Below are positions 1-64,000 of a stretch of 64,000 nucleotides of DNA, piece by piece. Origin of the DNA: Steroidobacteraceae bacterium (lineage in GTDB: Bacteria > Pseudomonadota > Gammaproteobacteria > Steroidobacterales > Steroidobacteraceae); the NCBI GenBank assembly GCA_017853555.1, contig JAFMJH010000001.1, forward strand, positions 124,001 through 188,000, in the 5' to 3' direction. The notes under the pieces were generated by a model that made no database searches, was not told the DNA's origin, and saw only the letters and a list, made by a program, of their open reading frames with translations. Position numbers and translations under genes: made by a program. Numbering within the stretch: position 1 is the stretch's first letter; every line of letters begins with the position of its first letter.

Positions 1-223
1 GCTGCTCGAGTCGACGCACCGCCCAAGCGCCGGCCAGATCGGGCACGACGGCACCGACGATGATCCGCAAACGACGATGGGAAGAAAAATCGAGCGCGTC
101 GATCTCGCGCTCGATGTCACCGACTTCGCGCGAGCGCCAATGACCGCCCAAGGTGACGCACAACGTCTCGCCGTCACCGACGATCGTCAGGTGGATCGAT
201 GCCTTGTCCGGATTCGGGTGCAC
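1..223 (-). CDS. MlaE/YrbE-type ABC permease, N-terminal STAS part (3' end off window)
   Basis: The reading frame runs off the left edge and is missing from the ORF track. The 74 visible residues read like the STAS-type N-terminal domain found on some MlaE-family phospholipid-transport permeases: a beta strand with '[14 protein letters not shown]', then '[16 protein letters not shown]' and '[13 protein letters not shown]'. The permease domain itself would lie outside the window. The start is taken as GTG at 223, 27 bases after the CDGSH gene stop; an in-frame stop lies just upstream, so no much longer start is possible. Family-level identification is an inference from this short N-terminus. 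Confidence 0.55.
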
Positions 224-250
224 GACCTGGGCCGTAACGGCCGCGGTTCG

Positions 251-493
251 TCAGGGCAACGTCTTGTGGGCACCGTCGCACAGCGGTGCGTTCGCGGTGT
301 GCTTGCAACCGCAAAACCAGACTTTGCCGGTGGTGGTCGCATCATATTTGAGCGGCGTGAAGTCGCTGCCTTTATGCGAGCCGTCACAGAACGGTTGCTT
401 GGCGGACTTGCCGCACGTGCACCACCAATAGCTCTTGCCGGCTTCGACGTCGACGGGGATCGGGGTGCGGCTGGCGATGACGGGATCGGACAT
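251..493 (-). CDS. Tandem CDGSH iron-sulfur domain protein
   Basis: This 80-residue protein carries two CDGSH-type [2Fe-2S] sites. The first has C25, C27, C36 and H40 ('[16 protein letters not shown]'), the second C61, C63, C72 and H76 ('[16 protein letters not shown]'). The three-Cys one-His ligand pattern is complete in both. There is no signal peptide or membrane segment, so the protein is probably cytosolic. CDGSH proteins are thought to act in iron-sulfur or redox homeostasis, but the partner here is unknown. It is divergent from purT with a 51-base gap and lies just upstream of the MlaE-like gene on the same strand. Confidence 0.9.
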
Positions 494-517
494 GGGTATG
501 GACCTGTATGGTTAAAT

Positions 518-540
518 CGCCTCGAGTGTAACGCGAGGCG
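518..540 (+). promoter_or_regulatory. Hairpin covering the purT ribosome binding site
   Basis: The purT leader contains a perfect 7-bp inverted repeat, CGCCTCG at 518-524 and CGAGGCG at 534-540, with a 9-base loop. The 3' arm includes the only Shine-Dalgarno-like bases (GAGG) before the purT ATG at 545, so the folded leader would hide the ribosome binding site. No PurR-like box is visible. The inverted repeat could equally be a protein operator. Confidence 0.4.
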
Positions 541-544
541 GATG

Positions 545-1732
545 ATGACGACCATCGGTACTCCCCTAAGTTCGGGTGCAACGCGATTGATGCTGCTCGG
601 CGCGGGCGAACTCGGCAAAGAAGTCGTCATCGAAGCGCAGCGCTTCGGCGTCGAGGTGATCGCCGTGGATCGCTATGCCAACGCGCCGGCCATGCAGGTT
701 GCGCATCGCTGTCACGTGATTGACATGCTCGATCCGCGCGCGCTCCGGGAACTTGTCCTGCGCGAACGCCCGCATTTCATCGTGCCGGAAATCGAAGCCA
801 TCGCCACCACCGAATTGCTCGCGCTCGAGCAGGAGGGGTACACGGTGATTCCGACCGCACGCGCGGCCCGCTTGACCATGGATCGCGAAGGCATCCGGCG
901 GCTTGCCGCCGAACAACTCGGGCTAGCGACTTCGCCGTACCGGTTCGCCGACACGCGCGAGGACTATCTGCGTGCCATCGCCGACATCGGCTTGCCTTGC
1001 GTGGTCAAGCCCGTCATGTCGAGTTCGGGCAAAGGCCAGAGCACGGTGCGTGAGACGACGCAGATCGAAGCCGCCTGGGACTATGCGCAAGCCGGCGGAC
1101 GCGCGGGTGCAGGCCGCGTGATCGTCGAGGGTTTCGTCGACTTCGATTACGAAATCACCTTGCTCACGATGCGTCATGCGGGGGGCACGGACTTTTGCGC
1201 GCCGATCGGTCACTTGCAAATCGCCGGTGACTATCGCGAGTCGTGGCAGCCGCACCCCATGAGCACGATCGCGCTCGAGGAAAGTCGCCGCATCGCCACC
1301 CGCATCACCGAAGCACTCGGCGGCCGCGGCGTCTTCGGTGTCGAACTGTTCGTCAAAGACGATCGCGTATGGTTCAGCGAAGTATCACCGCGACCGCACG
1401 ACACCGGCATGGTGACGTTGATCTCCCAGGATTTGTCGGAGTTCGCCTTGCACGTGCGCGCGATACTCGGCTTGCCCATACCGTCGATTCGTCTGCATGG
1501 CGCCTCGGCGTCGTGCGCAGTGCTGATCGACGCCGATACGGCGAATCTCAGTTTCACTCAAGTCGAAAGTGCACTGCAGGAACCGGATACGGCACTGCGT
1601 CTGTTCGGCAAACCCGAGGTACGCGGTCACCGCCGCATGGGCGTGACGCTCGCCCGGGCGGACTCCGTCGAGCGCGCCCGCGACGTCGCACGCGACATGG
1701 CCGAGCGCCTCGTGTCCGGCGCGCGCCCCTAG
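545..1732 (+). CDS. purT: Formate-dependent phosphoribosylglycinamide formyltransferase (GAR transformylase 2)
   Basis: PurT uses ATP and formate to formylate GAR in purine synthesis, a folate-independent alternative to PurN. The ORF-track entry begins far upstream, but the sequence becomes PurT-like only from '[19 protein letters not shown]', which lines up residue for residue with known PurT N-termini, so I start at ATG 545 (395 aa; E. coli PurT is 392). The ATP-grasp fold is evident: 'GAGELGKEV' near residue 18, '[14 protein letters not shown]' near 155 and '[25 protein letters not shown]' near 265-290 with metal and ATP ligands. A hairpin overlaps the ribosome binding site. Confidence 0.95.
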
Positions 1733-1763
1733 TTCGTCGCGTGGTTCATCGCGACGCCGGCCA

Positions 1764-2690
1764 TCACGCCTCGCCGCGCAGACGACGCAATCGCATCACG
1801 ACGACGAGCGACGCCGCGCAAAGCGCAACTCCCAGCCAAAGATTGACGTCTCCGAGCAACGCGAGCGCGCTGAGTCGCTCATGGGCCGTATCGACGCTGC
1901 GCGCGATGCCGTCGGCACTGCTGCCGTGTTCGGGTCGGTTCACGGTCACGTTCACCGCTTCGAAATAACCGCTCAATCGATGCGCGAGGAACTGCGCGAC
2001 GTAGCGCGTACCGAAGAGCAGCTTTTCAGCCGTGATCGCGAATACCGGCGGCAACGCCGCCCACACCCAGGGCGAGCGTTTGGCGTACACGGACATCAGC
2101 ATCAGATAGGCCGCGACGGGTGAATACCAGAGCGCAGCGACGAGCAGATTCCCGAGCAACGTCGCCTGGATGGCCAACCACTCGAAACCGTGCCAAATCA
2201 CGAGCGGCGCGAGCGGTGTTCCGCCGAGCTTCAAAGATGCGAGCAGAAAGGTCACGAGGCTCGTGACCAGCGACACCGCCCACACCAGCACGGGCGTGGC
2301 GACGAGCGCGACGAAAATCTTTGCCAGCACGGTGTCGCGATCGGACACGGGCAGAGAGCGCCAGAACAGAATGCTGCGATCCTTGCGCTCGGCATACAGA
2401 CAATCGAGCAGGTAGCCGAAGATCACGAACAGCGACGCGATCAATATCGGCAGCATGAGCCCCGCGATCCAGACCGCGAAGATTTTCTGTTGCGCGATGG
2501 TGTCGGTAGCGAGGCGGGAAAAATACTCGGTATCGTCGCCGTCGAGCGAAATGCTGATGCCGCCGTGCATCTGCGTGCCGAAGAGTGTGCCGAGGATGAG
2601 CAATGCGGCGACGCCCAAGGGCACCCACAACAGACTGCGGTGCTCCCAATATTCACGGCGTACGAGCGTGACGAATTCGCGGACGTTCAT
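1764..2690 (-). CDS. ABC-2 type transporter permease
   Basis: A 308-residue integral membrane protein with a cytosolic N-terminus ('MNVREFVTLVRREYWEHRSL'), a first hydrophobic segment near residues 22-40, a periplasmic loop, then about five more membrane segments (near 90-115, 130-155, 170-200, 210-225 and 275-300). This is the layout of ABC-2 exporter permeases paired with YtrA-type regulators. It overlaps the ATPase gene by 4 bases (ATGA-type), so the two are translationally coupled. The substrate is unknown; relatives act in envelope stress or antimicrobial export. Confidence 0.8.
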   Translation of the reverse strand: MNVREFVTLVRREYWEHRSLLWVPLGVAALLILGTLFGTQMHGGISISLDGDDTEYFSRLATDTIAQQKIFAVWIAGLMLPILIASLFVIFGYLLDCLYAERKDRSILFWRSLPVSDRDTVLAKIFVALVATPVLVWAVSLVTSLVTFLLASLKLGGTPLAPLVIWHGFEWLAIQATLLGNLLVAALWYSPVAAYLMLMSVYAKRSPWVWAALPPVFAITAEKLLFGTRYVAQFLAHRLSGYFEAVNVTVNRPEHGSSADGIARSVDTAHERLSALALLGDVNLWLGVALCAASLVVVMRLRRLRGEA

Positions 2691-3550
2691 CGGCGAGCCC
2701 CCTGCATTTTGGCGACGAACAGATCGGCCAGCGACGGCGTGCGCGTTTCGCCAAAAGCCGCGAGTTCGCTCGCGCTGCGGTTTTCAAAAGTCATTGCGAT
2801 GCGACCGAACACTTCGCGCTCATCGATCGGACCCAAGGTGCGCGCGGCGGAGGCCTGCGCCGCCGAGGTGATCAATTGCACGTAGCGAGACGACAAATCC
2901 TCGACGGCTGCATCGAGCACGATGCGGCCACGATCGATGAACAACACGTCGGTGAGCAGATGCTCCACTTCTTCGACTTGATGCGTCGTCACCAGGATCG
3001 TGCGCTGATGATCGAAGTAGTCATTCAGCAAAGTGTCGTAAAACGTGCGGCGGTACAGCAGATCGAGCCCCAGCGTCGGTTCGTCGAGCACGAGGATGCG
3101 GGCATCGATCGCCATGATGAGTGCGAGGTGCAACTGCGTGGTCATGCCCTTCGACAGTTCGCCTATGCGCGCCCGCAGTTGCACGTCCGTGCGCGCGAGC
3201 ACGGTTTCGGCACGGTTGCGATCGAATTTGGGATGGACGCCGGCGACGTAGTCGAGCGCTTGCGAGACCCGCAACCACTTGGGCAGCACGGCAACGTCGG
3301 CGATGAAGCAGATTTCCTGCATGAGCTGATCGCGCGCGGTGCGCGGATCGTGGCCGAGCACGCGCAATTCACCCTCGAAGCCGATCAAACCGAGCAACGC
3401 CTTCAGGGCGGTGGTCTTGCCGGCGCCGTTCGGACCCATGAGCCCGACGATGCGGCCGCTGCGGATGTCGAACGAGACATCGTCGAGCACGGGCTTGCCG
3501 GCGTTATAACTTTTGCGCAGATGGCGCGCGGTGATGACGGGGTCAGTCAT
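2687..3550 (-). CDS. ABC transporter ATP-binding protein (ABC-2 exporter)
   Basis: A 287-residue ATPase with Walker A 'GPNGAGKTT' near residue 39, an ABC signature-like 'ELSKGMTTQ' near 135, Walker B 'ILVLDEPTLGLD' near 155 and the switch histidine in 'TTHQVEE'. The signature departs from LSGGQ (LSKGM), as is common in the YtrB-like group. It sits between the GntR regulator (8-base overlap) and the permease (4-base overlap), so it is the nucleotide-binding subunit of that exporter. The C-terminal 60 residues after the ATPase core are variable and unassigned. Confidence 0.88.
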   Translation of the reverse strand: MTDPVITARHLRKSYNAGKPVLDDVSFDIRSGRIVGLMGPNGAGKTTALKALLGLIGFEGELRVLGHDPRTARDQLMQEICFIADVAVLPKWLRVSQALDYVAGVHPKFDRNRAETVLARTDVQLRARIGELSKGMTTQLHLALIMAIDARILVLDEPTLGLDLLYRRTFYDTLLNDYFDHQRTILVTTHQVEEVEHLLTDVLFIDRGRIVLDAAVEDLSSRYVQLITSAAQASAARTLGPIDEREVFGRIAMTFENRSASELAAFGETRTPSLADLFVAKMQGARR

Positions 3551-3902
3551 TTTTCTTGGGTCCCAGCAATTCGTGTACGTCGAGACCGAGACGCGCGATG
3601 GTGGCCTGCGTCTTCGGCCATTCCTGCTCCAGAAAGCGCTGCCGCTCGTCTTTCAAAAGTGCGGCGCGGGCGCCGGTACTCACGTACATCCCTAGCCCGC
3701 GACGTTTTTCGACGAGTTGCTCCTCGACCAGAGTCTGATAACCCTTCAACACCGTCAGCGGGTTCAGACGAAACTCCGCCGCGACATTGCGCACCGACGG
3801 CAGGGGATCGCCTTCTTTCAGCGTCCCTTCCAGGATCATCGCCACGACGCGATCGCGCAGTTGGCGATAGATCGGCGTGCCGTCGGCCCACTTCGAGTCC
3901 AT
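3543..3902 (-). CDS. GntR-family regulator, YtrA subfamily
   Basis: A short 119-residue GntR protein with an N-terminal winged helix ('PIYRQLRDRVVAMILEG', 'PSVRNVAAEFRLNPLTVLKGYQ') over residues 10-75, and only a short helical C-terminus for dimerisation. This truncated architecture defines the YtrA group, whose members repress adjacent ABC-2 exporter operons and respond to envelope-acting compounds. The gene begins 7 bases after the small leader ORF and overlaps the ATPase gene by 8 bases. An inverted repeat overlapping the operon promoter at 4102-4125 is the natural candidate operator. Confidence 0.88.
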   Translation of the reverse strand: MDSKWADGTPIYRQLRDRVVAMILEGTLKEGDPLPSVRNVAAEFRLNPLTVLKGYQTLVEEQLVEKRRGLGMYVSTGARAALLKDERQRFLEQEWPKTQATIARLGLDVHELLGPKKND

Positions 3903-3909
3903 GCGGGTC

Positions 3910-4053
3910 TCAGGCGTGCGGCAGCCAGCGCATCACTTGGGCACTCTGCTGCAATGCACAGAGAAACGCCGCGGTGGCGGTGAAGGAGGCGAGCGCGGCG
4001 AACCAGTTGCGGGCGGCCGGCAGCGGACAGTGGTCGAAGTTGTTCAAAATCAT
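3910..4053 (-). CDS. Small single-span membrane protein leading the GntR/ABC operon
   Basis: A 47-residue ORF starting 'MILNNFDHCPLPAARNWFAA' with one hydrophobic stretch over residues 17-34 and a second, weaker one to the end. The ATG at 4053 is preceded by GGAG at a good distance, whereas the longer 68-aa version in the ORF track has no such signal. It is the first gene after the operon promoter and stops 7 bases before the regulator start. I do not recognise a family. It could be a small accessory subunit or sensor of the exporter, or an expressed leader peptide. Confidence 0.55.
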   Translation of the reverse strand: MILNNFDHCPLPAARNWFAALASFTATAAFLCALQQSAQVMRWLPHA

Positions 4054-4101
4054 GGCGGTACTCCGTTTTTTGACCGAGCGATGGGCCTGGCCTGTCGTCT
4101 T

Positions 4102-4138
4102 GGTGTTATATATCACTACAACACCGAGCCCGTGTCAA
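4102..4138 (-). promoter_or_regulatory. Promoter and candidate YtrA operator of the GntR/ABC operon
   Basis: On the minus strand TTGACA (4138-4133) is followed after 17 bases by TGATAT, a plausible -35/-10 pair. An interrupted inverted repeat, GGTGTT at 4102-4107 and AACACC at 4120-4125, covers the -10 and spacer. GTGT-n-ACAC dyads are typical targets of YtrA-type repressors, so occupancy would block RNA polymerase and give autorepression of the operon. Confidence 0.55.
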
Positions 4139-4202
4139 CTCCCTCCGTCAAGGGGGGTGCCGGTGGATTAAAATTGGGGGGTATTTTCTCTGGAGTATCC
4201 CG

Positions 4203-5183
4203 ATGAAGAAGCCCCTGAACGTCGCAATCACCGGCGCTGCCGGCCAGATCGGCTATGCCCTCGCCTTCCGTGTCGCCTCCGGCGCCATGCTCGGCCCCGA
4301 CCAGCCGGTCAACCTGCACCTGCTCGAGATCACGCCGGCGTTGCCGACGCTGCAGGGTGTCGTCATGGAACTCAACGACTGCGCGTTTCCGACGCTGAAC
4401 AAGGTCGTCGCGACCGATGATGCGAAGGTCGCGTTCAAGGATTGTCACGCGGCGCTGCTCGTCGGCGCCCGTCCGCGCGGCCCCGGCATGGAGCGCAAAG
4501 ATTTGTTGCTCGCCAACGCGCAGATTTTCTCGGCGCAAGGCAAGGCGCTCGATGCGGTCGCGGCACGCGACGTGCGCGTGCTCGTGGTCGGCAACCCCGC
4601 CAACACCAACGCGCTGATCGCGATGAAGAACGCGCCGTCGCTCAAGCCGCAGTCGTTCACCGCGATGACGCGTCTCGATCACAACCGCGCGCTGTCGCAG
4701 CTCGCGGAAAAGACCGGCACGCACGTCAACGACATCCAAAAAATGATCATCTGGGGCAACCACTCGGCCACCCAGTATCCGGACATCAACCACTGCTTCG
4801 TGCAGGGCAAGTCCGCACGCTCGCTGGTCGATGCGGCGTGGGTCGAAAAGGACTTCATCCCGACCGTGCAGCAACGCGGCGCGGCGATCATCAAAGCCCG
4901 CGGCGCGTCGTCCGCGGCCTCGGCCGGCTCGGCGGCGATCGATCACATCCGTGACTGGTTCCGCGGCTCGGCCAACGGCGACTGGGTGTCGATGGGCATT
5001 CCCTCGGACGGCAGCTACGGCATTCCGGAAGGCGTGATCTATTCCTACCCCGTCGTGTGTCGCAACGGACATTACGAAATCGTGCAGGGGCTCGCGATCG
5101 ACGAATTCAGCCGTGCCCGCATGGATGCGACGCACAAGGAATTGCTCGAGGAGCGCGACGGCGTGAAGGAACTTCTCGGTTGA
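4203..5183 (+). CDS. mdh: NAD-dependent malate dehydrogenase
   Basis: The TCA cycle enzyme that interconverts malate and oxaloacetate. The 326-residue length and sequence match the proteobacterial LDH-like group: the Rossmann motif '[10 protein letters not shown]' at residues 11-20, the substrate-binding loop '[13 protein letters not shown]' at 88-100 with its arginines, 'NPANTNA' at 131-137, and catalytic H187 in 'WGNHSAT' with D159 in 'RLDHNRA'. GGAG lies upstream of the ATG. It is a single-gene unit: divergent from the GntR operon and closed by a strong terminator. Confidence 0.96.
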
Positions 5184-5212
5184 CGCGCAGTCCGTCTCGA
5201 CAGGACGCGAAC

Positions 5213-5241
5213 GAAGGGGGCCGTCGGCCCCCTTCTTTTTT
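5213..5241 (+). terminator. Rho-independent terminator of mdh
   Basis: A perfect 10-bp stem GAAGGGGGCC / GGCCCCCTTC (5213-5222 and 5226-5235) with a 3-base loop is followed by six T residues, 29 bases after the mdh stop. It is the clearest intrinsic terminator in the window and separates mdh from fadE. Confidence 0.93.
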
Positions 5242-5266
5242 ACCGTATCCGTATTAGGCTTTGCAC

Positions 5267-7771
5267 ATGCTAAACACTCTGCTCGTTGTCGCCCTCGCCG
5301 CACTCGCCCTCTGGGCCCTGACCGTCCCGGGCGGCATCATCACGCTGCTGTTCGTCGCCGCCGTGCTCTACCTCGCTTACAAGCGCTTGAGCCTCGCGAC
5401 CTTCACCGCGACGTTCTTCGTGCTGCTGCTCGCCTATCAATTGCTGGGCGCACCCGCCGGAGTCTGGAAAGGATTTCTCTGGCTCGCCTTCACGGCGCTC
5501 GCCTTGTTCAATCTCGCACCGCTGCGCAAATCGCTCGTCACGCGGCCCTTCATGAAAATCTATCGCCGCATGCTGCCGAACATGTCGTCGACCGAGCGCG
5601 AAGCCCTCGAAGCCGGCACGGTGTGGTGGGATGGCGAACTCTTCACCGGCAAACCGGATTGGTCGAAGCTGCTCGGCGCGAAAGCGCCGCAGCTCACCGC
5701 CGAAGAGCAGGCCTTTCTTGACGGCCCCTGCGAAGAACTGTGCGGCATGATCGACGACTTCGACATCACGCACCGCCGCGGCGACATGCCGCCCGAAATC
5801 TGGGAGTTTCTGAAGACGCGCGGCTTCTTCGCGATGATCATCCAGAAAAAATACGGCGGCCTCGAGTTTTCGGCCTATGCGCATTCCTGCGTGCTGGCGA
5901 AACTGTCGACCCGCAGCTCGACGGTGTCGTCGACCGTCGCGGTGCCGAATTCTTTGGGTCCGGGCGAACTGCTGCAGCACTACGGCACCGAGCAGCAGAA
6001 AAACCATTATCTGCCGCGACTCGCGCGCGGCGAGGACATCCCCTGCTTCGCGCTCACCGGTCCGCGCGCAGGCTCGGACGCGGCGTCGCTGCCGGACACC
6101 GGCGTGGTGTGCCACGGAAGCTGGGAAGGCCGCGAAGTCGTCGGCATCAAACTCAATTTCTCGAAGCGCTACATCACGCTCGCACCGGTCGCCACCGTGA
6201 TCGGTCTCGCCTTCCGCCTGTTCGACCCGGAGCATCTGCTCGGCGAAAAGAGCGATGTCGGCATCACCTGCGCACTGATTCCGCGTGCCACGGCAGGCGT
6301 CACCATCGGTCGGCGACACTTCCCGCTCAACGTGCCGTTCCAGAACGGCCCGATCCAGGGTCGCGACGTGTTCGTGCCGCTCGACTTCATCATCGGCGGT
6401 CCGGCGATGGCAGGTCAGGGCTGGCGCATGCTGGTCGAGCAGTTGTCGGTCGGCCGCTGCATTTCTTTGCCCTCGAGCGGTACCGGCGGCGGCAAAGCCG
6501 CGGTATTCGCCACCGGTGCGTACGCGCGCATCCGCCGCCAGTTCAACATGCCGGTCGGCCGTTTCGAGGGCATCGAAAGCGTGATCGCGCGCATGGTCGG
6601 TCTCACCTACACGATGGATGCCGCGCGCTCGGTCACCGCCGGTGCGATCGACGGCGGAGAAAAACCGTCCGTACCTTCGGCGATGCTCAAATATCACGTC
6701 ACCGAGATGGCACGTCAGGTGGCCAACGACGCGATGGACGTGCACGGCGGCAAAGGCATCTGCCTCGGTCCCAACAATTATCTCGGCCGCGGCTACCAGG
6801 TCGTGCCGGTGGCCATCACGGTCGAAGGTGCGAACATCCTCACGCGCAGCCTCATCATCTTCGGGCAGGGCGCGATCCGTTGTCATCCCTTCGTGCTCAA
6901 AGAAATGGAGGCGGCACGCAATCCGGATCGCAAGCGCGGCGTGGACGAATTCGATGCGGCCTTGTTCGGCCACGTCGGCTTCACGATCAGCAACGCCGTA
7001 CGCTCCTTCATCATGGCGCTCACCAACGCGCGCTTCACCGCAGCACCGGACACGGGTCCCGCGCGCCGCTATTACCAGCATATCGTCCGGTTCTCCGCGA
7101 GTTTCGCGTTCGCGGTCGACGTCGCGATGCTGAGTCTCGGCGGCTATCTCAAGAAGAAGGAAAATCTTTCGGCGCGGCTCGGCGACGTGTTGTCGTGCAT
7201 GTACCTCGCCTCGATGGTGCTCAAGCACTATGAAAACCAGGGCCGCAAGCCCGAAGATCTGCCCATCGTCGAGTGGGCCTGTCGCGATCTGCTCTACAAA
7301 GCGCAGGAGCAACTGCACGCCTTTCTGCGCAACTTCCCGATTCGTTGGCTCGCGGGGCTGATGCGTTTTTGCATCTTCCCGAACGGCTTGCATTACTCGG
7401 CACCGGACGATCGCCTCGGTCGCCAACTCGCGAGCCTCGTGCTCGAGCCGTCGGCGGTGCGCGATCGTCTATGTCATCCGGTCTATCGCCGCGTGGCAGC
7501 GAACAACCCGCTCGGTCTTCTGCAGGAAGTGCTGGAGATGGCCGAGCGCGCCGAAGCGCTCGAGAAGACGATCCGCGTCCAGGGCGTGAAAACCGGTCGC
7601 ATCCGGAGTCTCGCGCTGCCGCAGCAAATCATCGAAGCGGAGGCCTTGGGACTGATCACGTCCGCCGACGCGGAGTGGTTGGCCGAATACGATCGCAAGG
7701 TCATGAACATCGTCGACGTCGACGATTTCGCACCGCACGAACTCGGCACGCTCAGCGCAAGCGCGCGATGA
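5267..7771 (+). CDS. fadE: Acyl-CoA dehydrogenase FadE
   Basis: The first oxidation step of fatty-acid beta-oxidation in gammaproteobacteria. The 834-residue protein has the FadE layout: two to three hydrophobic N-terminal helices (residues 1-75), then an acyl-CoA dehydrogenase core with 'LTGPRAGSDAASLPDTG' near 265, 'VEQLSVGRCISLP' near 395 and 'MDVHGGKGICLGPNNYLGRGYQ' near 495, then a C-terminal extension ('KTGRIRSLALPQQIIEAEALG') found in FadE but not in short acyl-CoA dehydrogenases. The ORF-track start is a TTG; the ATG two codons later is preferred. Its end overlaps the convergent phosphatase gene by 20 bases. Confidence 0.94.
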   Translation: MLNTLLVVALAALALWALTVPGGIITLLFVAAVLYLAYKRLSLATFTATFFVLLLAYQLLGAPAGVWKGFLWLAFTALALFNLAPLRKSLVTRPFMKIYRRMLPNMSSTEREALEAGTVWWDGELFTGKPDWSKLLGAKAPQLTAEEQAFLDGPCEELCGMIDDFDITHRRGDMPPEIWEFLKTRGFFAMIIQKKYGGLEFSAYAHSCVLAKLSTRSSTVSSTVAVPNSLGPGELLQHYGTEQQKNHYLPRLARGEDIPCFALTGPRAGSDAASLPDTGVVCHGSWEGREVVGIKLNFSKRYITLAPVATVIGLAFRLFDPEHLLGEKSDVGITCALIPRATAGVTIGRRHFPLNVPFQNGPIQGRDVFVPLDFIIGGPAMAGQGWRMLVEQLSVGRCISLPSSGTGGGKAAVFATGAYARIRRQFNMPVGRFEGIESVIARMVGLTYTMDAARSVTAGAIDGGEKPSVPSAMLKYHVTEMARQVANDAMDVHGGKGICLGPNNYLGRGYQVVPVAITVEGANILTRSLIIFGQGAIRCHPFVLKEMEAARNPDRKRGVDEFDAALFGHVGFTISNAVRSFIMALTNARFTAAPDTGPARRYYQHIVRFSASFAFAVDVAMLSLGGYLKKKENLSARLGDVLSCMYLASMVLKHYENQGRKPEDLPIVEWACRDLLYKAQEQLHAFLRNFPIRWLAGLMRFCIFPNGLHYSAPDDRLGRQLASLVLEPSAVRDRLCHPVYRRVAANNPLGLLQEVLEMAERAEALEKTIRVQGVKTGRIRSLALPQQIIEAEALGLITSADAEWLAEYDRKVMNIVDVDDFAPHELGTLSASAR

Positions 7772-8222
7772 GTGCGCGACTTGCGCCTTCGACGAGATCG
7801 AGCACGCGCTCGAAATCCGCGGGTCCGCCGTAGTACGGGTCGGGCACGTCGCTGCGCGGTGCCTCGGCCCAGTGCGACAAATACAAAGACACGCGTACGG
7901 CACGTCCGGGCGGTGCAAGCGCGAGCAAGCCGTCGCGGTGCCCCTCGTCCATCGCGAGCAGCAGATCGAAGCGATCGAAGTCGTCGGGCTCGATGCGACG
8001 TGCGCGCAACACCGACAGATCGTAGCCGCGGCGGCGTGCCGCGGCGATGGTGCGCGGGTCGGGCGGCTCGCCGGCGTGAAAATCGTGCATGCCCGCCGAG
8101 TCGATCGTGCCGCGCAGCCACGGCGCCTCGCGCATCGCCAAGGCGCGGAACACGCCCTCCGCGGTGGGCGAGCGACAAATATTGCCGCTGCAGACGAACA
8201 GGATGCTGGGATCTTTGGGCAT
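7752..8222 (-). CDS. Low molecular weight protein-tyrosine phosphatase
   Basis: A 156-residue cytosolic phosphatase with the CX5R loop near the N-terminus ('FVCSGNICRSPTAEG', C11 and R17) and the general-acid aspartate region 'VPDPYYGG' near 128. This is the single-domain family that dephosphorylates tyrosine or arginine residues; bacterial members act on kinases of polysaccharide export or on stress regulators. The ORF track merges it with upstream shadow sequence; real homology starts at 'MPKDPSILFVC' (ATG 8222, or 8228 two codons earlier). It is divergent from dinB with only about 24 bases between start codons. Confidence 0.92.
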   Translation of the reverse strand: MPKDPSILFVCSGNICRSPTAEGVFRALAMREAPWLRGTIDSAGMHDFHAGEPPDPRTIAAARRRGYDLSVLRARRIEPDDFDRFDLLLAMDEGHRDGLLALAPPGRAVRVSLYLSHWAEAPRSDVPDPYYGGPADFERVLDLVEGASRALIARLR

Positions 8223-8246
8223 GTGCATCGATGGTAGTCTAACGAA

Positions 8247-9476
8247 GTGATTCTGCACGTCGACATGGACGCGTTCTACGCCTCGGTCGAACAGCGCGAC
8301 CGCCCCGAGCTCGTCGGTCTGCCGCTGATCGTCGGCGGCACGAGCGGTCGCGGCGTCGTCGCGGCTGCGAGTTACGAGGTGCGCAAATTCGGCGTGCGCT
8401 CGGCGATGCCGATCCGCCGCGCGCTGCAACTGTGTCCGCATGCCGTCTGCGTGCGCCCGCGCATGGCGCGTTATGCCGAAGTGTCGGCACAAGTGTTCGC
8501 CGTGTTCCACGAGTTCACGCCGCTCGTGCAAGGTTTGTCGCTCGACGAAGCCTATCTCGACGTCACGGCAAGTCGCGCTCTCAAAGGCGACGCCGTCACC
8601 ATCGCGCGCGAGATCAAGCGCCGCATACGCGAACGCACGGGACTCGCGGCCTCCGTCGGCGTCGCGCCCAACAAACTCGTCGCCAAGATCGCCTCCGATC
8701 TCGAGAAGCCCGACGGGCTGACGGTGGTGACGGAAGATCGCATCCATGCAGTCCTCGATCCCCTGCCGGTAAAGCGATTGCCCGGACTCGGACGCAAAAA
8801 GGGCGACGAGGTCATGGCCGCCGGCATCGCCACCCTGGGCGCGCTGCGAGGCGCGAGCGAGCGTGAATTGCGCCCGTTGTTCGGCGCCGACTGGCAAAGC
8901 TGGCAACGACGTGCCGCAGGGATCGACGATCGTGCGGTCGATCCGGATCGGGACGACAAATCGGTGAGCGCAGAACACACCTTCGCCACCGACCTTGCGG
9001 AACCTGCGGCCTTGACGGCGGAACTCGCCCGTCTCGCCGACAAGGTCGCTGCACGCCTGCGCGCCAAAGAAATTGATGCGGGTTGCGTGACGGTCAAAAT
9101 TCGTCGCCACGACTTCGTCACCCAGACGCGACAGATGCAGATTGTCCCGGCGACCCGCGAGACGCGCGTACTCGCCGAGGCTGCGCAGCGCCTGCTTGCC
9201 GAATGGTTGCGTGCGCATCCGCGAGCGAAACTGCGTTTGCTCGGCGTCGGTGCCTCGGATCTGCAGACGGCCGTGCAACCGGATCTGTTCGATGCGCCCG
9301 TCGCCATCGCCAATCGCAAACTCGACGCCGCAGTCGACGCGATCAAGCAGCGCTTCGGTCACGATGCTCTGTCGCGTGCCAATGGCCTCAGGGCGATGCA
9401 CGAAAGCGTGCTCGGTGATGCCACAACGTCGCGAACGCCGCGCCCGCCAAAACACCGAACCAATGAGCCTCGATGA
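8247..9476 (+). CDS. dinB: DNA polymerase IV (Y family)
   Basis: A translesion DNA polymerase. The N-terminus 'ILHVDMDAFYASVEQRDRPE' carries the first metal-binding aspartates, and 'SLDEAYLDVT' near residue 100 carries the catalytic D-E pair. A helix-hairpin-helix ('VKRLPGLGRKKGDEVM') near 178 and the little-finger domain follow. The start is GTG. At 409 residues it is longer than E. coli Pol IV (351); the extra C-terminus is basic and rich in Thr, Arg and Pro, and is encoded where the gene overlaps the convergent rhombosortase by 89 bases. No LexA box (CTGT-N8-ACAG) is visible in the short upstream gap. Confidence 0.94.
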   Translation: MILHVDMDAFYASVEQRDRPELVGLPLIVGGTSGRGVVAAASYEVRKFGVRSAMPIRRALQLCPHAVCVRPRMARYAEVSAQVFAVFHEFTPLVQGLSLDEAYLDVTASRALKGDAVTIAREIKRRIRERTGLAASVGVAPNKLVAKIASDLEKPDGLTVVTEDRIHAVLDPLPVKRLPGLGRKKGDEVMAAGIATLGALRGASERELRPLFGADWQSWQRRAAGIDDRAVDPDRDDKSVSAEHTFATDLAEPAALTAELARLADKVAARLRAKEIDAGCVTVKIRRHDFVTQTRQMQIVPATRETRVLAEAAQRLLAEWLRAHPRAKLRLLGVGASDLQTAVQPDLFDAPVAIANRKLDAAVDAIKQRFGHDALSRANGLRAMHESVLGDATTSRTPRPPKHRTNEPR

Positions 9477-9903
9477 CGACGCGTGCGCCGTCGGCCAGCA
9501 ATTCGTTCGGCCAGGGCAACACCCCGACCACGCGTTCGTAAACGAGCTTCGCGACGCCGAGCATCGCGAGCCACTTTGCGTACCGTACGCGTTGCCAAAG
9601 ATCGTGCACGATGCCGGCGGTCATCGCGGCATGGAGCACGCCGGACGCACCGACGTACCACTCGATCGACGTGCACCACCAAAGACCGAGATCGATCGTC
9701 GCGATGGCCAAAAGCAGCAACGCCAACCAGGCGCGCAAAGGAAAGGCGCGCCGATAGAGCAGCACGATCAGCAGGAGCCCGGCGACGTTGGCCGCCGCAT
9801 GTGCCGCGCCGAGGTGCACGAAGTGCCCGGTGATCCAGCGCCACGGCTCGTCCGTCTCGAAGGCATCGCGACGCCAGGCGAGCCATGTGACCCACTCGCT
9901 CAA
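9388..9903 (-). CDS. rrtA: Rhombosortase-like rhomboid protease
   Basis: An intramembrane serine protease of the rhombosortase type, which processes GlyGly-CTERM proteins after type II secretion. The motifs are 'WITGHFVHLGAAHAAANVAG' near the N-terminus, the serine motif 'YVGASGVLHA' near residue 90 and the histidine in 'EAHWFGVLAGAAFA' near 150. About five membrane segments are visible. The start is taken as TTG 9903, whose TTGA overlaps the stop of the upstream transferase gene; this gives 171 aa and lacks the first membrane helix some rhombosortases have. No GlyGly-CTERM substrate is encoded in this window. The nearby GspB-like gene fits a link to type II secretion. Confidence 0.75.
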   Translation of the reverse strand: MSEWVTWLAWRRDAFETDEPWRWITGHFVHLGAAHAAANVAGLLLIVLLYRRAFPLRAWLALLLLAIATIDLGLWWCTSIEWYVGASGVLHAAMTAGIVHDLWQRVRYAKWLAMLGVAKLVYERVVGVLPWPNELLADGARVVIEAHWFGVLAGAAFATLWHHRARFRASP

Positions 9904-10664
9904 AAGTCGTACCGATACTGCGCACGCACGATCGCGGATGACGGCCTCGCAAGTGCAGCATGGCCTGCGCCGGGCAAACCGAAGGAGTCGAGGACATAAC
10001 CGTTCGTCGTTGCGGCGAGCGTGTCGAGTTCGCGCGGCGAGCGGGTGAAACCGGAGCCGAACGCTTTGAGCAAGGCTTCCTTGCGCGTCCAATGCCGCAG
10101 GAAGAAGGCGTCGCGCGCCGCATCGGACTGCTCGGCCGCGGCGCGCAACCCGGCCCGCTCTGCGTCGGTGAACACCCGTTCGGCCAGACGCTCGGCATTC
10201 GCGACGCTGCGCGGGCGTTCGCAGTCGACACCGACCGATGGCGTCGCACCGATCGCGATCAACAACAAGTCGCCGGAGTGGCTGATATTGAAGGCCAGGG
10301 ACGGGTCGTTCGACAGACCGGGTTTGCCGTGCGGACCGATGTCGATGCTCACGGCGTCGGGAGCCCGGTTCGAATACGCGCCCAGCAAACGGCGCAAGAG
10401 CACCCGCGCGGCGATGAAATGCCGACGCAGCGTCGACTCGCGCATCGCCAACGCGCGTTGACGCTCGGGCTCGGACAGGACATCGTCGTCCGACGGGCCA
10501 CTTGCAGCGAGCGGCGCGAACCAAAGATCAACGCTCCCCTCGGGCAGGGAAACCGCATTGTCCGGGCGCGCAGGCCGCCAATCGGGAAGGTCGCTGAAGA
10601 TCGCGCGCGCCACTATGGTCGGCAATATGCCGCTCACCCGCAGGCCGTGCAATACTTCGGTCAT
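9900..10664 (-). CDS. 4'-phosphopantetheinyl transferase (Sfp type)
   Basis: Transfers phosphopantetheine from CoA to carrier-protein serines. The 254-residue protein has the two-lobed Sfp layout with the Mg/CoA motifs 'SVGVDCER' (residues 143-150) and 'WTRKEALLKAFG' (192-203), plus 'FNISHSGDLLLIA' near 125-137. Its natural carrier protein is not in the window; it may serve fatty-acid, polyketide or nonribosomal systems elsewhere. Its ATG (10664-10662) overlaps the ATG of the divergent gspB (CATG), so a downstream start (GTG 10637 or beyond) is quite possible. It is followed by the coupled rhombosortase gene. Confidence 0.9.
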   Translation of the reverse strand: MTEVLHGLRVSGILPTIVARAIFSDLPDWRPARPDNAVSLPEGSVDLWFAPLAASGPSDDDVLSEPERQRALAMRESTLRRHFIAARVLLRRLLGAYSNRAPDAVSIDIGPHGKPGLSNDPSLAFNISHSGDLLLIAIGATPSVGVDCERPRSVANAERLAERVFTDAERAGLRAAAEQSDAARDAFFLRHWTRKEALLKAFGSGFTRSPRELDTLAATTNGYVLDSFGLPGAGHAALARPSSAIVRAQYRYDF

Positions 10665-11268
10665 GTCGTTGATTCTGGATGCCCTGAAAAAATCCGAGGG
10701 TGCACGCTTGCGCAGCGATCACCCGGCGATGTTCGAGTCGCCCGTCGCGCGCCCGCGCGCGACGCGCCCGCGCTGGTTGTCGGGTCTCGTGGCCTTGCTG
10801 GTCGCGAACGGCGTACTGCTCGCCATCGTCTTGCTGCGCGCCGATCACGCGCGTGAACCGGTCGCCGAAGTGACGGGCGCATCTTCAAGCACGTCCGTGT
10901 CGAGCGCCGTCGGGGCCGTCGTCGCGCCCACGAAGGCCGCGAATCGTGCGTCGCCAACGACACCGCGCAGCACTACCCGCGCCCCGGAAGTGTCGATCGC
11001 CGAGTCGACCGACACGCCGACACCCGTACCGGTGCCGACCGTGACGCGCGACGAATTGGTCGCGGCGGGGCTCGCTATCCCGGAGGCCACGCTCGGTCTG
11101 CACGTTTATCACGAACGCCCTGCGGCGCGATTCGTGTTCCTGAATGGCCAGAAGCTCGGCGAAGGCGCCGTCTCGCACGAGGGCCTGCGCGTGATCGCGA
11201 TCGCGCCGCGCGCCGTCGCACTCGAGTATCGCGGCTCGCGCTTCGCCGTCGGCATCGATCCGTTGTAA
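10663..11268 (+). CDS. gspB: General secretion pathway protein B (GspB-like)
   Basis: A 201-residue inner-membrane protein beginning 'MSLILDALKKSEGARLRSD', the conserved cytosolic N-terminus of GspB proteins. One membrane helix follows (residues 43-63), then a Ser/Thr/Pro-rich periplasmic linker (75-125) and a C-terminal domain ending 'GLRVIAIAPRAVALEYRG', typical of the T2SSB domain. GspB usually works with the ATPase GspA to place or stabilise the type II secretin. Here gspA and the core gsp genes are absent, so it is an isolated copy. The ORF-track start is upstream and antisense to the transferase gene; ATG 10663 fits the family. Confidence 0.85.
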   Translation: MSLILDALKKSEGARLRSDHPAMFESPVARPRATRPRWLSGLVALLVANGVLLAIVLLRADHAREPVAEVTGASSSTSVSSAVGAVVAPTKAANRASPTTPRSTTRAPEVSIAESTDTPTPVPVPTVTRDELVAAGLAIPEATLGLHVYHERPAARFVFLNGQKLGEGAVSHEGLRVIAIAPRAVALEYRGSRFAVGIDPL

Positions 11269-11274
11269 CGCGCC

Positions 11275-13107
11275 ATGCAAACGATCGTCGCAATGGATGG
11301 ATTGCAACTGGCCGACGCGCTGCGCGCCGGCATCTACCGTCTGTTTCAGAAGACCGATCACATCAACAAGATCAACGTGTTTCCGGTCCCCGACGGCGAC
11401 ACCGGCACCAATATGTCTATGACCTTGTCCGCCGTGCTCGCGGCCATCGATCGCGAGCCCGTCGATCACGCCGGCAAACTTCTGGTGCGCGCGGCCGATG
11501 CGGCGCTCGACGGTGCGCGCGGCAATTCCGGCGCGATTCTCGCGCAGTTTCTGCTCGGTCTCGGCGACAGCGCCGGGCATCTGGCGAAAATCGATTTGCG
11601 CGCTTTCGTCGCAAGCCTCGCCACCGGTGCCGCGTATGCACGCGACGCGCTGTCGCAACCGCGCGAAGGAACGCTGCTCACGGTGTTGCGCGAATTTGCC
11701 GTCGCCAGCGCCACCGTCAGCGAGCGAGCGAGCGATTTCCGTCAGTTGTTCAGCGCTGCGCTGGTCGGCGTGCGCGCCTCGCTCGACGGCACGCGCAACC
11801 AGCTCGAAGAATTGCGCGCGGCCAATGTCGTCGACGCCGGTGCCCTCGGCTTCGTCGAAGTGCTCGAGGGCATGACCCATTATCTGGACACCGGCGAAAT
11901 GGCGCGCGTCGATGCGCCGGTTCATGCCGGCGACGAGACGATGGTGCAGGCGACGGTGTCGAGCGACCAGGATTTTCGCTATTGCACCGAATGTCTCGTC
12001 ACCGCCGACGAGGGCCGGGAAATCGACTTGCGTCATCTGCGCGAGCAGCTCGGCACTCTGGGCGGTAGCCTCGTGGTCAGCGGCAGCAAGCGAAAAGCCA
12101 AAGTTCACGTGCACGTCGAAGACCCCGAGGCCGTGTTCCGACTCGTCGAAAATTTCGGCCGGGTCGGCGCGCAGAAAGCCGACGACATGCGTCTGCAGCA
12201 ATCGACCGCGCAGCATCGCCGCACGCAACGCATCGCCGTGGCGACCGATTCCGGGGCGGACATCCCGGACGAATTCATCGAACGCTACGGCATCCACATG
12301 GTCCCGGCGCGCGTGCACTTCGGAACCCATTCGCATCTCGACAAGGTCAGTCTCACGCCCGCCGAGTTTTATCGCGAACTCGCGCGCAATCCCGAGCATC
12401 CCAAAACCTCGCAACCACCGCCGGGTGATTTCCGGCGGACCTTCGAGTTTCTGGCCTCGCACTACGACGCCGTGCTGTCGGTGAATCTCACCTCGCGACA
12501 CAGCGGCACGTTCAATGCGGCGCAGACCGCCGCGCAGCGCGTCAGTGCCGAGGGGCGCGCCGTGCGCGTGATTGATTCTTTGAACGCGTCCACCGGCGAA
12601 GGACTCGTCGTCGTGGCTGCCGCCGAAGCCGCAGCGGCTGGCGCGGATCTCGACACCGTCGCGCGCGTCGCACAAGATGCCGTGCGCCGCACGCAGACCT
12701 TCGCGTTGCTCGCGACGGTCGACTTCGCCGTCAAAGGCGGTCGCATTCCCGCCATCGTCGGCAAAGTCGCACGCTGGCTGAGACTCAACGTCATTTTGTG
12801 CACCGACCCGACCGGGCGCGTGGCTGCCGGGAGCGGTCTCATCGGACGCCATGCCTTGCGCGAACGCTTCGCCAAATTCATCGTGCGTCGCACGCGCTTC
12901 GATGCCGAGCGCGAGCGCTTGCGCATCTTCGTCGGCCATGGCGATTTGCCGCAGGCCGGTGAAGCGCTACTCGACGATTTGCGCAATCGATTCGGCGACG
13001 CCATCGACTTCGCCGCGCTCACCGACATGGGACCGGCGGTGGGCGTACACGGTGGCCCGGGTACGCTCATCGTCGCCGTGCAAAGAGTCAACCGAGCGCC
13101 GCAATGA
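11275..13107 (+). CDS. DAK2 domain-DegV fusion protein (fatty-acid kinase-like)
   Basis: A 610-residue cytosolic protein that joins two usually separate parts. Residues 1-200 form a DAK2/DhaL-like nucleotide-binding domain ('[14 protein letters not shown]' near 38-51 and '[12 protein letters not shown]' near 82-93). A FakA-like middle region follows to about 315. Residues 320-605 form a DegV lipid-binding domain ('[14 protein letters not shown]', '[10 protein letters not shown]', '[13 protein letters not shown]'). In Firmicutes, FakA (DAK2) phosphorylates fatty acids bound by FakB (DegV), so this fusion would hold kinase and carrier on one chain. It starts 6 bases after gspB and overlaps the convergent VOC gene by 20 bases. 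Confidence 0.88.
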
Positions 13108-13557
13108 CCTCGGGCGGAGCCTGCACGAGCTCCACCAGCACGCCCTCGCCCGCAATCGGAAATTCTTCGTTCGACTTCGGATGCAGGAAACAAATGTCGT
13201 AACCGGCCGCGCCCTTGCGTATGCCGCCGGGCGCGAACCGCACGCCGCGTGAGCTCAGCCACTCGACCGCACGCGGCAAATCGTCGATCCAGAGGCCGAT
13301 GTGGTTGAGCGGCGTGGCATGCACCGCGGGCTTTTTCTCCGGATCCAGCGGTTGCATCAAATCGACTTCGACTTTGTACGCTCCGCGCCCCATCGCGCAG
13401 ATGTCCTCGTCGACGTTCTCGCGTTCGCTGACGAAGTTGCCCGTCACCTCGAGCCCGAGCATGTCGACCCACAAAGTTTTCAAGCGCGCTTTGTCCGGGC
13501 CGCCGATCGCGACTTGCTGGATACCGAGCACGCGGAAGGATCGCGATGCATCGCTCA

Positions 13558-13558
<1 letters not shown>
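13088..13558 (-). CDS. VOC-family protein in the methylmalonyl-CoA epimerase position
   Basis: A 156-residue vicinal-oxygen-chelate protein with two beta-alpha-beta-beta-beta halves. The second half ('[18 protein letters not shown]', '[11 protein letters not shown]', '[10 protein letters not shown]') resembles methylmalonyl-CoA epimerase closely. It is the last gene of the operon for propionyl-CoA carboxylase, MeaB and mutase, and its ATG overlaps the pccA stop by one base, so epimerisation of methylmalonyl-CoA is the likely job. The first metal-ligand position, normally His in a 'DHVA' motif, reads 'QQVAIGG' here, so the metal site looks changed. An alternative is a related VOC enzyme of different specificity. 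Confidence 0.75.
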
Positions 13559-15588
<2,030 letters not shown>

Positions 15589-15609
15589 GTCAGGTTGGCT
15601 CCGCGGCAC

Positions 15610-17142
15610 TCAAAGGGGGATGTTGCCGTGCTTGCGCCACGGTTCGTCGATTTTCTTGTCACGCAGCAACGTCAGCGCGCGACAAATCCTGCGCCGCGTT
15701 CCGTGCGGCATGATCACGTCGTCCACGTAGCCGCGCGACGAAGCGATGAACGGGTTGGCGAACTTCTGCTTGTACTCGGCTTCGCGAGCGGCGAGCTTTT
15801 CCGGGTCGCTCTTTTCTTCGCGGAAAATGATCTCCACCGCGCCCTTCGCACCCATCACCGCGATCTCCGCATTCGGCCAGGCGAAGTTCACGTCGCCGCG
15901 CAGATGCTTCGAGGCCATCACGTCGTAGGCACCGCCATAGGCCTTGCGCGTGATGACCGTGACTTTGGGGACCGTGCATTCGGCGTAGGCATACAGCAAT
16001 TTCGCGCCGTGCTTGATGATGCCGCCGTATTCCTGCGCCGTGCCCGGCATGAAGCCCGGCACATCGACGAAGGTGATCACGGGGATCGAGAACGCGTCGC
16101 AGAACCGCACGAACCGCGCGGCTTTGGTGCTGCTCTTGATGTCGAGACAGCCCGCGAGCACCAGCGGCTGGTTGGCGACGATGCCGACTACCTGACCGTC
16201 CATGCGGGCGAAGCCGATGATGATGTTCTTGGCGAAATCCGGTTGCAGTTCGAAGAATTCGGCGTCGTCGACGATTTTCTCGACGAGCTCTTTCATGTCG
16301 TACGGCTTGTTCGGATTTTCGGGCACGAGCGTGTCGAGCGAATAATCGTCGCGATTCGGCGGATCGCCCGCCTCGCGCAACGGCGCCCGTTCGCGATTGC
16401 TTGACGGCAGATAATTGAAGAAGCGACGCACCATCAGCAAGGCTTCGACGTCGTTGTCGAATGCGAGATCGGCAACGCCGCTGCGCGTAGTGTGCGTGAT
16501 CGCGCCACCGAGATCTTCGGCGGTGACTTCTTCGTGCGTCACGGTCTTCACGACTTCCGGGCCGGTGACGAACATGTAGGAACTGTCCTTCACCATGAAG
16601 ATGAAATCCGTGAGCGCGGGGCTGTATACGGCGCCGCCCGCAGACGGACCCATGATGAGACTGATCTGCGGCACGACACCCGAGGCGGTGACGTTGCGCT
16701 GGAATACTTCGGCGTAACCGCCGAGCGACGCCACGCCTTCCTGGATGCGCGCGCCGCCGGAATCGTTGATGCCGATGACGGGTGCGCCGACTTTGGTAGC
16801 CGTATCGAGGATTTTGCAGATCTTCTGGGCGTGCGCCTCGCTCAACGAACCGCCGAACACGGTGAAGTCCTGACTGAACACGAACACGAGGCGGCCGTTG
16901 ATGTAGCCGTGCCCCGTGACCACGCCGTCGCCGGGGATTTTTTGATCGGCCATGCCGAAGTCGTTGCAGCGATGCTCGACGAACATGTCCCATTCCTCGA
17001 AACTGCCCTCGTCGAGCAGCACCTCGAGTCGCTCGCGCGCCGTGAGCTTCCCTTTTGCATGCTGCGCGGCGATGCGTTTTTCGCCGCCGCCGAGACGCGC
17101 CTGCGCGCGCTTCTTTTCGAGTTGTTGAATGATGTCATGCAT
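15610..17142 (-). CDS. pccB: Propionyl-CoA carboxylase, carboxyltransferase beta subunit
   Basis: Transfers carboxyl from biotin to propionyl-CoA to make methylmalonyl-CoA. The protein starts at '[20 protein letters not shown]' (ATG 17142) and is 510 residues, as expected for PccB. Both crotonase-like halves are present: '[20 protein letters not shown]' with its CoA-binding glycines near 110-130, and '[22 protein letters not shown]' near 355-377 with '[14 protein letters not shown]' near 400. It is the third gene of the operon, 17 bases after MeaB. The longer 588-aa ORF in the track adds antisense sequence without homology. Confidence 0.95.
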
Positions 17143-17159
17143 GATGTCGAGATCCTTGT

Positions 17160-18182
17160 TCAGGAAAATTTTTGACCGGGTGATTCGAACAGATCGAGCA
17201 GCCCGCGGGCCGCGACCGAAGGGGCGATGCGAGCCGCCGATACGTCTTCGAGGGCGCGCGGCAACGCGGCACGGACGGCCGGATGCTCGCGAAAGTCGGC
17301 GGCGAGCCGCGCGTGCACTTCGTCCCACATCCAGGTGAGCGCCTGCTGACGGCGGCGAGCGGCGAATTCGCCGCACGCGACGCGCAATTGCCGGAACTCG
17401 CCGACGTGGTTCCAGAACAGTTCCAGCCCTTCGCCCTTGAGGGCACTGACGCGCATCACGCGGGTATGCCAGCGCGCAGCGTCGGCATGATCCGGGTGCC
17501 CGGTGTGATGCAGCACGCGCAGGGCACCGATGATCTGCGCTTCGGCACGCATCGCGGCATCGGGGTCGAGATCGGCTTTGTTGATGACCACGAGATCGGC
17601 AAGTTCCATGATGCCTTTCTTCATCGCTTGCAGATCGTCACCGGCGTTAGGCAACTGCAACACGATGAACATGTCGGTCATGCCGGCAACGGCGGTTTCG
17701 GATTGGCCGACGCCGACCGTCTCCACGATCACCACGTCGTAACCGGCGGCTTCGCAGACGAGCAAGGCTTCGCGGGTTTTTTCGGCGACGCCACCCAGAG
17801 TTCCCGACGAGGGACTCGGCCGGATGTAGGCCTGCGAATGCACGGAGAGTTTTTCCATGCGCGTTTTGTCGCCCAAAATCGATCCGCCCGAAACGCCGGA
17901 CGACGGGTCGACCGCAAGCACCGCGACTTTGTGCCCCTGCGCGATCAGGAACATCCCGAGCGATTCGATGAAGGTGGATTTGCCGACGCCGGGCACGCCC
18001 GAAATGCCGAGTCGCAAGGCACGCCCCGTCTGCGGCAGCAATGCGTTGAGCAGCTGGTCGGCGCGACGCCGGTGATCACTGCGCGTCGACTCGAGCAACG
18101 TGATGGCCTTGGCGATTGCGCGACGCTCACCGGCTTGCACGCCGGCGATCAAGGCGTTGTCGTCGGTCTCAGCCGGCGACAC
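17160..18182 (-). CDS. meaB: Methylmalonyl-CoA mutase-associated GTPase MeaB
   Basis: A G3E-type P-loop GTPase that protects methylmalonyl-CoA mutase and gates loading of adenosylcobalamin. Motifs are Walker A '[15 protein letters not shown]' near residue 60, '[18 protein letters not shown]' near 90, 'ETVGVGQSE' near 150 and the base-specificity motif 'VINKADLD' near 195. I choose GTG 18182 (340 aa; family about 330) because the track start at 18260 would overlap the mutase gene by 92 bases; GTG 18188 is equally possible. It lies directly after its partner, the mutase. Confidence 0.92.
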
Positions 18183-20328
18183 GGGCACGACGGATGTGAT
18201 CGAGGACGTCGCGGGCGCTTTCCGGTATCGGCGTACCCGGTCCGTAGATGCCGGCGACACCGGCGTCGTACAGGAATTGGTAGTCCTGCTGGGGAATCAC
18301 GCCCCCCACGAAAACGATGATGTCGGCGGCACCCTGCTCACGCAACGCGCGCACGATTTCGGGCACCAGCGTCTTGTGGCCGGCGGCGAGCGTGCTGACG
18401 CCGATGGCGTGCACGTCGTTCTCGATCGCCTGTCGCGCGCATTCCTCCGGCGTCTGGAACAGCGGCCCGACGTCGACGTCGAAACCGAGATCGGCGAACG
18501 CACTGGCGACCACCTTCGCACCGCGATCGTGACCGTCCTGGCCGAGCTTGGCGATCATCACGCGCGGGCGACGACCGTGATCGGTCGCGAACGCCGCGAT
18601 GTCGGACTTCAAGGATTCCCAGCGCTCGGCGCTGTCGTAGGCTGCGGCATACACTCCGGTCACCTCCTGCGAATTGGCGCGATGGCGACCCCACACTGTT
18701 TCGAGGGCATCGCTGACTTCACCCACGGTGGCGCGCAGACGCATCGCGTCGATGGCGAGCGCGAGCAAATTGCCGTTGCCGTTTTTTGCCGCCGCGGTCA
18801 GCGCCTCGAGCGCGGCGCCCACTTTGGCGGCATCGCGCTCTGCACGCAGGGTTTTCAGGCGCGCGATCTGATTCTCGCGCACCGCGACGTTGTCGATGTC
18901 GAGAAACTCGACCGGGTCTTCTTTGTCGAGCTTGAATTTGTTGACGCCGATGATGACGTCCTTGCCCGAGTCGATGCGCGCCTGCTTTTCGGCGGCGCTC
19001 GCTTCGATGCGCAACTTCGCCCAGCCGCTTTCGACGGCGCGCGTCATGCCGCCCATCGCATCGACTTCTTCGATGATGGACCAGGCCTTGTCGGCCATGT
19101 CCTGCGTCAACCGCTCCATCATGTAGGAGCCGGCCCACGGATCGACCACGTCGGTGATGTGCGTTTCTTCTTGCAGGATCAGCTGCGTGTTGCGCGCGAT
19201 GCGCGCGCTGAACTCGGTCGGCAGCGCGATCGCCTCGTCGAAGGAGTTGGTGTGCAGGCTCTGCGTCCCGCCGAACACCGCCGCCATCGCCTCGACGGTG
19301 GTACGCACGACGTTGTTGTACGGATCCTGCGCCGTGAGACTCCAGCCGGAAGTCTGGCAATGCGTGCGCAACATCAGGCTCTTCGGATTTTTGGCGCCGA
19401 AGCCGGACATGATTTTCCACCACAGCAGACGCGCAGCGCGCATCTTGGCGATCTCGAGATAGAAGTTCATGCCGATCGCCCAGAAGAAACTCAGGCGACC
19501 GGCGAATGCGTCGACGTCGAGACCTTTGGCGAGCGCGGTCTTGACGTATTCTTTGCCGTCCGCGAGCGTGAACGCGAGTTCGAGCGCCTGGTTCGCGCCG
19601 GCTTCCTGCATGTGGTAGCCGGAGATCGAAATCGAATTGAACTTCGGCATCCGCTGCGCCGTGTATTCGATGATGTCGCCGACGATGCGCATCGACGGTT
19701 CGGGAGGATAGATGTAGGTGTTGCGCACCATGAATTCTTTGAGGATGTCGTTCTGGATCGTCCCCGAGAGCAACTCCTGCGCCACGCCCTGCTCCTCGCC
19801 GGCGACGACATAGGCCGCAAGCACGGGCAGCACCGCGCCATTCATCGTCATCGAGACCGACACCCGATCGAGCGGTATGCCGTCGAACAGAATCTTCATG
19901 TCCTCGACCGAGTCGATCGCAACGCCCGCCTTGCCGACGTCCCCGGTGACGCGCGGATGGTCGCTGTCGTAACCGCGGTGGGTGGCGAGATCGAAAGCGA
20001 CGCTGACCCCCTGGCCACCGGCGGCGAGCGCCTTGCGGTAGAAGGCATTCGACGCCTCGGCGGTCGAAAACCCGGCGTACTGGCGGATGGTCCAGGGGCG
20101 CACGGCATACATCGTGGCCTGCGGACCGCGGACGTACGGGGCGAAGCCGGGCAAAGTATCGGCGTAGGGCAGACCTTCGAGATCCGCCGCCGTGTACAGC
20201 GGTTTGACGGTCAGCCCTTCCGGCGTCTTCCAGACGAGGTTGCCGAGGTCGCCCCCTGGGGCAGACTTGGCGGCTGCCTTGTCCCAAAGCGGGAGGGAGT
20301 CGGAGTCGAGGAGATCTTCCGGTCGCAT
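18169..20328 (-). CDS. scpA: Methylmalonyl-CoA mutase (single large subunit)
   Basis: Adenosylcobalamin-dependent isomerisation of (R)-methylmalonyl-CoA to succinyl-CoA. The 719-residue chain has an N-terminal TIM barrel ('[20 protein letters not shown]' near 86, '[14 protein letters not shown]' near 238, '[20 protein letters not shown]' near 323) and a C-terminal cobalamin-binding domain with the DxHxxG motif in '[13 protein letters not shown]' near 600. It is of the ScpA-like single-chain type. It is the first gene of the operon; AGGGG precedes the ATG, and no other coding sequence lies in the 88-base gap upstream. Confidence 0.96.
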
Positions 20329-20369
20329 GTAGGCCCCTGAGAAAACTGGGGAAGTTTACTCATCGGGGG

Positions 20370-20393
20370 GGTCGTATCGCGAGCATTGCGACC
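20370..20393. other. Inverted repeat between lipocalin and mutase genes
   Basis: GGTCG at 20370-20374 pairs with CGACC at 20389-20393 around a 14-base interior that contains TCGC/GCGA. It lies in the 88-base space between the lipocalin stop and the mutase start, both on the minus strand. It has no T-run in either direction. It may end the upstream transcript weakly or bind a regulator of the propionate operon; I cannot choose between these. Confidence 0.25.
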
Positions 20394-20416
20394 CGCGGTG
20401 ACCGTGAAGAGGGCTG

Positions 20417-21346
20417 CTAAGGCGTGGCGCTCACCGGCTGACCGGCCGCTCGCCAGCCCTCGAAGTCACCTTCCAGATGGCGCAATTGGTCGAATCCGGC
20501 GCCGAGCAGCGTCTCGATGGCGATGGCGGCGCGCCGCCCACTGCGGCAATAGACCACGATCTCGGAATGCTGCATGGACTTCAACTCATTGATCTTGTTC
20601 GGTATTTGATCGTACGGGATGTTCCGGGCACCGGGCAGGTGACCGGCGGCGAACTCCTCCGGTGCACGCACGTCGAGGATCACCGGACGCCCTGCCGGGG
20701 TGTCGATCCGCTCACGCAGCGTGGTCGCCGTCACCGGCGCGACGCGCGCCAGAATCTCGCGGGTGCGGTCCGTAGCGGCCGCAGGCGCCGGAGTCGCAGC
20801 TGGCGGCGGGGTGGAGTGTGGCACTTTGCGCAATCGGCTGATGTCGTAGCCCATGGACTGCACCTTTTGCACCAGCGCTTGATAACGTTCGGCGCTGATC
20901 GACGGAGTTCGCGCCATGATCCAGACATAATCGCGCGCGCTTCGGGCGATGATGGTCTCGGAATAGGCGCCGTCCAGGTGCGAAATCACGAATTCCGCCT
21001 TGATGGGCCACACGAAACGCATGCCCCAGATGGCGTTGCCGGTTCCGGGGACCACGAACCCCTTGGGCTCGTATTTCTTGGGCGGGCCATCGAGGGCGCC
21101 CTTGTTGAAGGTGAAGGTCGTGTGGATCGTGCCGTCCGGGTTCAGCGCGTACGACTCGACCGCGTTGTAGGCGTCGGTTTCGATGAAGGTCGGAATGGTG
21201 GCGATCACGTACCAAGGCCCCATGAACTTCGCCAGATCGACCTGTTGCACGGTGGGCACGGTGACTTTTTTGGGCGAGACCGCACAGCCGGCCAGAGCCA
21301 GACAAAACCCCAGCAATCCGAGCGCCCAAACTGTTTTGCGATGCAT
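20417..21346 (-). CDS. Lipoprotein with lipocalin (Blc-like) and rhodanese domains
   Basis: A 309-residue predicted outer-membrane lipoprotein. A signal peptide ends in a lipobox 'LALAGC' (C21). Residues 35-175 form a Blc-type bacterial lipocalin ('LAKFMGPWYVIATIPTFIE', 'WGMRFVWPIKAEFVISHLD', 'RDYVWIMARTPSIS', 'MGYDISRLRKVP'). A Pro/Ala-rich linker (about 178-192) leads to a rhodanese domain with 'VILDVRAPEEFAAGHLPGA' and the active-site loop 'CRSGRRA' (C267). Lipocalins of this type bind lipids or lysophospholipids; rhodaneses transfer sulfur or serve as binding modules. I know both families separately, but this fusion is unusual. It is the last gene of a six-gene run. Confidence 0.88.
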   Translation of the reverse strand: MHRKTVWALGLLGFCLALAGCAVSPKKVTVPTVQQVDLAKFMGPWYVIATIPTFIETDAYNAVESYALNPDGTIHTTFTFNKGALDGPPKKYEPKGFVVPGTGNAIWGMRFVWPIKAEFVISHLDGAYSETIIARSARDYVWIMARTPSISAERYQALVQKVQSMGYDISRLRKVPHSTPPPAATPAPAAATDRTREILARVAPVTATTLRERIDTPAGRPVILDVRAPEEFAAGHLPGARNIPYDQIPNKINELKSMQHSEIVVYCRSGRRAAIAIETLLGAGFDQLRHLEGDFEGWRAAGQPVSATP

Positions 21347-21359
21347 GGTGTACCTCTCG

Positions 21360-22301
21360 CTATTCGGCCACGTACCAACGATCCGCGACTTGTTCCACCG
21401 AGAACCGATCGAACGGCAAGCCCTGACCTGCCACGTCGAACACCGCGCGCGTCCCGCCGGCTTCGAAGTTCGGTGAGGCGGCGCGCACGATGCGCAACGC
21501 CGCGATCAACAATTCACGATTCGCGATGCTGCGACGACAACTGTTGATCAACATATCCAGGCTCTTGGACGACTGAGTCTTGCGAAAGTTCGGGCTGAGA
21601 TGCTCGCGGTAGTACAGGTCGCAACGCCCGTCGACGAGCGCCTTCTCCGCCGCATCGAGCAACGCGAGCACCCCGGGCGGATTCTTGGTCGCGGAGCGCG
21701 GCGTCGTCGGTGCGCTCGCGCCCGCAACCGGCGCGGCGGGCATCGACTGCGCGAGCACGCGCCCGCGATTGGATTCCAGATCGTCGAGCTGCGCCGCGAT
21801 GTCGCTCGGCAACGCGGCTTTCCACTCCTTGCCGTAGGGGAGCAAAGAAACGCTCGCGAGCACCTCGACCTTGCCGCGGTCTTTGGATTGGCGACCCTTC
21901 ACGAGCACTTGCACGAGGTCGCCGTCGCGTACCGCCGCGAGACCTTTGAGATCTTCGAAGGGACGCCCGCGCCAGAACGTGCGCTTGAGCAACACGACGC
22001 AAAAATCCACGCTGGTGAGTCGCTCGATGTCGGCGAGCGGACGAGCCGAGCCGAAGAACCGATTGCGCAACGTGTCGTCGTTGCGCGCCGCCTCCTCGCG
22101 CAGCTTCGTCAACAGCGAGAGCCGCAGACGATCGCGCTCGTCGGGGTGCAACGACTGTGCCAGCGCTTGCGGATCACCGCTCGCGATCGCGTTCAAAAGT
22201 TCGAGCGCCGCGCGACGTTGTGCGCCGCTGACGTCATCGGCGTGTACCGGCGAGGCGAACACGCCGCACAGACAACACCAGATGACGACGCGACGCAGCA
22301 T
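21360..22301 (-). CDS. Exported protein of unknown function
   Basis: The real protein starts at 'MLRRVVIWCCLCGVFASPVHA' (ATG 22301, 313 aa), a signal peptide with a likely cleavage after 'VHA'. Residues 25-165 form an alpha/beta region rich in charged residues ('LLNAIASGDPQALAQSLHPD'), followed by an Ala/Pro/Thr-rich linker (about 185-205). The C-terminal region ends 'RFSVEQVADRWYVAE', which reads like a DUF4878/NTF2-type lipoprotein fold. I do not recognise the family. It is 2 bases downstream of the NCS1 permease gene and 13 bases upstream of the lipocalin-rhodanese gene, so it is co-transcribed with both. Confidence 0.7.
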   Translation of the reverse strand: MLRRVVIWCCLCGVFASPVHADDVSGAQRRAALELLNAIASGDPQALAQSLHPDERDRLRLSLLTKLREEAARNDDTLRNRFFGSARPLADIERLTSVDFCVVLLKRTFWRGRPFEDLKGLAAVRDGDLVQVLVKGRQSKDRGKVEVLASVSLLPYGKEWKAALPSDIAAQLDDLESNRGRVLAQSMPAAPVAGASAPTTPRSATKNPPGVLALLDAAEKALVDGRCDLYYREHLSPNFRKTQSSKSLDMLINSCRRSIANRELLIAALRIVRAASPNFEAGGTRAVFDVAGQGLPFDRFSVEQVADRWYVAE

Positions 22302-22303
22302 CT

Positions 22304-23638
22304 TCACGGCCGGACCTTGGCGTACCCGAAGCGCAGACCGAACAGACGCGCCCCGCCGAAGAGCACGACATAGGCGCCCATCGACACCAGCAAGCCCCAC
22401 AAACCGGACGCCATCCAGGCGGGCGTGTACGCATACGCGGCGACGACGCCGGCCGCGAACGCCAACACCGCGGCGGGATTCCAGGCCGGCAGACGATCGA
22501 GCGTGCTCGTGTCGTAGTGCATGCCGTGGAAAAGATAGTAGTCGACAATGATCGGTCCGATCAGCGGCGGCACCACGTTCGCGATCTGACTGATCCAGTC
22601 CATGAAGTGTTGATAGATGCCGAGACCCAGCACGGTACCGATCGCGCCGCACACCACGATCGTGACGCGCTTCGGCAAATGGAACACGCTCGCCGTCTGT
22701 ATCGCAGGCAGATAGAGGTTGGTATCACCGGTGGTCCACAAAGCGAGGCTCATCGCGATGAGTCCGGTCACGCCGACCACGGCACCCGCGGTCATGAGAT
22801 AGGCGCTGAAGTCGAAATTGCCCGAGACGATGCCGCCCATCGCACCGATGACCTGCAGGAAGATCTGCGTCACCACCAGCACCACGAACGGAATGGCGAT
22901 CGCGACCCATGCTTTGCGTGCAAAGCGGGTGTACTCCGCCATCACCACCCCACCGACGACCCACGAGCCGATCACGATGTTGATCGCATCGGTGTCGGAC
23001 AGCGGTTGCTTGGTCGAGGCGGTCTTGGACAACTCGAGGAATGCCTGCCAGCCACCGGCTTTGTCGACGTTGAACCAGCCGGCGTAGATGCCGACCAGAG
23101 CGAGCACGACCGTCGATGGCACGGCGACCTTCTCGAGTCCTTTGACGCCGTAGAGCGTGGTGAGCGTGTAGAGCACGCCCGCGAACAAGGCGATCGGATA
23201 GAAGAGCGGGCTGTCGAAACTGCCGGCCCAGGTGAGGCCGAACGCGCCGACCACGATGCCCTGCCAGCCGATGGTGAGCGCCGCGAGGAACAACACGGGC
23301 AGATACGCGCCGATGTTGCCGTAGGTGAGTCGATAGAGCAGACCGCTGTTGCAGGCCGTTTGATAACCCATGTAGCCGACGAGTGCACCGACCACGAAGT
23401 TGATGAGGTTGCCCCACATCGCGTTGCGGATCAGATCGGGAAAATACAAGCCGGCGCCGAGCGAACTGCCGACCAGAAGACCCGTGACCAAAAATCCCCA
23501 ACCGAACGCGAGCGTCAGCAGCGGCACCGCATCACGCCGCTGATCGGCGCCGAGTGGCGCGTGCGGACTGTCCGCGCTCTGCGCCTCCTGCGATTCGTCG
23601 ACGCTGAACCAACTCTTTTTGGTGTGTTCTTCGCTCAT
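22304..23638 (-). CDS. NCS1-family purine/cytosine-type permease
   Basis: A 444-residue secondary transporter with about twelve membrane segments. The first helix region ('LLTLAFGWGFLVTGLLVGSS'), 'AALTIGWQGIVVGAFG' in helix 3-4, 'SWVVGGVVMAEYTRFAR' near 215 and 'PPLIGPIIVDYYLF' near 365 match CodB/PucI-like nucleobase-cation symporters. The ATG at 23638 follows a strong poly-G ribosome binding site. The likely substrate is a nucleobase or related heterocycle, but this cannot be fixed from sequence. It sits 13 bases after the ATP/ADP-translocase-like gene. Confidence 0.85.
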   Translation of the reverse strand: MSEEHTKKSWFSVDESQEAQSADSPHAPLGADQRRDAVPLLTLAFGWGFLVTGLLVGSSLGAGLYFPDLIRNAMWGNLINFVVGALVGYMGYQTACNSGLLYRLTYGNIGAYLPVLFLAALTIGWQGIVVGAFGLTWAGSFDSPLFYPIALFAGVLYTLTTLYGVKGLEKVAVPSTVVLALVGIYAGWFNVDKAGGWQAFLELSKTASTKQPLSDTDAINIVIGSWVVGGVVMAEYTRFARKAWVAIAIPFVVLVVTQIFLQVIGAMGGIVSGNFDFSAYLMTAGAVVGVTGLIAMSLALWTTGDTNLYLPAIQTASVFHLPKRVTIVVCGAIGTVLGLGIYQHFMDWISQIANVVPPLIGPIIVDYYLFHGMHYDTSTLDRLPAWNPAAVLAFAAGVVAAYAYTPAWMASGLWGLLVSMGAYVVLFGGARLFGLRFGYAKVRP

Positions 23639-23651
23639 GTCGCCCCCCCTC

Positions 23652-24938
23652 TTATTTTGCATCGTGTCGGCTGCCGAGCCGCCATCCATTCACTGCCCAA
23701 ATCGCCGCGAGCACGGCGCCGATCAGCGCCGCGCCGCCCGGTGTCGTCCCCATGGCTTCGATGGCCGTCTTCGCTTGCGCACCGACGTAGTCGGCGGCGC
23801 GGTAGACGGGCACGTCGATGAAGCTCTTGGCTTTGTATTTCGTTTCGGTGTCGAGCGTGCTCCAGAGCATTTCGCGCCCCGGTCGAATGAAGGCGTATTC
23901 GCCGAAGCGGCGCACGACGAGCAGGGTCGCGATCATCCCGAACACGTTGAGCAACGACAGCAACGCGAATCCCGCGATCATGATCACCGGCACGAACGTC
24001 AACAAGGCGCGGACACCGAGCTTGGATGCGATGCGTCCGGTGAGAAACAACTGCGAGACGATGGTGAGCGACTGCACGATGAAATCGATGGTCGCGAACA
24101 TCTCGGTGCGCTGACGGGTGTCGCTGAACGTCTCGCTCACGATGCGCAACTGCTCGAAATACAGGAAGGTGTTCACCAACGACAGCAGAACCACGAACAA
24201 GGCGATGCCGAGCAGATACGGCGAGCGCAGCACGATCGCGATACCCGCGAACGGATTGCCGCCGAGACCATGATCATTGCTCGACGTCGCTCCGGCGCTT
24301 TCGACGGATGCGCGCGAGCGGTTCCAGATGCCGATCAGAATGCGCTGGCAGACGATCGCACACAGAAATCCGCCGGTACCGAGATACAGCACGCCGGCGT
24401 TGCCGATGCGATCGACCAGCATGCCGGCCGCGAACGGTCCGACCAAAGCGCCGAACGTTCCGCCTGCGGCCACGAAGCCGAACAACCGCTTCGCCTGCTC
24501 GGAATCGAACATCTCGAGCAGGAAGCTCCAGAACACCGACACCAGCATCAAGTTGAGCACGCTGATCCACACGTAGAAAAACGTGCCGACGTTGAGATTG
24601 CCCTCGTCGATCTGCAGCGACGAACCGATGCCGGCAAGGATCACGGCCACGAGAGCGTAAATCGCGGGCAACAAGACGCTGCGACGCATGCGCGCCACCA
24701 GCCAGCCGTAGATCGGCACGATCGCGATCGAGAACATCGCCGTATACAGCCAAAGATCGGCGACACGCTCGCGACCGAGCAAGGTCGCCACGGTCTCGCG
24801 CACCGGGCGCACGGCGAAGTAACTGCCGAGCACGAAGAAGAACAGGAAGAACGCCGCGACGACGGCGGCGGTCTCGCGTGGCTCGACCTTCGCCACGCGC
24901 GCGAGCTGTCGTTGCAGAAAACTGCCTTCAGCGAACAT
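23652..24938 (-). CDS. ATP/ADP translocase-like (NTP/NDP exchange, COG3202-type) membrane carrier
   Basis: A 428-residue, twelve-helix carrier. Segments such as 'GSYFAVRPVRETVATLLG' near 40, 'FWSFLLEMFDSEQAKRLFGF' near 140 and 'VPVYRAADYVGAQAKTAIE' near 385 are typical of the nucleotide-transporter-related MFS branch that includes the free-living proteobacterial homologues of Rickettsia and Chlamydia ATP/ADP translocases. Whether these free-living members exchange nucleotides is not settled. The start overlaps the end of the SDR-like gene by 11 bases. Confidence 0.75.
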   Translation of the reverse strand: MFAEGSFLQRQLARVAKVEPRETAAVVAAFFLFFFVLGSYFAVRPVRETVATLLGRERVADLWLYTAMFSIAIVPIYGWLVARMRRSVLLPAIYALVAVILAGIGSSLQIDEGNLNVGTFFYVWISVLNLMLVSVFWSFLLEMFDSEQAKRLFGFVAAGGTFGALVGPFAAGMLVDRIGNAGVLYLGTGGFLCAIVCQRILIGIWNRSRASVESAGATSSNDHGLGGNPFAGIAIVLRSPYLLGIALFVVLLSLVNTFLYFEQLRIVSETFSDTRQRTEMFATIDFIVQSLTIVSQLFLTGRIASKLGVRALLTFVPVIMIAGFALLSLLNVFGMIATLLVVRRFGEYAFIRPGREMLWSTLDTETKYKAKSFIDVPVYRAADYVGAQAKTAIEAMGTTPGGAALIGAVLAAIWAVNGWRLGSRHDAK

Positions 24939-25710
24939 CGGCGGTCAGGCCTCCGAAGAACTTCGACCAATCGACGGCGCCGGAGGTTTCGTCCGACAAT
25001 ACTTCCATGGTTTTGCGCTGCGCGTCCTTGCGACCGAGCGCATTGACGCAAATAGCGGCCACGTCGGCGCGCGGGATGCGGCCGCGCACATCGCGCGGAT
25101 CACCCTGCATGACTTTGATGAGTTTTTGTCCGCCGGCGTCGTTCGACAAGCCGCCTGGCCGGACGATGGTGTACGGCACACCGGAGTTGCGCACGGCTTC
25201 TTCGCCTTTGAATTTCCAAAGAAGAATGTTGTCGAACATGCGATTGAGCGGCGCATCGGGGTCGGTGACGCCCATGGACGACACGAGCACGATCTGTTTC
25301 ACGCGCGCTTTGGTCGCAGCCTCGGCCGCAGCACGCACGGCACCGTAGTCGATCAACTCGGGTTTGTTGGTCGGGTCGTTGCGACTGTTCGAGCCGAGAG
25401 CGGAGACGACGTAATCGGCGCCTTTCATGGCGCGATCGAGCGTGCCGGCTGCTCGCACGTCACCGACGATCAACTCGATGCCGGCGCCCAGCATTTCGCG
25501 CGCCTTGGTTTCGTCGCGCACCAGAGCACGCACTGCAAAACCTTTGGCTTGGGCCTGCTTGACGACTTCGCGGCCCGTGCCGCCGGTCGCACCGATCACG
25601 AGCACGGTGTCGGCCGCCACGGCCGTCGTGGCGCTCGCCATGCCGACTGCAGCGACGGCGCACAGCAGCCAAGCCATCATTCGCGTCGCGGATCGTTCGA
25701 TGGTCGTCAT
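24928..25710 (-). CDS. Exported NAD(P)-binding SDR/NmrA-like protein
   Basis: An atypical short-chain-dehydrogenase-like protein of 260 residues with the nucleotide-binding motif 'VLVIGATGGTGREVVKQA' (about 36-53), 'GADYVVSALGSNS' near 100 and 'VPYTIVRPGGLSN' near 175. The catalytic YxxxK is not evident, as in NmrA-type members. Unusually, residues 11-33 ('MMAWLLCAVAAVGMASATTA') form a good signal peptide just before the Rossmann fold, which implies export without obvious NAD(P) supply. An internal ATG at residue 24 could give a cytosolic form. It overlaps the MBL gene by 4 bases and the carrier gene by 11. Confidence 0.8.
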   Translation of the reverse strand: MTTIERSATRMMAWLLCAVAAVGMASATTAVAADTVLVIGATGGTGREVVKQAQAKGFAVRALVRDETKAREMLGAGIELIVGDVRAAGTLDRAMKGADYVVSALGSNSRNDPTNKPELIDYGAVRAAAEAATKARVKQIVLVSSMGVTDPDAPLNRMFDNILLWKFKGEEAVRNSGVPYTIVRPGGLSNDAGGQKLIKVMQGDPRDVRGRIPRADVAAICVNALGRKDAQRKTMEVLSDETSGAVDWSKFFGGLTADVR

Positions 25711-27110
25711 CGCAGCCCCTCCATTGTCACGAGATCGAGTCGTTCGCCGGCCTTCGCCACCGCAACCTGCGCACCGAGTGCCGCGAGTTTGGCACGCAGC
25801 GCATCGGCCGATCGCGGCTCGCCGTGCACGAGTCGCACGGGCGGCCGACCTTCGAATGCTTCATACCATTTCAACAGGTCGTCCTGATCACCGTGCGCCG
25901 AAAGCCCGCCCAGGGTGTGCACTTTGGCCGCAACGCGGATGGAATGCCCGTAAATCCGCACGAACGGTGCACGATCCACCAGCGCACGCCCCAACGTTCC
26001 CGGCGCCTGGAAGCCGGTGATCACGACGTGACATTCGGGTCGTTCGAGGTTGTGCATCAAGTGATGCAGGATTCGACCGCCGTTGCACATGCCGCTGCCG
26101 GCGATAACGAGGGCGTGCGAACGCAATTCATTGATCGCGCGCGACTCATCGGGCGTACGACACAGATGCAGGTTCGACAACTCCGGCATCGCCGCGAATT
26201 GCGCGCGCAAGTGCACGGCGTCGGCATCGAAGCGCTCGGCGTGTCGCCAATATATTTTGCTCGCTTCGATCGCCATCGGACTGTCGAGGAATATCTGCCA
26301 GTTCCGCAACTGCCAGGCGTCGTGATGCAGGCCGAGCAGATAGAGAATTTCCTGACTGCGGCCCACGGCGAACGCCGGGATCAGCACGTTGCCGCGATCG
26401 CGCGCCGCCTGTGCAATGATTTCGCCGAGCTCGACGACGGTGGCCGCACGATCACGGTGCAACCGCTCGCCGTAGGTGGATTCCATCAACACGAGATCTG
26501 CCGTATCGAAGTGATGCGGGTCCTGCAAAATCGGCGAATCGTATTGGCCGAGATCGCCGCTGAAGACGAGCTTGCGCGTGACCGGACCTTCGCTGCACCA
26601 CAGCTCGAGACTCGACGAGCCGAGGATATGACCGGCATCACGCACGCAGACCTCGAGTCCCGGCAGCAGAGCGCGGCGTTCGTCGTAGCGCAAAGCGTGC
26701 ACGAGTTCCAATGTGCGCTCGACGTCCTGCAGATCGTACAAGGCCACTGCAGGTCGTTCGTCCGGGTCGCGTCGGCGATTGCTGCGCTCGACGTCGCGCG
26801 CCGCCAACTCGGCCGTGTCGCGCAGCAGTACGGGCAACAGATCGCGACAGGCGGCGTTGGTGTAGATCGGGCCGCGAAAGCCCCGCTTCACGAGCAGCGG
26901 CAATCGTCCGCAGTGGTCGATGTGTGCGTGCGACAACACGACGGCATCGATGCGCCGTGCATCGAACGGGAACGGCGCCGTGTTCCTGGCCGCCGCGTCG
27001 TGGCCACCTTGCAACAATCCGCAATCGAGCAGCACCGTGCGCCCGGCCACGCGCAACACGTGACAGGAACCGGTGACCTCGCCCGCCGCACCGTAGAACT
27101 CGAGTTCCAA
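25707..27110 (-). CDS. MBL-fold/beta-CASP metallohydrolase (RNase-like)
   Basis: A metallo-beta-lactamase-fold protein with a beta-CASP insert and the RNA-specificity C-terminal motif. Metal motifs: '[14 protein letters not shown]' near 55-68, '[14 protein letters not shown]' near 158 and '[11 protein letters not shown]' near 185; beta-CASP motifs: '[16 protein letters not shown]' near 240, '[13 protein letters not shown]' near 340 and '[16 protein letters not shown]' near 395. These match the CPSF73-like group whose members cut RNA. I start at TTG 27110 ('[19 protein letters not shown]'), which fits the family N-terminus and has CGAGG upstream; the track start lies inside the divergent promoter region. 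It is the first gene of the six-gene run. Confidence 0.88.
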
Positions 27111-27158
27111 TTGCGTATGCCTCGGTAGATCGCGCCGACCGGCGCCCCACAACTTGGG

Positions 27159-27164
27159 TATATT
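27159..27164 (+). promoter_or_regulatory. Candidate -10 element for iorAB
   Basis: TATATT sits about 27 bases before the iorA GTG start, in an otherwise GC-rich 80-base divergent region. No good -35 hexamer lies at 17 bases, so activator help is likely. The iorA ribosome binding site (GGAG at 27180-27183) follows. Confidence 0.35.
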
Positions 27165-27190
27165 GTCGCCATCTTAACCGGAGAGCCGCC

Positions 27191-27661
27191 GTGATCACGC
27201 TGAACGTCAATGGTCGTAGCCAGGAAATAGATGCCGATCCCGAAATGCCGTTGCTTTGGGCGCTGCGTGACTTGCTCAAACTCACCGGCACCAAATACGG
27301 TTGCGGCGTCGCCGCCTGCGGCGCGTGCACGGTGCACATCGACGGGCAACCGATCCGCTCCTGCCAGACGCCCGTGTCGGCGGCCGTCGGCGCAAAGATC
27401 ACCACCATCGAAGGCTTGTCGACGAAAGGCGAACACGCGGTGCAGCGCGCCTGGGTCGAACTCGACGTCGTGCAATGCGGCTACTGCCAGTCGGGGCAAA
27501 TCATGTCCGCCGCCGCCTTGATCGCAAGCAATCCGAACCCCAGCGATGCGGACATCGACGCCGCGATGGACGGCAATATCTGCCGCTGCGGTACCTATCC
27601 GCGCATCCGCGCCGCCGTCAAGCGCGCCGCTGAAATCAAGCGCAACGGAGGTGCAGCGTGA
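27191..27661 (+). CDS. iorA: IorA-like [2Fe-2S] subunit of a xanthine-oxidase-family enzyme
   Basis: The 156-residue electron-transfer subunit of an isoquinoline 1-oxidoreductase-type molybdenum hydroxylase. It has the plant-type [2Fe-2S] ligands C38, C43, C46 and C58 ('[15 protein letters not shown]') and the second cluster C96, C99, C131 and C133 ('QCGYCQSGQ', '[12 protein letters not shown]'). The start is GTG with GGAG upstream. The stop overlaps the start of the molybdopterin subunit (GTGA), so the two are made together. The true substrate is probably an aldehyde or N-heterocycle; the name isoquinoline reflects the founding family member only. Confidence 0.92.
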
Positions 27662-29802
27662 GCACGAACCGTCGTCACTTTTTGATCGGTGTCGGCGTCG
27701 TCGCCGCCGGTACTGCGGTCGGCGTCTATGTCGTGCCGCGACTGCTCGGCAAACACGAAGCGCCGTTCGAGTTCAAACCGCATTCGTTCGTGCGCATCGG
27801 TACGGATGGCAGTTTCACCGTGGTGCTCGCGAAGGCCGAGATGGGCCAGGGTGTCTACACCGGTCTGCCGATGATCCTCGCCGAAGAGCTCGACGTGAAT
27901 CCGCAGCGCTTCGACATCGAATTCGCGCCGGTCGATCCGGCGTTCTTCCACCCGTTCCTGAAGATGCAGTTCACGGGCGGCAGCATGAGCACGATTTCCA
28001 TGTACGACCAGTTGCGTCTGGTCGGCGCAACGGCGCGCAACATGCTGATCACCGCGGCCGCTGCACAATGGAAGGTCGCTGCATCGAGCCTGCGCACCGA
28101 AGACGGCGTCGTCATCGATGCCAAGAGCGGTCGCCGCGCGACCTACGCGTCGCTGGCCGAAGCCGCGGCAAAGATTCCGGTCCCCGCCAAAGAAAGCGTC
28201 GCACTCAAAGACCGCAAGGACTTCAAATACATCGGCGCCAAGCATCCGCGCCTCGACAGCCATCTCAAGGTCACGGGCAAAGCGGTGTTCGGTTCGGACG
28301 TCAATCCGCCCGAGATGCTGAAAGCCGTGATCGCGCGTCCGCCTTCGTTCGGTGCCACCGTGAAATCCTTCGACGCGACGCGCACGCGCGCCGTCAAAGG
28401 CGTGATCGACGTGAAGCAGGTGCCGAGCGGCGTCGCGGTGATCGCCGAACACACCTGGGCGGCACTCAAAGGTCGCGAAGTGCTGCAAGTCGAGTGGGAC
28501 GAGAGCGCCGGACGGGACGTCTCGACCGAATCGCTGCGCACGCAGTGGCGCGCGCTCGCGGCCAAGCCGGGCAAAGTCGGCAAAAACGACGGCAACGTCG
28601 ACACCGCGCTCGGCAAAGCCGCCAAGCGGATCGACGTCGAATACGAAGTGCCTTATCTCGCGCACGCCTGCATGGAACCCATGAACGCGGCCGCGCTCGT
28701 CAAAGACGGGCAATGCACCTTGTGGGTCGGCACGCAGAACCAGTCGCAAGACGTGAACATGGTCGCTGCCGCGCTCGGCATCAAACCCGAAAACGTCACG
28801 CTGCATACGCAATTCCTGGGAGGCGGCTTCGGTCGTCGCGCAAGCACGACGTCGGATTTCACGCTCGAGGCGGCGCAGGTAGCCAACGGCGTCGGCCGCC
28901 CCGTGCACGTCGTCTGGACGCGTGAAGACGATATGCGGGGCGGCTATTACCGCCCGTACAGCGTCAGCCGCGTTCGAGCCGGCATTTCCGCCGACGGCAA
29001 AGGCATCGCGTATCACCAGACCGTGGTCGGCAAGTCGATTCTCAAAAATTCCGTGATCGGCAAACCCATCCTCGACAAGCTGGGCTTCGACCCTTCGAGC
29101 ATCGAAGGTGCGGCCAACATGCTCTACGGCTTTCCCAACTTGCGCGTCGACGTGCACGACACCGACGAGACCGTGCCGATTCTGTGGTGGCGCTCGGTGG
29201 GCAACTCGATCCACGGTTTCGTGGTCAACGGCGTCATCGACGAACTCGCCACGCTCGCCGGTCGCGATGCCTACGATTTCCGCCGCGAACTGCTCGCGGC
29301 GCATCCGCGTGCGCTCGCGGTGCTCGATGCGGCGGCCACCGATGCAGGCTGGGGCAAGCCCTTGCCGGCCGGTCACCATCACGGCATCGCGCTGCACGAA
29401 AGCTTCGGCAGCATCGTCGCCCAGGTCGCCGAAGTGTCGGTGGTGAACAAAACGGTCCGCGTGCATCGCGTGACCTGTGCCGTCGACTGCGGTCTCGCCG
29501 TCAACCCCGATCAGGTCGTGGCGCAAATCCAGAGCGCGGTGATCTACGGCTTGTCGGCGGCGCTGAGCGGCGAGATCACGATCGCCAAAGGTGGTGCGGT
29601 GCAAAGCAACTTCACCGACTACCCGGTGCTGCGCCTGAGTGAAACGCCGCAGATCGACGTGCGCATCGTCGACAGCGGCGGTCCGCTCGGCGGCATCGGC
29701 GAACCGGGTACGCCGCCGATCGCACCGGCGGTGTGCGCGGCGATCTACGCCGCCACCGGTCAAAGAATCCGCAAGCTGCCGATCTCCACCGCGCTCACTT
29801 GA
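27658..29802 (+). CDS. iorB: IorB-like molybdopterin subunit of a xanthine-oxidase-family enzyme
   Basis: The 714-residue molybdenum-cofactor subunit. The N-terminus '[20 protein letters not shown]' is a twin-arginine-type signal, so the enzyme is probably exported or membrane-anchored. Characteristic blocks include '[20 protein letters not shown]' near 60, '[12 protein letters not shown]' near 335, '[12 protein letters not shown]' near 385 and '[15 protein letters not shown]' near 680, the last with the family's catalytic glutamate region. It carries cofactors with IorA. A C-terminal cytochrome subunit, present in some IorAB-like aldehyde dehydrogenases, is not encoded next to it. Its end overlaps the convergent M20 hydrolase by 8 bases. 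Confidence 0.9.
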
Positions 29803-31135
29803 GCGCGGTGGCCGGCGCGGCACCCGACAAATAGTCGGCCGCCACCGAGATGAGCGAGCGCGCCGCGATCGGAATGCCGTTCTCGTCGACGTAAAACTCC
29901 GGCGAGTGGTTCGAGGCGGCCGTGACCGGATTCTGCTCCGGCGGCGTGATGCCGACAACGTAGAACAAGCTCGGCACTTTCTGCGCGAAGAACGCGAAGT
30001 CTTCGGCCCCGGTCACGAGCGGGATCGCTTTCACGTTGCCGGTGCCGACGACGCGCTGCAAAGTCGGCAGCATGCGACGCGTGAGATCCGGATCGTTGCT
30101 CACCACCGGATTGGCGCGATCATCGAGTTTGAACGTCGCCGTTGCGCCGTTGGCGGCGGCGATGCCGTCGATGGTGCGCTTCATGCGCTTGATGATGTCG
30201 GCACGCTGCAGTTGATCGAATGTACGGATCGTCCCGATCATCTCGACATCGTCGGGAATGATGTTGTTCCGAATGCCGCCTTTGATCGCGCCGACGGTGA
30301 CGACGGCCGGCAGGATCGTGATGTCGATCTGGCGGCTGACGATCGTCTGCAAAGCCTCGACGATCTGTGCCGAAACCACGATCGGATCGATGCCGCCCCA
30401 CGGTCGCGAGCCATGCGTCTGCCGACCTTTGACGACGATTTGATAGGCGTCGGACGCCGCCATCATCGGGCCACCGCGATAGCCGATCTCGCCGGTGCGC
30501 ATCGCCGACATGATGTGCAAGCCGAACGCCGCTTCGGGACGGTGGCGCTCGAACACGCCTTCTTTGAGCATGAGCGCGGCACCGCCCTCTTCACCCTCGG
30601 GCGCGCCTTCTTCGGCCGGCTGGAACAGAAACACGATCGTGCCTGGCAGTTCCGCGCGCACCGCCGCGAAAGCTTGCGCAACGCCCATCAAAATCGCCGT
30701 GTGCGCATCGTGTCCGCAGGCATGCATCACGCCGACGGTTTCGTTGCGATAGGTGGAAGTGACTTTGGAGCGGAACGGCACGTCGGTACGCTCGACCACC
30801 GGCAAGCCGTCCATGTCGGCCCGCAAGGCGATCGTCGGACCAGGCTTGCCGCCTTTGAGGATGCCGACGACACCGGTCTTCGCTACGCCGGTTTCGACCT
30901 GCAAGCCGAGCTTCTTCAAATGTTCCGCCACCGCTTTGGAGGTCCGGAATTCGCGGTTCGACAACTCGGGGTTCTGGTGGAAGTCGCGCCGCCACTCGAT
31001 GATGCGCGGTTGCACGGGCTCGAGTGCCGCGAGCGCGGTCGCCGTGAACGTTTCGGCCGCGAACGCCGTAGCGGCGCTCGCACAGGTCATCAAAGAAATG
31101 GCCGCCGCGATGCGGACCCGGACGTTGCTGCGCAT
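29795..31135 (-). CDS. Exported M20-family amidohydrolase
   Basis: A 446-residue peptidase/amidohydrolase related to IAA-amino-acid hydrolases and hippuricase. A signal peptide (residues 1-27, 'ISLMTCASAATAFA') directs it to the periplasm. The dinuclear metal site is visible: 'DFHQNPELSNREF' near 50, 'ALRADMDGLPV' near 108, 'HACGHDAHTAILMG' near 138-151, 'FQPAEEGAPEG' near 171 and 'VTGAEDFAFFAQ' near 385. The lid domain has 'GSRPWGGIDPI' near 240. It would release an acyl or aryl group from an amino acid. It is convergent with iorB and lies 62 bases from the WD40 gene. Confidence 0.92.
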   Translation of the reverse strand: MRSNVRVRIAAAISLMTCASAATAFAAETFTATALAALEPVQPRIIEWRRDFHQNPELSNREFRTSKAVAEHLKKLGLQVETGVAKTGVVGILKGGKPGPTIALRADMDGLPVVERTDVPFRSKVTSTYRNETVGVMHACGHDAHTAILMGVAQAFAAVRAELPGTIVFLFQPAEEGAPEGEEGGAALMLKEGVFERHRPEAAFGLHIMSAMRTGEIGYRGGPMMAASDAYQIVVKGRQTHGSRPWGGIDPIVVSAQIVEALQTIVSRQIDITILPAVVTVGAIKGGIRNNIIPDDVEMIGTIRTFDQLQRADIIKRMKRTIDGIAAANGATATFKLDDRANPVVSNDPDLTRRMLPTLQRVVGTGNVKAIPLVTGAEDFAFFAQKVPSLFYVVGITPPEQNPVTAASNHSPEFYVDENGIPIAARSLISVAADYLSGAAPATALK

Positions 31136-31197
31136 GATGCTGACTCCTCCCGAATGGTGCGCCTACGCTAACGCAGCCGCGTCGTCGGGTCGAGTCG

Positions 31198-32232
31198 TCA
31201 GGGCAGACGCACGAGCTCGTAGACGGCGAGTTTTCCCTTGCGCTCGCCGACGGCGACGTGACGACCGTCGGGCGACCAGACGATGCGCGAGGGCTCGGAG
31301 TCCGTCAGATGCGCATCGAGTGCCTGGGGATATTTGCCCGGCGACCAGAGCGACAACCGCCAATCACGGCCACCGGTGACCAGATGGTTGCCGCCGGGCT
31401 GTGCAGCGAGACATTCGATGCGTTCCGTGTGGCCGTTCAGCTGAATCGGCCGCGACCCCTCCGGGCCCTTGCCGCCGAAATCCCAGACCACCAACGCCTC
31501 GCCGGCGATGGTCGCGAGATAGCGCGAATCGTGCGTCCAGACGGTGTCGGCGACTTTCGCCGGATAGCCGCGCATCTGGGAGTCTTTTCCGGAAGCGAGA
31601 TACCAAAAGTGCACCGATCCGTCCTGCGTGCCCGTCACGATCACGCGACCGTTCGGACTGAAGGCGGTCGTGAGGCAGGCGGCGGGCCAATCAAAACTGC
31701 GTTGCTGCAGCTGCGGCTCGAACCTGTGCAACACCAAACCGCCTTGCAAAGCCGCAGCGAGATCGCGTCCCGCACGATCGAAGGCGAGCGCCGCGATGGT
31801 GTTGGACAACGGCTCCAGCGTGCGCAACGGCTCGAGTGTCGGCGACCAAAGAAAGATTTGTCGTCCCGCCGCCGTCGCCAGCGTCTTGCCGTCCGGGGTG
31901 AATGCCAAGTGCTGCGTCCACGCAGTCGCCGGCCGTCGGCGCTGCAACACCGCGCCGCTGCTCCCATCCCACGCAACCAAAGCGGAATCCTGACCCGAGC
32001 TGACGAACGCGTCGCCACCGGGCTGCCACGCGACCGCGAGCGCACCCAGACCATGCTCGCCGATCTCGCGCGGGCGCAACCGTTCGGCGTCGAATTCGAC
32101 GAGGAACATCTTGCCCTCGCCGCCGGCGATCGCGAGTCGCCGCGCATCGTTTGACCAGGCGATATCCGCGACGTAATCGTCGAGTGCCACGCTGGCACGC
32201 AATTCGAGCAATGCGTTCGGTGCTTTCATCAC
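31198..32232 (-). CDS. WD40-repeat beta-propeller protein
   Basis: A 344-residue cytosolic protein made of about seven WD40 blades ('DDYVADIAWSNDARRLAIAG', 'TAFSPNGRVIVTGTQDGSVHFW', 'IVWSPDGRHVAVGERKGKLA'). It has no signal peptide, so it is a cytosolic scaffold rather than a secreted propeller. It starts 8 bases after the CobW-family GTPase stop and must share its transcript; this pairing with a zinc-linked GTPase and Zur suggests a role in metal allocation. Molecular function is unknown; WD40 proteins usually organise complexes. Confidence 0.85.
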   Translation of the reverse strand: MMKAPNALLELRASVALDDYVADIAWSNDARRLAIAGGEGKMFLVEFDAERLRPREIGEHGLGALAVAWQPGGDAFVSSGQDSALVAWDGSSGAVLQRRRPATAWTQHLAFTPDGKTLATAAGRQIFLWSPTLEPLRTLEPLSNTIAALAFDRAGRDLAAALQGGLVLHRFEPQLQQRSFDWPAACLTTAFSPNGRVIVTGTQDGSVHFWYLASGKDSQMRGYPAKVADTVWTHDSRYLATIAGEALVVWDFGGKGPEGSRPIQLNGHTERIECLAAQPGGNHLVTGGRDWRLSLWSPGKYPQALDAHLTDSEPSRIVWSPDGRHVAVGERKGKLAVYELVRLP

Positions 32233-32240
32233 GGGTCAGA

Positions 32241-33683
32241 TCACGCGACGCAGGAGGCGAATCCGGCCTCGAGTTCGGCACGATCGAGTTTGCGACCGAT
32301 GAACACCAGGGTGTTGCGTCGCACGGCACTCGGCGCCCACGGTCGTTCGAGTTTGCCGTCGAACATCATGTGCACGCCGTGAAAGACGTACCGGCGCGGC
32401 TCGCCGGCGATGTTCAGCACGCCCTTCATGCGGAAGATGTCGGCACCCCGGCTCTGCAACAGGTACGAAATCCAGTCGTTCACTTTTTTGGCATCCAGCG
32501 GTCGATCGTCCGAAATGCCGATCGAGGCGATTTCTTCGTCGTGATGGTGCGATGCGAAGGCACGCTGCGTGCCGACTTTTCCCGCAGCGATGCGCAGGCC
32601 GAATTCCGCCGGTGCGTGTTCGCAGAACACCGCATAGTTGCCACCGGTCTCGATCGCCAGATCGAAGTGCGCGCCGTCATGTGCGGTGTCGATGCGGTAC
32701 AGCGCGCGGCCCGGCGCGATGCTGCCGCCGCAGGCGACCGTGATCGGCTCTTCCGCGAATGCACGCACGGCCTGCTCGATGACGTCGTCGAGCGCTGCGG
32801 CCGAGTCGGTCGCGACCGGCAGCAACACCAAACCGAGCCCGCCTTCGTGCGCATGGCCGTGCGCATGGTCGTGGTCGTGGTCGTGGTCGTGGCCATGATC
32901 ATGGTCATGATCGTGATGCGCATGGTCATGGCCGTGGTCATGATCGTGATGCGCATGCTCGTCCGCTCCCGTGCGCAACGAGTGTCGCCCCGCCGGCAGC
33001 GGATACACCCCGGCCCATTCGAAGGGATATTGCGGCTGCAGAAAATCCGCATCAACGGCCAGCGCACGCTCGAGATCGAATGCGCCGACGTCAAGCACAT
33101 CGGCCACCGGCACGTTGGCATTTTGCGTGCGATGGATGCGGGCCGTGCCGTTCATGGCGCGAATGCGACGCTCGATGCGTTCGAGTTCGGCTTCGGTGAC
33201 GAGGTCGGTTTTGTTGAGCAGGATCACGTCGGCAAACGCGACTTGCTCGCCCGGCTCTTTCATTTCGTCGAGGTGCCGCTCGATGTGGCGCGCATCGACG
33301 AGCGTGATGATGGCGTCGAGCAGAAACTGATCTTTGAACTCGTCGTCGAGGAAAAAGGTCTGCGCCACCGGACCCGGATCGGCCATCCCGGTGGTCTCGA
33401 CGATGATGTAATCGAACTTGTCGCGTCGTTTGAGCAACTGCCCGAGGATGCGCAGCAAGTCGCCGCGCACCGTGCAGCAGATGCAGCCGTTGTTGGTTTC
33501 GAAGATCTCCTCTTCGGCACCGATGACGAGCTGGTGGTCGACACCGACCTCGCCGAACTCGTTTTCGATCACCGCGATACGCTTACCGTGGTTTTCGGAG
33601 AGGATGCGATTGAGGAGCGTGGTTTTTCCAGACCCCAGAAATCCCGTCAAGACGGTGACGGGCACCCGTTCCGTGTGTGCCAT
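32241..33683 (-). CDS. COG0523 (CobW/ZigA-like) zinc-linked GTPase with His-rich loop
   Basis: A G3E GTPase of 480 residues from ATG 33683. Motifs are Walker A '[13 protein letters not shown]' (residues 14-26), the metal-binding 'CICC' within '[12 protein letters not shown]' near 65, '[10 protein letters not shown]' near 97 and 'LLNKTDL' near 155. A stretch of about 38 residues near 240-280 is almost only His and Asp with a few Ala and Gly and would bind zinc in bulk. The C-terminal CobW_C domain ends '[20 protein letters not shown]'. Related proteins (ZigA, ZNG1) deliver zinc to client enzymes under zinc starvation. It is divergent from zur across 25 bases. Confidence 0.92.
32848..32958. repeat. 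Low-complexity repeat encoding the His/Asp loop
   Basis: The plus strand reads as tandem permutations of TGGTCG and TGATCA units, including four near-identical GTGGTC steps around 32868-32890 and two longer copies of a CATGATCGTGATGCGCATG-like block. It is coding sequence for alternating His and Asp codons on the minus strand. Such a run can expand or contract by slippage. Confidence 0.85.
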
Positions 33684-33708
33684 AGGGTCGACATGATAAC
33701 GTAAGGCC

Positions 33709-34221
33709 ATGCCGAATCCGCGTCCCACCCCGCCGCCGAATCACGATCACGGCGTGTGCATCGAAACGGCGCTGCGCAACGCGGCGTCGCTGTGCGCGAC
33801 TCGCGGTCTGAATCTGACACCCGTTCGGCGTCGCGTCCTCGAAATCGTCTGGCGTGCGCACGATCCGATCGGCGCGTATCAAATACTCGGCGAGCTGGCC
33901 AAAGAACGCGACAAAGCCGCACCACCCACCGTCTATCGCGCACTCGAATTTCTCGTCGACGCCGGACTCGTACATCGGCTCGACTCGCTGAACGCGTTCA
34001 TCGGTTGCGACACGCCACTTGCTGCGCACGTCGCGCAGTTTTTCGTTTGTCGCGAGTGTCACGGCGCGACGGAGATCGACGATCCTGCGATCGGGCGTGC
34101 ACTCGCCGCAAAATCGCACGAGCTCGGTTTTCGAATCGAACCGGCCTCGCTCGAGGTCAAGGGCGTGTGCGCGCGCTGCAACGCCTCAGCGCGCGATCAA
34201 CAACAAGCCGCCGAGCAATAA
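33709..34221 (+). CDS. zur: Fur-family zinc uptake regulator Zur
   Basis: A 170-residue Fur-family repressor. The N-terminal winged helix covers residues 20-100 ('GLNLTPVRRRVLEIVWRAHD', 'PPTVYRALEFLVDAGLVHRL'), and the C-terminal domain has the structural zinc cysteines 'CRECHGATE' (near 111-119) and 'CARCNASA' near the end. Lack of the Fur-type His-rich iron motif and the divergent CobW-family gene both favour Zur. An extra Pro/His-rich N-terminus ('PNPRPTPPPNHDHG') is present. Only 25 bases separate it from the GTPase start codon. Its end overlaps the convergent YdcZ gene by 36 bases. Confidence 0.9.
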   Translation: MPNPRPTPPPNHDHGVCIETALRNAASLCATRGLNLTPVRRRVLEIVWRAHDPIGAYQILGELAKERDKAAPPTVYRALEFLVDAGLVHRLDSLNAFIGCDTPLAAHVAQFFVCRECHGATEIDDPAIGRALAAKSHELGFRIEPASLEVKGVCARCNASARDQQQAAEQ

Positions 34222-34626
34222 AGCCGCGCCCAGCAAGCGTTGCGTGCTGGCAGGCTGCACGGCATAGCCGAGCAAACCGTAATGATCGACCAGGATCGCT
34301 GCAAACATCTGCCCCGACACCGCCAGCGCAAGTAGCAGCAGCGCACCGAGACGCGGCCCGGCGAAGTTCGCGACCGAAACGTACAACGCGCCGAGCAGAC
34401 CGCCCGCCCACGCCCAGGCCGGAACCGAAACGAGTTGTTCGCGACTCGGCAACATCGTGCGCGTGGCGAGCAGCAATGCGACGAGGGCGAGAGTGCCGAC
34501 CAGAAAATTCACCAACACGGCGAGCGCACCGTTGCCGAACGCGCGCGTGAGCGCCATGTTCATGGCAACCTGCACGACCAGTCCGGATCCGGCGACGAAA
34601 GCGAGCACGGCAGGCAACAACGGCAT
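34186..34626 (-). CDS. YdcZ-type (DUF606) DMT-family membrane protein
   Basis: A 146-residue, five-helix membrane protein from ATG 34626 ('MPLLPAVLAFVAGSGLVVQV'). A ribosome binding site GGAG lies at the right distance, so the TTG start in the track is not needed. The layout and motifs ('NMALTRAFGNGALAVLVNF', 'GGLLGALYVSVANFAGPRLG') fit the half-size DMT/YdcZ family, which may work as dimers in export. The substrate is unknown. It follows the 51-aa ORF by 11 bases, and its 3' end overlaps zur by 36 bases. Confidence 0.85.
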   Translation of the reverse strand: MPLLPAVLAFVAGSGLVVQVAMNMALTRAFGNGALAVLVNFLVGTLALVALLLATRTMLPSREQLVSVPAWAWAGGLLGALYVSVANFAGPRLGALLLLALAVSGQMFAAILVDHYGLLGYAVQPASTQRLLGAALLLGGLLLIAR

Positions 34627-34637
34627 GAAAACTCCGT

Positions 34638-34793
34638 TCAACGGGTGACGAGCCGCGACAACAACGCGCGCCCGGCGGAAAAGCGCACCAGGAAAAACAC
34701 CAGGCGCCAGAACAAACGCCGGGCGAAGGGCACGCGGCGCGGCGGAATTCGCGCCTCGATCGCGGCGCGCACGTCTTCGACCCGGGGACTCAT
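34638..34793 (-). CDS. Small basic amphipathic protein (51 aa), not in ORF track
   Basis: Below the ORF-track cutoff. It reads 'MSPRVEDVRAAIEARIPPRR', then 'LFWRLVFFLVRFSAGRALL' and ends 'SRLVTR'. The first 18 residues form a mixed-charge helix; the second part is a short hydrophobic helix flanked by arginines (nine Arg between residues 19 and 51), which suggests a membrane-surface or single-span protein. It fills the gap between the large peptidase gene (19 bases upstream) and the YdcZ gene (stop 11 bases before its ATG), consistent with a real operon member. No family is recognised. Confidence 0.5.
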   Translation of the reverse strand: MSPRVEDVRAAIEARIPPRRVPFARRLFWRLVFFLVRFSAGRALLSRLVTR

Positions 34794-34812
34794 TCGCGAA
34801 GCCTACACCAGC

Positions 34813-37800
34813 TCAGCGCGCGATCAGCTCGACATCGACCACGAATTCGCGCTCTGCACGGCGCACGCGGGTCGGAATCCGGTCGCCGGCGACATGTTTT
34901 TTCAAGGTGTCGGAGAATGCGGCGAGACCCGCGATCGGGACATCGCCGAACGCCAGTACGAGATCGCCCGCCTGCAGACCCGCGCGGGCGGCCGGCGAAT
35001 CGGGGACCACCGACTCGGCGCGTATGCCCGGGCCTTGATGCGCGTAGTCGGGCACGAGACCGAACGACACGCGGCGTGCACCCTCGCTCGGCGCGCCCGC
35101 GGCGGACGCCGGTTGCGGTGCCGTGGTGACGCTGAGCGGTGCATCGCGTTGCGCGAGATAGTCGATCGCTTCGCGGGCCACGGTCGCCACCTTCACAAGC
35201 CCGGCCGCATCGATGCGATCGGCGGTGTCGGTAGGACGGTGATAGTCGAGATGGGCAGCGGTGAACAACTGCACACCGGGAATGCCGCGATCGATGAAGC
35301 TTTGCTGATCCGACGACTGCGACGCACCGGGCACGTTTTTGATCGCGATGCCGGTCGAGAACGTGATGCCGCGAAACACGTGTTGCCATTCGCTCGCGGT
35401 GCCTGTGCCAAGCACCGACAACTCGCCCGCACCCAAGCGTCCGACGGTGTCGAGATTCACGACCGCGCGAATCCCGGCCAGCGGCGCACCGCGCGGATGC
35501 TCGACGAACCACTTTGATCCCTGCAAACCCGCCTCTTCACCCGAGAACGCGACGAAAATCACGCTGCGCTCCGGCGCGCCCGCCGTCGCCAACGTCCGCG
35601 CGAGTTCGATCAGCACGGCGACACCGCTCGCGTTGTCGTCCGCGCCCGGGTGGATTTGCCCGATTTCGGCTACGCGCACGCCCGGGCCGCTTCGGCCGAG
35701 GTGATCGTAATGCGCCGATACGACGACCGCCTGATCCGCATAGCGCGGATTCGTGCCACGCAACACGCCGACGACATTGCGCAACGCCAAAGATTTCTGC
35801 GCGCCGGCGGGCGTGTACTCGAAGTCCTGAAACCAGCCGTTCGCATCGGCGGGCTGCAAACCGGCTGCGGCGAACGCCTTGGCCACATAATCCGCCGCAG
35901 CCTGCAACCCTGCGCTGCCCAATCCGCGCCCTTCGCGCGCAGGATCCGCAAGCCATGCGATGTGCGCGGTCATCGCAGTCGCATCGAACACCGCAGGCAG
36001 TCGTGCGAGCGCCTCGCGTTTCGCATATCCGCCGACCGGCAATGCCTCGGCACGCGCATCGGGCGCGCGCAAATCGACGATCAGCGGCGAATCGGCGGCA
36101 GACCACTCGCCTTTGGCGACATTGGCCGGTTCGTCGCCGGCGAACGACAGCCAGGAATATTTGCCGTAGTGCGGCAGTTTTCGTGCGAGCCCCGCGGCGG
36201 CGGCCACGTCGTCGAGCGTGAGCCACGCGATCGCCTTGGCGGCGTTGCCGGGATGCCGACGCACGATCACGTTCGCGCGACCCTGCTTGGGCAAGCGCGT
36301 GCCGCCGGCACGGATGCTCTGGCCGTCGACCGCGAAGCCGAGCGCAGCATCACCGGCGAACAATTTGGTCGCATAAGCATTGTCGGCACCCAAGACCCAC
36401 ACTGCACGATCGGTCGGCAGCGTCACCGCTGCCGCATCGGTGACGATGCGAAACTTTTGAGCACCACCGCCCGACCAGAATTGCAGCATGTCGCGATAGG
36501 CCTGCACGAACGCGGGCGGTGCTTTCGCGGGCAGCACCGCGAGCACTTCGCCTTCGCCGAACATCTGCCCGAGCGACGGCGCCGTCTCGCGCGCATCGAG
36601 CAAACGGAAGAGATCGAATTCCGGATCGATTTCGAGCGCGATCGGTGCCGTATCGCTCACCAATTCGAACGTCGTCCGGTTGCCGTGCAGGGTCACGACG
36701 TGTTGCGTCACGCCTTGCTTGCTGCGCAAGACGACCGGCACGTCGAGATCGAAAGGTCGGTCCTGCGCTTGGCGCAAGACGCCGCGCACCACGTAACGCT
36801 GCGCCTCACGCGTGACGCGCACGTCGGCGACCCGCAGATCAGGAGCGCCGACACGGCTCACCCATTGTTCGACCATGGGCAAAAGATCGACGCCGGCGGC
36901 GGCGCCATGGGCACGCGCCAAATCGTCGAAGCTCGCGCGCTTGCCGCGTTGCTCGCGATAAAAGCGCTGCAGACCCCGCACGTAGGCGGCATCGCCCACC
37001 CGGCGGCGCAGCATGTGGTCGAGCATCAACGCCTTGCCGTAACCGACCGCCTCGGTCGCCGGACTGTGTCGCGAGCGAAACGCCGTGAGCGGAAAATCCT
37101 GCGAGTCGCGCACGAAGTCGCGATATTTTTTCAACGTGTCGCGCCGATACTCGGCACCTTGTCCGAGCTGCTCTTTGTACAGATGATCGGCCAGATAGGC
37201 GGTGAGCCCCTCGCACCAGTTGCCGCGCGCGTAATCGACGAATACGCCGTTGCCCCACCAGTTGTGCAGGATTTCGTGCGGATACGACGACGTGAGAATG
37301 AACGGAAAGCGGATGATCTGCGGCCCGAGCAGCGTGAAGCTCGGCATGCCGTAGCCGGTTTCCCAAAAGTTCTCGACGAGCGCGAATTTGTCGTACGGGT
37401 ACGGACCGATCAGGGTCCGGTACATCTCGAGGTTGCGGACCGTCGCTTCGAGATATTTGGCCGCGAGCGCGTCGTCGGCCTGGCGCAAGAACACCTCGGC
37501 CGTCACCGCGCCAGCCGGGCGCGCGTAGCGGCGCAGTTTGCCGCCGACGATGTGCAATTCGTCCACCGGCGTCGCACTCTTCCAGCGCGCCACGCCGTCG
37601 GCCGCGCGTGCACTGCCGCTGCCGGGACTGATGAGCTGCCACCCCTCGGGAGCTTTGGCCTGCAACTCGAACGTGAACAGCGTCTCGCCGAGATAGGGAT
37701 ACCAAAGCGTACTGCCGGCGAGATAGATGCCGTCGTCGCGGATAGTCCCGGCGGTTTCGTTGAAGCCGCGCGCATATTCCTGGGCCGGCGACTCGAAGCC

Positions 37801-38178
37801 GAAGTCGATGGGTCCTTGGTACTCGAGCGCGATGCGGGTCGCGCCCGCCGGCAAGCGCACGCGATAACGCTGCGCGTTGCCGCTGTCGGTGATCGCGGCC
37901 GAGGAGCCGTTGATGCCGGCGAAGGCCGAGTTTTTCGTCGCCGGCAAACGCTCGACCGCCGGCTCCGACGTCACGATGCGCAGCGGCGCCGCGAGCAGGA
38001 ATTCCACGTCGCGAGGCGACTCCGCGGCCGGCAATTGCACGACGGCCTTCACCGCGATGGTGTGTGCGCTAGGCTCGAGTATCGCCTCGAGCATGAAATG
38101 CGGCTCGGCCGCGTACGCACTCGCCGCCCGGACGCAGATCAGAAAGGCGGCAAGGATCCGCCGCAGGTGCGCGCTCAA
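34813..38178 (-). CDS. Exported M1-M28-PDZ multidomain aminopeptidase
   Basis: A 1121-residue exported protein. A signal peptide ends near 'ASAYAAEP'. Residues 30-480 form an M1-type peptidase with 'HEILHNWWGN', where the HExxH is followed after 18 residues by Glu ('NWCEGLTAYLADHL'). A central domain of unknown fold follows (about 480-700). Then comes an M28 aminopeptidase with 'VSAHYDHLG', 'GADDNASGVAVLIELAR', 'FSGEEAGLQG', 'VNLDTVGRLG' and 'LDYHRPTDTADRI', giving the full two-zinc site. A C-terminal PDZ domain (about 1030-1115, 'DSPAARAGLQAGDLVLAFGD') ends the chain. I start at TTG 38178, which overlaps the ChaN-PDZ stop as TTGA; the track start would run 85 bases into that gene. Confidence 0.88.
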   Translation of the reverse strand: MSAHLRRILAAFLICVRAASAYAAEPHFMLEAILEPSAHTIAVKAVVQLPAAESPRDVEFLLAAPLRIVTSEPAVERLPATKNSAFAGINGSSAAITDSGNAQRYRVRLPAGATRIALEYQGPIDFGFESPAQEYARGFNETAGTIRDDGIYLAGSTLWYPYLGETLFTFELQAKAPEGWQLISPGSGSARAADGVARWKSATPVDELHIVGGKLRRYARPAGAVTAEVFLRQADDALAAKYLEATVRNLEMYRTLIGPYPYDKFALVENFWETGYGMPSFTLLGPQIIRFPFILTSSYPHEILHNWWGNGVFVDYARGNWCEGLTAYLADHLYKEQLGQGAEYRRDTLKKYRDFVRDSQDFPLTAFRSRHSPATEAVGYGKALMLDHMLRRRVGDAAYVRGLQRFYREQRGKRASFDDLARAHGAAAGVDLLPMVEQWVSRVGAPDLRVADVRVTREAQRYVVRGVLRQAQDRPFDLDVPVVLRSKQGVTQHVVTLHGNRTTFELVSDTAPIALEIDPEFDLFRLLDARETAPSLGQMFGEGEVLAVLPAKAPPAFVQAYRDMLQFWSGGGAQKFRIVTDAAAVTLPTDRAVWVLGADNAYATKLFAGDAALGFAVDGQSIRAGGTRLPKQGRANVIVRRHPGNAAKAIAWLTLDDVAAAAGLARKLPHYGKYSWLSFAGDEPANVAKGEWSAADSPLIVDLRAPDARAEALPVGGYAKREALARLPAVFDATAMTAHIAWLADPAREGRGLGSAGLQAAADYVAKAFAAAGLQPADANGWFQDFEYTPAGAQKSLALRNVVGVLRGTNPRYADQAVVVSAHYDHLGRSGPGVRVAEIGQIHPGADDNASGVAVLIELARTLATAGAPERSVIFVAFSGEEAGLQGSKWFVEHPRGAPLAGIRAVVNLDTVGRLGAGELSVLGTGTASEWQHVFRGITFSTGIAIKNVPGASQSSDQQSFIDRGIPGVQLFTAAHLDYHRPTDTADRIDAAGLVKVATVAREAIDYLAQRDAPLSVTTAPQPASAAGAPSEGARRVSFGLVPDYAHQGPGIRAESVVPDSPAARAGLQAGDLVLAFGDVPIAGLAAFSDTLKKHVAGDRIPTRVRRAEREFVVDVELIAR

Positions 38179-39419
38179 TCGGGTTTGCGACGGAAGTCGA
38201 GCGGCAACGTGACCATCTGTCCCTCGCGCTCGAGTCGCAACGTTGCGGAATCGCCCCATCGATAATCTCCCACCTTGCGCTGCAAGCTCGCCGTACCGTC
38301 GATCTTTGCACCGTCGAGTTCACGCAGCACGTCACCGACGCGCACCCCGGCACGATCGGCCGTCGAACCGGCGTCGATCTGGATGACTTTCGTCGGCTCT
38401 TTGCCGATGCGACCCATCAAAGAAACGCCGAGTACCGGCAGCGTCGGCTGCGCGGTCTGCGGCACACCCCAAAGAAAATCCGCATACGACGCGCTGACCA
38501 TGGCGGACTTCGTGCCACTGCGAACGGTGACCGGAATGAGCGACGCCGTGCGGCCTTTGAAGCCGGAGCGCAGCTGTCGTTCGGCGCCGAGGCCGTACGC
38601 GACGTGCCCACCTCCGATCAGCACCACGACGATTTCACGCGGATCGGCAGGTACGGACAACGCCTGCCCGGCTTGCCAACCCATCGACGCATCCCAGGTC
38701 AGTTGCGCCAGATAGACACCCTCTTGTTGTTCGGGCGTCATCTTCGCGTGCAACGGATCGTCGGCATCGAAATACGAGCGCACCAACTGCCGATGCTCGG
38801 CGTTCGTGGTGTCGATCTGCGGGGGCATGCGTCGACGCACCTCCGGGGCGAGTGCATCGAACCCTTTGGCGCGCACGTCGCGCACGACCTCGCGCGGCGC
38901 ATTCAAGCCGACCATGCGCAATCGGTGATCGCGCGCGAATTCGAAGATTTCCCGATAGTGACCGAAATGATGCGACCAGACTTCGTACCATCGCGACTCG
39001 TCGAGCAAACGCGACTCGTCGAGTTCGCCGCGCGTCCAGCGATCGAGCGCCGGCTGCGGATCCCACGGAAACATCTCGAGCCCGACGATCACCTTGCGGC
39101 CGGCGGCGTGCAATGCCGCGATCGCTGCCAACTGCACGCGATGGAATTCGCCGTTGGTGTGTTCTTCGCCGACGAACAAGACGCGCACGTCTTGCAGCCG
39201 CTGCGCGAAAACCGCTGCGCCGATGGTTTCGGCGCGCGACGTATCGGTGATCGCGTCGAGCTCGACCACCGCCTTGCGCATCTTGCGCGTCGCATCACCG
39301 ATGGTCAGTTGTTCGGGACCGCCGGGCGCGACATCCGCCTGCGCGAGCCCGCCGGTCAAAAGACCGGCGAGCAGCGCGAGTGCGAAAGCGCGGCCCGCAG
39401 CCCTGCCGCGTAAACGCAC
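38175..39419 (-). CDS. Exported ChaN-like (haem-binding) protein with PDZ domain
   Basis: A 414-residue exported protein. A signal peptide (residues 1-28, 'AFALALLAGLLTGGLAQA') has no lipobox, unlike classical ChaN lipoproteins. The ChaN/DUF399 domain spans about 45-300 ('VRVLFVGEEHTNGEFHRVQL', 'KVIVGLEMFPWDPQPALDRW', 'VVVLIGGGHVAYGLG'). A PDZ domain covers about 325-410 ('GSTADRAGVRVGDVLRELDG'). ChaN of Campylobacter binds haem and is iron regulated. The GTG start at 39419 lies 2 bases after the TonB receptor stop, and its stop overlaps the peptidase start, so three genes are coupled. Confidence 0.85.
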   Translation of the reverse strand: MRLRGRAAGRAFALALLAGLLTGGLAQADVAPGGPEQLTIGDATRKMRKAVVELDAITDTSRAETIGAAVFAQRLQDVRVLFVGEEHTNGEFHRVQLAAIAALHAAGRKVIVGLEMFPWDPQPALDRWTRGELDESRLLDESRWYEVWSHHFGHYREIFEFARDHRLRMVGLNAPREVVRDVRAKGFDALAPEVRRRMPPQIDTTNAEHRQLVRSYFDADDPLHAKMTPEQQEGVYLAQLTWDASMGWQAGQALSVPADPREIVVVLIGGGHVAYGLGAERQLRSGFKGRTASLIPVTVRSGTKSAMVSASYADFLWGVPQTAQPTLPVLGVSLMGRIGKEPTKVIQIDAGSTADRAGVRVGDVLRELDGAKIDGTASLQRKVGDYRWGDSATLRLEREGQMVTLPLDFRRKPD

Positions 39420-39421
39420 GA

Positions 39422-42022
39422 TCAGAACTTGTAGCGTGCGGTGAGACCGAATTCGCGCAAGGTCGGATACGAGACGCTGTAGCGCCACGGGAAGAAGGTG
39501 CCGCGACCCGTGTTGCCGGCGGGCGTCGTGCCCGCCGGAGAACGGAAGAACGTGCCGTCCGGCAGCGCATTCGAGAAGAAGACGTCGCGATACGCGGCGC
39601 TCGGACTATCTTCGTTCGTCAGGTTGCGACCCCACAGCTCGATGGTCCACTGCTTCGATTGCAAACCGATCGCCATGTTGAGCTTGGTCTGATCGGGCGT
39701 GATGGCTTCATTCGTCGCATCGGCGAATTGCTTGTCGCGATACGACAGATCGCCGCGTACGAAAAACGCCTTGCCATCGGCAAGCGGCGCCGTGTAACCG
39801 AGGCTCGCCGCGAGCTGCCACGGCGACGTTCGCAGGATCTGCTTGCCTGAGACGTCACCGGTCGGCGAGAACGACGGGAAGCTCTTGAATGAGTCGACGC
39901 GCGCCTTGTCGTAGTTCGCATCGGTGTAGGACACGCCGAAACTGCCGTCGACGCGGTCGGTGATGCGCGCATTCACCGAGAACTCGGCGCCGCGGATGGT
40001 CGCGTCACCGGCGTTCACGTTGAATGCCGTCGGCGTACGAATGGTGCCGACGTTGCCCGAGCGCGGATCGACCACTTCCGTACGGATCTGCGGAATGACG
40101 ATGCTCTTCCACTTGCTCTGGTACACGTCGAAGTCGACGAAGACGCGTCGGTCGAGCAATTCGCTCTTGATGCCGAGCTCGAAGGCGCCGTTTTCTTCCG
40201 GGTCGAAGGCCGTGAGTATCGGCACGTTCACCGGTGTCGCGTCCGCGGTGAACTGCACGGTCGCCGCGCCGATGTTGCCGCTCTTTTCGGCGTGCGCGTA
40301 CGAACCGTAGATCGTGACGTTCGGCTGGGGTTTCCAGTCGAGCGTCGTACGCCAGTTGTTCAACCCCCAGGATTTGCTGCCCGTGCGCGCCGTCAAGATG
40401 TTGTTGAAGGATTTCTTTTCATCCGTGTAACGACCTTCGAGACGACCTTTGACGGTGTCCGTGAAGTCGTATTCCAGCGAGGCGAACGCCGAGGTGGCCG
40501 TGACCTTGTTGCGATAGGTGTCGCTGAAGATCGCGTCGCCGGTCGGATTGACGAACCAGTTTTTGAAGCCCGTCGTATCGACACCGCCGGTTGCCGCCGG
40601 ATCATTGGCCGGATCGTAAATCAACGTCGGCCGGCCGAACGGAGCCGCCGTACGGCAAGAGAGACAGAATGCGTAGAAATCGCTCGGCAACGGCTGCGTG
40701 GCCTTCACGCCGTCGTTACCGCCGTGCGACTTCGTATCGTAGAAGTAGCCGCCGACCGCCCAGCGCAGCTTTTGTTCGGTCTTGCTCGTGAGTCGCAGTT
40801 CAGTGCTCACTTCTTCCGTCACACCGCCACCGCCGATCTGGTAGAGCCCGGTACGCAACACTTTCTGTTCGCCACCGAAGAACGTGCCCGGCACCAGCGT
40901 CGCGAGACCCGTCGCCGGACGCGCGATGTAGACGAACGGCACGGTTTCACCCGTGTTGCGCGAACCGTCGACCAGGAATCCCTGACCGACTTTCGAGTAG
41001 CCCGTCAGAGAACTGATCGTACCGATGCCGGTATTCCAGGTGATGCTGAGGCTCGCACGCTCGATGTCGCGCTTGTTGCCCGTCGCCTGCGGCACTGCCG
41101 ACAGACCGTTGCGACCGACCGCCGGGAACGTACCGCAGTAGTTCATGTAGCCCGCGGCGGGCACCGGCGACTGCACGGTCAGCAGCGAGTTGAGATTTTC
41201 GCAGTTTGCAACCACGGGGCTGATCGCGGAATTGCCGACGACGTCATTCGAAATGTACGCCTGCAACTGCGCTTCGAACGCGTCGCTCGGCGTCCACAAC
41301 AACGTGCCTTGCGCCGACTGGTATTCGTAACCGCCGATATCCGACTTGCCGCCGGCACCGGAGTATTGATTGTTGTAGGAGCCGTCGAAGTTGTCATAGG
41401 AGACTGCGATGCGGCCTTTGAGCACGCCTTCGACGACCGGGCCGCTCACCGAACCGGCGAGCGCGCGCTTGCCGTTCGAGCCGAACTGCACTTCGGCTTT
41501 TCCTTTGACGACGTCGCCTGGTTTCGCGGTGACATAGTTGATGGCGCCGCTGAAGGAGTTGCGGCCGTACAAGGCTGCTTGCGGGCCTTTGATGACTTCG
41601 ATGCGCTCGAGGTCCGTCTGGTTGAAGTTCAAACCTTCTTTGCCGGAGACGAACACGCCATCGATGAACACCGCGGCATTGTTTTCACCACGCACGTCGA
41701 TGGGCGCAAAACCGCGGATGACGGGCACGGGGAGGAAGCCCGCCTGCACATCCGAGAAGGTGAGGCCGGGCGTCGCCGCCGCGACGTCGTCGAGATTGCG
41801 GATGCCTTTTTCTTCGATCTGTTCCGCCGAGAATGCCTTGATCGCGAGCGGGACGTCGAGCAAGCGCTCCTCCGCCTTGCGGGCGGTGACGACGATTTCT
41901 TCGAGTACGAGTCCGTCGCCCTGTGATTTGGTCTGTGCCAGCGCTGCACTCATGCTGGCCGCAGTGGCCAGCGTCGAGACGAGTGTGACGACGGAACGGA
42001 AATGCTTCTTGGAAGTGACCAT
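39422..42022 (-). CDS. TonB-dependent outer-membrane receptor
   Basis: An 866-residue receptor from ATG 42022 with a signal peptide (1-30, 'LATAASMSAALAQ'), a TonB-box-like 'LEEIVVTARK', and a plug domain ('LLDVPLAIKAFSAEQIEEKG', 'FIDGVFVSGKEG', 'IEVIKGPQAALYGRNSFSGA'). The 22-strand barrel ends 'REFGLTARYKF' with the terminal aromatic residue needed for barrel insertion. Two cysteine pairs ('CENLNSLL...YC' and 'FCLSC') lie in predicted outside loops. The subfamily is the large group common in Steroidobacter and sphingomonads, whose substrates vary from sugars to siderophores; no substrate call is possible from sequence. Downstream genes suggest haem or peptides. Confidence 0.92.
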   Translation of the reverse strand: MVTSKKHFRSVVTLVSTLATAASMSAALAQTKSQGDGLVLEEIVVTARKAEERLLDVPLAIKAFSAEQIEEKGIRNLDDVAAATPGLTFSDVQAGFLPVPVIRGFAPIDVRGENNAAVFIDGVFVSGKEGLNFNQTDLERIEVIKGPQAALYGRNSFSGAINYVTAKPGDVVKGKAEVQFGSNGKRALAGSVSGPVVEGVLKGRIAVSYDNFDGSYNNQYSGAGGKSDIGGYEYQSAQGTLLWTPSDAFEAQLQAYISNDVVGNSAISPVVANCENLNSLLTVQSPVPAAGYMNYCGTFPAVGRNGLSAVPQATGNKRDIERASLSITWNTGIGTISSLTGYSKVGQGFLVDGSRNTGETVPFVYIARPATGLATLVPGTFFGGEQKVLRTGLYQIGGGGVTEEVSTELRLTSKTEQKLRWAVGGYFYDTKSHGGNDGVKATQPLPSDFYAFCLSCRTAAPFGRPTLIYDPANDPAATGGVDTTGFKNWFVNPTGDAIFSDTYRNKVTATSAFASLEYDFTDTVKGRLEGRYTDEKKSFNNILTARTGSKSWGLNNWRTTLDWKPQPNVTIYGSYAHAEKSGNIGAATVQFTADATPVNVPILTAFDPEENGAFELGIKSELLDRRVFVDFDVYQSKWKSIVIPQIRTEVVDPRSGNVGTIRTPTAFNVNAGDATIRGAEFSVNARITDRVDGSFGVSYTDANYDKARVDSFKSFPSFSPTGDVSGKQILRTSPWQLAASLGYTAPLADGKAFFVRGDLSYRDKQFADATNEAITPDQTKLNMAIGLQSKQWTIELWGRNLTNEDSPSAAYRDVFFSNALPDGTFFRSPAGTTPAGNTGRGTFFPWRYSVSYPTLREFGLTARYKF

Positions 42023-42151
42023 CGAGTGATTCCCCTGTATGCACCGGTATTGAGTTTTGAGAGGTGCTATGCGAAACCTACTACCGCACGGAGCGGAACG
42101 GAAGGGACGATCCGGCATAACGAAAAAACTGACCGGCATGGGGGTTTTCGA

Positions 42152-43234
42152 ATGAGAATGATTCGCAATTTTTTGATCGCGGGCACGATGTCGTGGGTCG
42201 CCTGCATCGGGGCGATGGCCGCCCCCAAGCCGGCAGCCGCCGTGACGCCACCGGCCGGAGTCTCGATCACCACCCGCGAGGGGGAAATGCCCTCGTGGCT
42301 TATTCCCAACATCGGCGAAGCGGCCGAGTCCTATTACGGGCCCGACAGCGAGCACCTGATCGCGCAGGTCAAAAGCCCCCTCGCCGTCAAAAGTCCGCGG
42401 GGTCTCGCCGGTTTCCTGACCAAAACCTTCACGGATGCCGGCACCGACGTCGTGCTGATCAACGACAAAGGCTGGGATGCCTGCTCGTATTTCTTCCCCG
42501 ACGGCAAGCGGCTGATTTGGACCTCGATTCGGGACCATCTCGACATGCCGCTCGGCAACTGGTCCGACTGGCGCAACTACCCGCAAGGGTCCGAGTTGTA
42601 CGTGTCGGATCGCGAAGGCAAGAACGTGAAACGTCTGACGAACAACACGCAGTACGAAGCGGAAGTGACGGTCTCGCCCGACGGAAAGTGGATCGTCTTC
42701 GGTCGCATGACGCAGGGCAACATGGATCTGTGGATCATGAATTCCGACGGTACGGGCGAACGGCAGCTGACCTTCACGGAGGATGACCAGGAAGGTGCGC
42801 CGTATTTTCTGCCGGACAACGACACCATCATGTTCCGCGCATGGAAAGCTTCCGAATACGACATGAAGCCGACGCCGATGACCATCTACACCATCAAAAA
42901 AGATGGCAGCGATCGCAAAGAACGCACGTTCACGCACGACATGAACTGGGCGCCCTATCCGACGCCGGACGGCGAGCACTTCCTGTTCGTGCGCGCCGAG
43001 ACGCCGCGCAATTGGGAGGTGTATCTCGGCTATCTCGACGGCAAGACGCCGCCGAAGCGCATCACCTTCGACGAAGGGTTCGACGGCTTCCCGGCGATTT
43101 CACCCGACGGTCGCAAGATGGTGTGGACCAGCTCGCGCAGCGCAGGCCCCGGCGTGGGCTTCATGCAAGGGCTGCAGCTGCACGTCATGGATGTGACGGC
43201 ACTCGGTCTCGGTCCCAAAAAGCACCAGCATTGA
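42152..43234 (+). CDS. Exported TolB-like beta-propeller (PD40) protein
   Basis: A 360-residue periplasmic protein from ATG 42152, with GGGG upstream. A signal peptide covers residues 1-25 ('FLIAGTMSWVACIGAMA'). The rest is a beta-propeller of PD40/WD40-like blades ('VTVSPDGKWIVFGRMTQGNM', 'SDGTGERQLTFTEDDQEGAP', 'AISPDGRKMVWTSSRSAG'). It is related to the TolB propeller but lacks its N-terminal domain. It is divergent from the TonB receptor across 129 bases and sits 25 bases before the amidase-fold gene, so it may serve as a periplasmic binding or scaffold protein for both. Confidence 0.85.
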   Translation: MRMIRNFLIAGTMSWVACIGAMAAPKPAAAVTPPAGVSITTREGEMPSWLIPNIGEAAESYYGPDSEHLIAQVKSPLAVKSPRGLAGFLTKTFTDAGTDVVLINDKGWDACSYFFPDGKRLIWTSIRDHLDMPLGNWSDWRNYPQGSELYVSDREGKNVKRLTNNTQYEAEVTVSPDGKWIVFGRMTQGNMDLWIMNSDGTGERQLTFTEDDQEGAPYFLPDNDTIMFRAWKASEYDMKPTPMTIYTIKKDGSDRKERTFTHDMNWAPYPTPDGEHFLFVRAETPRNWEVYLGYLDGKTPPKRITFDEGFDGFPAISPDGRKMVWTSSRSAGPGVGFMQGLQLHVMDVTALGLGPKKHQH

Positions 43235-43259
43235 ATTTCAACTTAAAGGGGTTTGCGTC

Positions 43260-44435
43260 ATGAAAAAATCTTCGAAACTCGACCGTCGGCAATTGCTCAC
43301 CGGTGCCGCTGCCGTGGGCGTCGCGGCGGCGGCTGCAGCGCCGGACAAGGCCTCGGCCGTCACGCCCGCGGTCACGCCCGTCGGAGTGTCGAAGCGCGGC
43401 AGCTACGAAACCGTCGCGCTGCGTCAGGAGACGATCAACGTTGCGGCCATCCAATCGCGCCTGATGTCGATCGACTTGCGCGACAAGGCGAAGACCACCA
43501 AGCGCAACCTCGATCGCGTGCTGCGCCTCGTCGATCTGGCGCAAAACTCGCCGGAAGAATGGAACTACGAACGCCGCTGGGGATCGAAAGTCGATCTGAT
43601 CTGCATGCACGAATTTCCGGTGCAGGGCTTTCAGCCCTGGAATCGCAAAGAATTGAATCAGATCGCCTTCGAGCTGCCGGGGCCCGAAGTCAACGCCATC
43701 GCCGAGCGCGCCAAACGCTACGGTTGCTACATCTCTTTCGGTTGTTACGCCAAAGAAAAAGATTGGCCGGATCACGTCATCAACATGTCGGTGATCGTCG
43801 GCCCCGAAGGCAACATCGTCAGCAAGCAATGGAAGGCGCGCAATATTCTCGGCATGTTCGGTGACGGCGCATTGATCGGCACGACCATCTACGACGTGCT
43901 CGATCGCTACGTCGAGATGTACGGCTGGGAAGCCACCATGCCGGTGGCGCGCACCGACATCGGCAACATCGCCGTCACGGCGGTGGGCAACGAGCCGCTG
44001 CTGTACACCTGCCTCGGCTTGAAGGGCGCGGAGATTCTGGTGTTGTCGGTCACGGGCGGCAGCAACGCCGAATCGGCGATCAACGCCGCGCGGCAAGGCC
44101 GCCTCTATACGGTCGGCGTCGGCAATTCCGTGTCACCGGACAACATCGGCTTCGCCGAAGGTTCGGGTACGCGCGATGAAGGCACGGTGATCGTCGACCC
44201 GCGCGGCACGGTGCTCGGCAAGACGGAAAACCATCACGAAGAAATCGTGCGTGCCCAAATCCCGATCTCGAGCTACCGCAAGACGCGCCGCGTGCAGGAA
44301 CTGCCGATGGCTTTGTTCCTGCCCGTGTTGCAGCAGTACCAACCGGTGTTCGGCCCGAACGCGTTCCTCGACAAGCTGCCTGCGAACTACCAGGAAGCTG
44401 GCGAAATCGTACGCAAGCGCATGGCCATGAAATGA
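43260..44435 (+). CDS. Tat-exported aliphatic-amidase-like protein with Cys nucleophile replaced
   Basis: A 391-residue member of the carbon-nitrogen hydrolase fold. A twin-arginine signal ('LDRRQLLTGAAAVGVAAAAA') predicts export. The fold matches the AmiE group: a glutamate in 'LICMHEFPVQGF' near 118 and a lysine in 'SKQWKARNILG' near 190. At the nucleophile elbow, where AmiE reads CDDGNYP, this protein reads 'TAVGNEP' (near 240): the G-N-x-P frame aligns, so Cys becomes Thr. Downstream 'CLGLKGAEILV' and 'DPRGTVLGKT' continue the fold. It may be a pseudoenzyme or use another mechanism. It is co-oriented with and just downstream of the propeller gene. Confidence 0.85.
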   Translation: MKKSSKLDRRQLLTGAAAVGVAAAAAAPDKASAVTPAVTPVGVSKRGSYETVALRQETINVAAIQSRLMSIDLRDKAKTTKRNLDRVLRLVDLAQNSPEEWNYERRWGSKVDLICMHEFPVQGFQPWNRKELNQIAFELPGPEVNAIAERAKRYGCYISFGCYAKEKDWPDHVINMSVIVGPEGNIVSKQWKARNILGMFGDGALIGTTIYDVLDRYVEMYGWEATMPVARTDIGNIAVTAVGNEPLLYTCLGLKGAEILVLSVTGGSNAESAINAARQGRLYTVGVGNSVSPDNIGFAEGSGTRDEGTVIVDPRGTVLGKTENHHEEIVRAQIPISSYRKTRRVQELPMALFLPVLQQYQPVFGPNAFLDKLPANYQEAGEIVRKRMAMK

Positions 44436-44453
44436 AGCGCTGACGGCAGCACA

Positions 44454-44505
44454 CCTCGGCGGGGGCGCCCTACCTTATAGTAGGCGCCCCCTGCTCCTGC
44501 CGAGG
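44454..44505 (+). promoter_or_regulatory. Extended inverted repeat covering the MaoC gene ribosome binding site
   Basis: A 12-bp stem with one bulged C (GGGGGCGCC(C)TAC / GTAGGCGCCCCC) and a CTTATA loop lies inside a second stem, CCTCGGC (44454-44460) with GCCGAGG (44499-44505). The outer 3' arm includes the GAGG just 9 bases before the MaoC-like ATG. No T-run follows, so a simple terminator is unlikely. The structure could attenuate translation of the MaoC-like gene, or end the upstream transcript by another route. Confidence 0.5.
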
Positions 44506-44514
44506 TAGTTGTCC

Positions 44515-45006
44515 ATGAACGAGATCGTCGCGACCGGCGCCGCCGCCACCGCCCTTGCCACCTTGTTGCCGAAGGTGGGCACCGAAGTTCATGTGAGCGA
44601 CTGGCTCACCGTCACCCAAAGCCGTATCGCCGCATTCGCCGATGCCACGGGTGACCCGCAGTGGATCCACATCGATGCGGAACGTGCGCGCCGCGAGTCA
44701 CCGTATGGCGCACCGATCGCGCACGGCTATCTGACGCTCTCGCTGCACACCATGTTGCGCGGCCTGGTGTCAGCCGATACGCCGGTCGCACCGGGCGTCA
44801 AAAACGTCATCAACTACGGCCTCAACAAAGCGCGCTTCCCGAATGCGGTACGCGTCGACTCGCGCATCCGCGGCCGCTTCACGCTGGTAAAAGTCGAGGC
44901 GGTCGCGCCGAACGCGCTGCAAATCACCGAGCAATACACCGCCGAGATCGACGGTCAGCCGAAGCCCGGCTGCATTGCCGAAGGCGTCATGCGACTGATG
45001 TTTTGA
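44515..45006 (+). CDS. MaoC-family (R)-specific enoyl-CoA hydratase-like protein
   Basis: A 163-residue hot-dog-fold protein with the hydratase motif 'FADATGDPQWIHIDAERARR' (the D and H of the catalytic pair, near residues 45-53) and 'PYGAPIAHGYLTLSLHTML' near 68-86. Members hydrate trans-2-enoyl-CoA to (R)-3-hydroxyacyl-CoA in polyester, beta-oxidation or other acyl-CoA pathways. The ATG at 44515 is preferred to the TTG two codons upstream in the track. Its ribosome binding site lies inside an extended inverted repeat. Its stop is 17 bases before the dehydrogenase ATG, suggesting co-transcription. Confidence 0.9.
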   Translation: MNEIVATGAAATALATLLPKVGTEVHVSDWLTVTQSRIAAFADATGDPQWIHIDAERARRESPYGAPIAHGYLTLSLHTMLRGLVSADTPVAPGVKNVINYGLNKARFPNAVRVDSRIRGRFTLVKVEAVAPNALQITEQYTAEIDGQPKPGCIAEGVMRLMF

Positions 45007-45023
45007 GCACGCCGTTCAACGTC

Positions 45024-45980
45024 ATGCGCAGCGTCTTTCTCGACTATTCGACCGTCAGCGTCGGTGATCTCGATCCGCAGGCTTTGCAGGCGGCCGCGCC
45101 GAATCTGGTTTTGCGCGAGGCGACGAGTCAAGCGGATGTCGCCGACGCGATCGCCGGGTGCGAGATCGTGTTGCTCAACAAATTGCGCATGACGCGCGAA
45201 ATCATCGCCGGTTCGAATTCTTTGAAGTTGATCGCGCTCGCGGCCACGGGTACCAACAACATCGATCTGGAAGCCGCGCGCGACCACGGCGTCGCCGTGT
45301 GCAACATCCGCGACTACTGCACGCCTTCGGTGACGCAGCACGTGCTCGGCGTGTTGCTCGCGCTGACGCATCGGCTCGCCGATTATTCGCGCGATGCGAC
45401 CGACGGCACCTGGGCATCGAGCCCGCACTTCACGATTTTGCGACATCCGATCCGCGAACTCGGCGGCCGCACGCTGGGCGTGGTCGGCTGGGGCGTGCTC
45501 GGCAAAGCGGTTGCCCGCGCCTGCGAAAGCGCGCTCGGCATGCAGGTGATCGTCGCCGATCGGCCTGGCGCACCGCACGTCGAAGGTCGAGTGCCGCTCG
45601 ACGAATTGTTGACGCGCGCCGACGTGGTCACTTTGCACTGCCCGGTGAACGAACTCACCACGGGCATGATCGGCCGTCGCGAGCTCGCGCTGATGAAATC
45701 CGACGCGGTGCTCATCAACACCGCACGCGGCGCATTGATCGACGTGGCCGCACTCGCCGACGCGTTGCGCGCACGACGACTCGGCGGTGCCGCCATCGAC
45801 GTGTTGCCGCAAGAGCCCCCTGTCGACGGCAGTCCATTGTTCGCCGACGATCTTCCCAACCTGCTGGTGACGCCGCACACGGCCTGGGCGGCGCGTGAAT
45901 CGCGGCAACGGTGTCTGGACTCGATGGCCGAGAACGTGCACAGCTTTCTGGAGGGCGGGCGGCTGATGCGCGTGGTTTGA
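45024..45980 (+). CDS. D-isomer-specific 2-hydroxyacid dehydrogenase
   Basis: A 318-residue NAD(P)-dependent dehydrogenase. The nucleotide-binding motif is 'LGVVGWGVLGKAVARA' near 147-162. Catalytic residues are visible: Arg in 'INTARGALIDV' near 230, Glu in 'DVLPQEPPVDGSPL' near 258 and His in 'LLVTPHTAWAARESR' near 283. Closest in pattern to glycerate or hydroxypyruvate/phosphoglycerate dehydrogenases, though the substrate is uncertain. I start at ATG 45024 ('MRSVFLDYSTV'); a TTG at 45003 that overlaps the MaoC stop (TTGA) is an alternative adding 7 residues. Confidence 0.88.
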   Translation: MRSVFLDYSTVSVGDLDPQALQAAAPNLVLREATSQADVADAIAGCEIVLLNKLRMTREIIAGSNSLKLIALAATGTNNIDLEAARDHGVAVCNIRDYCTPSVTQHVLGVLLALTHRLADYSRDATDGTWASSPHFTILRHPIRELGGRTLGVVGWGVLGKAVARACESALGMQVIVADRPGAPHVEGRVPLDELLTRADVVTLHCPVNELTTGMIGRRELALMKSDAVLINTARGALIDVAALADALRARRLGGAAIDVLPQEPPVDGSPLFADDLPNLLVTPHTAWAARESRQRCLDSMAENVHSFLEGGRLMRVV

Positions 45981-46056
45981 GCCGCCGGGTCCGCATGCTG
46001 CTTGACCGTTTTTGACAATCGAGACAATCGTCGCCGCGAGCATCCGGCGGTTACGT

Positions 46057-46062
46057 TAAAAT
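46057..46062 (+). promoter_or_regulatory. Candidate -10 element for the RND efflux operon
   Basis: TAAAAT lies 40 bases before the adaptor ATG in a 121-base gap. A consensus-like TTGACA at 46012-46017 is too far upstream to pair with it directly and may belong to another start site. A short stem CCCCG/CGGGG follows at 46069-46083 in the leader. Confidence 0.3.
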
Positions 46063-46101
46063 GGCGGGCCCCGGCCCTCGGGGGAATTTCCGGATCCGCC
46101 C

Positions 46102-47166
46102 ATGTCGCCACTCGTCCGCGTTGTCCTGCCCGTGTTCGTCGCCGCCACGCTTTTGGTCGCCGGCTGCGCCAAAAGTCCGAAATCGAACGACACCGCGGAC
46201 AAGCCCCTCGGACGCGGCGGCCCGCCGCCTGCCGAAGTGCTGACGATTCAGGCGGCACGCCGCGAATTCTCGAACAGCCTCGAGGCCGTCGGCACGGCGC
46301 TCGCGCGCGAATCGGTGACGCTCACCTCCAAGAGCGCCAACACGATCAGCGCCATCAAATTCACCGAAGGTCAGCGCGTCGCGGCCGGCACGGTGCTGGT
46401 CGAACTCGACCGCGCGCAAACGGCCGCGGCACTCACCGAAGCACAGGCCCAATTGTTCGAGAGCAAAAACCAGCTCGAGCGCGGGCGCGACCTGTCGGTG
46501 CGCCAAGCATTGTCGCGAGCGCAGCTCGATCAACTTGAAACCAACGTGAAGACCGCCGAGGCGCGTGTCGCCGCCGCGCGTTCCAGGCTCGACGACACCG
46601 TCGTACGTGCGCCGTTCGCCGGCACCACCGGCTTGCGACGCGTCAGCGTGGGCAGCTTCGTGAATCCCGGCACCGTCATCACCACGCTCGACGATGCGTC
46701 CACGGTCAAACTCGAATTCAATCTGCCGCAATCGTTCCTCTCCGAACTCGTGCCGGGTCTCGCCGTCGAGGCGCGCACCGAGGGCTTGGGTGATCGAGTC
46801 TTCCGCGGCAAGATCACCACGATTGACTCGCGCATTGATCCGGGTACGCGCTCGATCGCCGTACGCGCCGAGTTGCCGAATGTCGACGGCACGCTGCGCC
46901 CCGGTCTCTTCATGACGGTGAGCGTGCGCGGCAAAGCGCGTTCGACGGTGGTGCTGCCCGAAGAGGCGCTCGTGCCCGAGCAAGGACGCAACTACGTGTT
47001 CGTCGTCGCCGACGGCAAAGCGCAGCGCAAAGAAGTGAAAATCGGCGGACGCGAGCCCGGGCAAGTGGCGGTACTCGCGGGCATCGACGCGGGCGATACG
47101 ATCATCGTCGAAGGCACGCAGCGAGTCCGCAACGGCGGCAAAGTCATCGCGAAGCCGCGTCCGTGA
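46102..47166 (+). CDS. RND efflux periplasmic adaptor (membrane fusion) lipoprotein
   Basis: A 354-residue adaptor with a lipobox 'LLVAGC' (C23), so it is probably anchored by lipid in the inner membrane. The domains follow the usual order: lipoyl half ('SANTISAIKFTEGQRVAAGT' near 75), alpha-hairpin with coiled-coil potential (about 100-160, 'EAQAQLFESKNQLERGRDL'), second lipoyl half ('VVRAPFAGTTGLRRVSVGSF' near 170) and beta-barrel ('STVKLEFNLPQSFLSELVPG'). It bridges the pump and an outer-membrane channel not encoded here. Its stop overlaps the pump start (GTGA). Confidence 0.93.
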   Translation: MSPLVRVVLPVFVAATLLVAGCAKSPKSNDTADKPLGRGGPPPAEVLTIQAARREFSNSLEAVGTALARESVTLTSKSANTISAIKFTEGQRVAAGTVLVELDRAQTAAALTEAQAQLFESKNQLERGRDLSVRQALSRAQLDQLETNVKTAEARVAAARSRLDDTVVRAPFAGTTGLRRVSVGSFVNPGTVITTLDDASTVKLEFNLPQSFLSELVPGLAVEARTEGLGDRVFRGKITTIDSRIDPGTRSIAVRAELPNVDGTLRPGLFMTVSVRGKARSTVVLPEEALVPEQGRNYVFVVADGKAQRKEVKIGGREPGQVAVLAGIDAGDTIIVEGTQRVRNGGKVIAKPRP

Positions 47167-50100
47167 ACGTCTCCGAACTATGCATCCGTCGCCCGGTGTT
47201 CGCATCGGTGCTGAGCATGATGCTGGTGATTTTCGGCCTGGTGTCGCTCGACCGACTCGCATTGCGCGAATACCCGGACATCGCGCGCCCCGTGGTGTCG
47301 ATCAGCACGGTCTATCGCGGCGCATCGGCCAACGTGGTCGAAAACAAGGTCACGCAGGCGATTGAAGATCGGGTCGCCGGCATCGAAGGCATCGTCAAGG
47401 TCGAATCGGATAGCGAAGAAGAACGCTCATCGATTCGCGTCGAGTTCGACACCGATCGCGACATCGATGCCGCCGCCAACGATGTCCGCGATCGCATCGC
47501 GCGCGTCATCGGTCAATTGCCGCAGGAAGCGGACCCGCCGCAGATCACCAAGTCGGACTCGTTCGCCGAATCGGTGGTGTTCCTGAGTTTCAACTCCGAC
47601 CAGATGACTCCGCTCGAAGTGACCGACTATGCGGAGCGGTACATCGTCGATCGCCTGTCGACGGTCCCGGGTGTCGCACGCGCATCGGTGTCGGGTGCGC
47701 GTCGTGCGGCGATGCGCATTTGGCTCGATCGCCAAGCACTCGCCGCGCGCGCACTGACCACCGGCGACATCGAAAACGCCTTGCGTCGCGAGAATGTGCA
47801 ATTGCCGGCCGGGCGCCTCGAATCCCGTACGCGCGAATTCTCGCTGCGCACCGAAGTCGGCCTCGACACCGAAGACGATTTCCGCAAGCTCGTCATCGGC
47901 CGCAGCGCCGACGGTCGAGTCGTGCAACTCGGCGACGTAGCGGAAATTCGCATCGGGCCCGAGTCGGATCGGACGCTGATGCGCACCAACGGTCGTGCGG
48001 GTGTCGGCATAGGCGTGGAAGCGCAATCCAAAGCGAACGTGCTCGACGTCGTGCGCGGCGTGCGTGCAGAAGTCGAGAGTTTGCGCGCCGGTCTGCCCAA
48101 AGGCGCGTCGCTGGTGGTCAACATCGACAACGGCGTCTCCATCGAGGCGGCGATCCGCGAAGTGTTGATCGCGATCATTTTCGCCTTCTTGTCGGTGCTG
48201 CTCGTGATCTACGGCTTTTTGGGCACGCTGCGCACCACGCTGATCCCGGCGATCACGATTCCGGTGTCGGTGACCGCAGCCTTCATCGCGTTGAACGCAC
48301 TCGGATATTCCATCAACGTCATCACGCTGCTGGGCATCGTGCTCGCGATCGGTCTGGTGGTCGACGACTCGATCGTCGTGCTCGAAAACATCCATCGCCG
48401 CGCCGAACTCAACGAGCCGCCGCTGGTCGCCGCCGTACGCGGCAGCCGCGAGATCGGTTTCGCCGTAGTCGCCACGACGCTCACGCTGGTGACCGTATTC
48501 GTGCCGATCTCATTCTTGCCGGGCGACGTCGGCCGATTGTTCCGCGAGTTCGGTTTGACGCTGGCCGCGGCGGTGCTGTTTTCGTCGCTCGTCGCACTCA
48601 CTCTGACCCCGATGCTCGCCTCGCGCTTGCCGCCGGAGCGCGAGTTGCAGCACGGACGATTCGCACGCCTCGTCTCGAGCTTCTTCGACAAACTCTCGGC
48701 GCGTTATGAAGCGGATCTGCGACGCATCATGCGACGTCCGCTGTTGATCGTCGGACTCGTGCTCGGCTTGAGTCTCGTCGGCGGCCTCACCTTCAAGTTG
48801 CTGCCCGAAGAATTCGCGCCTTCGCAGGACGTCGGCCGCGTCTTCGTCACGCTGCAGGCGCCGGAAGGTTCGAGCTTCGAGTACACCGAAAAATACGGCC
48901 AGCGCCTCGAGGAAATCGCGGCGCGCGAAGTGGAGAAGGGCGACATCACGCGGGTCACGCTGCGCGTTCCGGGCAATTCCGACGCCACCGGTGCAGTCAA
49001 CAATGCGCGCCTCATTCTGACGCTCAAGCCGTGGAGCGCACGCAAGCGCAGCGCCAAAGAAATCTCGAGCTCGCTCACCAGGCAACTCGGTACCCTGCAA
49101 GGCGTGCGTGCCAGCGTACAGATTCCCGGTTCCTTGCGCGGCGGCTGGGGGTCGCCTCTGCAAGCGGTGATCGGCGGTCCCGATTACGAACAACTCGGCG
49201 AATGGTCGGCCAAACTCGCCGCCTTGGCCGAGAGCAACCCCGGGCTGGTCGGCATCGACCAGAGCTACAAGCCGCGCAAACCGCAGATTCGCGTCGCGAT
49301 CGACCGCAATCGCGCCGCGGATCTCGGCGTCTCGTTGCAGACCGTCGGGCGCACGCTCGAGACCATGCTCGGCTCGCGCATCGTCACGACCTTCATCGAT
49401 CGCGGTCGCGAATACAACGTCATCCTGCAAGGGCGTGCCGACGAGCGCGAAACGACGACCGATCTCACCAATCTGACCGTGCGCTCGGATCGCACCGGTC
49501 AGGTGATCCCGTTGTCGAGCATCGTGAAACTCACCGAGGTTGCGAGCCCCACGACGCTCAGTCGCTTCAATCGTCTGCGTTCGGTGAAGGTCTCGGCCAA
49601 CCTCGCCGACGGCTACACGATGGGCGAGGCGGTGAAGTGGTTCGAGACCACGGTCAAGAAGGAATTGCCCGCGGGCGCGACGCTCATGTGGGATGGCGAG
49701 TCGGCCGATTACGTGCGTAGCGGCGGCCAACTCTGGGTGACCTTGATGTTCGCGGTGATCATCGTGTTTCTCGTGCTCGCCGCGCAGTTCGAAAGTTTCG
49801 TCCATCCGGCGATCATCATCACGACCGTGCCGCTTGCACTGCTCGGCGCGGTGTTCGGCCTCAAGCTGCACGGCATGAGCATCAATATCTACAGCCAGAT
49901 CGCGGTGATCATGCTGATCGGCATCGCGGCCAAGAACGGCGTGCTGATCGTCGAATTCGCGAACCAGTTGCGCGATCGCGGCGTGGAGTTCGGCGAGGCC
50001 ATCGTGCAAGCCGCAGCGACTCGCCTGCGCCCGGTGCTGATGACGAGCTTGTGCACGGCCTTCGGCGCGATTCCGTTCCTGCTCGCGACCGGCGCGGGAG

Positions 50101-50279
50101 CCGAACAACGCCAGCCGATCGGCGTCGTCGTGTTCTACGGCACGTTGCTGTCGGTGTTTCTCACGCTGCTCGTGGTGCCGGCGGTGTACTCGCTGGTCGC
50201 GCGCCGCACCCGATCGAGCGGTTACATGACGAACCTCGTCGATCGTCTGCTCGGCGCGAGTGGCGATCCGAGCCGCTAG
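47163..50279 (+). CDS. RND-family (HAE1-type) multidrug efflux permease
   Basis: A 1038-residue, twelve-helix proton antiporter. The N-terminus 'MNVSELCIRRPVFASVLSM' is family-typical. The proton-relay aspartates are in 'GLVVDDSIVVLENIHRRAE' (near 400) and the relay lysine in 'MLIGIAAKNGVLIVEFANQ' (near 925). Two large periplasmic loops carry the porter and docking domains. The group cannot be narrowed to Acr/Mex/Mdt type from sequence alone; substrates are unknown. It starts GTG, overlapping the adaptor stop by 4 bases. No outer-membrane factor follows: the next gene is convergent and 4 bases away. Confidence 0.93.
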   Translation: MNVSELCIRRPVFASVLSMMLVIFGLVSLDRLALREYPDIARPVVSISTVYRGASANVVENKVTQAIEDRVAGIEGIVKVESDSEEERSSIRVEFDTDRDIDAAANDVRDRIARVIGQLPQEADPPQITKSDSFAESVVFLSFNSDQMTPLEVTDYAERYIVDRLSTVPGVARASVSGARRAAMRIWLDRQALAARALTTGDIENALRRENVQLPAGRLESRTREFSLRTEVGLDTEDDFRKLVIGRSADGRVVQLGDVAEIRIGPESDRTLMRTNGRAGVGIGVEAQSKANVLDVVRGVRAEVESLRAGLPKGASLVVNIDNGVSIEAAIREVLIAIIFAFLSVLLVIYGFLGTLRTTLIPAITIPVSVTAAFIALNALGYSINVITLLGIVLAIGLVVDDSIVVLENIHRRAELNEPPLVAAVRGSREIGFAVVATTLTLVTVFVPISFLPGDVGRLFREFGLTLAAAVLFSSLVALTLTPMLASRLPPERELQHGRFARLVSSFFDKLSARYEADLRRIMRRPLLIVGLVLGLSLVGGLTFKLLPEEFAPSQDVGRVFVTLQAPEGSSFEYTEKYGQRLEEIAAREVEKGDITRVTLRVPGNSDATGAVNNARLILTLKPWSARKRSAKEISSSLTRQLGTLQGVRASVQIPGSLRGGWGSPLQAVIGGPDYEQLGEWSAKLAALAESNPGLVGIDQSYKPRKPQIRVAIDRNRAADLGVSLQTVGRTLETMLGSRIVTTFIDRGREYNVILQGRADERETTTDLTNLTVRSDRTGQVIPLSSIVKLTEVASPTTLSRFNRLRSVKVSANLADGYTMGEAVKWFETTVKKELPAGATLMWDGESADYVRSGGQLWVTLMFAVIIVFLVLAAQFESFVHPAIIITTVPLALLGAVFGLKLHGMSINIYSQIAVIMLIGIAAKNGVLIVEFANQLRDRGVEFGEAIVQAAATRLRPVLMTSLCTAFGAIPFLLATGAGAEQRQPIGVVVFYGTLLSVFLTLLVVPAVYSLVARRTRSSGYMTNLVDRLLGASGDPSR

Positions 50280-50283
50280 ACGC

Positions 50284-50622
50284 TCACCAGATTTTTCCGC
50301 CGACGTAGCGGCCCGCGGCGGGCAGATGCGGAAAGTATTCGACGCTCGCGAACGCGCCGTGCACGAAGTATGGATCGTTCTCGATGATCTCGCGCGCTCG
50401 CACGAGGCTCGAGGTGTGCAGGCAGTAGAGACTGCCGACCGGATCGGTCGGCGGCTGGTCGTACAAAGGCCCGGCGACGTTCAGCTCCCCCAACACCGTC
50501 TCGATGTAGGCCATGTGTTGCGGCGTATAGGCCGCGCGTACGGTGGCGCCATTGGGTCCGTCGCGACAAATCACGACGTAGGCCGTCTTCTCGTACTTCG
50601 ATCCGGATTCGCGGGAGGACAT
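50284..50622 (-). CDS. YciI-like (YCII-related) protein
   Basis: A 112-residue protein of the YciI/YCII family: 'AYVVICRDGPNGATVRAAYT' at the first strand, 'HMAYIETVLGELNVAGPLYD' with the conserved His, and 'REIIENDPYFVHGAFASVEY' with the conserved D-P and the terminal strand. Members are ferredoxin-like dimers; some act as hydrolases or dehalogenases, but the function here is unknown. ATG 50622 removes the shadow part of the track ORF. It is the last gene of the AhpC-AhpD-YciI run, 94 bases downstream of ahpD, and converges on the RND operon. Confidence 0.85.
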   Translation of the reverse strand: MSSRESGSKYEKTAYVVICRDGPNGATVRAAYTPQHMAYIETVLGELNVAGPLYDQPPTDPVGSLYCLHTSSLVRAREIIENDPYFVHGAFASVEYFPHLPAAGRYVGGKIW

Positions 50623-50716
50623 GTCGGCACGTGCCTCGTCATTCGGAAGGGAGGGGGGACGACGCCGACGATACCAGCACCGACCGCCTCCCGCGCATCC
50701 GTATTTTTGACGGTGA

Positions 50717-51283
50717 TCAGGCGGCGGCGGCCACCTCGCCGTTGGCACCACCGACCGTCACCTGCTCGAGCGTGACCGCCACCGCATGCACCACCGCCGC
50801 GATGCGGATCGCACTCTGGATCGCCTCGCGCGACACCTCGTGCTTGCGCAACTGCTTCTCGTGCGCCTCGATGCACAGACCGCAACCGTTGATGGCCGAC
50901 ACCGCCAGCGAATAGAGCTCGAAGTCGAGCTTGTCGATGCCGGGGTTGCCGATCACGTTCATGCGCAGGCGCGCCGGCATGGTCTGGTAGTCCGCATCGC
51001 CTGCAAGGTGCAGAAAGCGGTAGTAGATGTTGTTCATCGCCATGATCGCCGCCGCGGCTTTCGCGCCATCGATTTGCGCGGCATCGAGTTCCGCGCGAGC
51101 CGCGTCCTCGATGGCCGTGATCAAGGTCGCATTGCGCGAGGCGAGCGCCGAAGCGAGCGCCGTACCCCAGATTTGCCGGGCGGTGAGGCCCGGCGCACCT
51201 TGGGTGGTCAGTACGCTGCCGAGGTTCAAACGCAGGTCACGCGCATAGTCCGGCAACGCATCACGAATGGCTTCAATGTTCAT
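50717..51283 (-). CDS. ahpD: Alkyl hydroperoxidase AhpD
   Basis: A 188-residue carboxymuconolactone-decarboxylase-fold reductase with the CxxC site '[18 protein letters not shown]' (C134, C137 and nearby H141). It reduces AhpC or peroxides directly. Its presence here, without AhpF, implies AhpD is the electron donor to AhpC as in mycobacteria. I use ATG 51283 ('[20 protein letters not shown]'), with GGGAG at 9 bases, rather than the TTG start in the track. It follows ahpC by 33 bases. Confidence 0.94.
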
Positions 51284-51316
51284 GTCGATCAACTCCCGAC
51301 AGGTGCAGCAGGCGGC

Positions 51317-51856
51317 TTACGCGGCCTTCAAGGTGTCCTCGCCCTGCTTCCAGTTGCAGGGGCAGAGTTCGTCCGTCTGCAACGCATCGAGTACGCGCAG
51401 TACTTCTTCGGGCGAGCGGCCGACGTTCAGGTCGGTGACGTAGACGAAACGCACGACGCCCTGCGGGTCGACGATGAAGGTGGCGCGCTGCGCGACGCCG
51501 GCTTCCGGATCGAGGATGCCGAGCGACTGGGACAGTTCGCGCTTGATGTCGGCGAGCATCGGGAACGGCAGGTCCTTCAGTTCGCTCTTGCTGCTGCGCC
51601 AGGCGAGATGCACGAATTCGCTGTCGGTGCTGACGCCGTAGACTTGCGCGTCGCGCGCGGCGAATTCCTTGTTCAGCTTGCCGAACGCGGCGATCTCGGT
51701 CGGGCACACGAAGGTGAAGTCCTTCGGCCAGAAGAAGACGATCTGCCACTTGCCGGCGGCACTGGCGTTGTCGAACGGCTTGAACGCGGTGGCGATGTCG
51801 TTGGTGACGACACCGGTCAAGGAAAATTGCGGAAACTTCTGGCCGATGGAAATCAT
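51317..51856 (-). CDS. ahpC: Peroxiredoxin AhpC
   Basis: A 179-residue two-cysteine peroxiredoxin. The peroxidatic cysteine is in 'WPKDFTFVCPTEIAAFG' (C51), and the C-terminus has 'ELCPCNWKQGED' (C165, C167) for resolution and partner contact. This resembles the AhpE/AhpC group working with AhpD rather than AhpF. The start is ATG 51856 with AGGAG upstream; the 617-aa track ORF is mostly antisense to oxyR. It is the first gene of the peroxide-response run and lies divergent to oxyR, with a predicted OxyR site in between. Confidence 0.94.
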   Translation of the reverse strand: MISIGQKFPQFSLTGVVTNDIATAFKPFDNASAAGKWQIVFFWPKDFTFVCPTEIAAFGKLNKEFAARDAQVYGVSTDSEFVHLAWRSSKSELKDLPFPMLADIKRELSQSLGILDPEAGVAQRATFIVDPQGVVRFVYVTDLNVGRSPEEVLRVLDALQTDELCPCNWKQGEDTLKAA

Positions 51857-51914
51857 GTCTGCGCTCTCCTGCGTGGCTGTGATCTTCGCGACGGAACGTC
51901 CGTCGATGGGGCGC

Positions 51915-51944
51915 ATCTTGCCGACGCATGTCTCGACTATCCAA
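51915..51944 (-). promoter_or_regulatory. Candidate ahpC promoter
   Basis: On the minus strand TTGGAT (51944-51939) is followed after 18 bases by CAAGAT (51920-51915). The -35 abuts the predicted OxyR site at 51944-51980, where an OxyR tetramer would contact RNA polymerase for activation. Confidence 0.4.
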
Positions 51945-51980
51945 TCGATTGATGCGATGATTTCGATAGATTTCGTATAT
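51944..51980 (+). promoter_or_regulatory. Predicted OxyR binding site
   Basis: Four tetranucleotides spaced by exactly 7 bases read ATCG, CGAT, ATAG, ATAT, against the OxyR consensus ATAG-N7-CTAT-N7-ATAG-N7-CTAT: 13 of 16 core bases match with perfect spacing. The site ends 14 bases before the oxyR GTG, fitting autorepression, and lies next to the ahpC -35. Confidence 0.6.
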
Positions 51981-51994
51981 CGGAAAGGACTCCC

Positions 51995-52891
51995 GTGGCG
52001 GATATCAAACTCAAGGATTTGCGCTATCTGATCGCCGTCGCCGACACCGGGCATTTCGGCAAGGCGGCCGAGCGCTGTTTCATCAGTCAGCCGACGCTGT
52101 CTGCGCAGCTTAAGAAACTTGAAGAGTATCTCGGCGTGCCGCTCGTCGAACGACAACCGAGGCACGCGATCCTCACGCCCGCCGGCAAAGATATCGTCGC
52201 GCGCGCGCGCCGCATCGTCGAGGCGAGCGACGAAGTGGTTGAAATCGCGCGCACGCATCGCGATCCGCTCGCCGGTCGTTTGCGAGTCGCTTTTCTGCCG
52301 ACGATCGGTCCGTACCTGTTGCCCGGCGTCGCGCCGAAATTGCACAAGGCACTGCCGCGTCTCGAGTTGATGCTGTACGAATACCAAACCGGTCCGATGC
52401 TGGAAAAACTGCGCGCCGGTGAAATCGACATGGGCGTACTCGCGCTGCCCGTGGAGCTCGACGGGCTCGCGGCTCGCAACCTCTATGACGAAGCGTTCGT
52501 GGTCGCCGCCCCGGCGAACGATCCACTCGCGACCAAGAAACAGATCAAAGTCGACGATCTCGCCGGCGTCACCTTGTTGCTGCTCGAAGACGGTCACTGC
52601 CTGCGCGATCAGGCGCTCGACGTCTGCAGCCGCATCGACGTTCGCGAGAAGCAGGATTTTCGCGCCACGAGCATCGAGACCTTGCGGCAGATGGTGGCGG
52701 CGGGCGCGGGCGCCACGTTGCTGCCCGAGCTCGCCACGCGCGGCGGGTATGCGACGCCGCGCGGTTTGGTCGTTCGCCCGTTCGCGAAGCCCGCGCCGAC
52801 GCGGCGCATCGGCGCGATCTGGCGCAAGAGCACGCCGCGCAGCGTGGCGATCGATGCGGTCGCCAAAGTCATCGCGGGGCATGCGCTGTGA
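51995..52891 (+). CDS. oxyR: Peroxide-sensing LysR-type regulator OxyR
   Basis: A 298-residue LysR-type activator. The winged helix covers 1-65 ('MADIKLKDLRYLIAVADTGH', 'QPTLSAQLKKLEEYLGVPL'). The redox switch has C202 and C211 in 'LLLEDGHCLRDQALDVC', equivalent to C199/C208 of E. coli OxyR. The start is GTG with GAAAGGA upstream. It is divergent from ahpC-ahpD-yciI, its expected targets, and overlaps the photolyase gene by 4 bases (GTGA), linking peroxide sensing with DNA repair on one transcript. Confidence 0.96.
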   Translation: MADIKLKDLRYLIAVADTGHFGKAAERCFISQPTLSAQLKKLEEYLGVPLVERQPRHAILTPAGKDIVARARRIVEASDEVVEIARTHRDPLAGRLRVAFLPTIGPYLLPGVAPKLHKALPRLELMLYEYQTGPMLEKLRAGEIDMGVLALPVELDGLAARNLYDEAFVVAAPANDPLATKKQIKVDDLAGVTLLLLEDGHCLRDQALDVCSRIDVREKQDFRATSIETLRQMVAAGAGATLLPELATRGGYATPRGLVVRPFAKPAPTRRIGAIWRKSTPRSVAIDAVAKVIAGHAL

Positions 52892-54372
52892 GCGGCGCTG
52901 CACGCGCAACTCCGGCCGCCTCGTCGGCACCGACCCTGCTGTGGTTGCGCCAGGATTTGCGGCTCGCCGATCACCCCGCCCTCGTCGCCGCCATCGAGCG
53001 CGGCGCGCCGGTGATTCCGGTATTTCTTTGGTGCCCGGATGACGATGCGGCTTGGGCGCCCGGCGCCGCGACGCAATGGTGGCTGCATCACTCGCTGGAA
53101 TCTTTGCAGCGAGCACTGGAAGCGCGCGGCTCGCGCTTGATCGTGCGACGCGGCACACCCGATGCCGCACCCGGCGGCGCGGCGCTGGCGGAGTTGCGCA
53201 AGCTGCTCGCCGAAACCGGTGCGACTGCCGTGTACTGGAGTCGTCGCTATGAACCGACGGCCATCGCGCGCGATGCGCACATCAAAGAAACACTGCGTGC
53301 CGAAGGCGTCGAAGTGCGCAGTTTCAACGCGGTGCTGCTCAGCGAACCCTGGGACATCCGCAACCAGAGCGGCAAACCGTTCCAGGTGTTCACGCCCTAT
53401 TGGAAAAACGCCTCGACGACGATCGCCGAGACGACGCCATTGCCGGCACCGAACGTCATCGCCGCCCCGGCGCGCTGGCCGAGCTCGCTCGCACTCGCCG
53501 CACTCGAATTGCTGCCGCGCATCCGCTGGTATGACGGGATGGCTGCGGCGTGGCGACCGGGCGAAGACGGCGCACGCGAGAATCTCGATTCTTTCCTGCG
53601 CGAGGCGGTCGAACACTACGGTGACGCGCGCAACGTACCCGGCATTCGTGGCACGTCGCGGCTGTCGCCTCATCTGCACTTCGGCGAGATCGGACCGCGA
53701 CAAATATGGCATACGGCTGCGCGTTGGCGCGGTACGCAATTCATGGCGGAAGTGGGTTGGCGTGAATTCGCGCATCACTTGCTGTATCACTTCCCGCGTA
53801 CGCCGACCGAACCCCTGCGCGGCGAATACACGCGCTTTCCGTGGCGCGAAGACGCGGCGGCGCTGCAAGCCTGGCAACGCGGTCGCACCGGCGTACCGCT
53901 CGTCGATGCGGGGATGCGCGAGTTGTGGAGCACAGGCTGGATGCACAACCGCGTACGCATGGTCGTGGCGTCGTTTTTGGTGAAGAACCTGCGCTTGCAT
54001 TGGTTGCATGGTGCGCGCTGGTTCTGGGACACGCTGGTCGATGCGGATCTGGCGAGCAACACGCTCGGCTGGCAGTGGACGGCGGGTTGCGGCGCCGACG
54101 CTGCGCCCTACTTTCGCGTGTTCAATCCGGTCAGCCAGGGTGCGAAGTTCGACCCCGAAGGCGAATACGTCCGGCGCTGGGTGCCGGAACTCGCTGCGCT
54201 GCCGGGCGCATCGATCCACGCCCCGTGGGAGTGCAAACCGGCCGAACTCGCCGCCGCAGGCATCGTGCTCGGCCGCGACTATCCGCAGCCCATCGTCGAT
54301 CTCAAAGAATCTCGCGAAGCGGCGCTCGCCGCTTGGCAGAGTCTGCGCCAACCACAGGAACCGCATCCATGA
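52888..54372 (+). CDS. phrB: Deoxyribodipyrimidine photolyase (class I CPD type)
   Basis: Repairs UV-made cyclobutane dimers using light. The 494-residue protein has an N-terminal antenna-cofactor domain ('TLLWLRQDLRLADHPALVAA' near 16-35) and a C-terminal FAD domain with 'GTSRLSPHLHFGEIGPRQI' near 256, 'RTGVPLVDAGMRELWSTGWM' near 332-351, 'NRVRMVVASFLVKNLRLHW' and 'ASNTLGWQWTAGCG' near 389-402, including the conserved tryptophans of electron transfer. The GTG start overlaps the oxyR stop, and the stop overlaps the Dabb gene start by 4 bases. Confidence 0.94.
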   Translation: MSGAARATPAASSAPTLLWLRQDLRLADHPALVAAIERGAPVIPVFLWCPDDDAAWAPGAATQWWLHHSLESLQRALEARGSRLIVRRGTPDAAPGGAALAELRKLLAETGATAVYWSRRYEPTAIARDAHIKETLRAEGVEVRSFNAVLLSEPWDIRNQSGKPFQVFTPYWKNASTTIAETTPLPAPNVIAAPARWPSSLALAALELLPRIRWYDGMAAAWRPGEDGARENLDSFLREAVEHYGDARNVPGIRGTSRLSPHLHFGEIGPRQIWHTAARWRGTQFMAEVGWREFAHHLLYHFPRTPTEPLRGEYTRFPWREDAAALQAWQRGRTGVPLVDAGMRELWSTGWMHNRVRMVVASFLVKNLRLHWLHGARWFWDTLVDADLASNTLGWQWTAGCGADAAPYFRVFNPVSQGAKFDPEGEYVRRWVPELAALPGASIHAPWECKPAELAAAGIVLGRDYPQPIVDLKESREAALAAWQSLRQPQEPHP

Positions 54373-54662
54373 TCAAGCACATCGTCGCGTGGCGGATCAA
54401 AGACACGCCGTCGAAGGCGGAGAATGCCGCCCGGATCAAAGAATTGCTCGAAGGACTCGCCGGACGCATCCCCGGCCTGCTGGAAATAGAGGTCGGCATC
54501 AACGTCATCGACGACGCGAACGCCGCCGACGTCGTGCTCTATTCACGCTTCGAGGATCGCGCGGCGCTCGCGCACTACCAGACCCATCCGCTGCACGTCG
54601 CGGTCGCCGGCGAGGTACGCGAACTCACCACGGAGCGCCGTTCGGTCGACTATCTGGTTTGA
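54369..54662 (+). CDS. Dabb (stress-responsive A/B barrel) protein
   Basis: A 97-residue dimeric alpha/beta-barrel protein with the family N-terminus 'MIKHIVAWRIKD', the helix 'NAARIKELLEGLAGRIPGLL' and 'DVVLYSRFEDRAALAHYQTH' followed by 'PLHVAVAGEVRE'. Members are small, stress-linked or serve as cyclases and monooxygenases in other contexts; no substrate can be named. Its ATG overlaps the photolyase stop by 4 bases, so it belongs to the oxyR operon. The track ORF that contains it begins far upstream in a shadow frame. Confidence 0.85.
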   Translation: MIKHIVAWRIKDTPSKAENAARIKELLEGLAGRIPGLLEIEVGINVIDDANAADVVLYSRFEDRAALAHYQTHPLHVAVAGEVRELTTERRSVDYLV

Positions 54663-54670
54663 GCGCGTCG

Positions 54671-56455
54671 TTACAGGCAGGCCGGATCGACGTCGAGCAC
54701 GCTCGCCGCACCCGAGTCGATCACGCGCGCGAGGCCGTGCGCTTGCGGCAAAACGTGCGTCGCATGGAATTCGGCCGAAGCGATCTTGCCGCGCAGGAAA
54801 TCGACGTCCGGATCACCCTCGGCCAAGCGACGCGCCGCGATGTCGGCCGATTTCGTCAATTGCCAGGCCGCACACACGTGACCGGCGAGCCGCAAAAACG
54901 GCACTGAGACCGCAAAGGCGCGCGCCGGATCTTCGGCGAGCGCCGCCAACAATTTTTGCGTTGCGCTTTCGAGGGCCGAGATTGCATCGAGCGTCGCGGC
55001 ACGCGCGATGGCGACGCGCGGCTGCGTCGCCGTCAACGCCGCAAGTTCGCCACGCATGTCCTGCACGAGCGACGCGAGCGCTTGACCGCGATCGCGACCG
55101 ATCTTGCGACCGACGAAATCATTGGACTGGATGCCGGTCGTGCCTTCGTAGATGGTGGTGATGCGTACGTCACGATAGGGTTGTGCGGCACCGGTTTCTT
55201 CGACGAAGCCCATGCCGCCGTGCACTTGTATGCCGAGCGAGGCGAGTTCGATGCCGGCTTCGGTGCTGCAACCTTTGACGATCGGAATGAGCAGATCACC
55301 GCGCGCTTGCGCCGCGGCACGCACCGCGGGGTCCGGATGATGGGCGCCGAGATCGAGTTGCCAGGCGGTGTAGAGCGCCACCGCGCGCAAGGCCTCGGTC
55401 TGCGACTTCATCGTCAGCAGCATGCGCTTGACGTCCGGATGGTGAGCGATCGGCAACGGACCTTGCGCCGCCGCCACGGGCGGCTTGCCCTGCACGCGCG
55501 TGCGTGCCCAGTCGAGCGCTTGCTGGTAGGCGCGATCGGCGACCGCATAACCCTCGAGACCGACCGACAAACGCGCCGCGTTCATCATCACGAACATGTA
55601 TTCGAGACCGCGATTCGGTTCGCCGACGAGATAGCCGATGGCGCCGTCTTTTTGGCCGAAGGCCATCACGCAAGTCGGGCTCGCGTGGATGCCGAGTTTG
55701 TGTTCGATCGAGATGCAGTGGGCGTCGTTGCGCTCGCCCAAGCTGCCGTCGGCATTCACCAGCACCTTAGGCACGATGAACATCGAGATGCCTTTGACGC
55801 CCGGCGGCGCGCCGTCGATGCGCGCCAGCACGAGGTGAATCGTGTTGGGGGTGAAGTCGTGGTCGCCGTAGGTGATGAATATTTTTTGACCGAAGATGCG
55901 ATAGCGATCGCCCTCGGGCGTGGCGCGCGTGCGGATCGCGGCCAGATCACTGCCGGCCTGCGGCTCGGTGAGATTCATGGTGCCGGTCCACTCGCCGCTC
56001 ACCATCTTCGGCAGATACTGCGCTTTCTGCGCATCGCTCCCGTAGTGCTCGAGCGCTTCGATCGCGCCCTGCGTGAGCATCGGGCACAACTTGAAGGCGA
56101 GATTCGATGCGGCCCAGATTTCTTCGACCGCGGTACCGACGACGTTCGGTACGCCCTGGCCGCCGAAATGGGGCGAGGCACGCAAACTCGGCCAACCACC
56201 CTCGGCGTATTGTTGATAGGCGGCTTTGAAGCCCGGCGCGCCGATCACGCCCTCGGGCGTCCAGCGCGCACCGTCGCGATCACCGGATTTGTAGAGGGGA
56301 TCGAGCACGGTCTCGGCGAACTTGGCCGCTTCTTCGAGAATCGCGTCCGCGATCTCGAGCGAATACTCGCCGTGGGCGGGGCAGGCTTGCAGCGAAGACT
56401 CGCCGATGAGTTCGTGCAGGACGAATCGCAGATCTTTCAGGGGGGCGCGGTACAT
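54671..56455 (-). CDS. Acyl-CoA dehydrogenase (DmdC/AidB-like long form)
   Basis: A 594-residue flavoprotein of the longer acyl-CoA dehydrogenase group: N-terminal 'MYRAPLKDLRFVLHEL', FAD-contact blocks 'WTGTMNLTEPQAGSDLAAIR' near 155 and 'ISIEHKLGIHASPTC' near 250, and 'QVHGGMGFVEETG' near 408 plus 'ITTIYEGTTGIQSNDFVGRK' near 425. A C-terminal helical extension from about 470 follows. This class includes phenylpropionate- and methylmercaptopropionate-type enzymes, and also general long-chain enzymes; the substrate is not assignable. It ends 8 bases from the convergent Dabb gene. Confidence 0.9.
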   Translation of the reverse strand: MYRAPLKDLRFVLHELIGESSLQACPAHGEYSLEIADAILEEAAKFAETVLDPLYKSGDRDGARWTPEGVIGAPGFKAAYQQYAEGGWPSLRASPHFGGQGVPNVVGTAVEEIWAASNLAFKLCPMLTQGAIEALEHYGSDAQKAQYLPKMVSGEWTGTMNLTEPQAGSDLAAIRTRATPEGDRYRIFGQKIFITYGDHDFTPNTIHLVLARIDGAPPGVKGISMFIVPKVLVNADGSLGERNDAHCISIEHKLGIHASPTCVMAFGQKDGAIGYLVGEPNRGLEYMFVMMNAARLSVGLEGYAVADRAYQQALDWARTRVQGKPPVAAAQGPLPIAHHPDVKRMLLTMKSQTEALRAVALYTAWQLDLGAHHPDPAVRAAAQARGDLLIPIVKGCSTEAGIELASLGIQVHGGMGFVEETGAAQPYRDVRITTIYEGTTGIQSNDFVGRKIGRDRGQALASLVQDMRGELAALTATQPRVAIARAATLDAISALESATQKLLAALAEDPARAFAVSVPFLRLAGHVCAAWQLTKSADIAARRLAEGDPDVDFLRGKIASAEFHATHVLPQAHGLARVIDSGAASVLDVDPACL

Positions 56456-56475
56456 AGCCGCACAATTTTAGCCTG

Positions 56476-57387
56476 TCAGGCGCTGCTCTTGAGCGCAGGA
56501 ACGATGTTTGCGGCAAGAAAATCCACCAAGGCCAGCACCCGCGCGTCCTCGGCAAGGGTGGCCGGATACACGGCGCACAACGGCGCTTGCTCCGGCGGAT
56601 CCCAGTCGGGCAGCACGCGCTTGAGCTTCTGGGCGGCGATGCCGGCGCGGCAGAGAAACTCGGGCAGCAAACCGATGCCGAGCCCGGCGGCCACCGCGGC
56701 GTGCAGCAACGCGGGGTCGTTGACGGCGAGCTTCGGGCGCAGCGACAACTCGGCGCGGCGGTTGCCATGGGCGAGACGCAACACCTGGATCGGGCCCGCC
56801 CCGGCGTCCGGCATCAGCAAGTCGTAGCGCTCGAGATCGTCGGGCGCGCTCGGCAGCCCGCCGGCCTTCTGCAGATAGGCGGGACTCGCGCACAGGATCG
56901 CCGGCGGCGCGCCCAGGATTTTGGCGATGCGCTCCGGCCCGACGTCGGCGCCCGCACGAATGGTCAGATCGAACTCGGCCTCGCGCTCCGGCTCGCCGAG
57001 TTCCACCTCGAGCGGCACCTGCGGAAAGCGCTCCAGAAAACGCGGCACCAAAGGCGCGAGCAACACCCGGCCATAGGTCGTGTCGGCCAACACCCGCAAC
57101 GGACCCTGACGCGACCGACCGAGTTCGGCGGCGCGCTGGTGGACCTGTTCGGCCGCCGCGACGATCGCGCGGCAATGGGGCAACAACTGCTCGCCCGCCG
57201 GGGTCAAGGTCAGGCGGCGCGTGGTGCGCGTCATGAGCTTCAATCCGAGCTCGGCCTCGAGTTCGGCGATCGCGCGACTGACGCTGGCCTTCGGCACTTT
57301 GAGGGCGCGCGCGGCCGCCGTGAAGCCGTTCAAGTCGACGACTTTGGCAAAGGTGGCCATATGGGCCGGAGACCAGATTTGGTTCAT
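56476..57387 (-). CDS. LysR-family transcriptional regulator
   Basis: A 303-residue LysR regulator: winged helix at 1-65 ('AHMATFAKVVDLNGFTAAAR', 'VSRAIAELEAELGLKLMTRT') and an effector domain to the end ('PLRVLADTTYGRVLLAPLVP', 'VAAGLGIGLLPEFLCRAG'). The sequence resembles the AphB/CrgA-type branch often paired with oxidoreductase targets. It is divergent from the DUF1838-DUF1993-AKR operon across 137 AT-richer bases, so it probably controls that operon and itself. Confidence 0.92.
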   Translation of the reverse strand: MNQIWSPAHMATFAKVVDLNGFTAAARALKVPKASVSRAIAELEAELGLKLMTRTTRRLTLTPAGEQLLPHCRAIVAAAEQVHQRAAELGRSRQGPLRVLADTTYGRVLLAPLVPRFLERFPQVPLEVELGEPEREAEFDLTIRAGADVGPERIAKILGAPPAILCASPAYLQKAGGLPSAPDDLERYDLLMPDAGAGPIQVLRLAHGNRRAELSLRPKLAVNDPALLHAAVAAGLGIGLLPEFLCRAGIAAQKLKRVLPDWDPPEQAPLCAVYPATLAEDARVLALVDFLAANIVPALKSSA

Positions 57388-57524
57388 GAAACTACCATTA
57401 AAGGCGGCGAACCCCTGCTATTGTTGCAGATATAAATCAAACTTGTCCAATACATATCGATTCATGGTGATGCATCCACCCTCGTTTAAGATGGCCGAAG
57501 TCAATCACGGGGGACTCCGCCACC
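57388..57524. promoter_or_regulatory. Divergent LysR/DUF1838 control region
   Basis: These 137 bases are noticeably AT-richer than the surroundings and separate the two start codons. They hold a -10-like TAAGAT near 57485 for the plus-strand operon and several imperfect dyads around ATACATATCGATTCATGG (57451 onwards). The arrangement is that of a LysR-controlled divergent promoter, but I cannot define a single T-N11-A box with confidence. Confidence 0.4.
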
Positions 57525-58451
57525 ATGTCTAACCATACGTTTTCACGGCTCGCGCTCACCGCCGCGCTGATGCTCGCCACGCCGCTCGCCGCCTGGGGTG
57601 CCGACGATTTTCTGGGCCCCTCGGCCAAGCGCGAAGGCGCCGAGGCCTTCACCTGGAACATGAAACTCACTTGCGGCACGACCGAGCCCGGCGTCACGCG
57701 CTACGGCATGTGGGAAGGGCGCATGTACAGCCGCATCGCCGGCGAAAAGGATCGCCACATCTTCGACGTGATCGGCATCAACACGCGGCAGTGCGAACGC
57801 CACAAGGATCCGGTCCGCGGTGACGGCTACCGCTCGGTGTCGCGCGAGATCATGGTGTACCTCGACCCCGCGAGCGGTGAAATCATCGACCGCTGGAAGA
57901 ACCCGTGGACGGGGCAAACCGTCGACGTCGTCCACGTCGCCAACGATCCGGTGAACATGCGACAGCCGAGCTTCGCCATCGGCGCCGACGGCAAGCCCGC
58001 TTCGATCGAGTTGCGGCAGTACGACGACCTGCTGGTCGAAGTGCGCGAAGTGCCGCTGTTCTACACGAACCCGCTGGCCGGCGATTATCAGGAATACGTC
58101 GGCGGGCAGTACCACGCGATGGAGATCTTCAACACGTTCTATCGCGCCGCCGACTTCACCGATGCCAAGAAGAACCGGATCAGCGAATCGCGGATCTCCT
58201 GGCAACGCATCTCGAAGTTGCTGCCGTGGATGCTGATGGGCGACCGGCAGGGAATCATGATCTTCAACGCGACCGGCTACAGCACCTTCGACCGCAAGAG
58301 AATCCCGCCGAAGCTCATGCAAATCCTGCAGACTCGCTACCCGCAATATCTCGAAGCCCCGCCGCTCGGCGATCCGCGACCGAACGCGACCACGTGGACG
58401 GTCACCAAGCAATGGATCGACGCGCAGCGCGCCAAACAGGAGAAGAAGTGA
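57525..58451 (+). CDS. Exported DUF1838-family protein
   Basis: A 308-residue exported protein. The signal peptide is 'LALTAALMLATPLAAWGA'. The mature part matches the DUF1838 pattern: 'MWEGRMYSRIAGEKDRHIFD', a strand with 'VSREIMVYLDPASGEIIDRW', 'NPWTGQTVDVVHVANDPVN' and, near residue 225, 'SRISWQRISKLLPWMLMGD'. Function is unknown for the family. It is the first gene of a three-gene operon with DUF1993 and an aldo/keto reductase, under a divergent LysR regulator. Confidence 0.85.
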   Translation: MSNHTFSRLALTAALMLATPLAAWGADDFLGPSAKREGAEAFTWNMKLTCGTTEPGVTRYGMWEGRMYSRIAGEKDRHIFDVIGINTRQCERHKDPVRGDGYRSVSREIMVYLDPASGEIIDRWKNPWTGQTVDVVHVANDPVNMRQPSFAIGADGKPASIELRQYDDLLVEVREVPLFYTNPLAGDYQEYVGGQYHAMEIFNTFYRAADFTDAKKNRISESRISWQRISKLLPWMLMGDRQGIMIFNATGYSTFDRKRIPPKLMQILQTRYPQYLEAPPLGDPRPNATTWTVTKQWIDAQRAKQEKK

Positions 58452-58957
58452 TGTCCGTGTCCGTTCATTCGATGACCGTCGAACCCTTCATCCAGATGCT
58501 CGGCAATCTGTCGAACATCTTGGACAAAGCCGCCGCGCACGCCGAAGCCAAGAAGATCGAAGCGGGCGTACTCGAAGGGCTGCGGCTGACGCCCGACATG
58601 TTCACGCTGGCGCGCCAGATCATGCTGACCTGCGATTTCGCCAAGAACAGCTGCGCCCGTCTGGCCGGTCTCGAGCCGCCGCGCTTCGAAGACACCGAAA
58701 AGACCCTGGCCGAACTGCAGGCGCGCATCGCCAAGACGGTCGATTACCTTAAAACGCTCACGCCCGCCCAGCTCGAAGGCGCCGAACAGCGTCACATCGT
58801 CCTGCCGCTGCGTACTCGCACGCTCGAGATGGACGGTCTGCCGTTCATCCAGAAATGGACCGTGCCGAACTTCTATTTCCACATGACCACCACGTACGCG
58901 TTGTTGCGCGGCGTCGGCGTGGACATCGGCAAACAGGATTTCCTCGGCGGATATTGA
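58451..58957 (+). CDS. DUF1993-family cytosolic protein
   Basis: A 168-residue helical protein matching DUF1993: '[20 protein letters not shown]', '[20 protein letters not shown]', '[20 protein letters not shown]' and '[20 protein letters not shown]'. The fold is related to the DinB/YfiT four-helix group, and the conserved His and Cys could bind metal or thiol. No signal peptide, so it is cytosolic. It overlaps the DUF1838 stop by one base and precedes the aldo/keto reductase by 4 bases. Biological role unknown. Confidence 0.85.
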
Positions 58958-58961
58958 TCGC

Positions 58962-59978
58962 ATGCAAACGCGCAAGCTCGGCCGACAAGGTCTGGAGGTT
59001 TCGGCACTCGGTCTCGGCACCATGGGCATGACCGGCGTGGCCGGAATGCCGGCCATGTACGGACCCACCGACGAAGCCGAAGGCATCGCCACCATCCATC
59101 GCGCCCTCGAACTCGGCATCGATTTCTTCGATACCGCCGAGGTCTACGGGCCGCGCAGCAACGAAGAATTGCTGCGTCGCGCGCTGGTCGGCCGTCGCGA
59201 GCGCGTGATCATCGCGACGAAGTTCGGCTTCAAGTTCACGCCGGACGACAAGATCGCCGGCGTCGACGGTCGGCCGGAGAACGTGCGCCGCGCGCTCGAC
59301 GGTTGTCTGCAACGACTCGGCGTCGAGTGCATCGATCTTTGGTATCAGCATCGCCGCGACTTCGACGTGCCGATCGAAGAGACCGTGGGGGTGATGGCCG
59401 AGCAAGTCAAAGCGGGCAAGGTCAAATATCTCGGGCTCTCCGAGATGTCGGCTGAAACCCTGCGCCGCGCGCATGCCGTGCATCCGATCAGCGCGCTGCA
59501 AAGCGAATATTCGGTTTGGGAACGCAACATCGAAGCGCCGAGCGCGAGCGGCGGCGCGAGCGTGCTCGCCACCTGTCGCGAACTCGGCATCGGCATCGTG
59601 CCCTACAGCCCGCTCGGCCGCGGGTTTTTGACCGGCGGCGTCCCCGATCCGGCGACCTTGCCCGCGTCGGATTACCGTCGCCACGATCCGCGTTTCTCGG
59701 CGGAGAATTACGCGCTCAATCTGCAACGCCTCGCCGCGGTGCAGGCCGTAGCGACGAAACACGGGGCGCAGCCTGCACAGGTCGCGCTCGCCTGGTTGTT
59801 GCATCGCGGTGACGACATCGTGCCGATTCCGGGCACCAAGCGTCGCCGTTATCTCGAAATCAACGCGGGTGCCGCGAGTTTGCGACTCGATGCCGAGGAC
59901 ATGCGGACGCTCGACGGAATCGGTACGGCGAGCGGCCCGCGCTACACGGAGCGTTCGTTGGCCTGGATCGAACGCTGA
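58962..59978 (+). CDS. Aldo/keto reductase
   Basis: A 338-residue NADPH-dependent TIM-barrel oxidoreductase of the group that includes Tas and AKR13-type enzymes. The catalytic tetrad region is visible: D in '[20 protein letters not shown]' (near 50, with the Tyr), K in '[11 protein letters not shown]' near 83 and H in '[13 protein letters not shown]' near 127. The NADPH site includes '[16 protein letters not shown]' near 205 and '[20 protein letters not shown]' near 285. Its end overlaps the convergent ATPase gene by 37 bases. The substrate is unknown; the operon suggests it acts with DUF1993. Confidence 0.93.
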
Positions 59979-60745
59979 TCGCGCGTCGCTTGCGTCTGCG
60001 TTCGATCGATGACGGCGACCATGTCGCCCGGTACGACGCGTAACGGTACACGCGCCGCCGACGGTACATCCACCACGACTCCGCCCTGGATGTAGATGCG
60101 GCGCTCGCAACGCTCGGCGAGTTCGCGGTCGTGCGTCGACAACAGAAAAGTCGTGCCCGTTTCGCGCTGGATCTCCGTCATCAACGCGAACGCCTGATCG
60201 GCATTTTCACGATCGAGGTTGCCCGTCGGCTCGTCGGCGAGCACCAACGCGGGTTGATTCATGAGCGCGCGCGCGATCGCCACGCGCTGCTTCTGGCCGC
60301 CGGAGAGGCGCGTCGCGCGATAATGCATGCGCTCGGAAAGACCGACTCGCTCGAGCAACATCGCGGCCCGCTCGCGTCCGGCTTGCGTCTCGCGCCACAA
60401 GCGACCCGCATGCGGAAACATCACGTTCTCGAGTGCGCTGAAATCGGGCAACAGATGGTGGTACTGGAAGATGAAGCCGATCTGCTGATTGCGAAAATCG
60501 GACAGCTCGGCTTCTTTCAACGACGTGAGTTCGCGACCAAGCATCCGGAAGCTCCCGGCCGTCGGCCGCATGAGCGTGCCGAGGATCGACAGCAAGGTGC
60601 TTTTGCCGCTGCCCGAAGGCCCGAGCATCGCCACCATCTCGCTGCGCTGCAGCGTGAAGTTCACGCCTTTGAGCACCGGCGTTTCGAAATCACGATCGAC
60701 GAAGACCTTGCGCAGGTCGTTCACTTCGAGCAAAGGCGTGTTCAT
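59942..60745 (-). CDS. LolD/MacB-type ABC transporter ATP-binding protein
   Basis: A 267-residue ATPase of the LolD/MacB group with Walker A '[16 protein letters not shown]' near 40, signature '[16 protein letters not shown]' near 145, Walker B '[12 protein letters not shown]' near 165 and the switch His in '[11 protein letters not shown]'. A C-terminal tail of about 40 residues beyond the usual length ('[20 protein letters not shown]') reads like a small soluble extension. It works with the FtsX-type permease (4-base ATGA overlap) and the adaptor upstream in an exporter that may move lipid or peptide. Its end overlaps the convergent aldo/keto reductase. Confidence 0.9.
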
Positions 60746-61950
60746 TGCGAGATGGCCTCGACGGGATCGATGCGGGAGGCCGCGCGTGCGGGCCACAAGG
60801 CCGCGGCGATACTCGCCGCAGCCGCGAGCAACAAGGCGACATCGTACTGGCCGAGACTGGGATCGACCGGCAAGGCACGCCCGCTGCTGCGTCCGGCTTG
60901 CACCAGCAGCGAACTGAATCCCCAGCCGAGGAAACATCCGACCAATGAGCCGAGGATGCCGATCAACGCGCCTTGCAGCATGAACACCGACAACACGAAG
61001 CGTTGCGAAATGCCGAAGGAGCGCATGATGCCGATCTCGGGACGACGTCGGAACGTCGTGAGCAGCAACGCGCTCGCCACGCCCACCACGATGGTGATCA
61101 GCGTGAACATCTTGATGATGTTGCCCGAACTGCCTTGGCCTTCGAGGGCTTCGCGCAGACGCTGGTTTTTGTCCATCCACGCCGTGACCTCGAGACCGGT
61201 GGTGTCGGCGAGCTGTTTGGCGACGGCGCGGGCGGCATAAATGTCCGCGAGTTTGATCTCGATTTCCGTCAGCCCCTCGGGCAGATCGAACATCACGCGG
61301 GCCGTGTCGATGTTCACGTAGGCGACGCGCGCGTCGAGACTGTCGACGCCGGTCGAATAGAGCCCGCGCACCGTCAGCGTCCGTTCGCGACCCTGGTTGC
61401 TGGTGACGAAGATCGGTTGACCGATGCGGATACCGAGGTCGTCGGCGAGCTTGCGACCGATCAGGACGTCGTTGAGGCCGAGCCGCGCTTCACCGGCGAC
61501 GAGGTTGCGATCGATGGGCGCGATCGCCGCGAGCCGCGCGGGCTCGACGCCCTTAAGACTGACGGGCAGCGTCTGCTGACCGCGCGTCACCAGACCCGTG
61601 CCGTTGATGTTGTACGACACGCCGGTCACGCCCGGCAGAGTTTCGATCACGCGCTCGACGCTGCGCCATTGCTTGATCTGCTCGCGACGTTCGAGTGCGC
61701 GTTGCGTCGCGACGAGTCGTTCGGTGCCCGCCGGCGCCGGCACGACCTTGGGCAGCAATTTTGCAGGCTCGATCGTCACGTGCGAGGAACTGCCGACCAC
61801 GCGATCGATCTGGAATTCCGCGAGGCCGTTGATCAGGGCGGCATTGAAGGTGAACACGGTCACCGCGACCGCGACACCGCCGATCAACAGCGCCGACTGC
61901 AGGCGGTTCGCGAGCAGATAGCGCAGTGCAACTTTGAGATCGAATCGCAT
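60742..61950 (-). CDS. FtsX-like (MacB/LolC-type) ABC permease
   Basis: A 402-residue permease with one N-terminal membrane helix (residues 18-40, 'SALLIGGVAVAVTVFTFNAA'), a large periplasmic domain (45-270) and three C-terminal helices (about 280-305, 330-355 and 365-390) with 'LTTFRRRPEIGIMRSFGISQ' between. This is the type VII ABC layout of LolC/MacB/FtsX. The second-domain start 'MRFDLKVALRYLLANRLQSA' is typical. It lies 10 bases after the adaptor gene and overlaps the ATPase gene by 4 bases. Confidence 0.92.
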   Translation of the reverse strand: MRFDLKVALRYLLANRLQSALLIGGVAVAVTVFTFNAALINGLAEFQIDRVVGSSSHVTIEPAKLLPKVVPAPAGTERLVATQRALERREQIKQWRSVERVIETLPGVTGVSYNINGTGLVTRGQQTLPVSLKGVEPARLAAIAPIDRNLVAGEARLGLNDVLIGRKLADDLGIRIGQPIFVTSNQGRERTLTVRGLYSTGVDSLDARVAYVNIDTARVMFDLPEGLTEIEIKLADIYAARAVAKQLADTTGLEVTAWMDKNQRLREALEGQGSSGNIIKMFTLITIVVGVASALLLTTFRRRPEIGIMRSFGISQRFVLSVFMLQGALIGILGSLVGCFLGWGFSSLLVQAGRSSGRALPVDPSLGQYDVALLLAAAASIAAALWPARAASRIDPVEAISQ

Positions 61951-61960
61951 CGGTGCGCCG

Positions 61961-63103
61961 TCACAGCGCCTTGCGCGCGTCGGAGCCGCGCGGACGCGGG
62001 CCGCCGGCGACGAGCGCGAGATCTTTGGTCGGAGCGACGCGCTTGCCGATCAGATCGGGTCGCGGCGCGGCGAGCAATTGCGCGCCCGGTGCGAGGCCCG
62101 ACAACACGATGACGCGTTCGCTCGGCCATTCGACGAACTTCACCGACGCGGGATTCACCACGCCATCTTTGACGATCAGCACGCGCGCATCACCGTCGCG
62201 ACCGAGGATGGCGCTGCGCGCGACGGTGATCGCCTGCGCGCGGCGCTCGATGACGAGATTGACGTCGGCGGTCAGACCGGAGCGCAAATCGGGAATTTTT
62301 TGGTCGAGTCGCAGGCGCACTTTCGCGCCGCCGGTACGCGGGTCGACCTTCGACGAGACGTAGTACAGCGTCGCGGACGCTGGCGCACTGCGCCCGGCGA
62401 CGAGCACGTCCGCTTTTTGTCCGACGCGAACTTCGGCGAGGAACTGCTCGTCGACGTCCGCTTCGATCTCGACGTCGGCGAGCGGCGCGAGTTCGTAGAT
62501 GACGGTCGCGGCACCGACCACCTGACCGCGATCGACCGGTCGCGCGAGCACCACGCCGTCGACGGGCGAGACGATGGTGTTGTCGCGCAGGCGCGCGCTC
62601 GCCTGACGACGCGTGGCGTCGAGCGTCTGCAGCGAGAGCCGCGCCTGATCGAGCTCGAACTTGGCGGTGTCGAATTCTTTGGCGGTGGCGATGCCGCGCT
62701 CACGCAATTGCTGCAGGCGCGCGAAATTGCGCTCGGCTTCGGTGACGGCACGCTGCTGCAGCGTGACCTTCGAGGCGATTTCGTCGACCGCAGCCCGCGG
62801 CGCATCCGACTCGAGTTGCACCAGCACCTCGCCGGCTTTGACGGTCTCGCCTTCTTCCTTGACGAGACGGATCACCTGGCCCGGCGTCTTCGGCACGATG
62901 GTCACGGTGACCTGGGGCCGGGTGCGTCCGGTGATGGCGAGCACGCGCTCGGCCGGGCCTTGCCGCGCCTCGGTGACGCCGACCGGCGTCGGCTGCGAGG
63001 ATTTCACGTACCACCACGCCGCGAGGGCGACGGCGAGCACGCCGAAGAGGGGATAACGGTAGCGGCTCAGCCAGCCGCGCGGTTCCGGTGCGTCGAATGC
63101 CAT
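61961..63103 (-). CDS. HlyD/MacA-type periplasmic adaptor
   Basis: A 380-residue membrane fusion protein with one N-terminal anchor helix (17-35, 'RYPLFGVLAVALAAWWYVK'). It shows two lipoyl halves ('VPKTPGQVIRLVKEEGETVK' near 70 and 'TIVSPVDGVVLARPVDRGQV' near 175), a helical hairpin with coiled-coil potential (110-165) and beta-barrel ('ADVEIEADVDEQFLAEVRVG'). It is the first gene of the adaptor-permease-ATPase operon, a MacAB- or DevBCA-like exporter. The upstream 88 bases are shared with the divergent TetR gene, its likely regulator. Confidence 0.92.
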   Translation of the reverse strand: MAFDAPEPRGWLSRYRYPLFGVLAVALAAWWYVKSSQPTPVGVTEARQGPAERVLAITGRTRPQVTVTIVPKTPGQVIRLVKEEGETVKAGEVLVQLESDAPRAAVDEIASKVTLQQRAVTEAERNFARLQQLRERGIATAKEFDTAKFELDQARLSLQTLDATRRQASARLRDNTIVSPVDGVVLARPVDRGQVVGAATVIYELAPLADVEIEADVDEQFLAEVRVGQKADVLVAGRSAPASATLYYVSSKVDPRTGGAKVRLRLDQKIPDLRSGLTADVNLVIERRAQAITVARSAILGRDGDARVLIVKDGVVNPASVKFVEWPSERVIVLSGLAPGAQLLAAPRPDLIGKRVAPTKDLALVAGGPRPRGSDARKAL

Positions 63104-63191
63104 GTGCGCTACGTCCCTGTAGGCGAAAAACGATTTGCATATCGTATATCAACTGGTTTAAATTAAGCAAGCCGGTCGGGAGGGATGGGCG
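63104..63191. promoter_or_regulatory. Divergent tetR/adaptor control region
   Basis: An 88-base AT-rich spacer. It contains an imperfect palindrome ATATCGTATAT near 63139 inside GCATATCGTATATC, and a direct repeat GATATAC-GATATGC on the minus strand. These are plausible operator elements for the adjacent TetR-family protein, which would then control both its own gene and the exporter. Confidence 0.4.
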
Positions 63192-63842
63192 ATGTCGAGA
63201 ACACTCGGGGCACGGAACGCGCAATTTGCTGAGCGACGGAATGCGCTCATCGCCAAAGCCAAGGAAAGGCTCGCCCTCCAGACCGGCTCTACCCCCAGTT
63301 TCCGCGAGCTCGCGCTCGCGTGCGGCGTGAGCGTGGCGACGCTGCGCCACTATTTCGGCTCGCGCGAAGCCCTCATCAAGGCCGTGTTCGCGTTCTACTT
63401 GCAGGGCGGCCAGAAGCATCTCGCGCGCGCTCGGCAGGTGAGCGAAGACACCGCCACGCTCGAGGTGTCACTGCACGAATTTCTGCAACGCGTCGTGCGC
63501 GCCTGGTCGGAGGGCGCGGTCGGTTCCTTGCACCGCATCGGGCTCGCCGAAGGTTTGCGCAACACGCATACCGCGCTCGATTATCTGGTCGACGTGCTCG
63601 AGCCGACCTTGCAAGCGCTCGAAGTGCGCTTGCAAAACTATGTGTCGCGCGGCGACATGGTCGCCTGCGACACGCGTCATGCCGCGCTCATGTTGCTCTC
63701 GCCGTTGCTGCTCGCGCTGCTGCACCAGCACGATCTCGGCGGCACGCGCTGTCGTCCGCTCTCCCTGCCCGCGCTCATCGACGAGCATGTGCGGGTGTTC
63801 GTGCGTGCCTACGGTGCGCGCAACGTGGTCGCGGGCGGCTGA
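63192..63842 (+). CDS. TetR-family transcriptional regulator
   Basis: A 216-residue regulator with an N-terminal TetR helix-turn-helix (residues 15-65, 'PSFRELALACGVSVATLRHY', 'FGSREALIKAVFAFYLQGG') and an all-helical ligand domain. It is divergent from the HlyD-FtsX-LolD exporter, which is the usual arrangement for a TetR repressor of an export operon. The gene starts at ATG 63192 after GGGAGG. Its end overlaps the convergent partial permease gene by 34 bases. The effector is unknown. Confidence 0.92.
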   Translation: MSRTLGARNAQFAERRNALIAKAKERLALQTGSTPSFRELALACGVSVATLRHYFGSREALIKAVFAFYLQGGQKHLARARQVSEDTATLEVSLHEFLQRVVRAWSEGAVGSLHRIGLAEGLRNTHTALDYLVDVLEPTLQALEVRLQNYVSRGDMVACDTRHAALMLLSPLLLALLHQHDLGGTRCRPLSLPALIDEHVRVFVRAYGARNVVAGG

Positions 63843-64000
63843 CGCAAAACGCCGCGGGTGGCGAGCCATCCGCTGATCGCCACCAAAGCGCCACCGCCCA
63901 AAGTGCCGATCAACCAGACGCGCGCATCAGCGACGTACGTCACGTTCAACACCTGTTCGGCCAGCGCCCAGCCGGCCAAAGAAGCACCGGACGCCGCAAG
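63809..64000 (-). CDS. C-terminal fragment of an FtsX/YbbP-like permease (5' end off window)
   Basis: Not in the ORF track because only its end lies in the window. The last 63 codons read 'SLAGWALAEQVLNVTYVADA', then a membrane helix 'WLIGTLGGGALVAISGWLAT' and 'PPATTLRAP' before a stop. The terminal pattern (Gly-Trp-Leu-Ala-Thr, then P-P-x-x-x-L-R) is characteristic of the final helix and tail of YbbP-type predicted ABC permeases, which partner YbbA. The rest of the gene lies to the right. Confidence 0.65.
   Translation of the reverse strand, partial: LAASGASLAGWALAEQVLNVTYVADARVWLIGTLGGGALVAISGWLATRGVLRQPPATTLRAP

Follow-up and report, generated by a model that had tools for sequence, protein, structure and literature searches.

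Members of the nitrilase superfamily are known by a catalytic triad built from glutamate, lysine, and cysteine. What, then, is to be expected of a protein that has the nitrilase fold, the glutamate, and the lysine, and no cysteine where the nucleophile should be? This question is raised by a gene in a stretch of 64,000 nucleotides (the window) from the genome of a Steroidobacteraceae bacterium. An earlier note, made from the sequence alone, had described the product of this gene as an exported, aliphatic-amidase-like protein whose catalytic cysteine had become a threonine, and had offered a pseudoenzyme, a binding protein, or an enzyme with a different mechanism as explanations. The core of that idea, an exported nitrilase fold without a thiol nucleophile, survives the tests described here, and it now applies to a whole conserved family. 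Its details (the threonine, the amidase, and the connection to TonB) fare less well.

The protein belongs to a branch of the nitrilase (CN_hydrolase) fold that has no cysteine, and is predicted to be exported by the Tat pathway. Our preferred reading, to which we give a probability of roughly 0.45, is that it may be an enzyme that works without a thiol acyl-enzyme. A Cys-less clade that keeps the glutamate and the lysine is, of course, a natural test of the rest of the nitrilase site. Its members either bind without cutting or use chemistry not yet described for this fold; PF00795 alone would label them hydrolases. The features of the locus are collected in Table 1.

Table 1. Features of the locus, numbered by position in the window.
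Feature	Position	Strand	Evidence
Cys-less CN_hydrolase (nitrilase-fold) protein	43260..44435	+	Open reading frame and translation; PF00795, 4.9e-14; Foldseek
Twin-arginine motif region DRRQLLTG, residues 8-15	43281..43304	+	Direct sequence
Glu118, triad Glu, in HEFP	43611..43613	+	E in 63/64 family rows and 65/65 Cys-bearing rows
Lys192, triad Lys, in WKARN	43833..43835	+	K in 63/64 family rows and 60/65 Cys-bearing rows
Asp215, candidate second acidic nitrilase residue	43902..43904	+	D/E in 62/64 family rows; HMM-aligned to the Glu of 'ER' in NIT4
Thr240-Ala-Val242, closing the strand that leads into the elbow; Val242 in the Cys column	43977..43985	+	Profile alignment, column counts
Glu245-Pro246 of the shortened elbow	43992..43997	+	E/D/Q at 245 in 64/64 family rows, P at 246 in 62/64
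PD40 beta-propeller, exported, co-oriented neighbour	42152..43234	+	PF07676, 6.1e-31; kept in part of the genus
TonB-dependent receptor, divergent neighbour	39422..42022	-	PF00593 and PF07715; start by inspection
MaoC-like dehydratase, downstream neighbour in the genus	44509..45006	+	PF01575, 2.2e-21; synteny
DUF1838 protein	57525..58451	+	PF08894, 9.2e-63

The open reading frame encodes 391 amino acids, beginning with MKKSSKLDRRQLLTGAAAVG. By inspection, the start of the protein (MKKSSKLDRRQLLTGAAAVGVAAAAAAPDKASA) is a twin-arginine signal, as the earlier note had held. The motif is followed by a hydrophobic stretch (DRRQLLTGAAAVGVAAAAAA), at least 90% of the 24 relatives aligned share the R9-R10 pair, and export is predicted from these features. 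Pfam finds one domain in the chain, CN_hydrolase, at residues 61-344, with 52.7 bits against a cut-off of 23.2. Assignment to a named enzyme is another matter. The NCBIfam equivalogs for the aliphatic amidase AmiE (NF009802; 19.8 bits, cut-off 427) and the formamidase AmiF (NF009803; 25.4 bits, cut-off 406) are not reached. The single 391-residue sequence found no match in the PDB, nor did a search of viral contigs find relatives. A profile of 24 relatives, run against the PDB, matched aliphatic amidases best (1.9e-10), followed by the plant nitrilase NIT4 and formamidases. By the NCBIfam cut-offs, the protein is not an aliphatic amidase in particular.

Structure prediction gives the same answer. 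AlphaFold2, run with a shallow alignment of related loci, returned a full-length model with a mean pLDDT of 58.9 and a pTM of 0.65, and a model of residues 50-391 with a mean pLDDT of 59.8. At a mean pLDDT of only 59, AlphaFold2 and Foldseek together still give the alpha-beta-beta-alpha fold, with formamidases and amidases as the best Foldseek matches (best E 1.9e-16, probability 1.00). Alignment to PF00795 and modelling of the fold had been proposed in the earlier note as a check; both find the CN_hydrolase fold, and we regard the assignment as sound. The models give the fold and not the elbow. In both, the elbow and an insertion around residues 193-234 lie mostly below a pLDDT of 50, and no residue-level geometry is therefore claimed. 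The fold is that of AmiE (PDB 2uxy, 4gyl) and AmiF (2dyu, 5g3o), with the glutamate and the lysine aligned. The protein differs from these enzymes in lacking the cysteine, in having an elbow shorter by two residues and extra residues between Lys192 and Asp215, and in carrying a Tat signal.

Is the missing cysteine a peculiarity of one protein? A set of 138 CN-hydrolase rows, each of at least 220 residues, was drawn from the same genome and its relatives and aligned by an iterated profile, seeded with a Cys-bearing protein of that genome (L003). Sorted by elbow length, these gave 64 short-elbow rows, here called the family, and 74 others. In the Cys column, the family has 50 Val, 7 Thr, 3 Met, 2 Cys, 1 Ser, and 1 Ala; the others have 65 Cys, 7 Ser, and 2 Ala. 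The cysteine is absent from 62 of 64 family rows, against 9 of the 74 other CN hydrolases surveyed, which is more than chance. Loss of the canonical cysteine is thus borne out, for the family as well as for the protein.

The change from cysteine to threonine is not. The earlier note had matched TAVGNEP to CDDGNYP without a gap, and this match hides one. The stretch that runs from GNIA to KGAE has two residues fewer than in canonical enzymes, and the Cys column of the general CN-hydrolase profile falls on Val242, with Thr240 two residues upstream. The gap, together with valine in the Cys column, rules out a simple point change from Cys to Thr. An HMM alignment to NIT4 (PDB 6i00), which sets LDRYVEMYG...PVARTDIGNIA here against LERCIWGFG...PVFDTPIGKIG there, likewise places Val242 opposite the Cys of ICWEN, with the two-residue gap following. 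Column 238 supports the same register; its small residue is Gly or Ala in Cys-bearing rows and mostly Ala, Ser, or Cys in the family. Only anchoring on the downstream proline (Pro246) brings Thr240 to the Cys position. In either register, the nucleophile position holds no cysteine. The "Gly-Asn-x-Pro frame" that the earlier note saw as kept is coincidental, as orthologues have A, N, L, S, I, M, or G at residue 244; residue 243, moreover, is Gln in 24 of 32 paralogues.

One might, of course, blame the alignment, and hold that Cys251, Cys156, or Cys162 is the nucleophile of an ordinary thiol amidase. Cys156 is invariant and Cys251 common among orthologues, and the low confidence of the elbow in both models leaves room for such a view. 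Across the family, however, none of the three is invariant. Cys156 is replaced by Thr or Ser in 8 of 32 paralogues, and Cys162 by Ala in 4 orthologues and mostly by Thr, Ser, or Ala in paralogues. Cys251, the cysteine of "CLGLKG" whose placement at the elbow the earlier note had named as fatal to its claim, gives way to Ala in 4 of 32 orthologues and in 22 of 32 paralogues, and was rejected as the nucleophile. We consider a hidden cysteine very improbable.

On a tree of 114 rows, the short-elbow rows (53 of them kept) form one clade, with support of 100/100 and a stem of 1.09 changes per column. This tree was built on all 292 columns, the elbow included, although the elbow is a small part of these. 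Among the nearest Cys-bearing relatives is L003, which has in common with the Cys-less protein a DVxDxYVxxYG motif before the elbow, but keeps the long elbow and the cysteine, in CLVCYDVNFPE. The nine Cys-less rows outside the family fall into two small clades, separate from it and with elbows of normal length. The tree implies that the cysteine has been lost at least three times.

These smaller clades have features of their own. The Ser-type clade (ASEEILYPE) comprises L005, from the same genome (contig C51, 46513-47460, minus strand; IASEEILYPE), with L062, L063, L148, L155, L156, and L162; arginine replaces the catalytic lysine in all seven. The Ala-type clade, L004 (contig C5 of the same genome) and L145, reads IAYDIFWPE or IAWDAQFPE and lies beside the Cys-bearing L003 type. 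Inside the family, two rows from one genus (L035 and L065) have a cysteine in the canonical column (SPCKMEPE), on an elbow that is still short; they are nested in the clade, and the cysteine has perhaps been regained. The second domain of L141 is a divergent family row on a long branch. For the Cys-less clade, we found no named family in NCBIfam, no solved structure in the PDB, and no paper in the open literature; open papers likewise contained nothing relevant on Cys-less nitrilases.

A gene that has lost its nucleophile might simply be decaying under relaxed selection, its function gone. Such a gene would not be expected to remain open in orthologues from 19 of the 23 other genomes of the genus and from several other genera. 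The view is refuted by estimates of selection. Over the mature part, pairwise dN is 0.04-0.22 against a dS of 0.77-1.44, giving a dN/dS of about 0.05-0.22; the higher dS values are near saturation, and the conclusion does not depend on them. The elbow is similarly constrained. The gene is under purifying selection, and decay is scarcely credible.

The pocket shows the same constraint. Glu118 and Lys192 stand as the catalytic glutamate and lysine of the superfamily, as the earlier note had claimed, each in all but one of the family rows. From its alignment, Asp215 is a candidate for the second acidic residue. D112, P120, W169, H172, W191, E327, and R340 are invariant in all 64 family rows and variable in Cys-bearing rows, and N195 is present in 63. 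Other positions are looser, which counts against an enzyme: Asn replaces His117 in 6 rows, and conservation of Glu219 is incomplete. From the strand order of the fold, His172 and Trp191 would line the edge of the active site. A freely decaying pocket would not keep Glu118, Lys192, an acid at 215, and the invariant residues, from which we infer that the pocket is still in use. The clade belongs to the CN_hydrolase fold, but lacks the complete triad by which nitrilase catalysis is defined, with Val242 in the Cys column of an elbow two residues short.

In use for what? If the protein is an enzyme, Glu118 would be a general base, acting either on water or on the conserved Ser/Thr240 hydroxyl. Lys192 would stabilise the oxyanion, and the family-specific His172, Trp169, and Trp191, with the acidic residue at 245, would shape the altered site. 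The setting would be an uptake-and-breakdown route for nitrogen-containing compounds, periplasmic for this protein and cytoplasmic for other members. The broader proposal, that the family as a whole catalyses without a thiol, with Glu and Lys kept, the elbow rebuilt, and water or a Ser/Thr hydroxyl standing in for Cys in a DUF1838-linked periplasmic breakdown, is more tentative, and we would put it short of an even chance. The earlier note had suggested examining orthologues for the threonine. Here the outcome is mixed: 59 of the 64 family rows have Ser or Thr at residue 240, but the remaining 5 have Gly or Leu, so Thr240 cannot be a universal nucleophile. Against the enzyme, it must also be said that profile alignments put Thr240 on the wrong side of the gap for the Cys position.

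The same pocket might have a different use. A pseudoenzyme might rely on its Glu and Lys to grip a periplasmic ligand, amide- or carboxylate-like, for delivery to transporters or partner enzymes. By analogy, it would be the natural equivalent of the C-to-A mutants that are used to trap substrates. The titles of PDB entries 6ypa and 8hpc indicate that such mutants of the fold hold bound amides or substrate, which fits a binder equally well. So do the Val, Thr, Met, Ser, or Ala that fill the Cys column, the Tat signal, and, within the genus, the adjacent genes for a TonB receptor and a PD40 protein. Many members, however, have no export signal (L002 and L073 among them) and sit among catabolic genes, and the invariant family-specific residues go beyond those obviously needed for binding. 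Two things lead us to prefer the enzyme to the binder: hardly any member has lost the Glu or the Lys, and the paralogues, some of which have no export signal, are found dispersed among genes for transport and catabolism. The binder is nonetheless a real possibility, if one that we would not bet on.

The genes beside the paralogues include oligopeptide ABC components (L073), kynureninase with a cyclase-family gene (L072), and MFS carriers (L100); L065, L067, and L068 adjoin DUF1838 genes. As these contexts vary, they imply no substrate. They do bear on a further proposal, that the Cys-less protein is a structural or regulatory subunit in a mixed oligomer with an active, Cys-bearing CN hydrolase. 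NIT4A and NIT4B2 have been described as forming a heteromeric nitrilase (PMC5154151), and the same genomes hold several Cys-bearing paralogues. Yet no Cys-bearing CN hydrolase adjoins the gene in the loci fetched, the Tat signal would part the protein from cytoplasmic CN hydrolases, and a scaffold need not keep the Glu, the Lys, and the residues of the pocket. We consider such a subunit unlikely.

Where is the family found? With an E-value limit of 1e-25, it is in 39 of 98 relatives, including 21 of the 24 genomes of the genus (one genome, G017, has paralogues only). Farther out it is rare. Samples of 276 genomes across the class and 398 across the phylum gave matches in 3 genomes each, with the source genome counted in both; at 1e-20, one of these matches is of the Ser type and is not a family member.

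The gene is co-oriented with the beta-propeller gene and divergent from the TonB receptor gene, just as the earlier note had reported. Within the genus, the order often kept is the divergent TonB receptor, sometimes the PD40 gene, the Cys-less gene, the MaoC gene, a dehydrogenase-like gene, and an RND pump. Around more distant orthologues this neighbourhood is absent and the adjoining genes are different. As the genome of 2.48 Mb also has 32 TonB plug domains, the connection to TonB is a weak clue to function. A text search of the open literature for the combination of Tat, TonB, and CN hydrolase found nothing.

The distribution of DUF1838 (PF08894), a family of unknown function, is more closely matched. 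DUF1838 is present in 45 of the 98 relatives; 39 have both families, none has the Cys-less family alone, 6 have DUF1838 only, and 53 have neither (Fisher 2e-21). The same division is 18/0/3/53 outside the genus (2e-14) and 14/0/2/29 when counted by genus (7e-10), although these p-values serve as guides, since the test takes no account of common descent and the searches were run at different thresholds. A control family, PF04199, showed no association in the same test (p = 1.0). In genus g15, one genome (G056) has both families and another (G037) has neither. The Ser-type branch gives the same counts against DUF1838 and never occurs without it.

Proximity is occasional. The Cys-less gene lies 45 bases from DUF1838 in G083 and G094 and 232 in G084; most copies are not adjacent. 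The Cys-less family, DUF1838, and the context of the Ser-type genes together suggest that nitrogen-containing compounds are broken down by a shared route. The DUF1838 pattern would also arise from a common way of life, with no direct functional link. As DUF1838 is always present with the Cys-less family, a phenotype or substrate found for one should inform the other. The open literature contained nothing on DUF1838 in a setting with a Cys-less nitrilase fold.

Both DUF1838, with 17 matches, and the TonB plug domain, with 32, are strikingly expanded in the source genome. In G091, which is without the Cys-less family, only a DUF1330 gene separates the Ser-type gene from DUF1838. This region, L175 on contig C21 of that genome, also has an isochorismatase-type hydrolase, polysaccharide-deacetylase-type genes, a TonB-like gene, an MFS gene, and an amine oxidase. 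At L183, too, a DUF1330 gene comes before the Ser-type gene.
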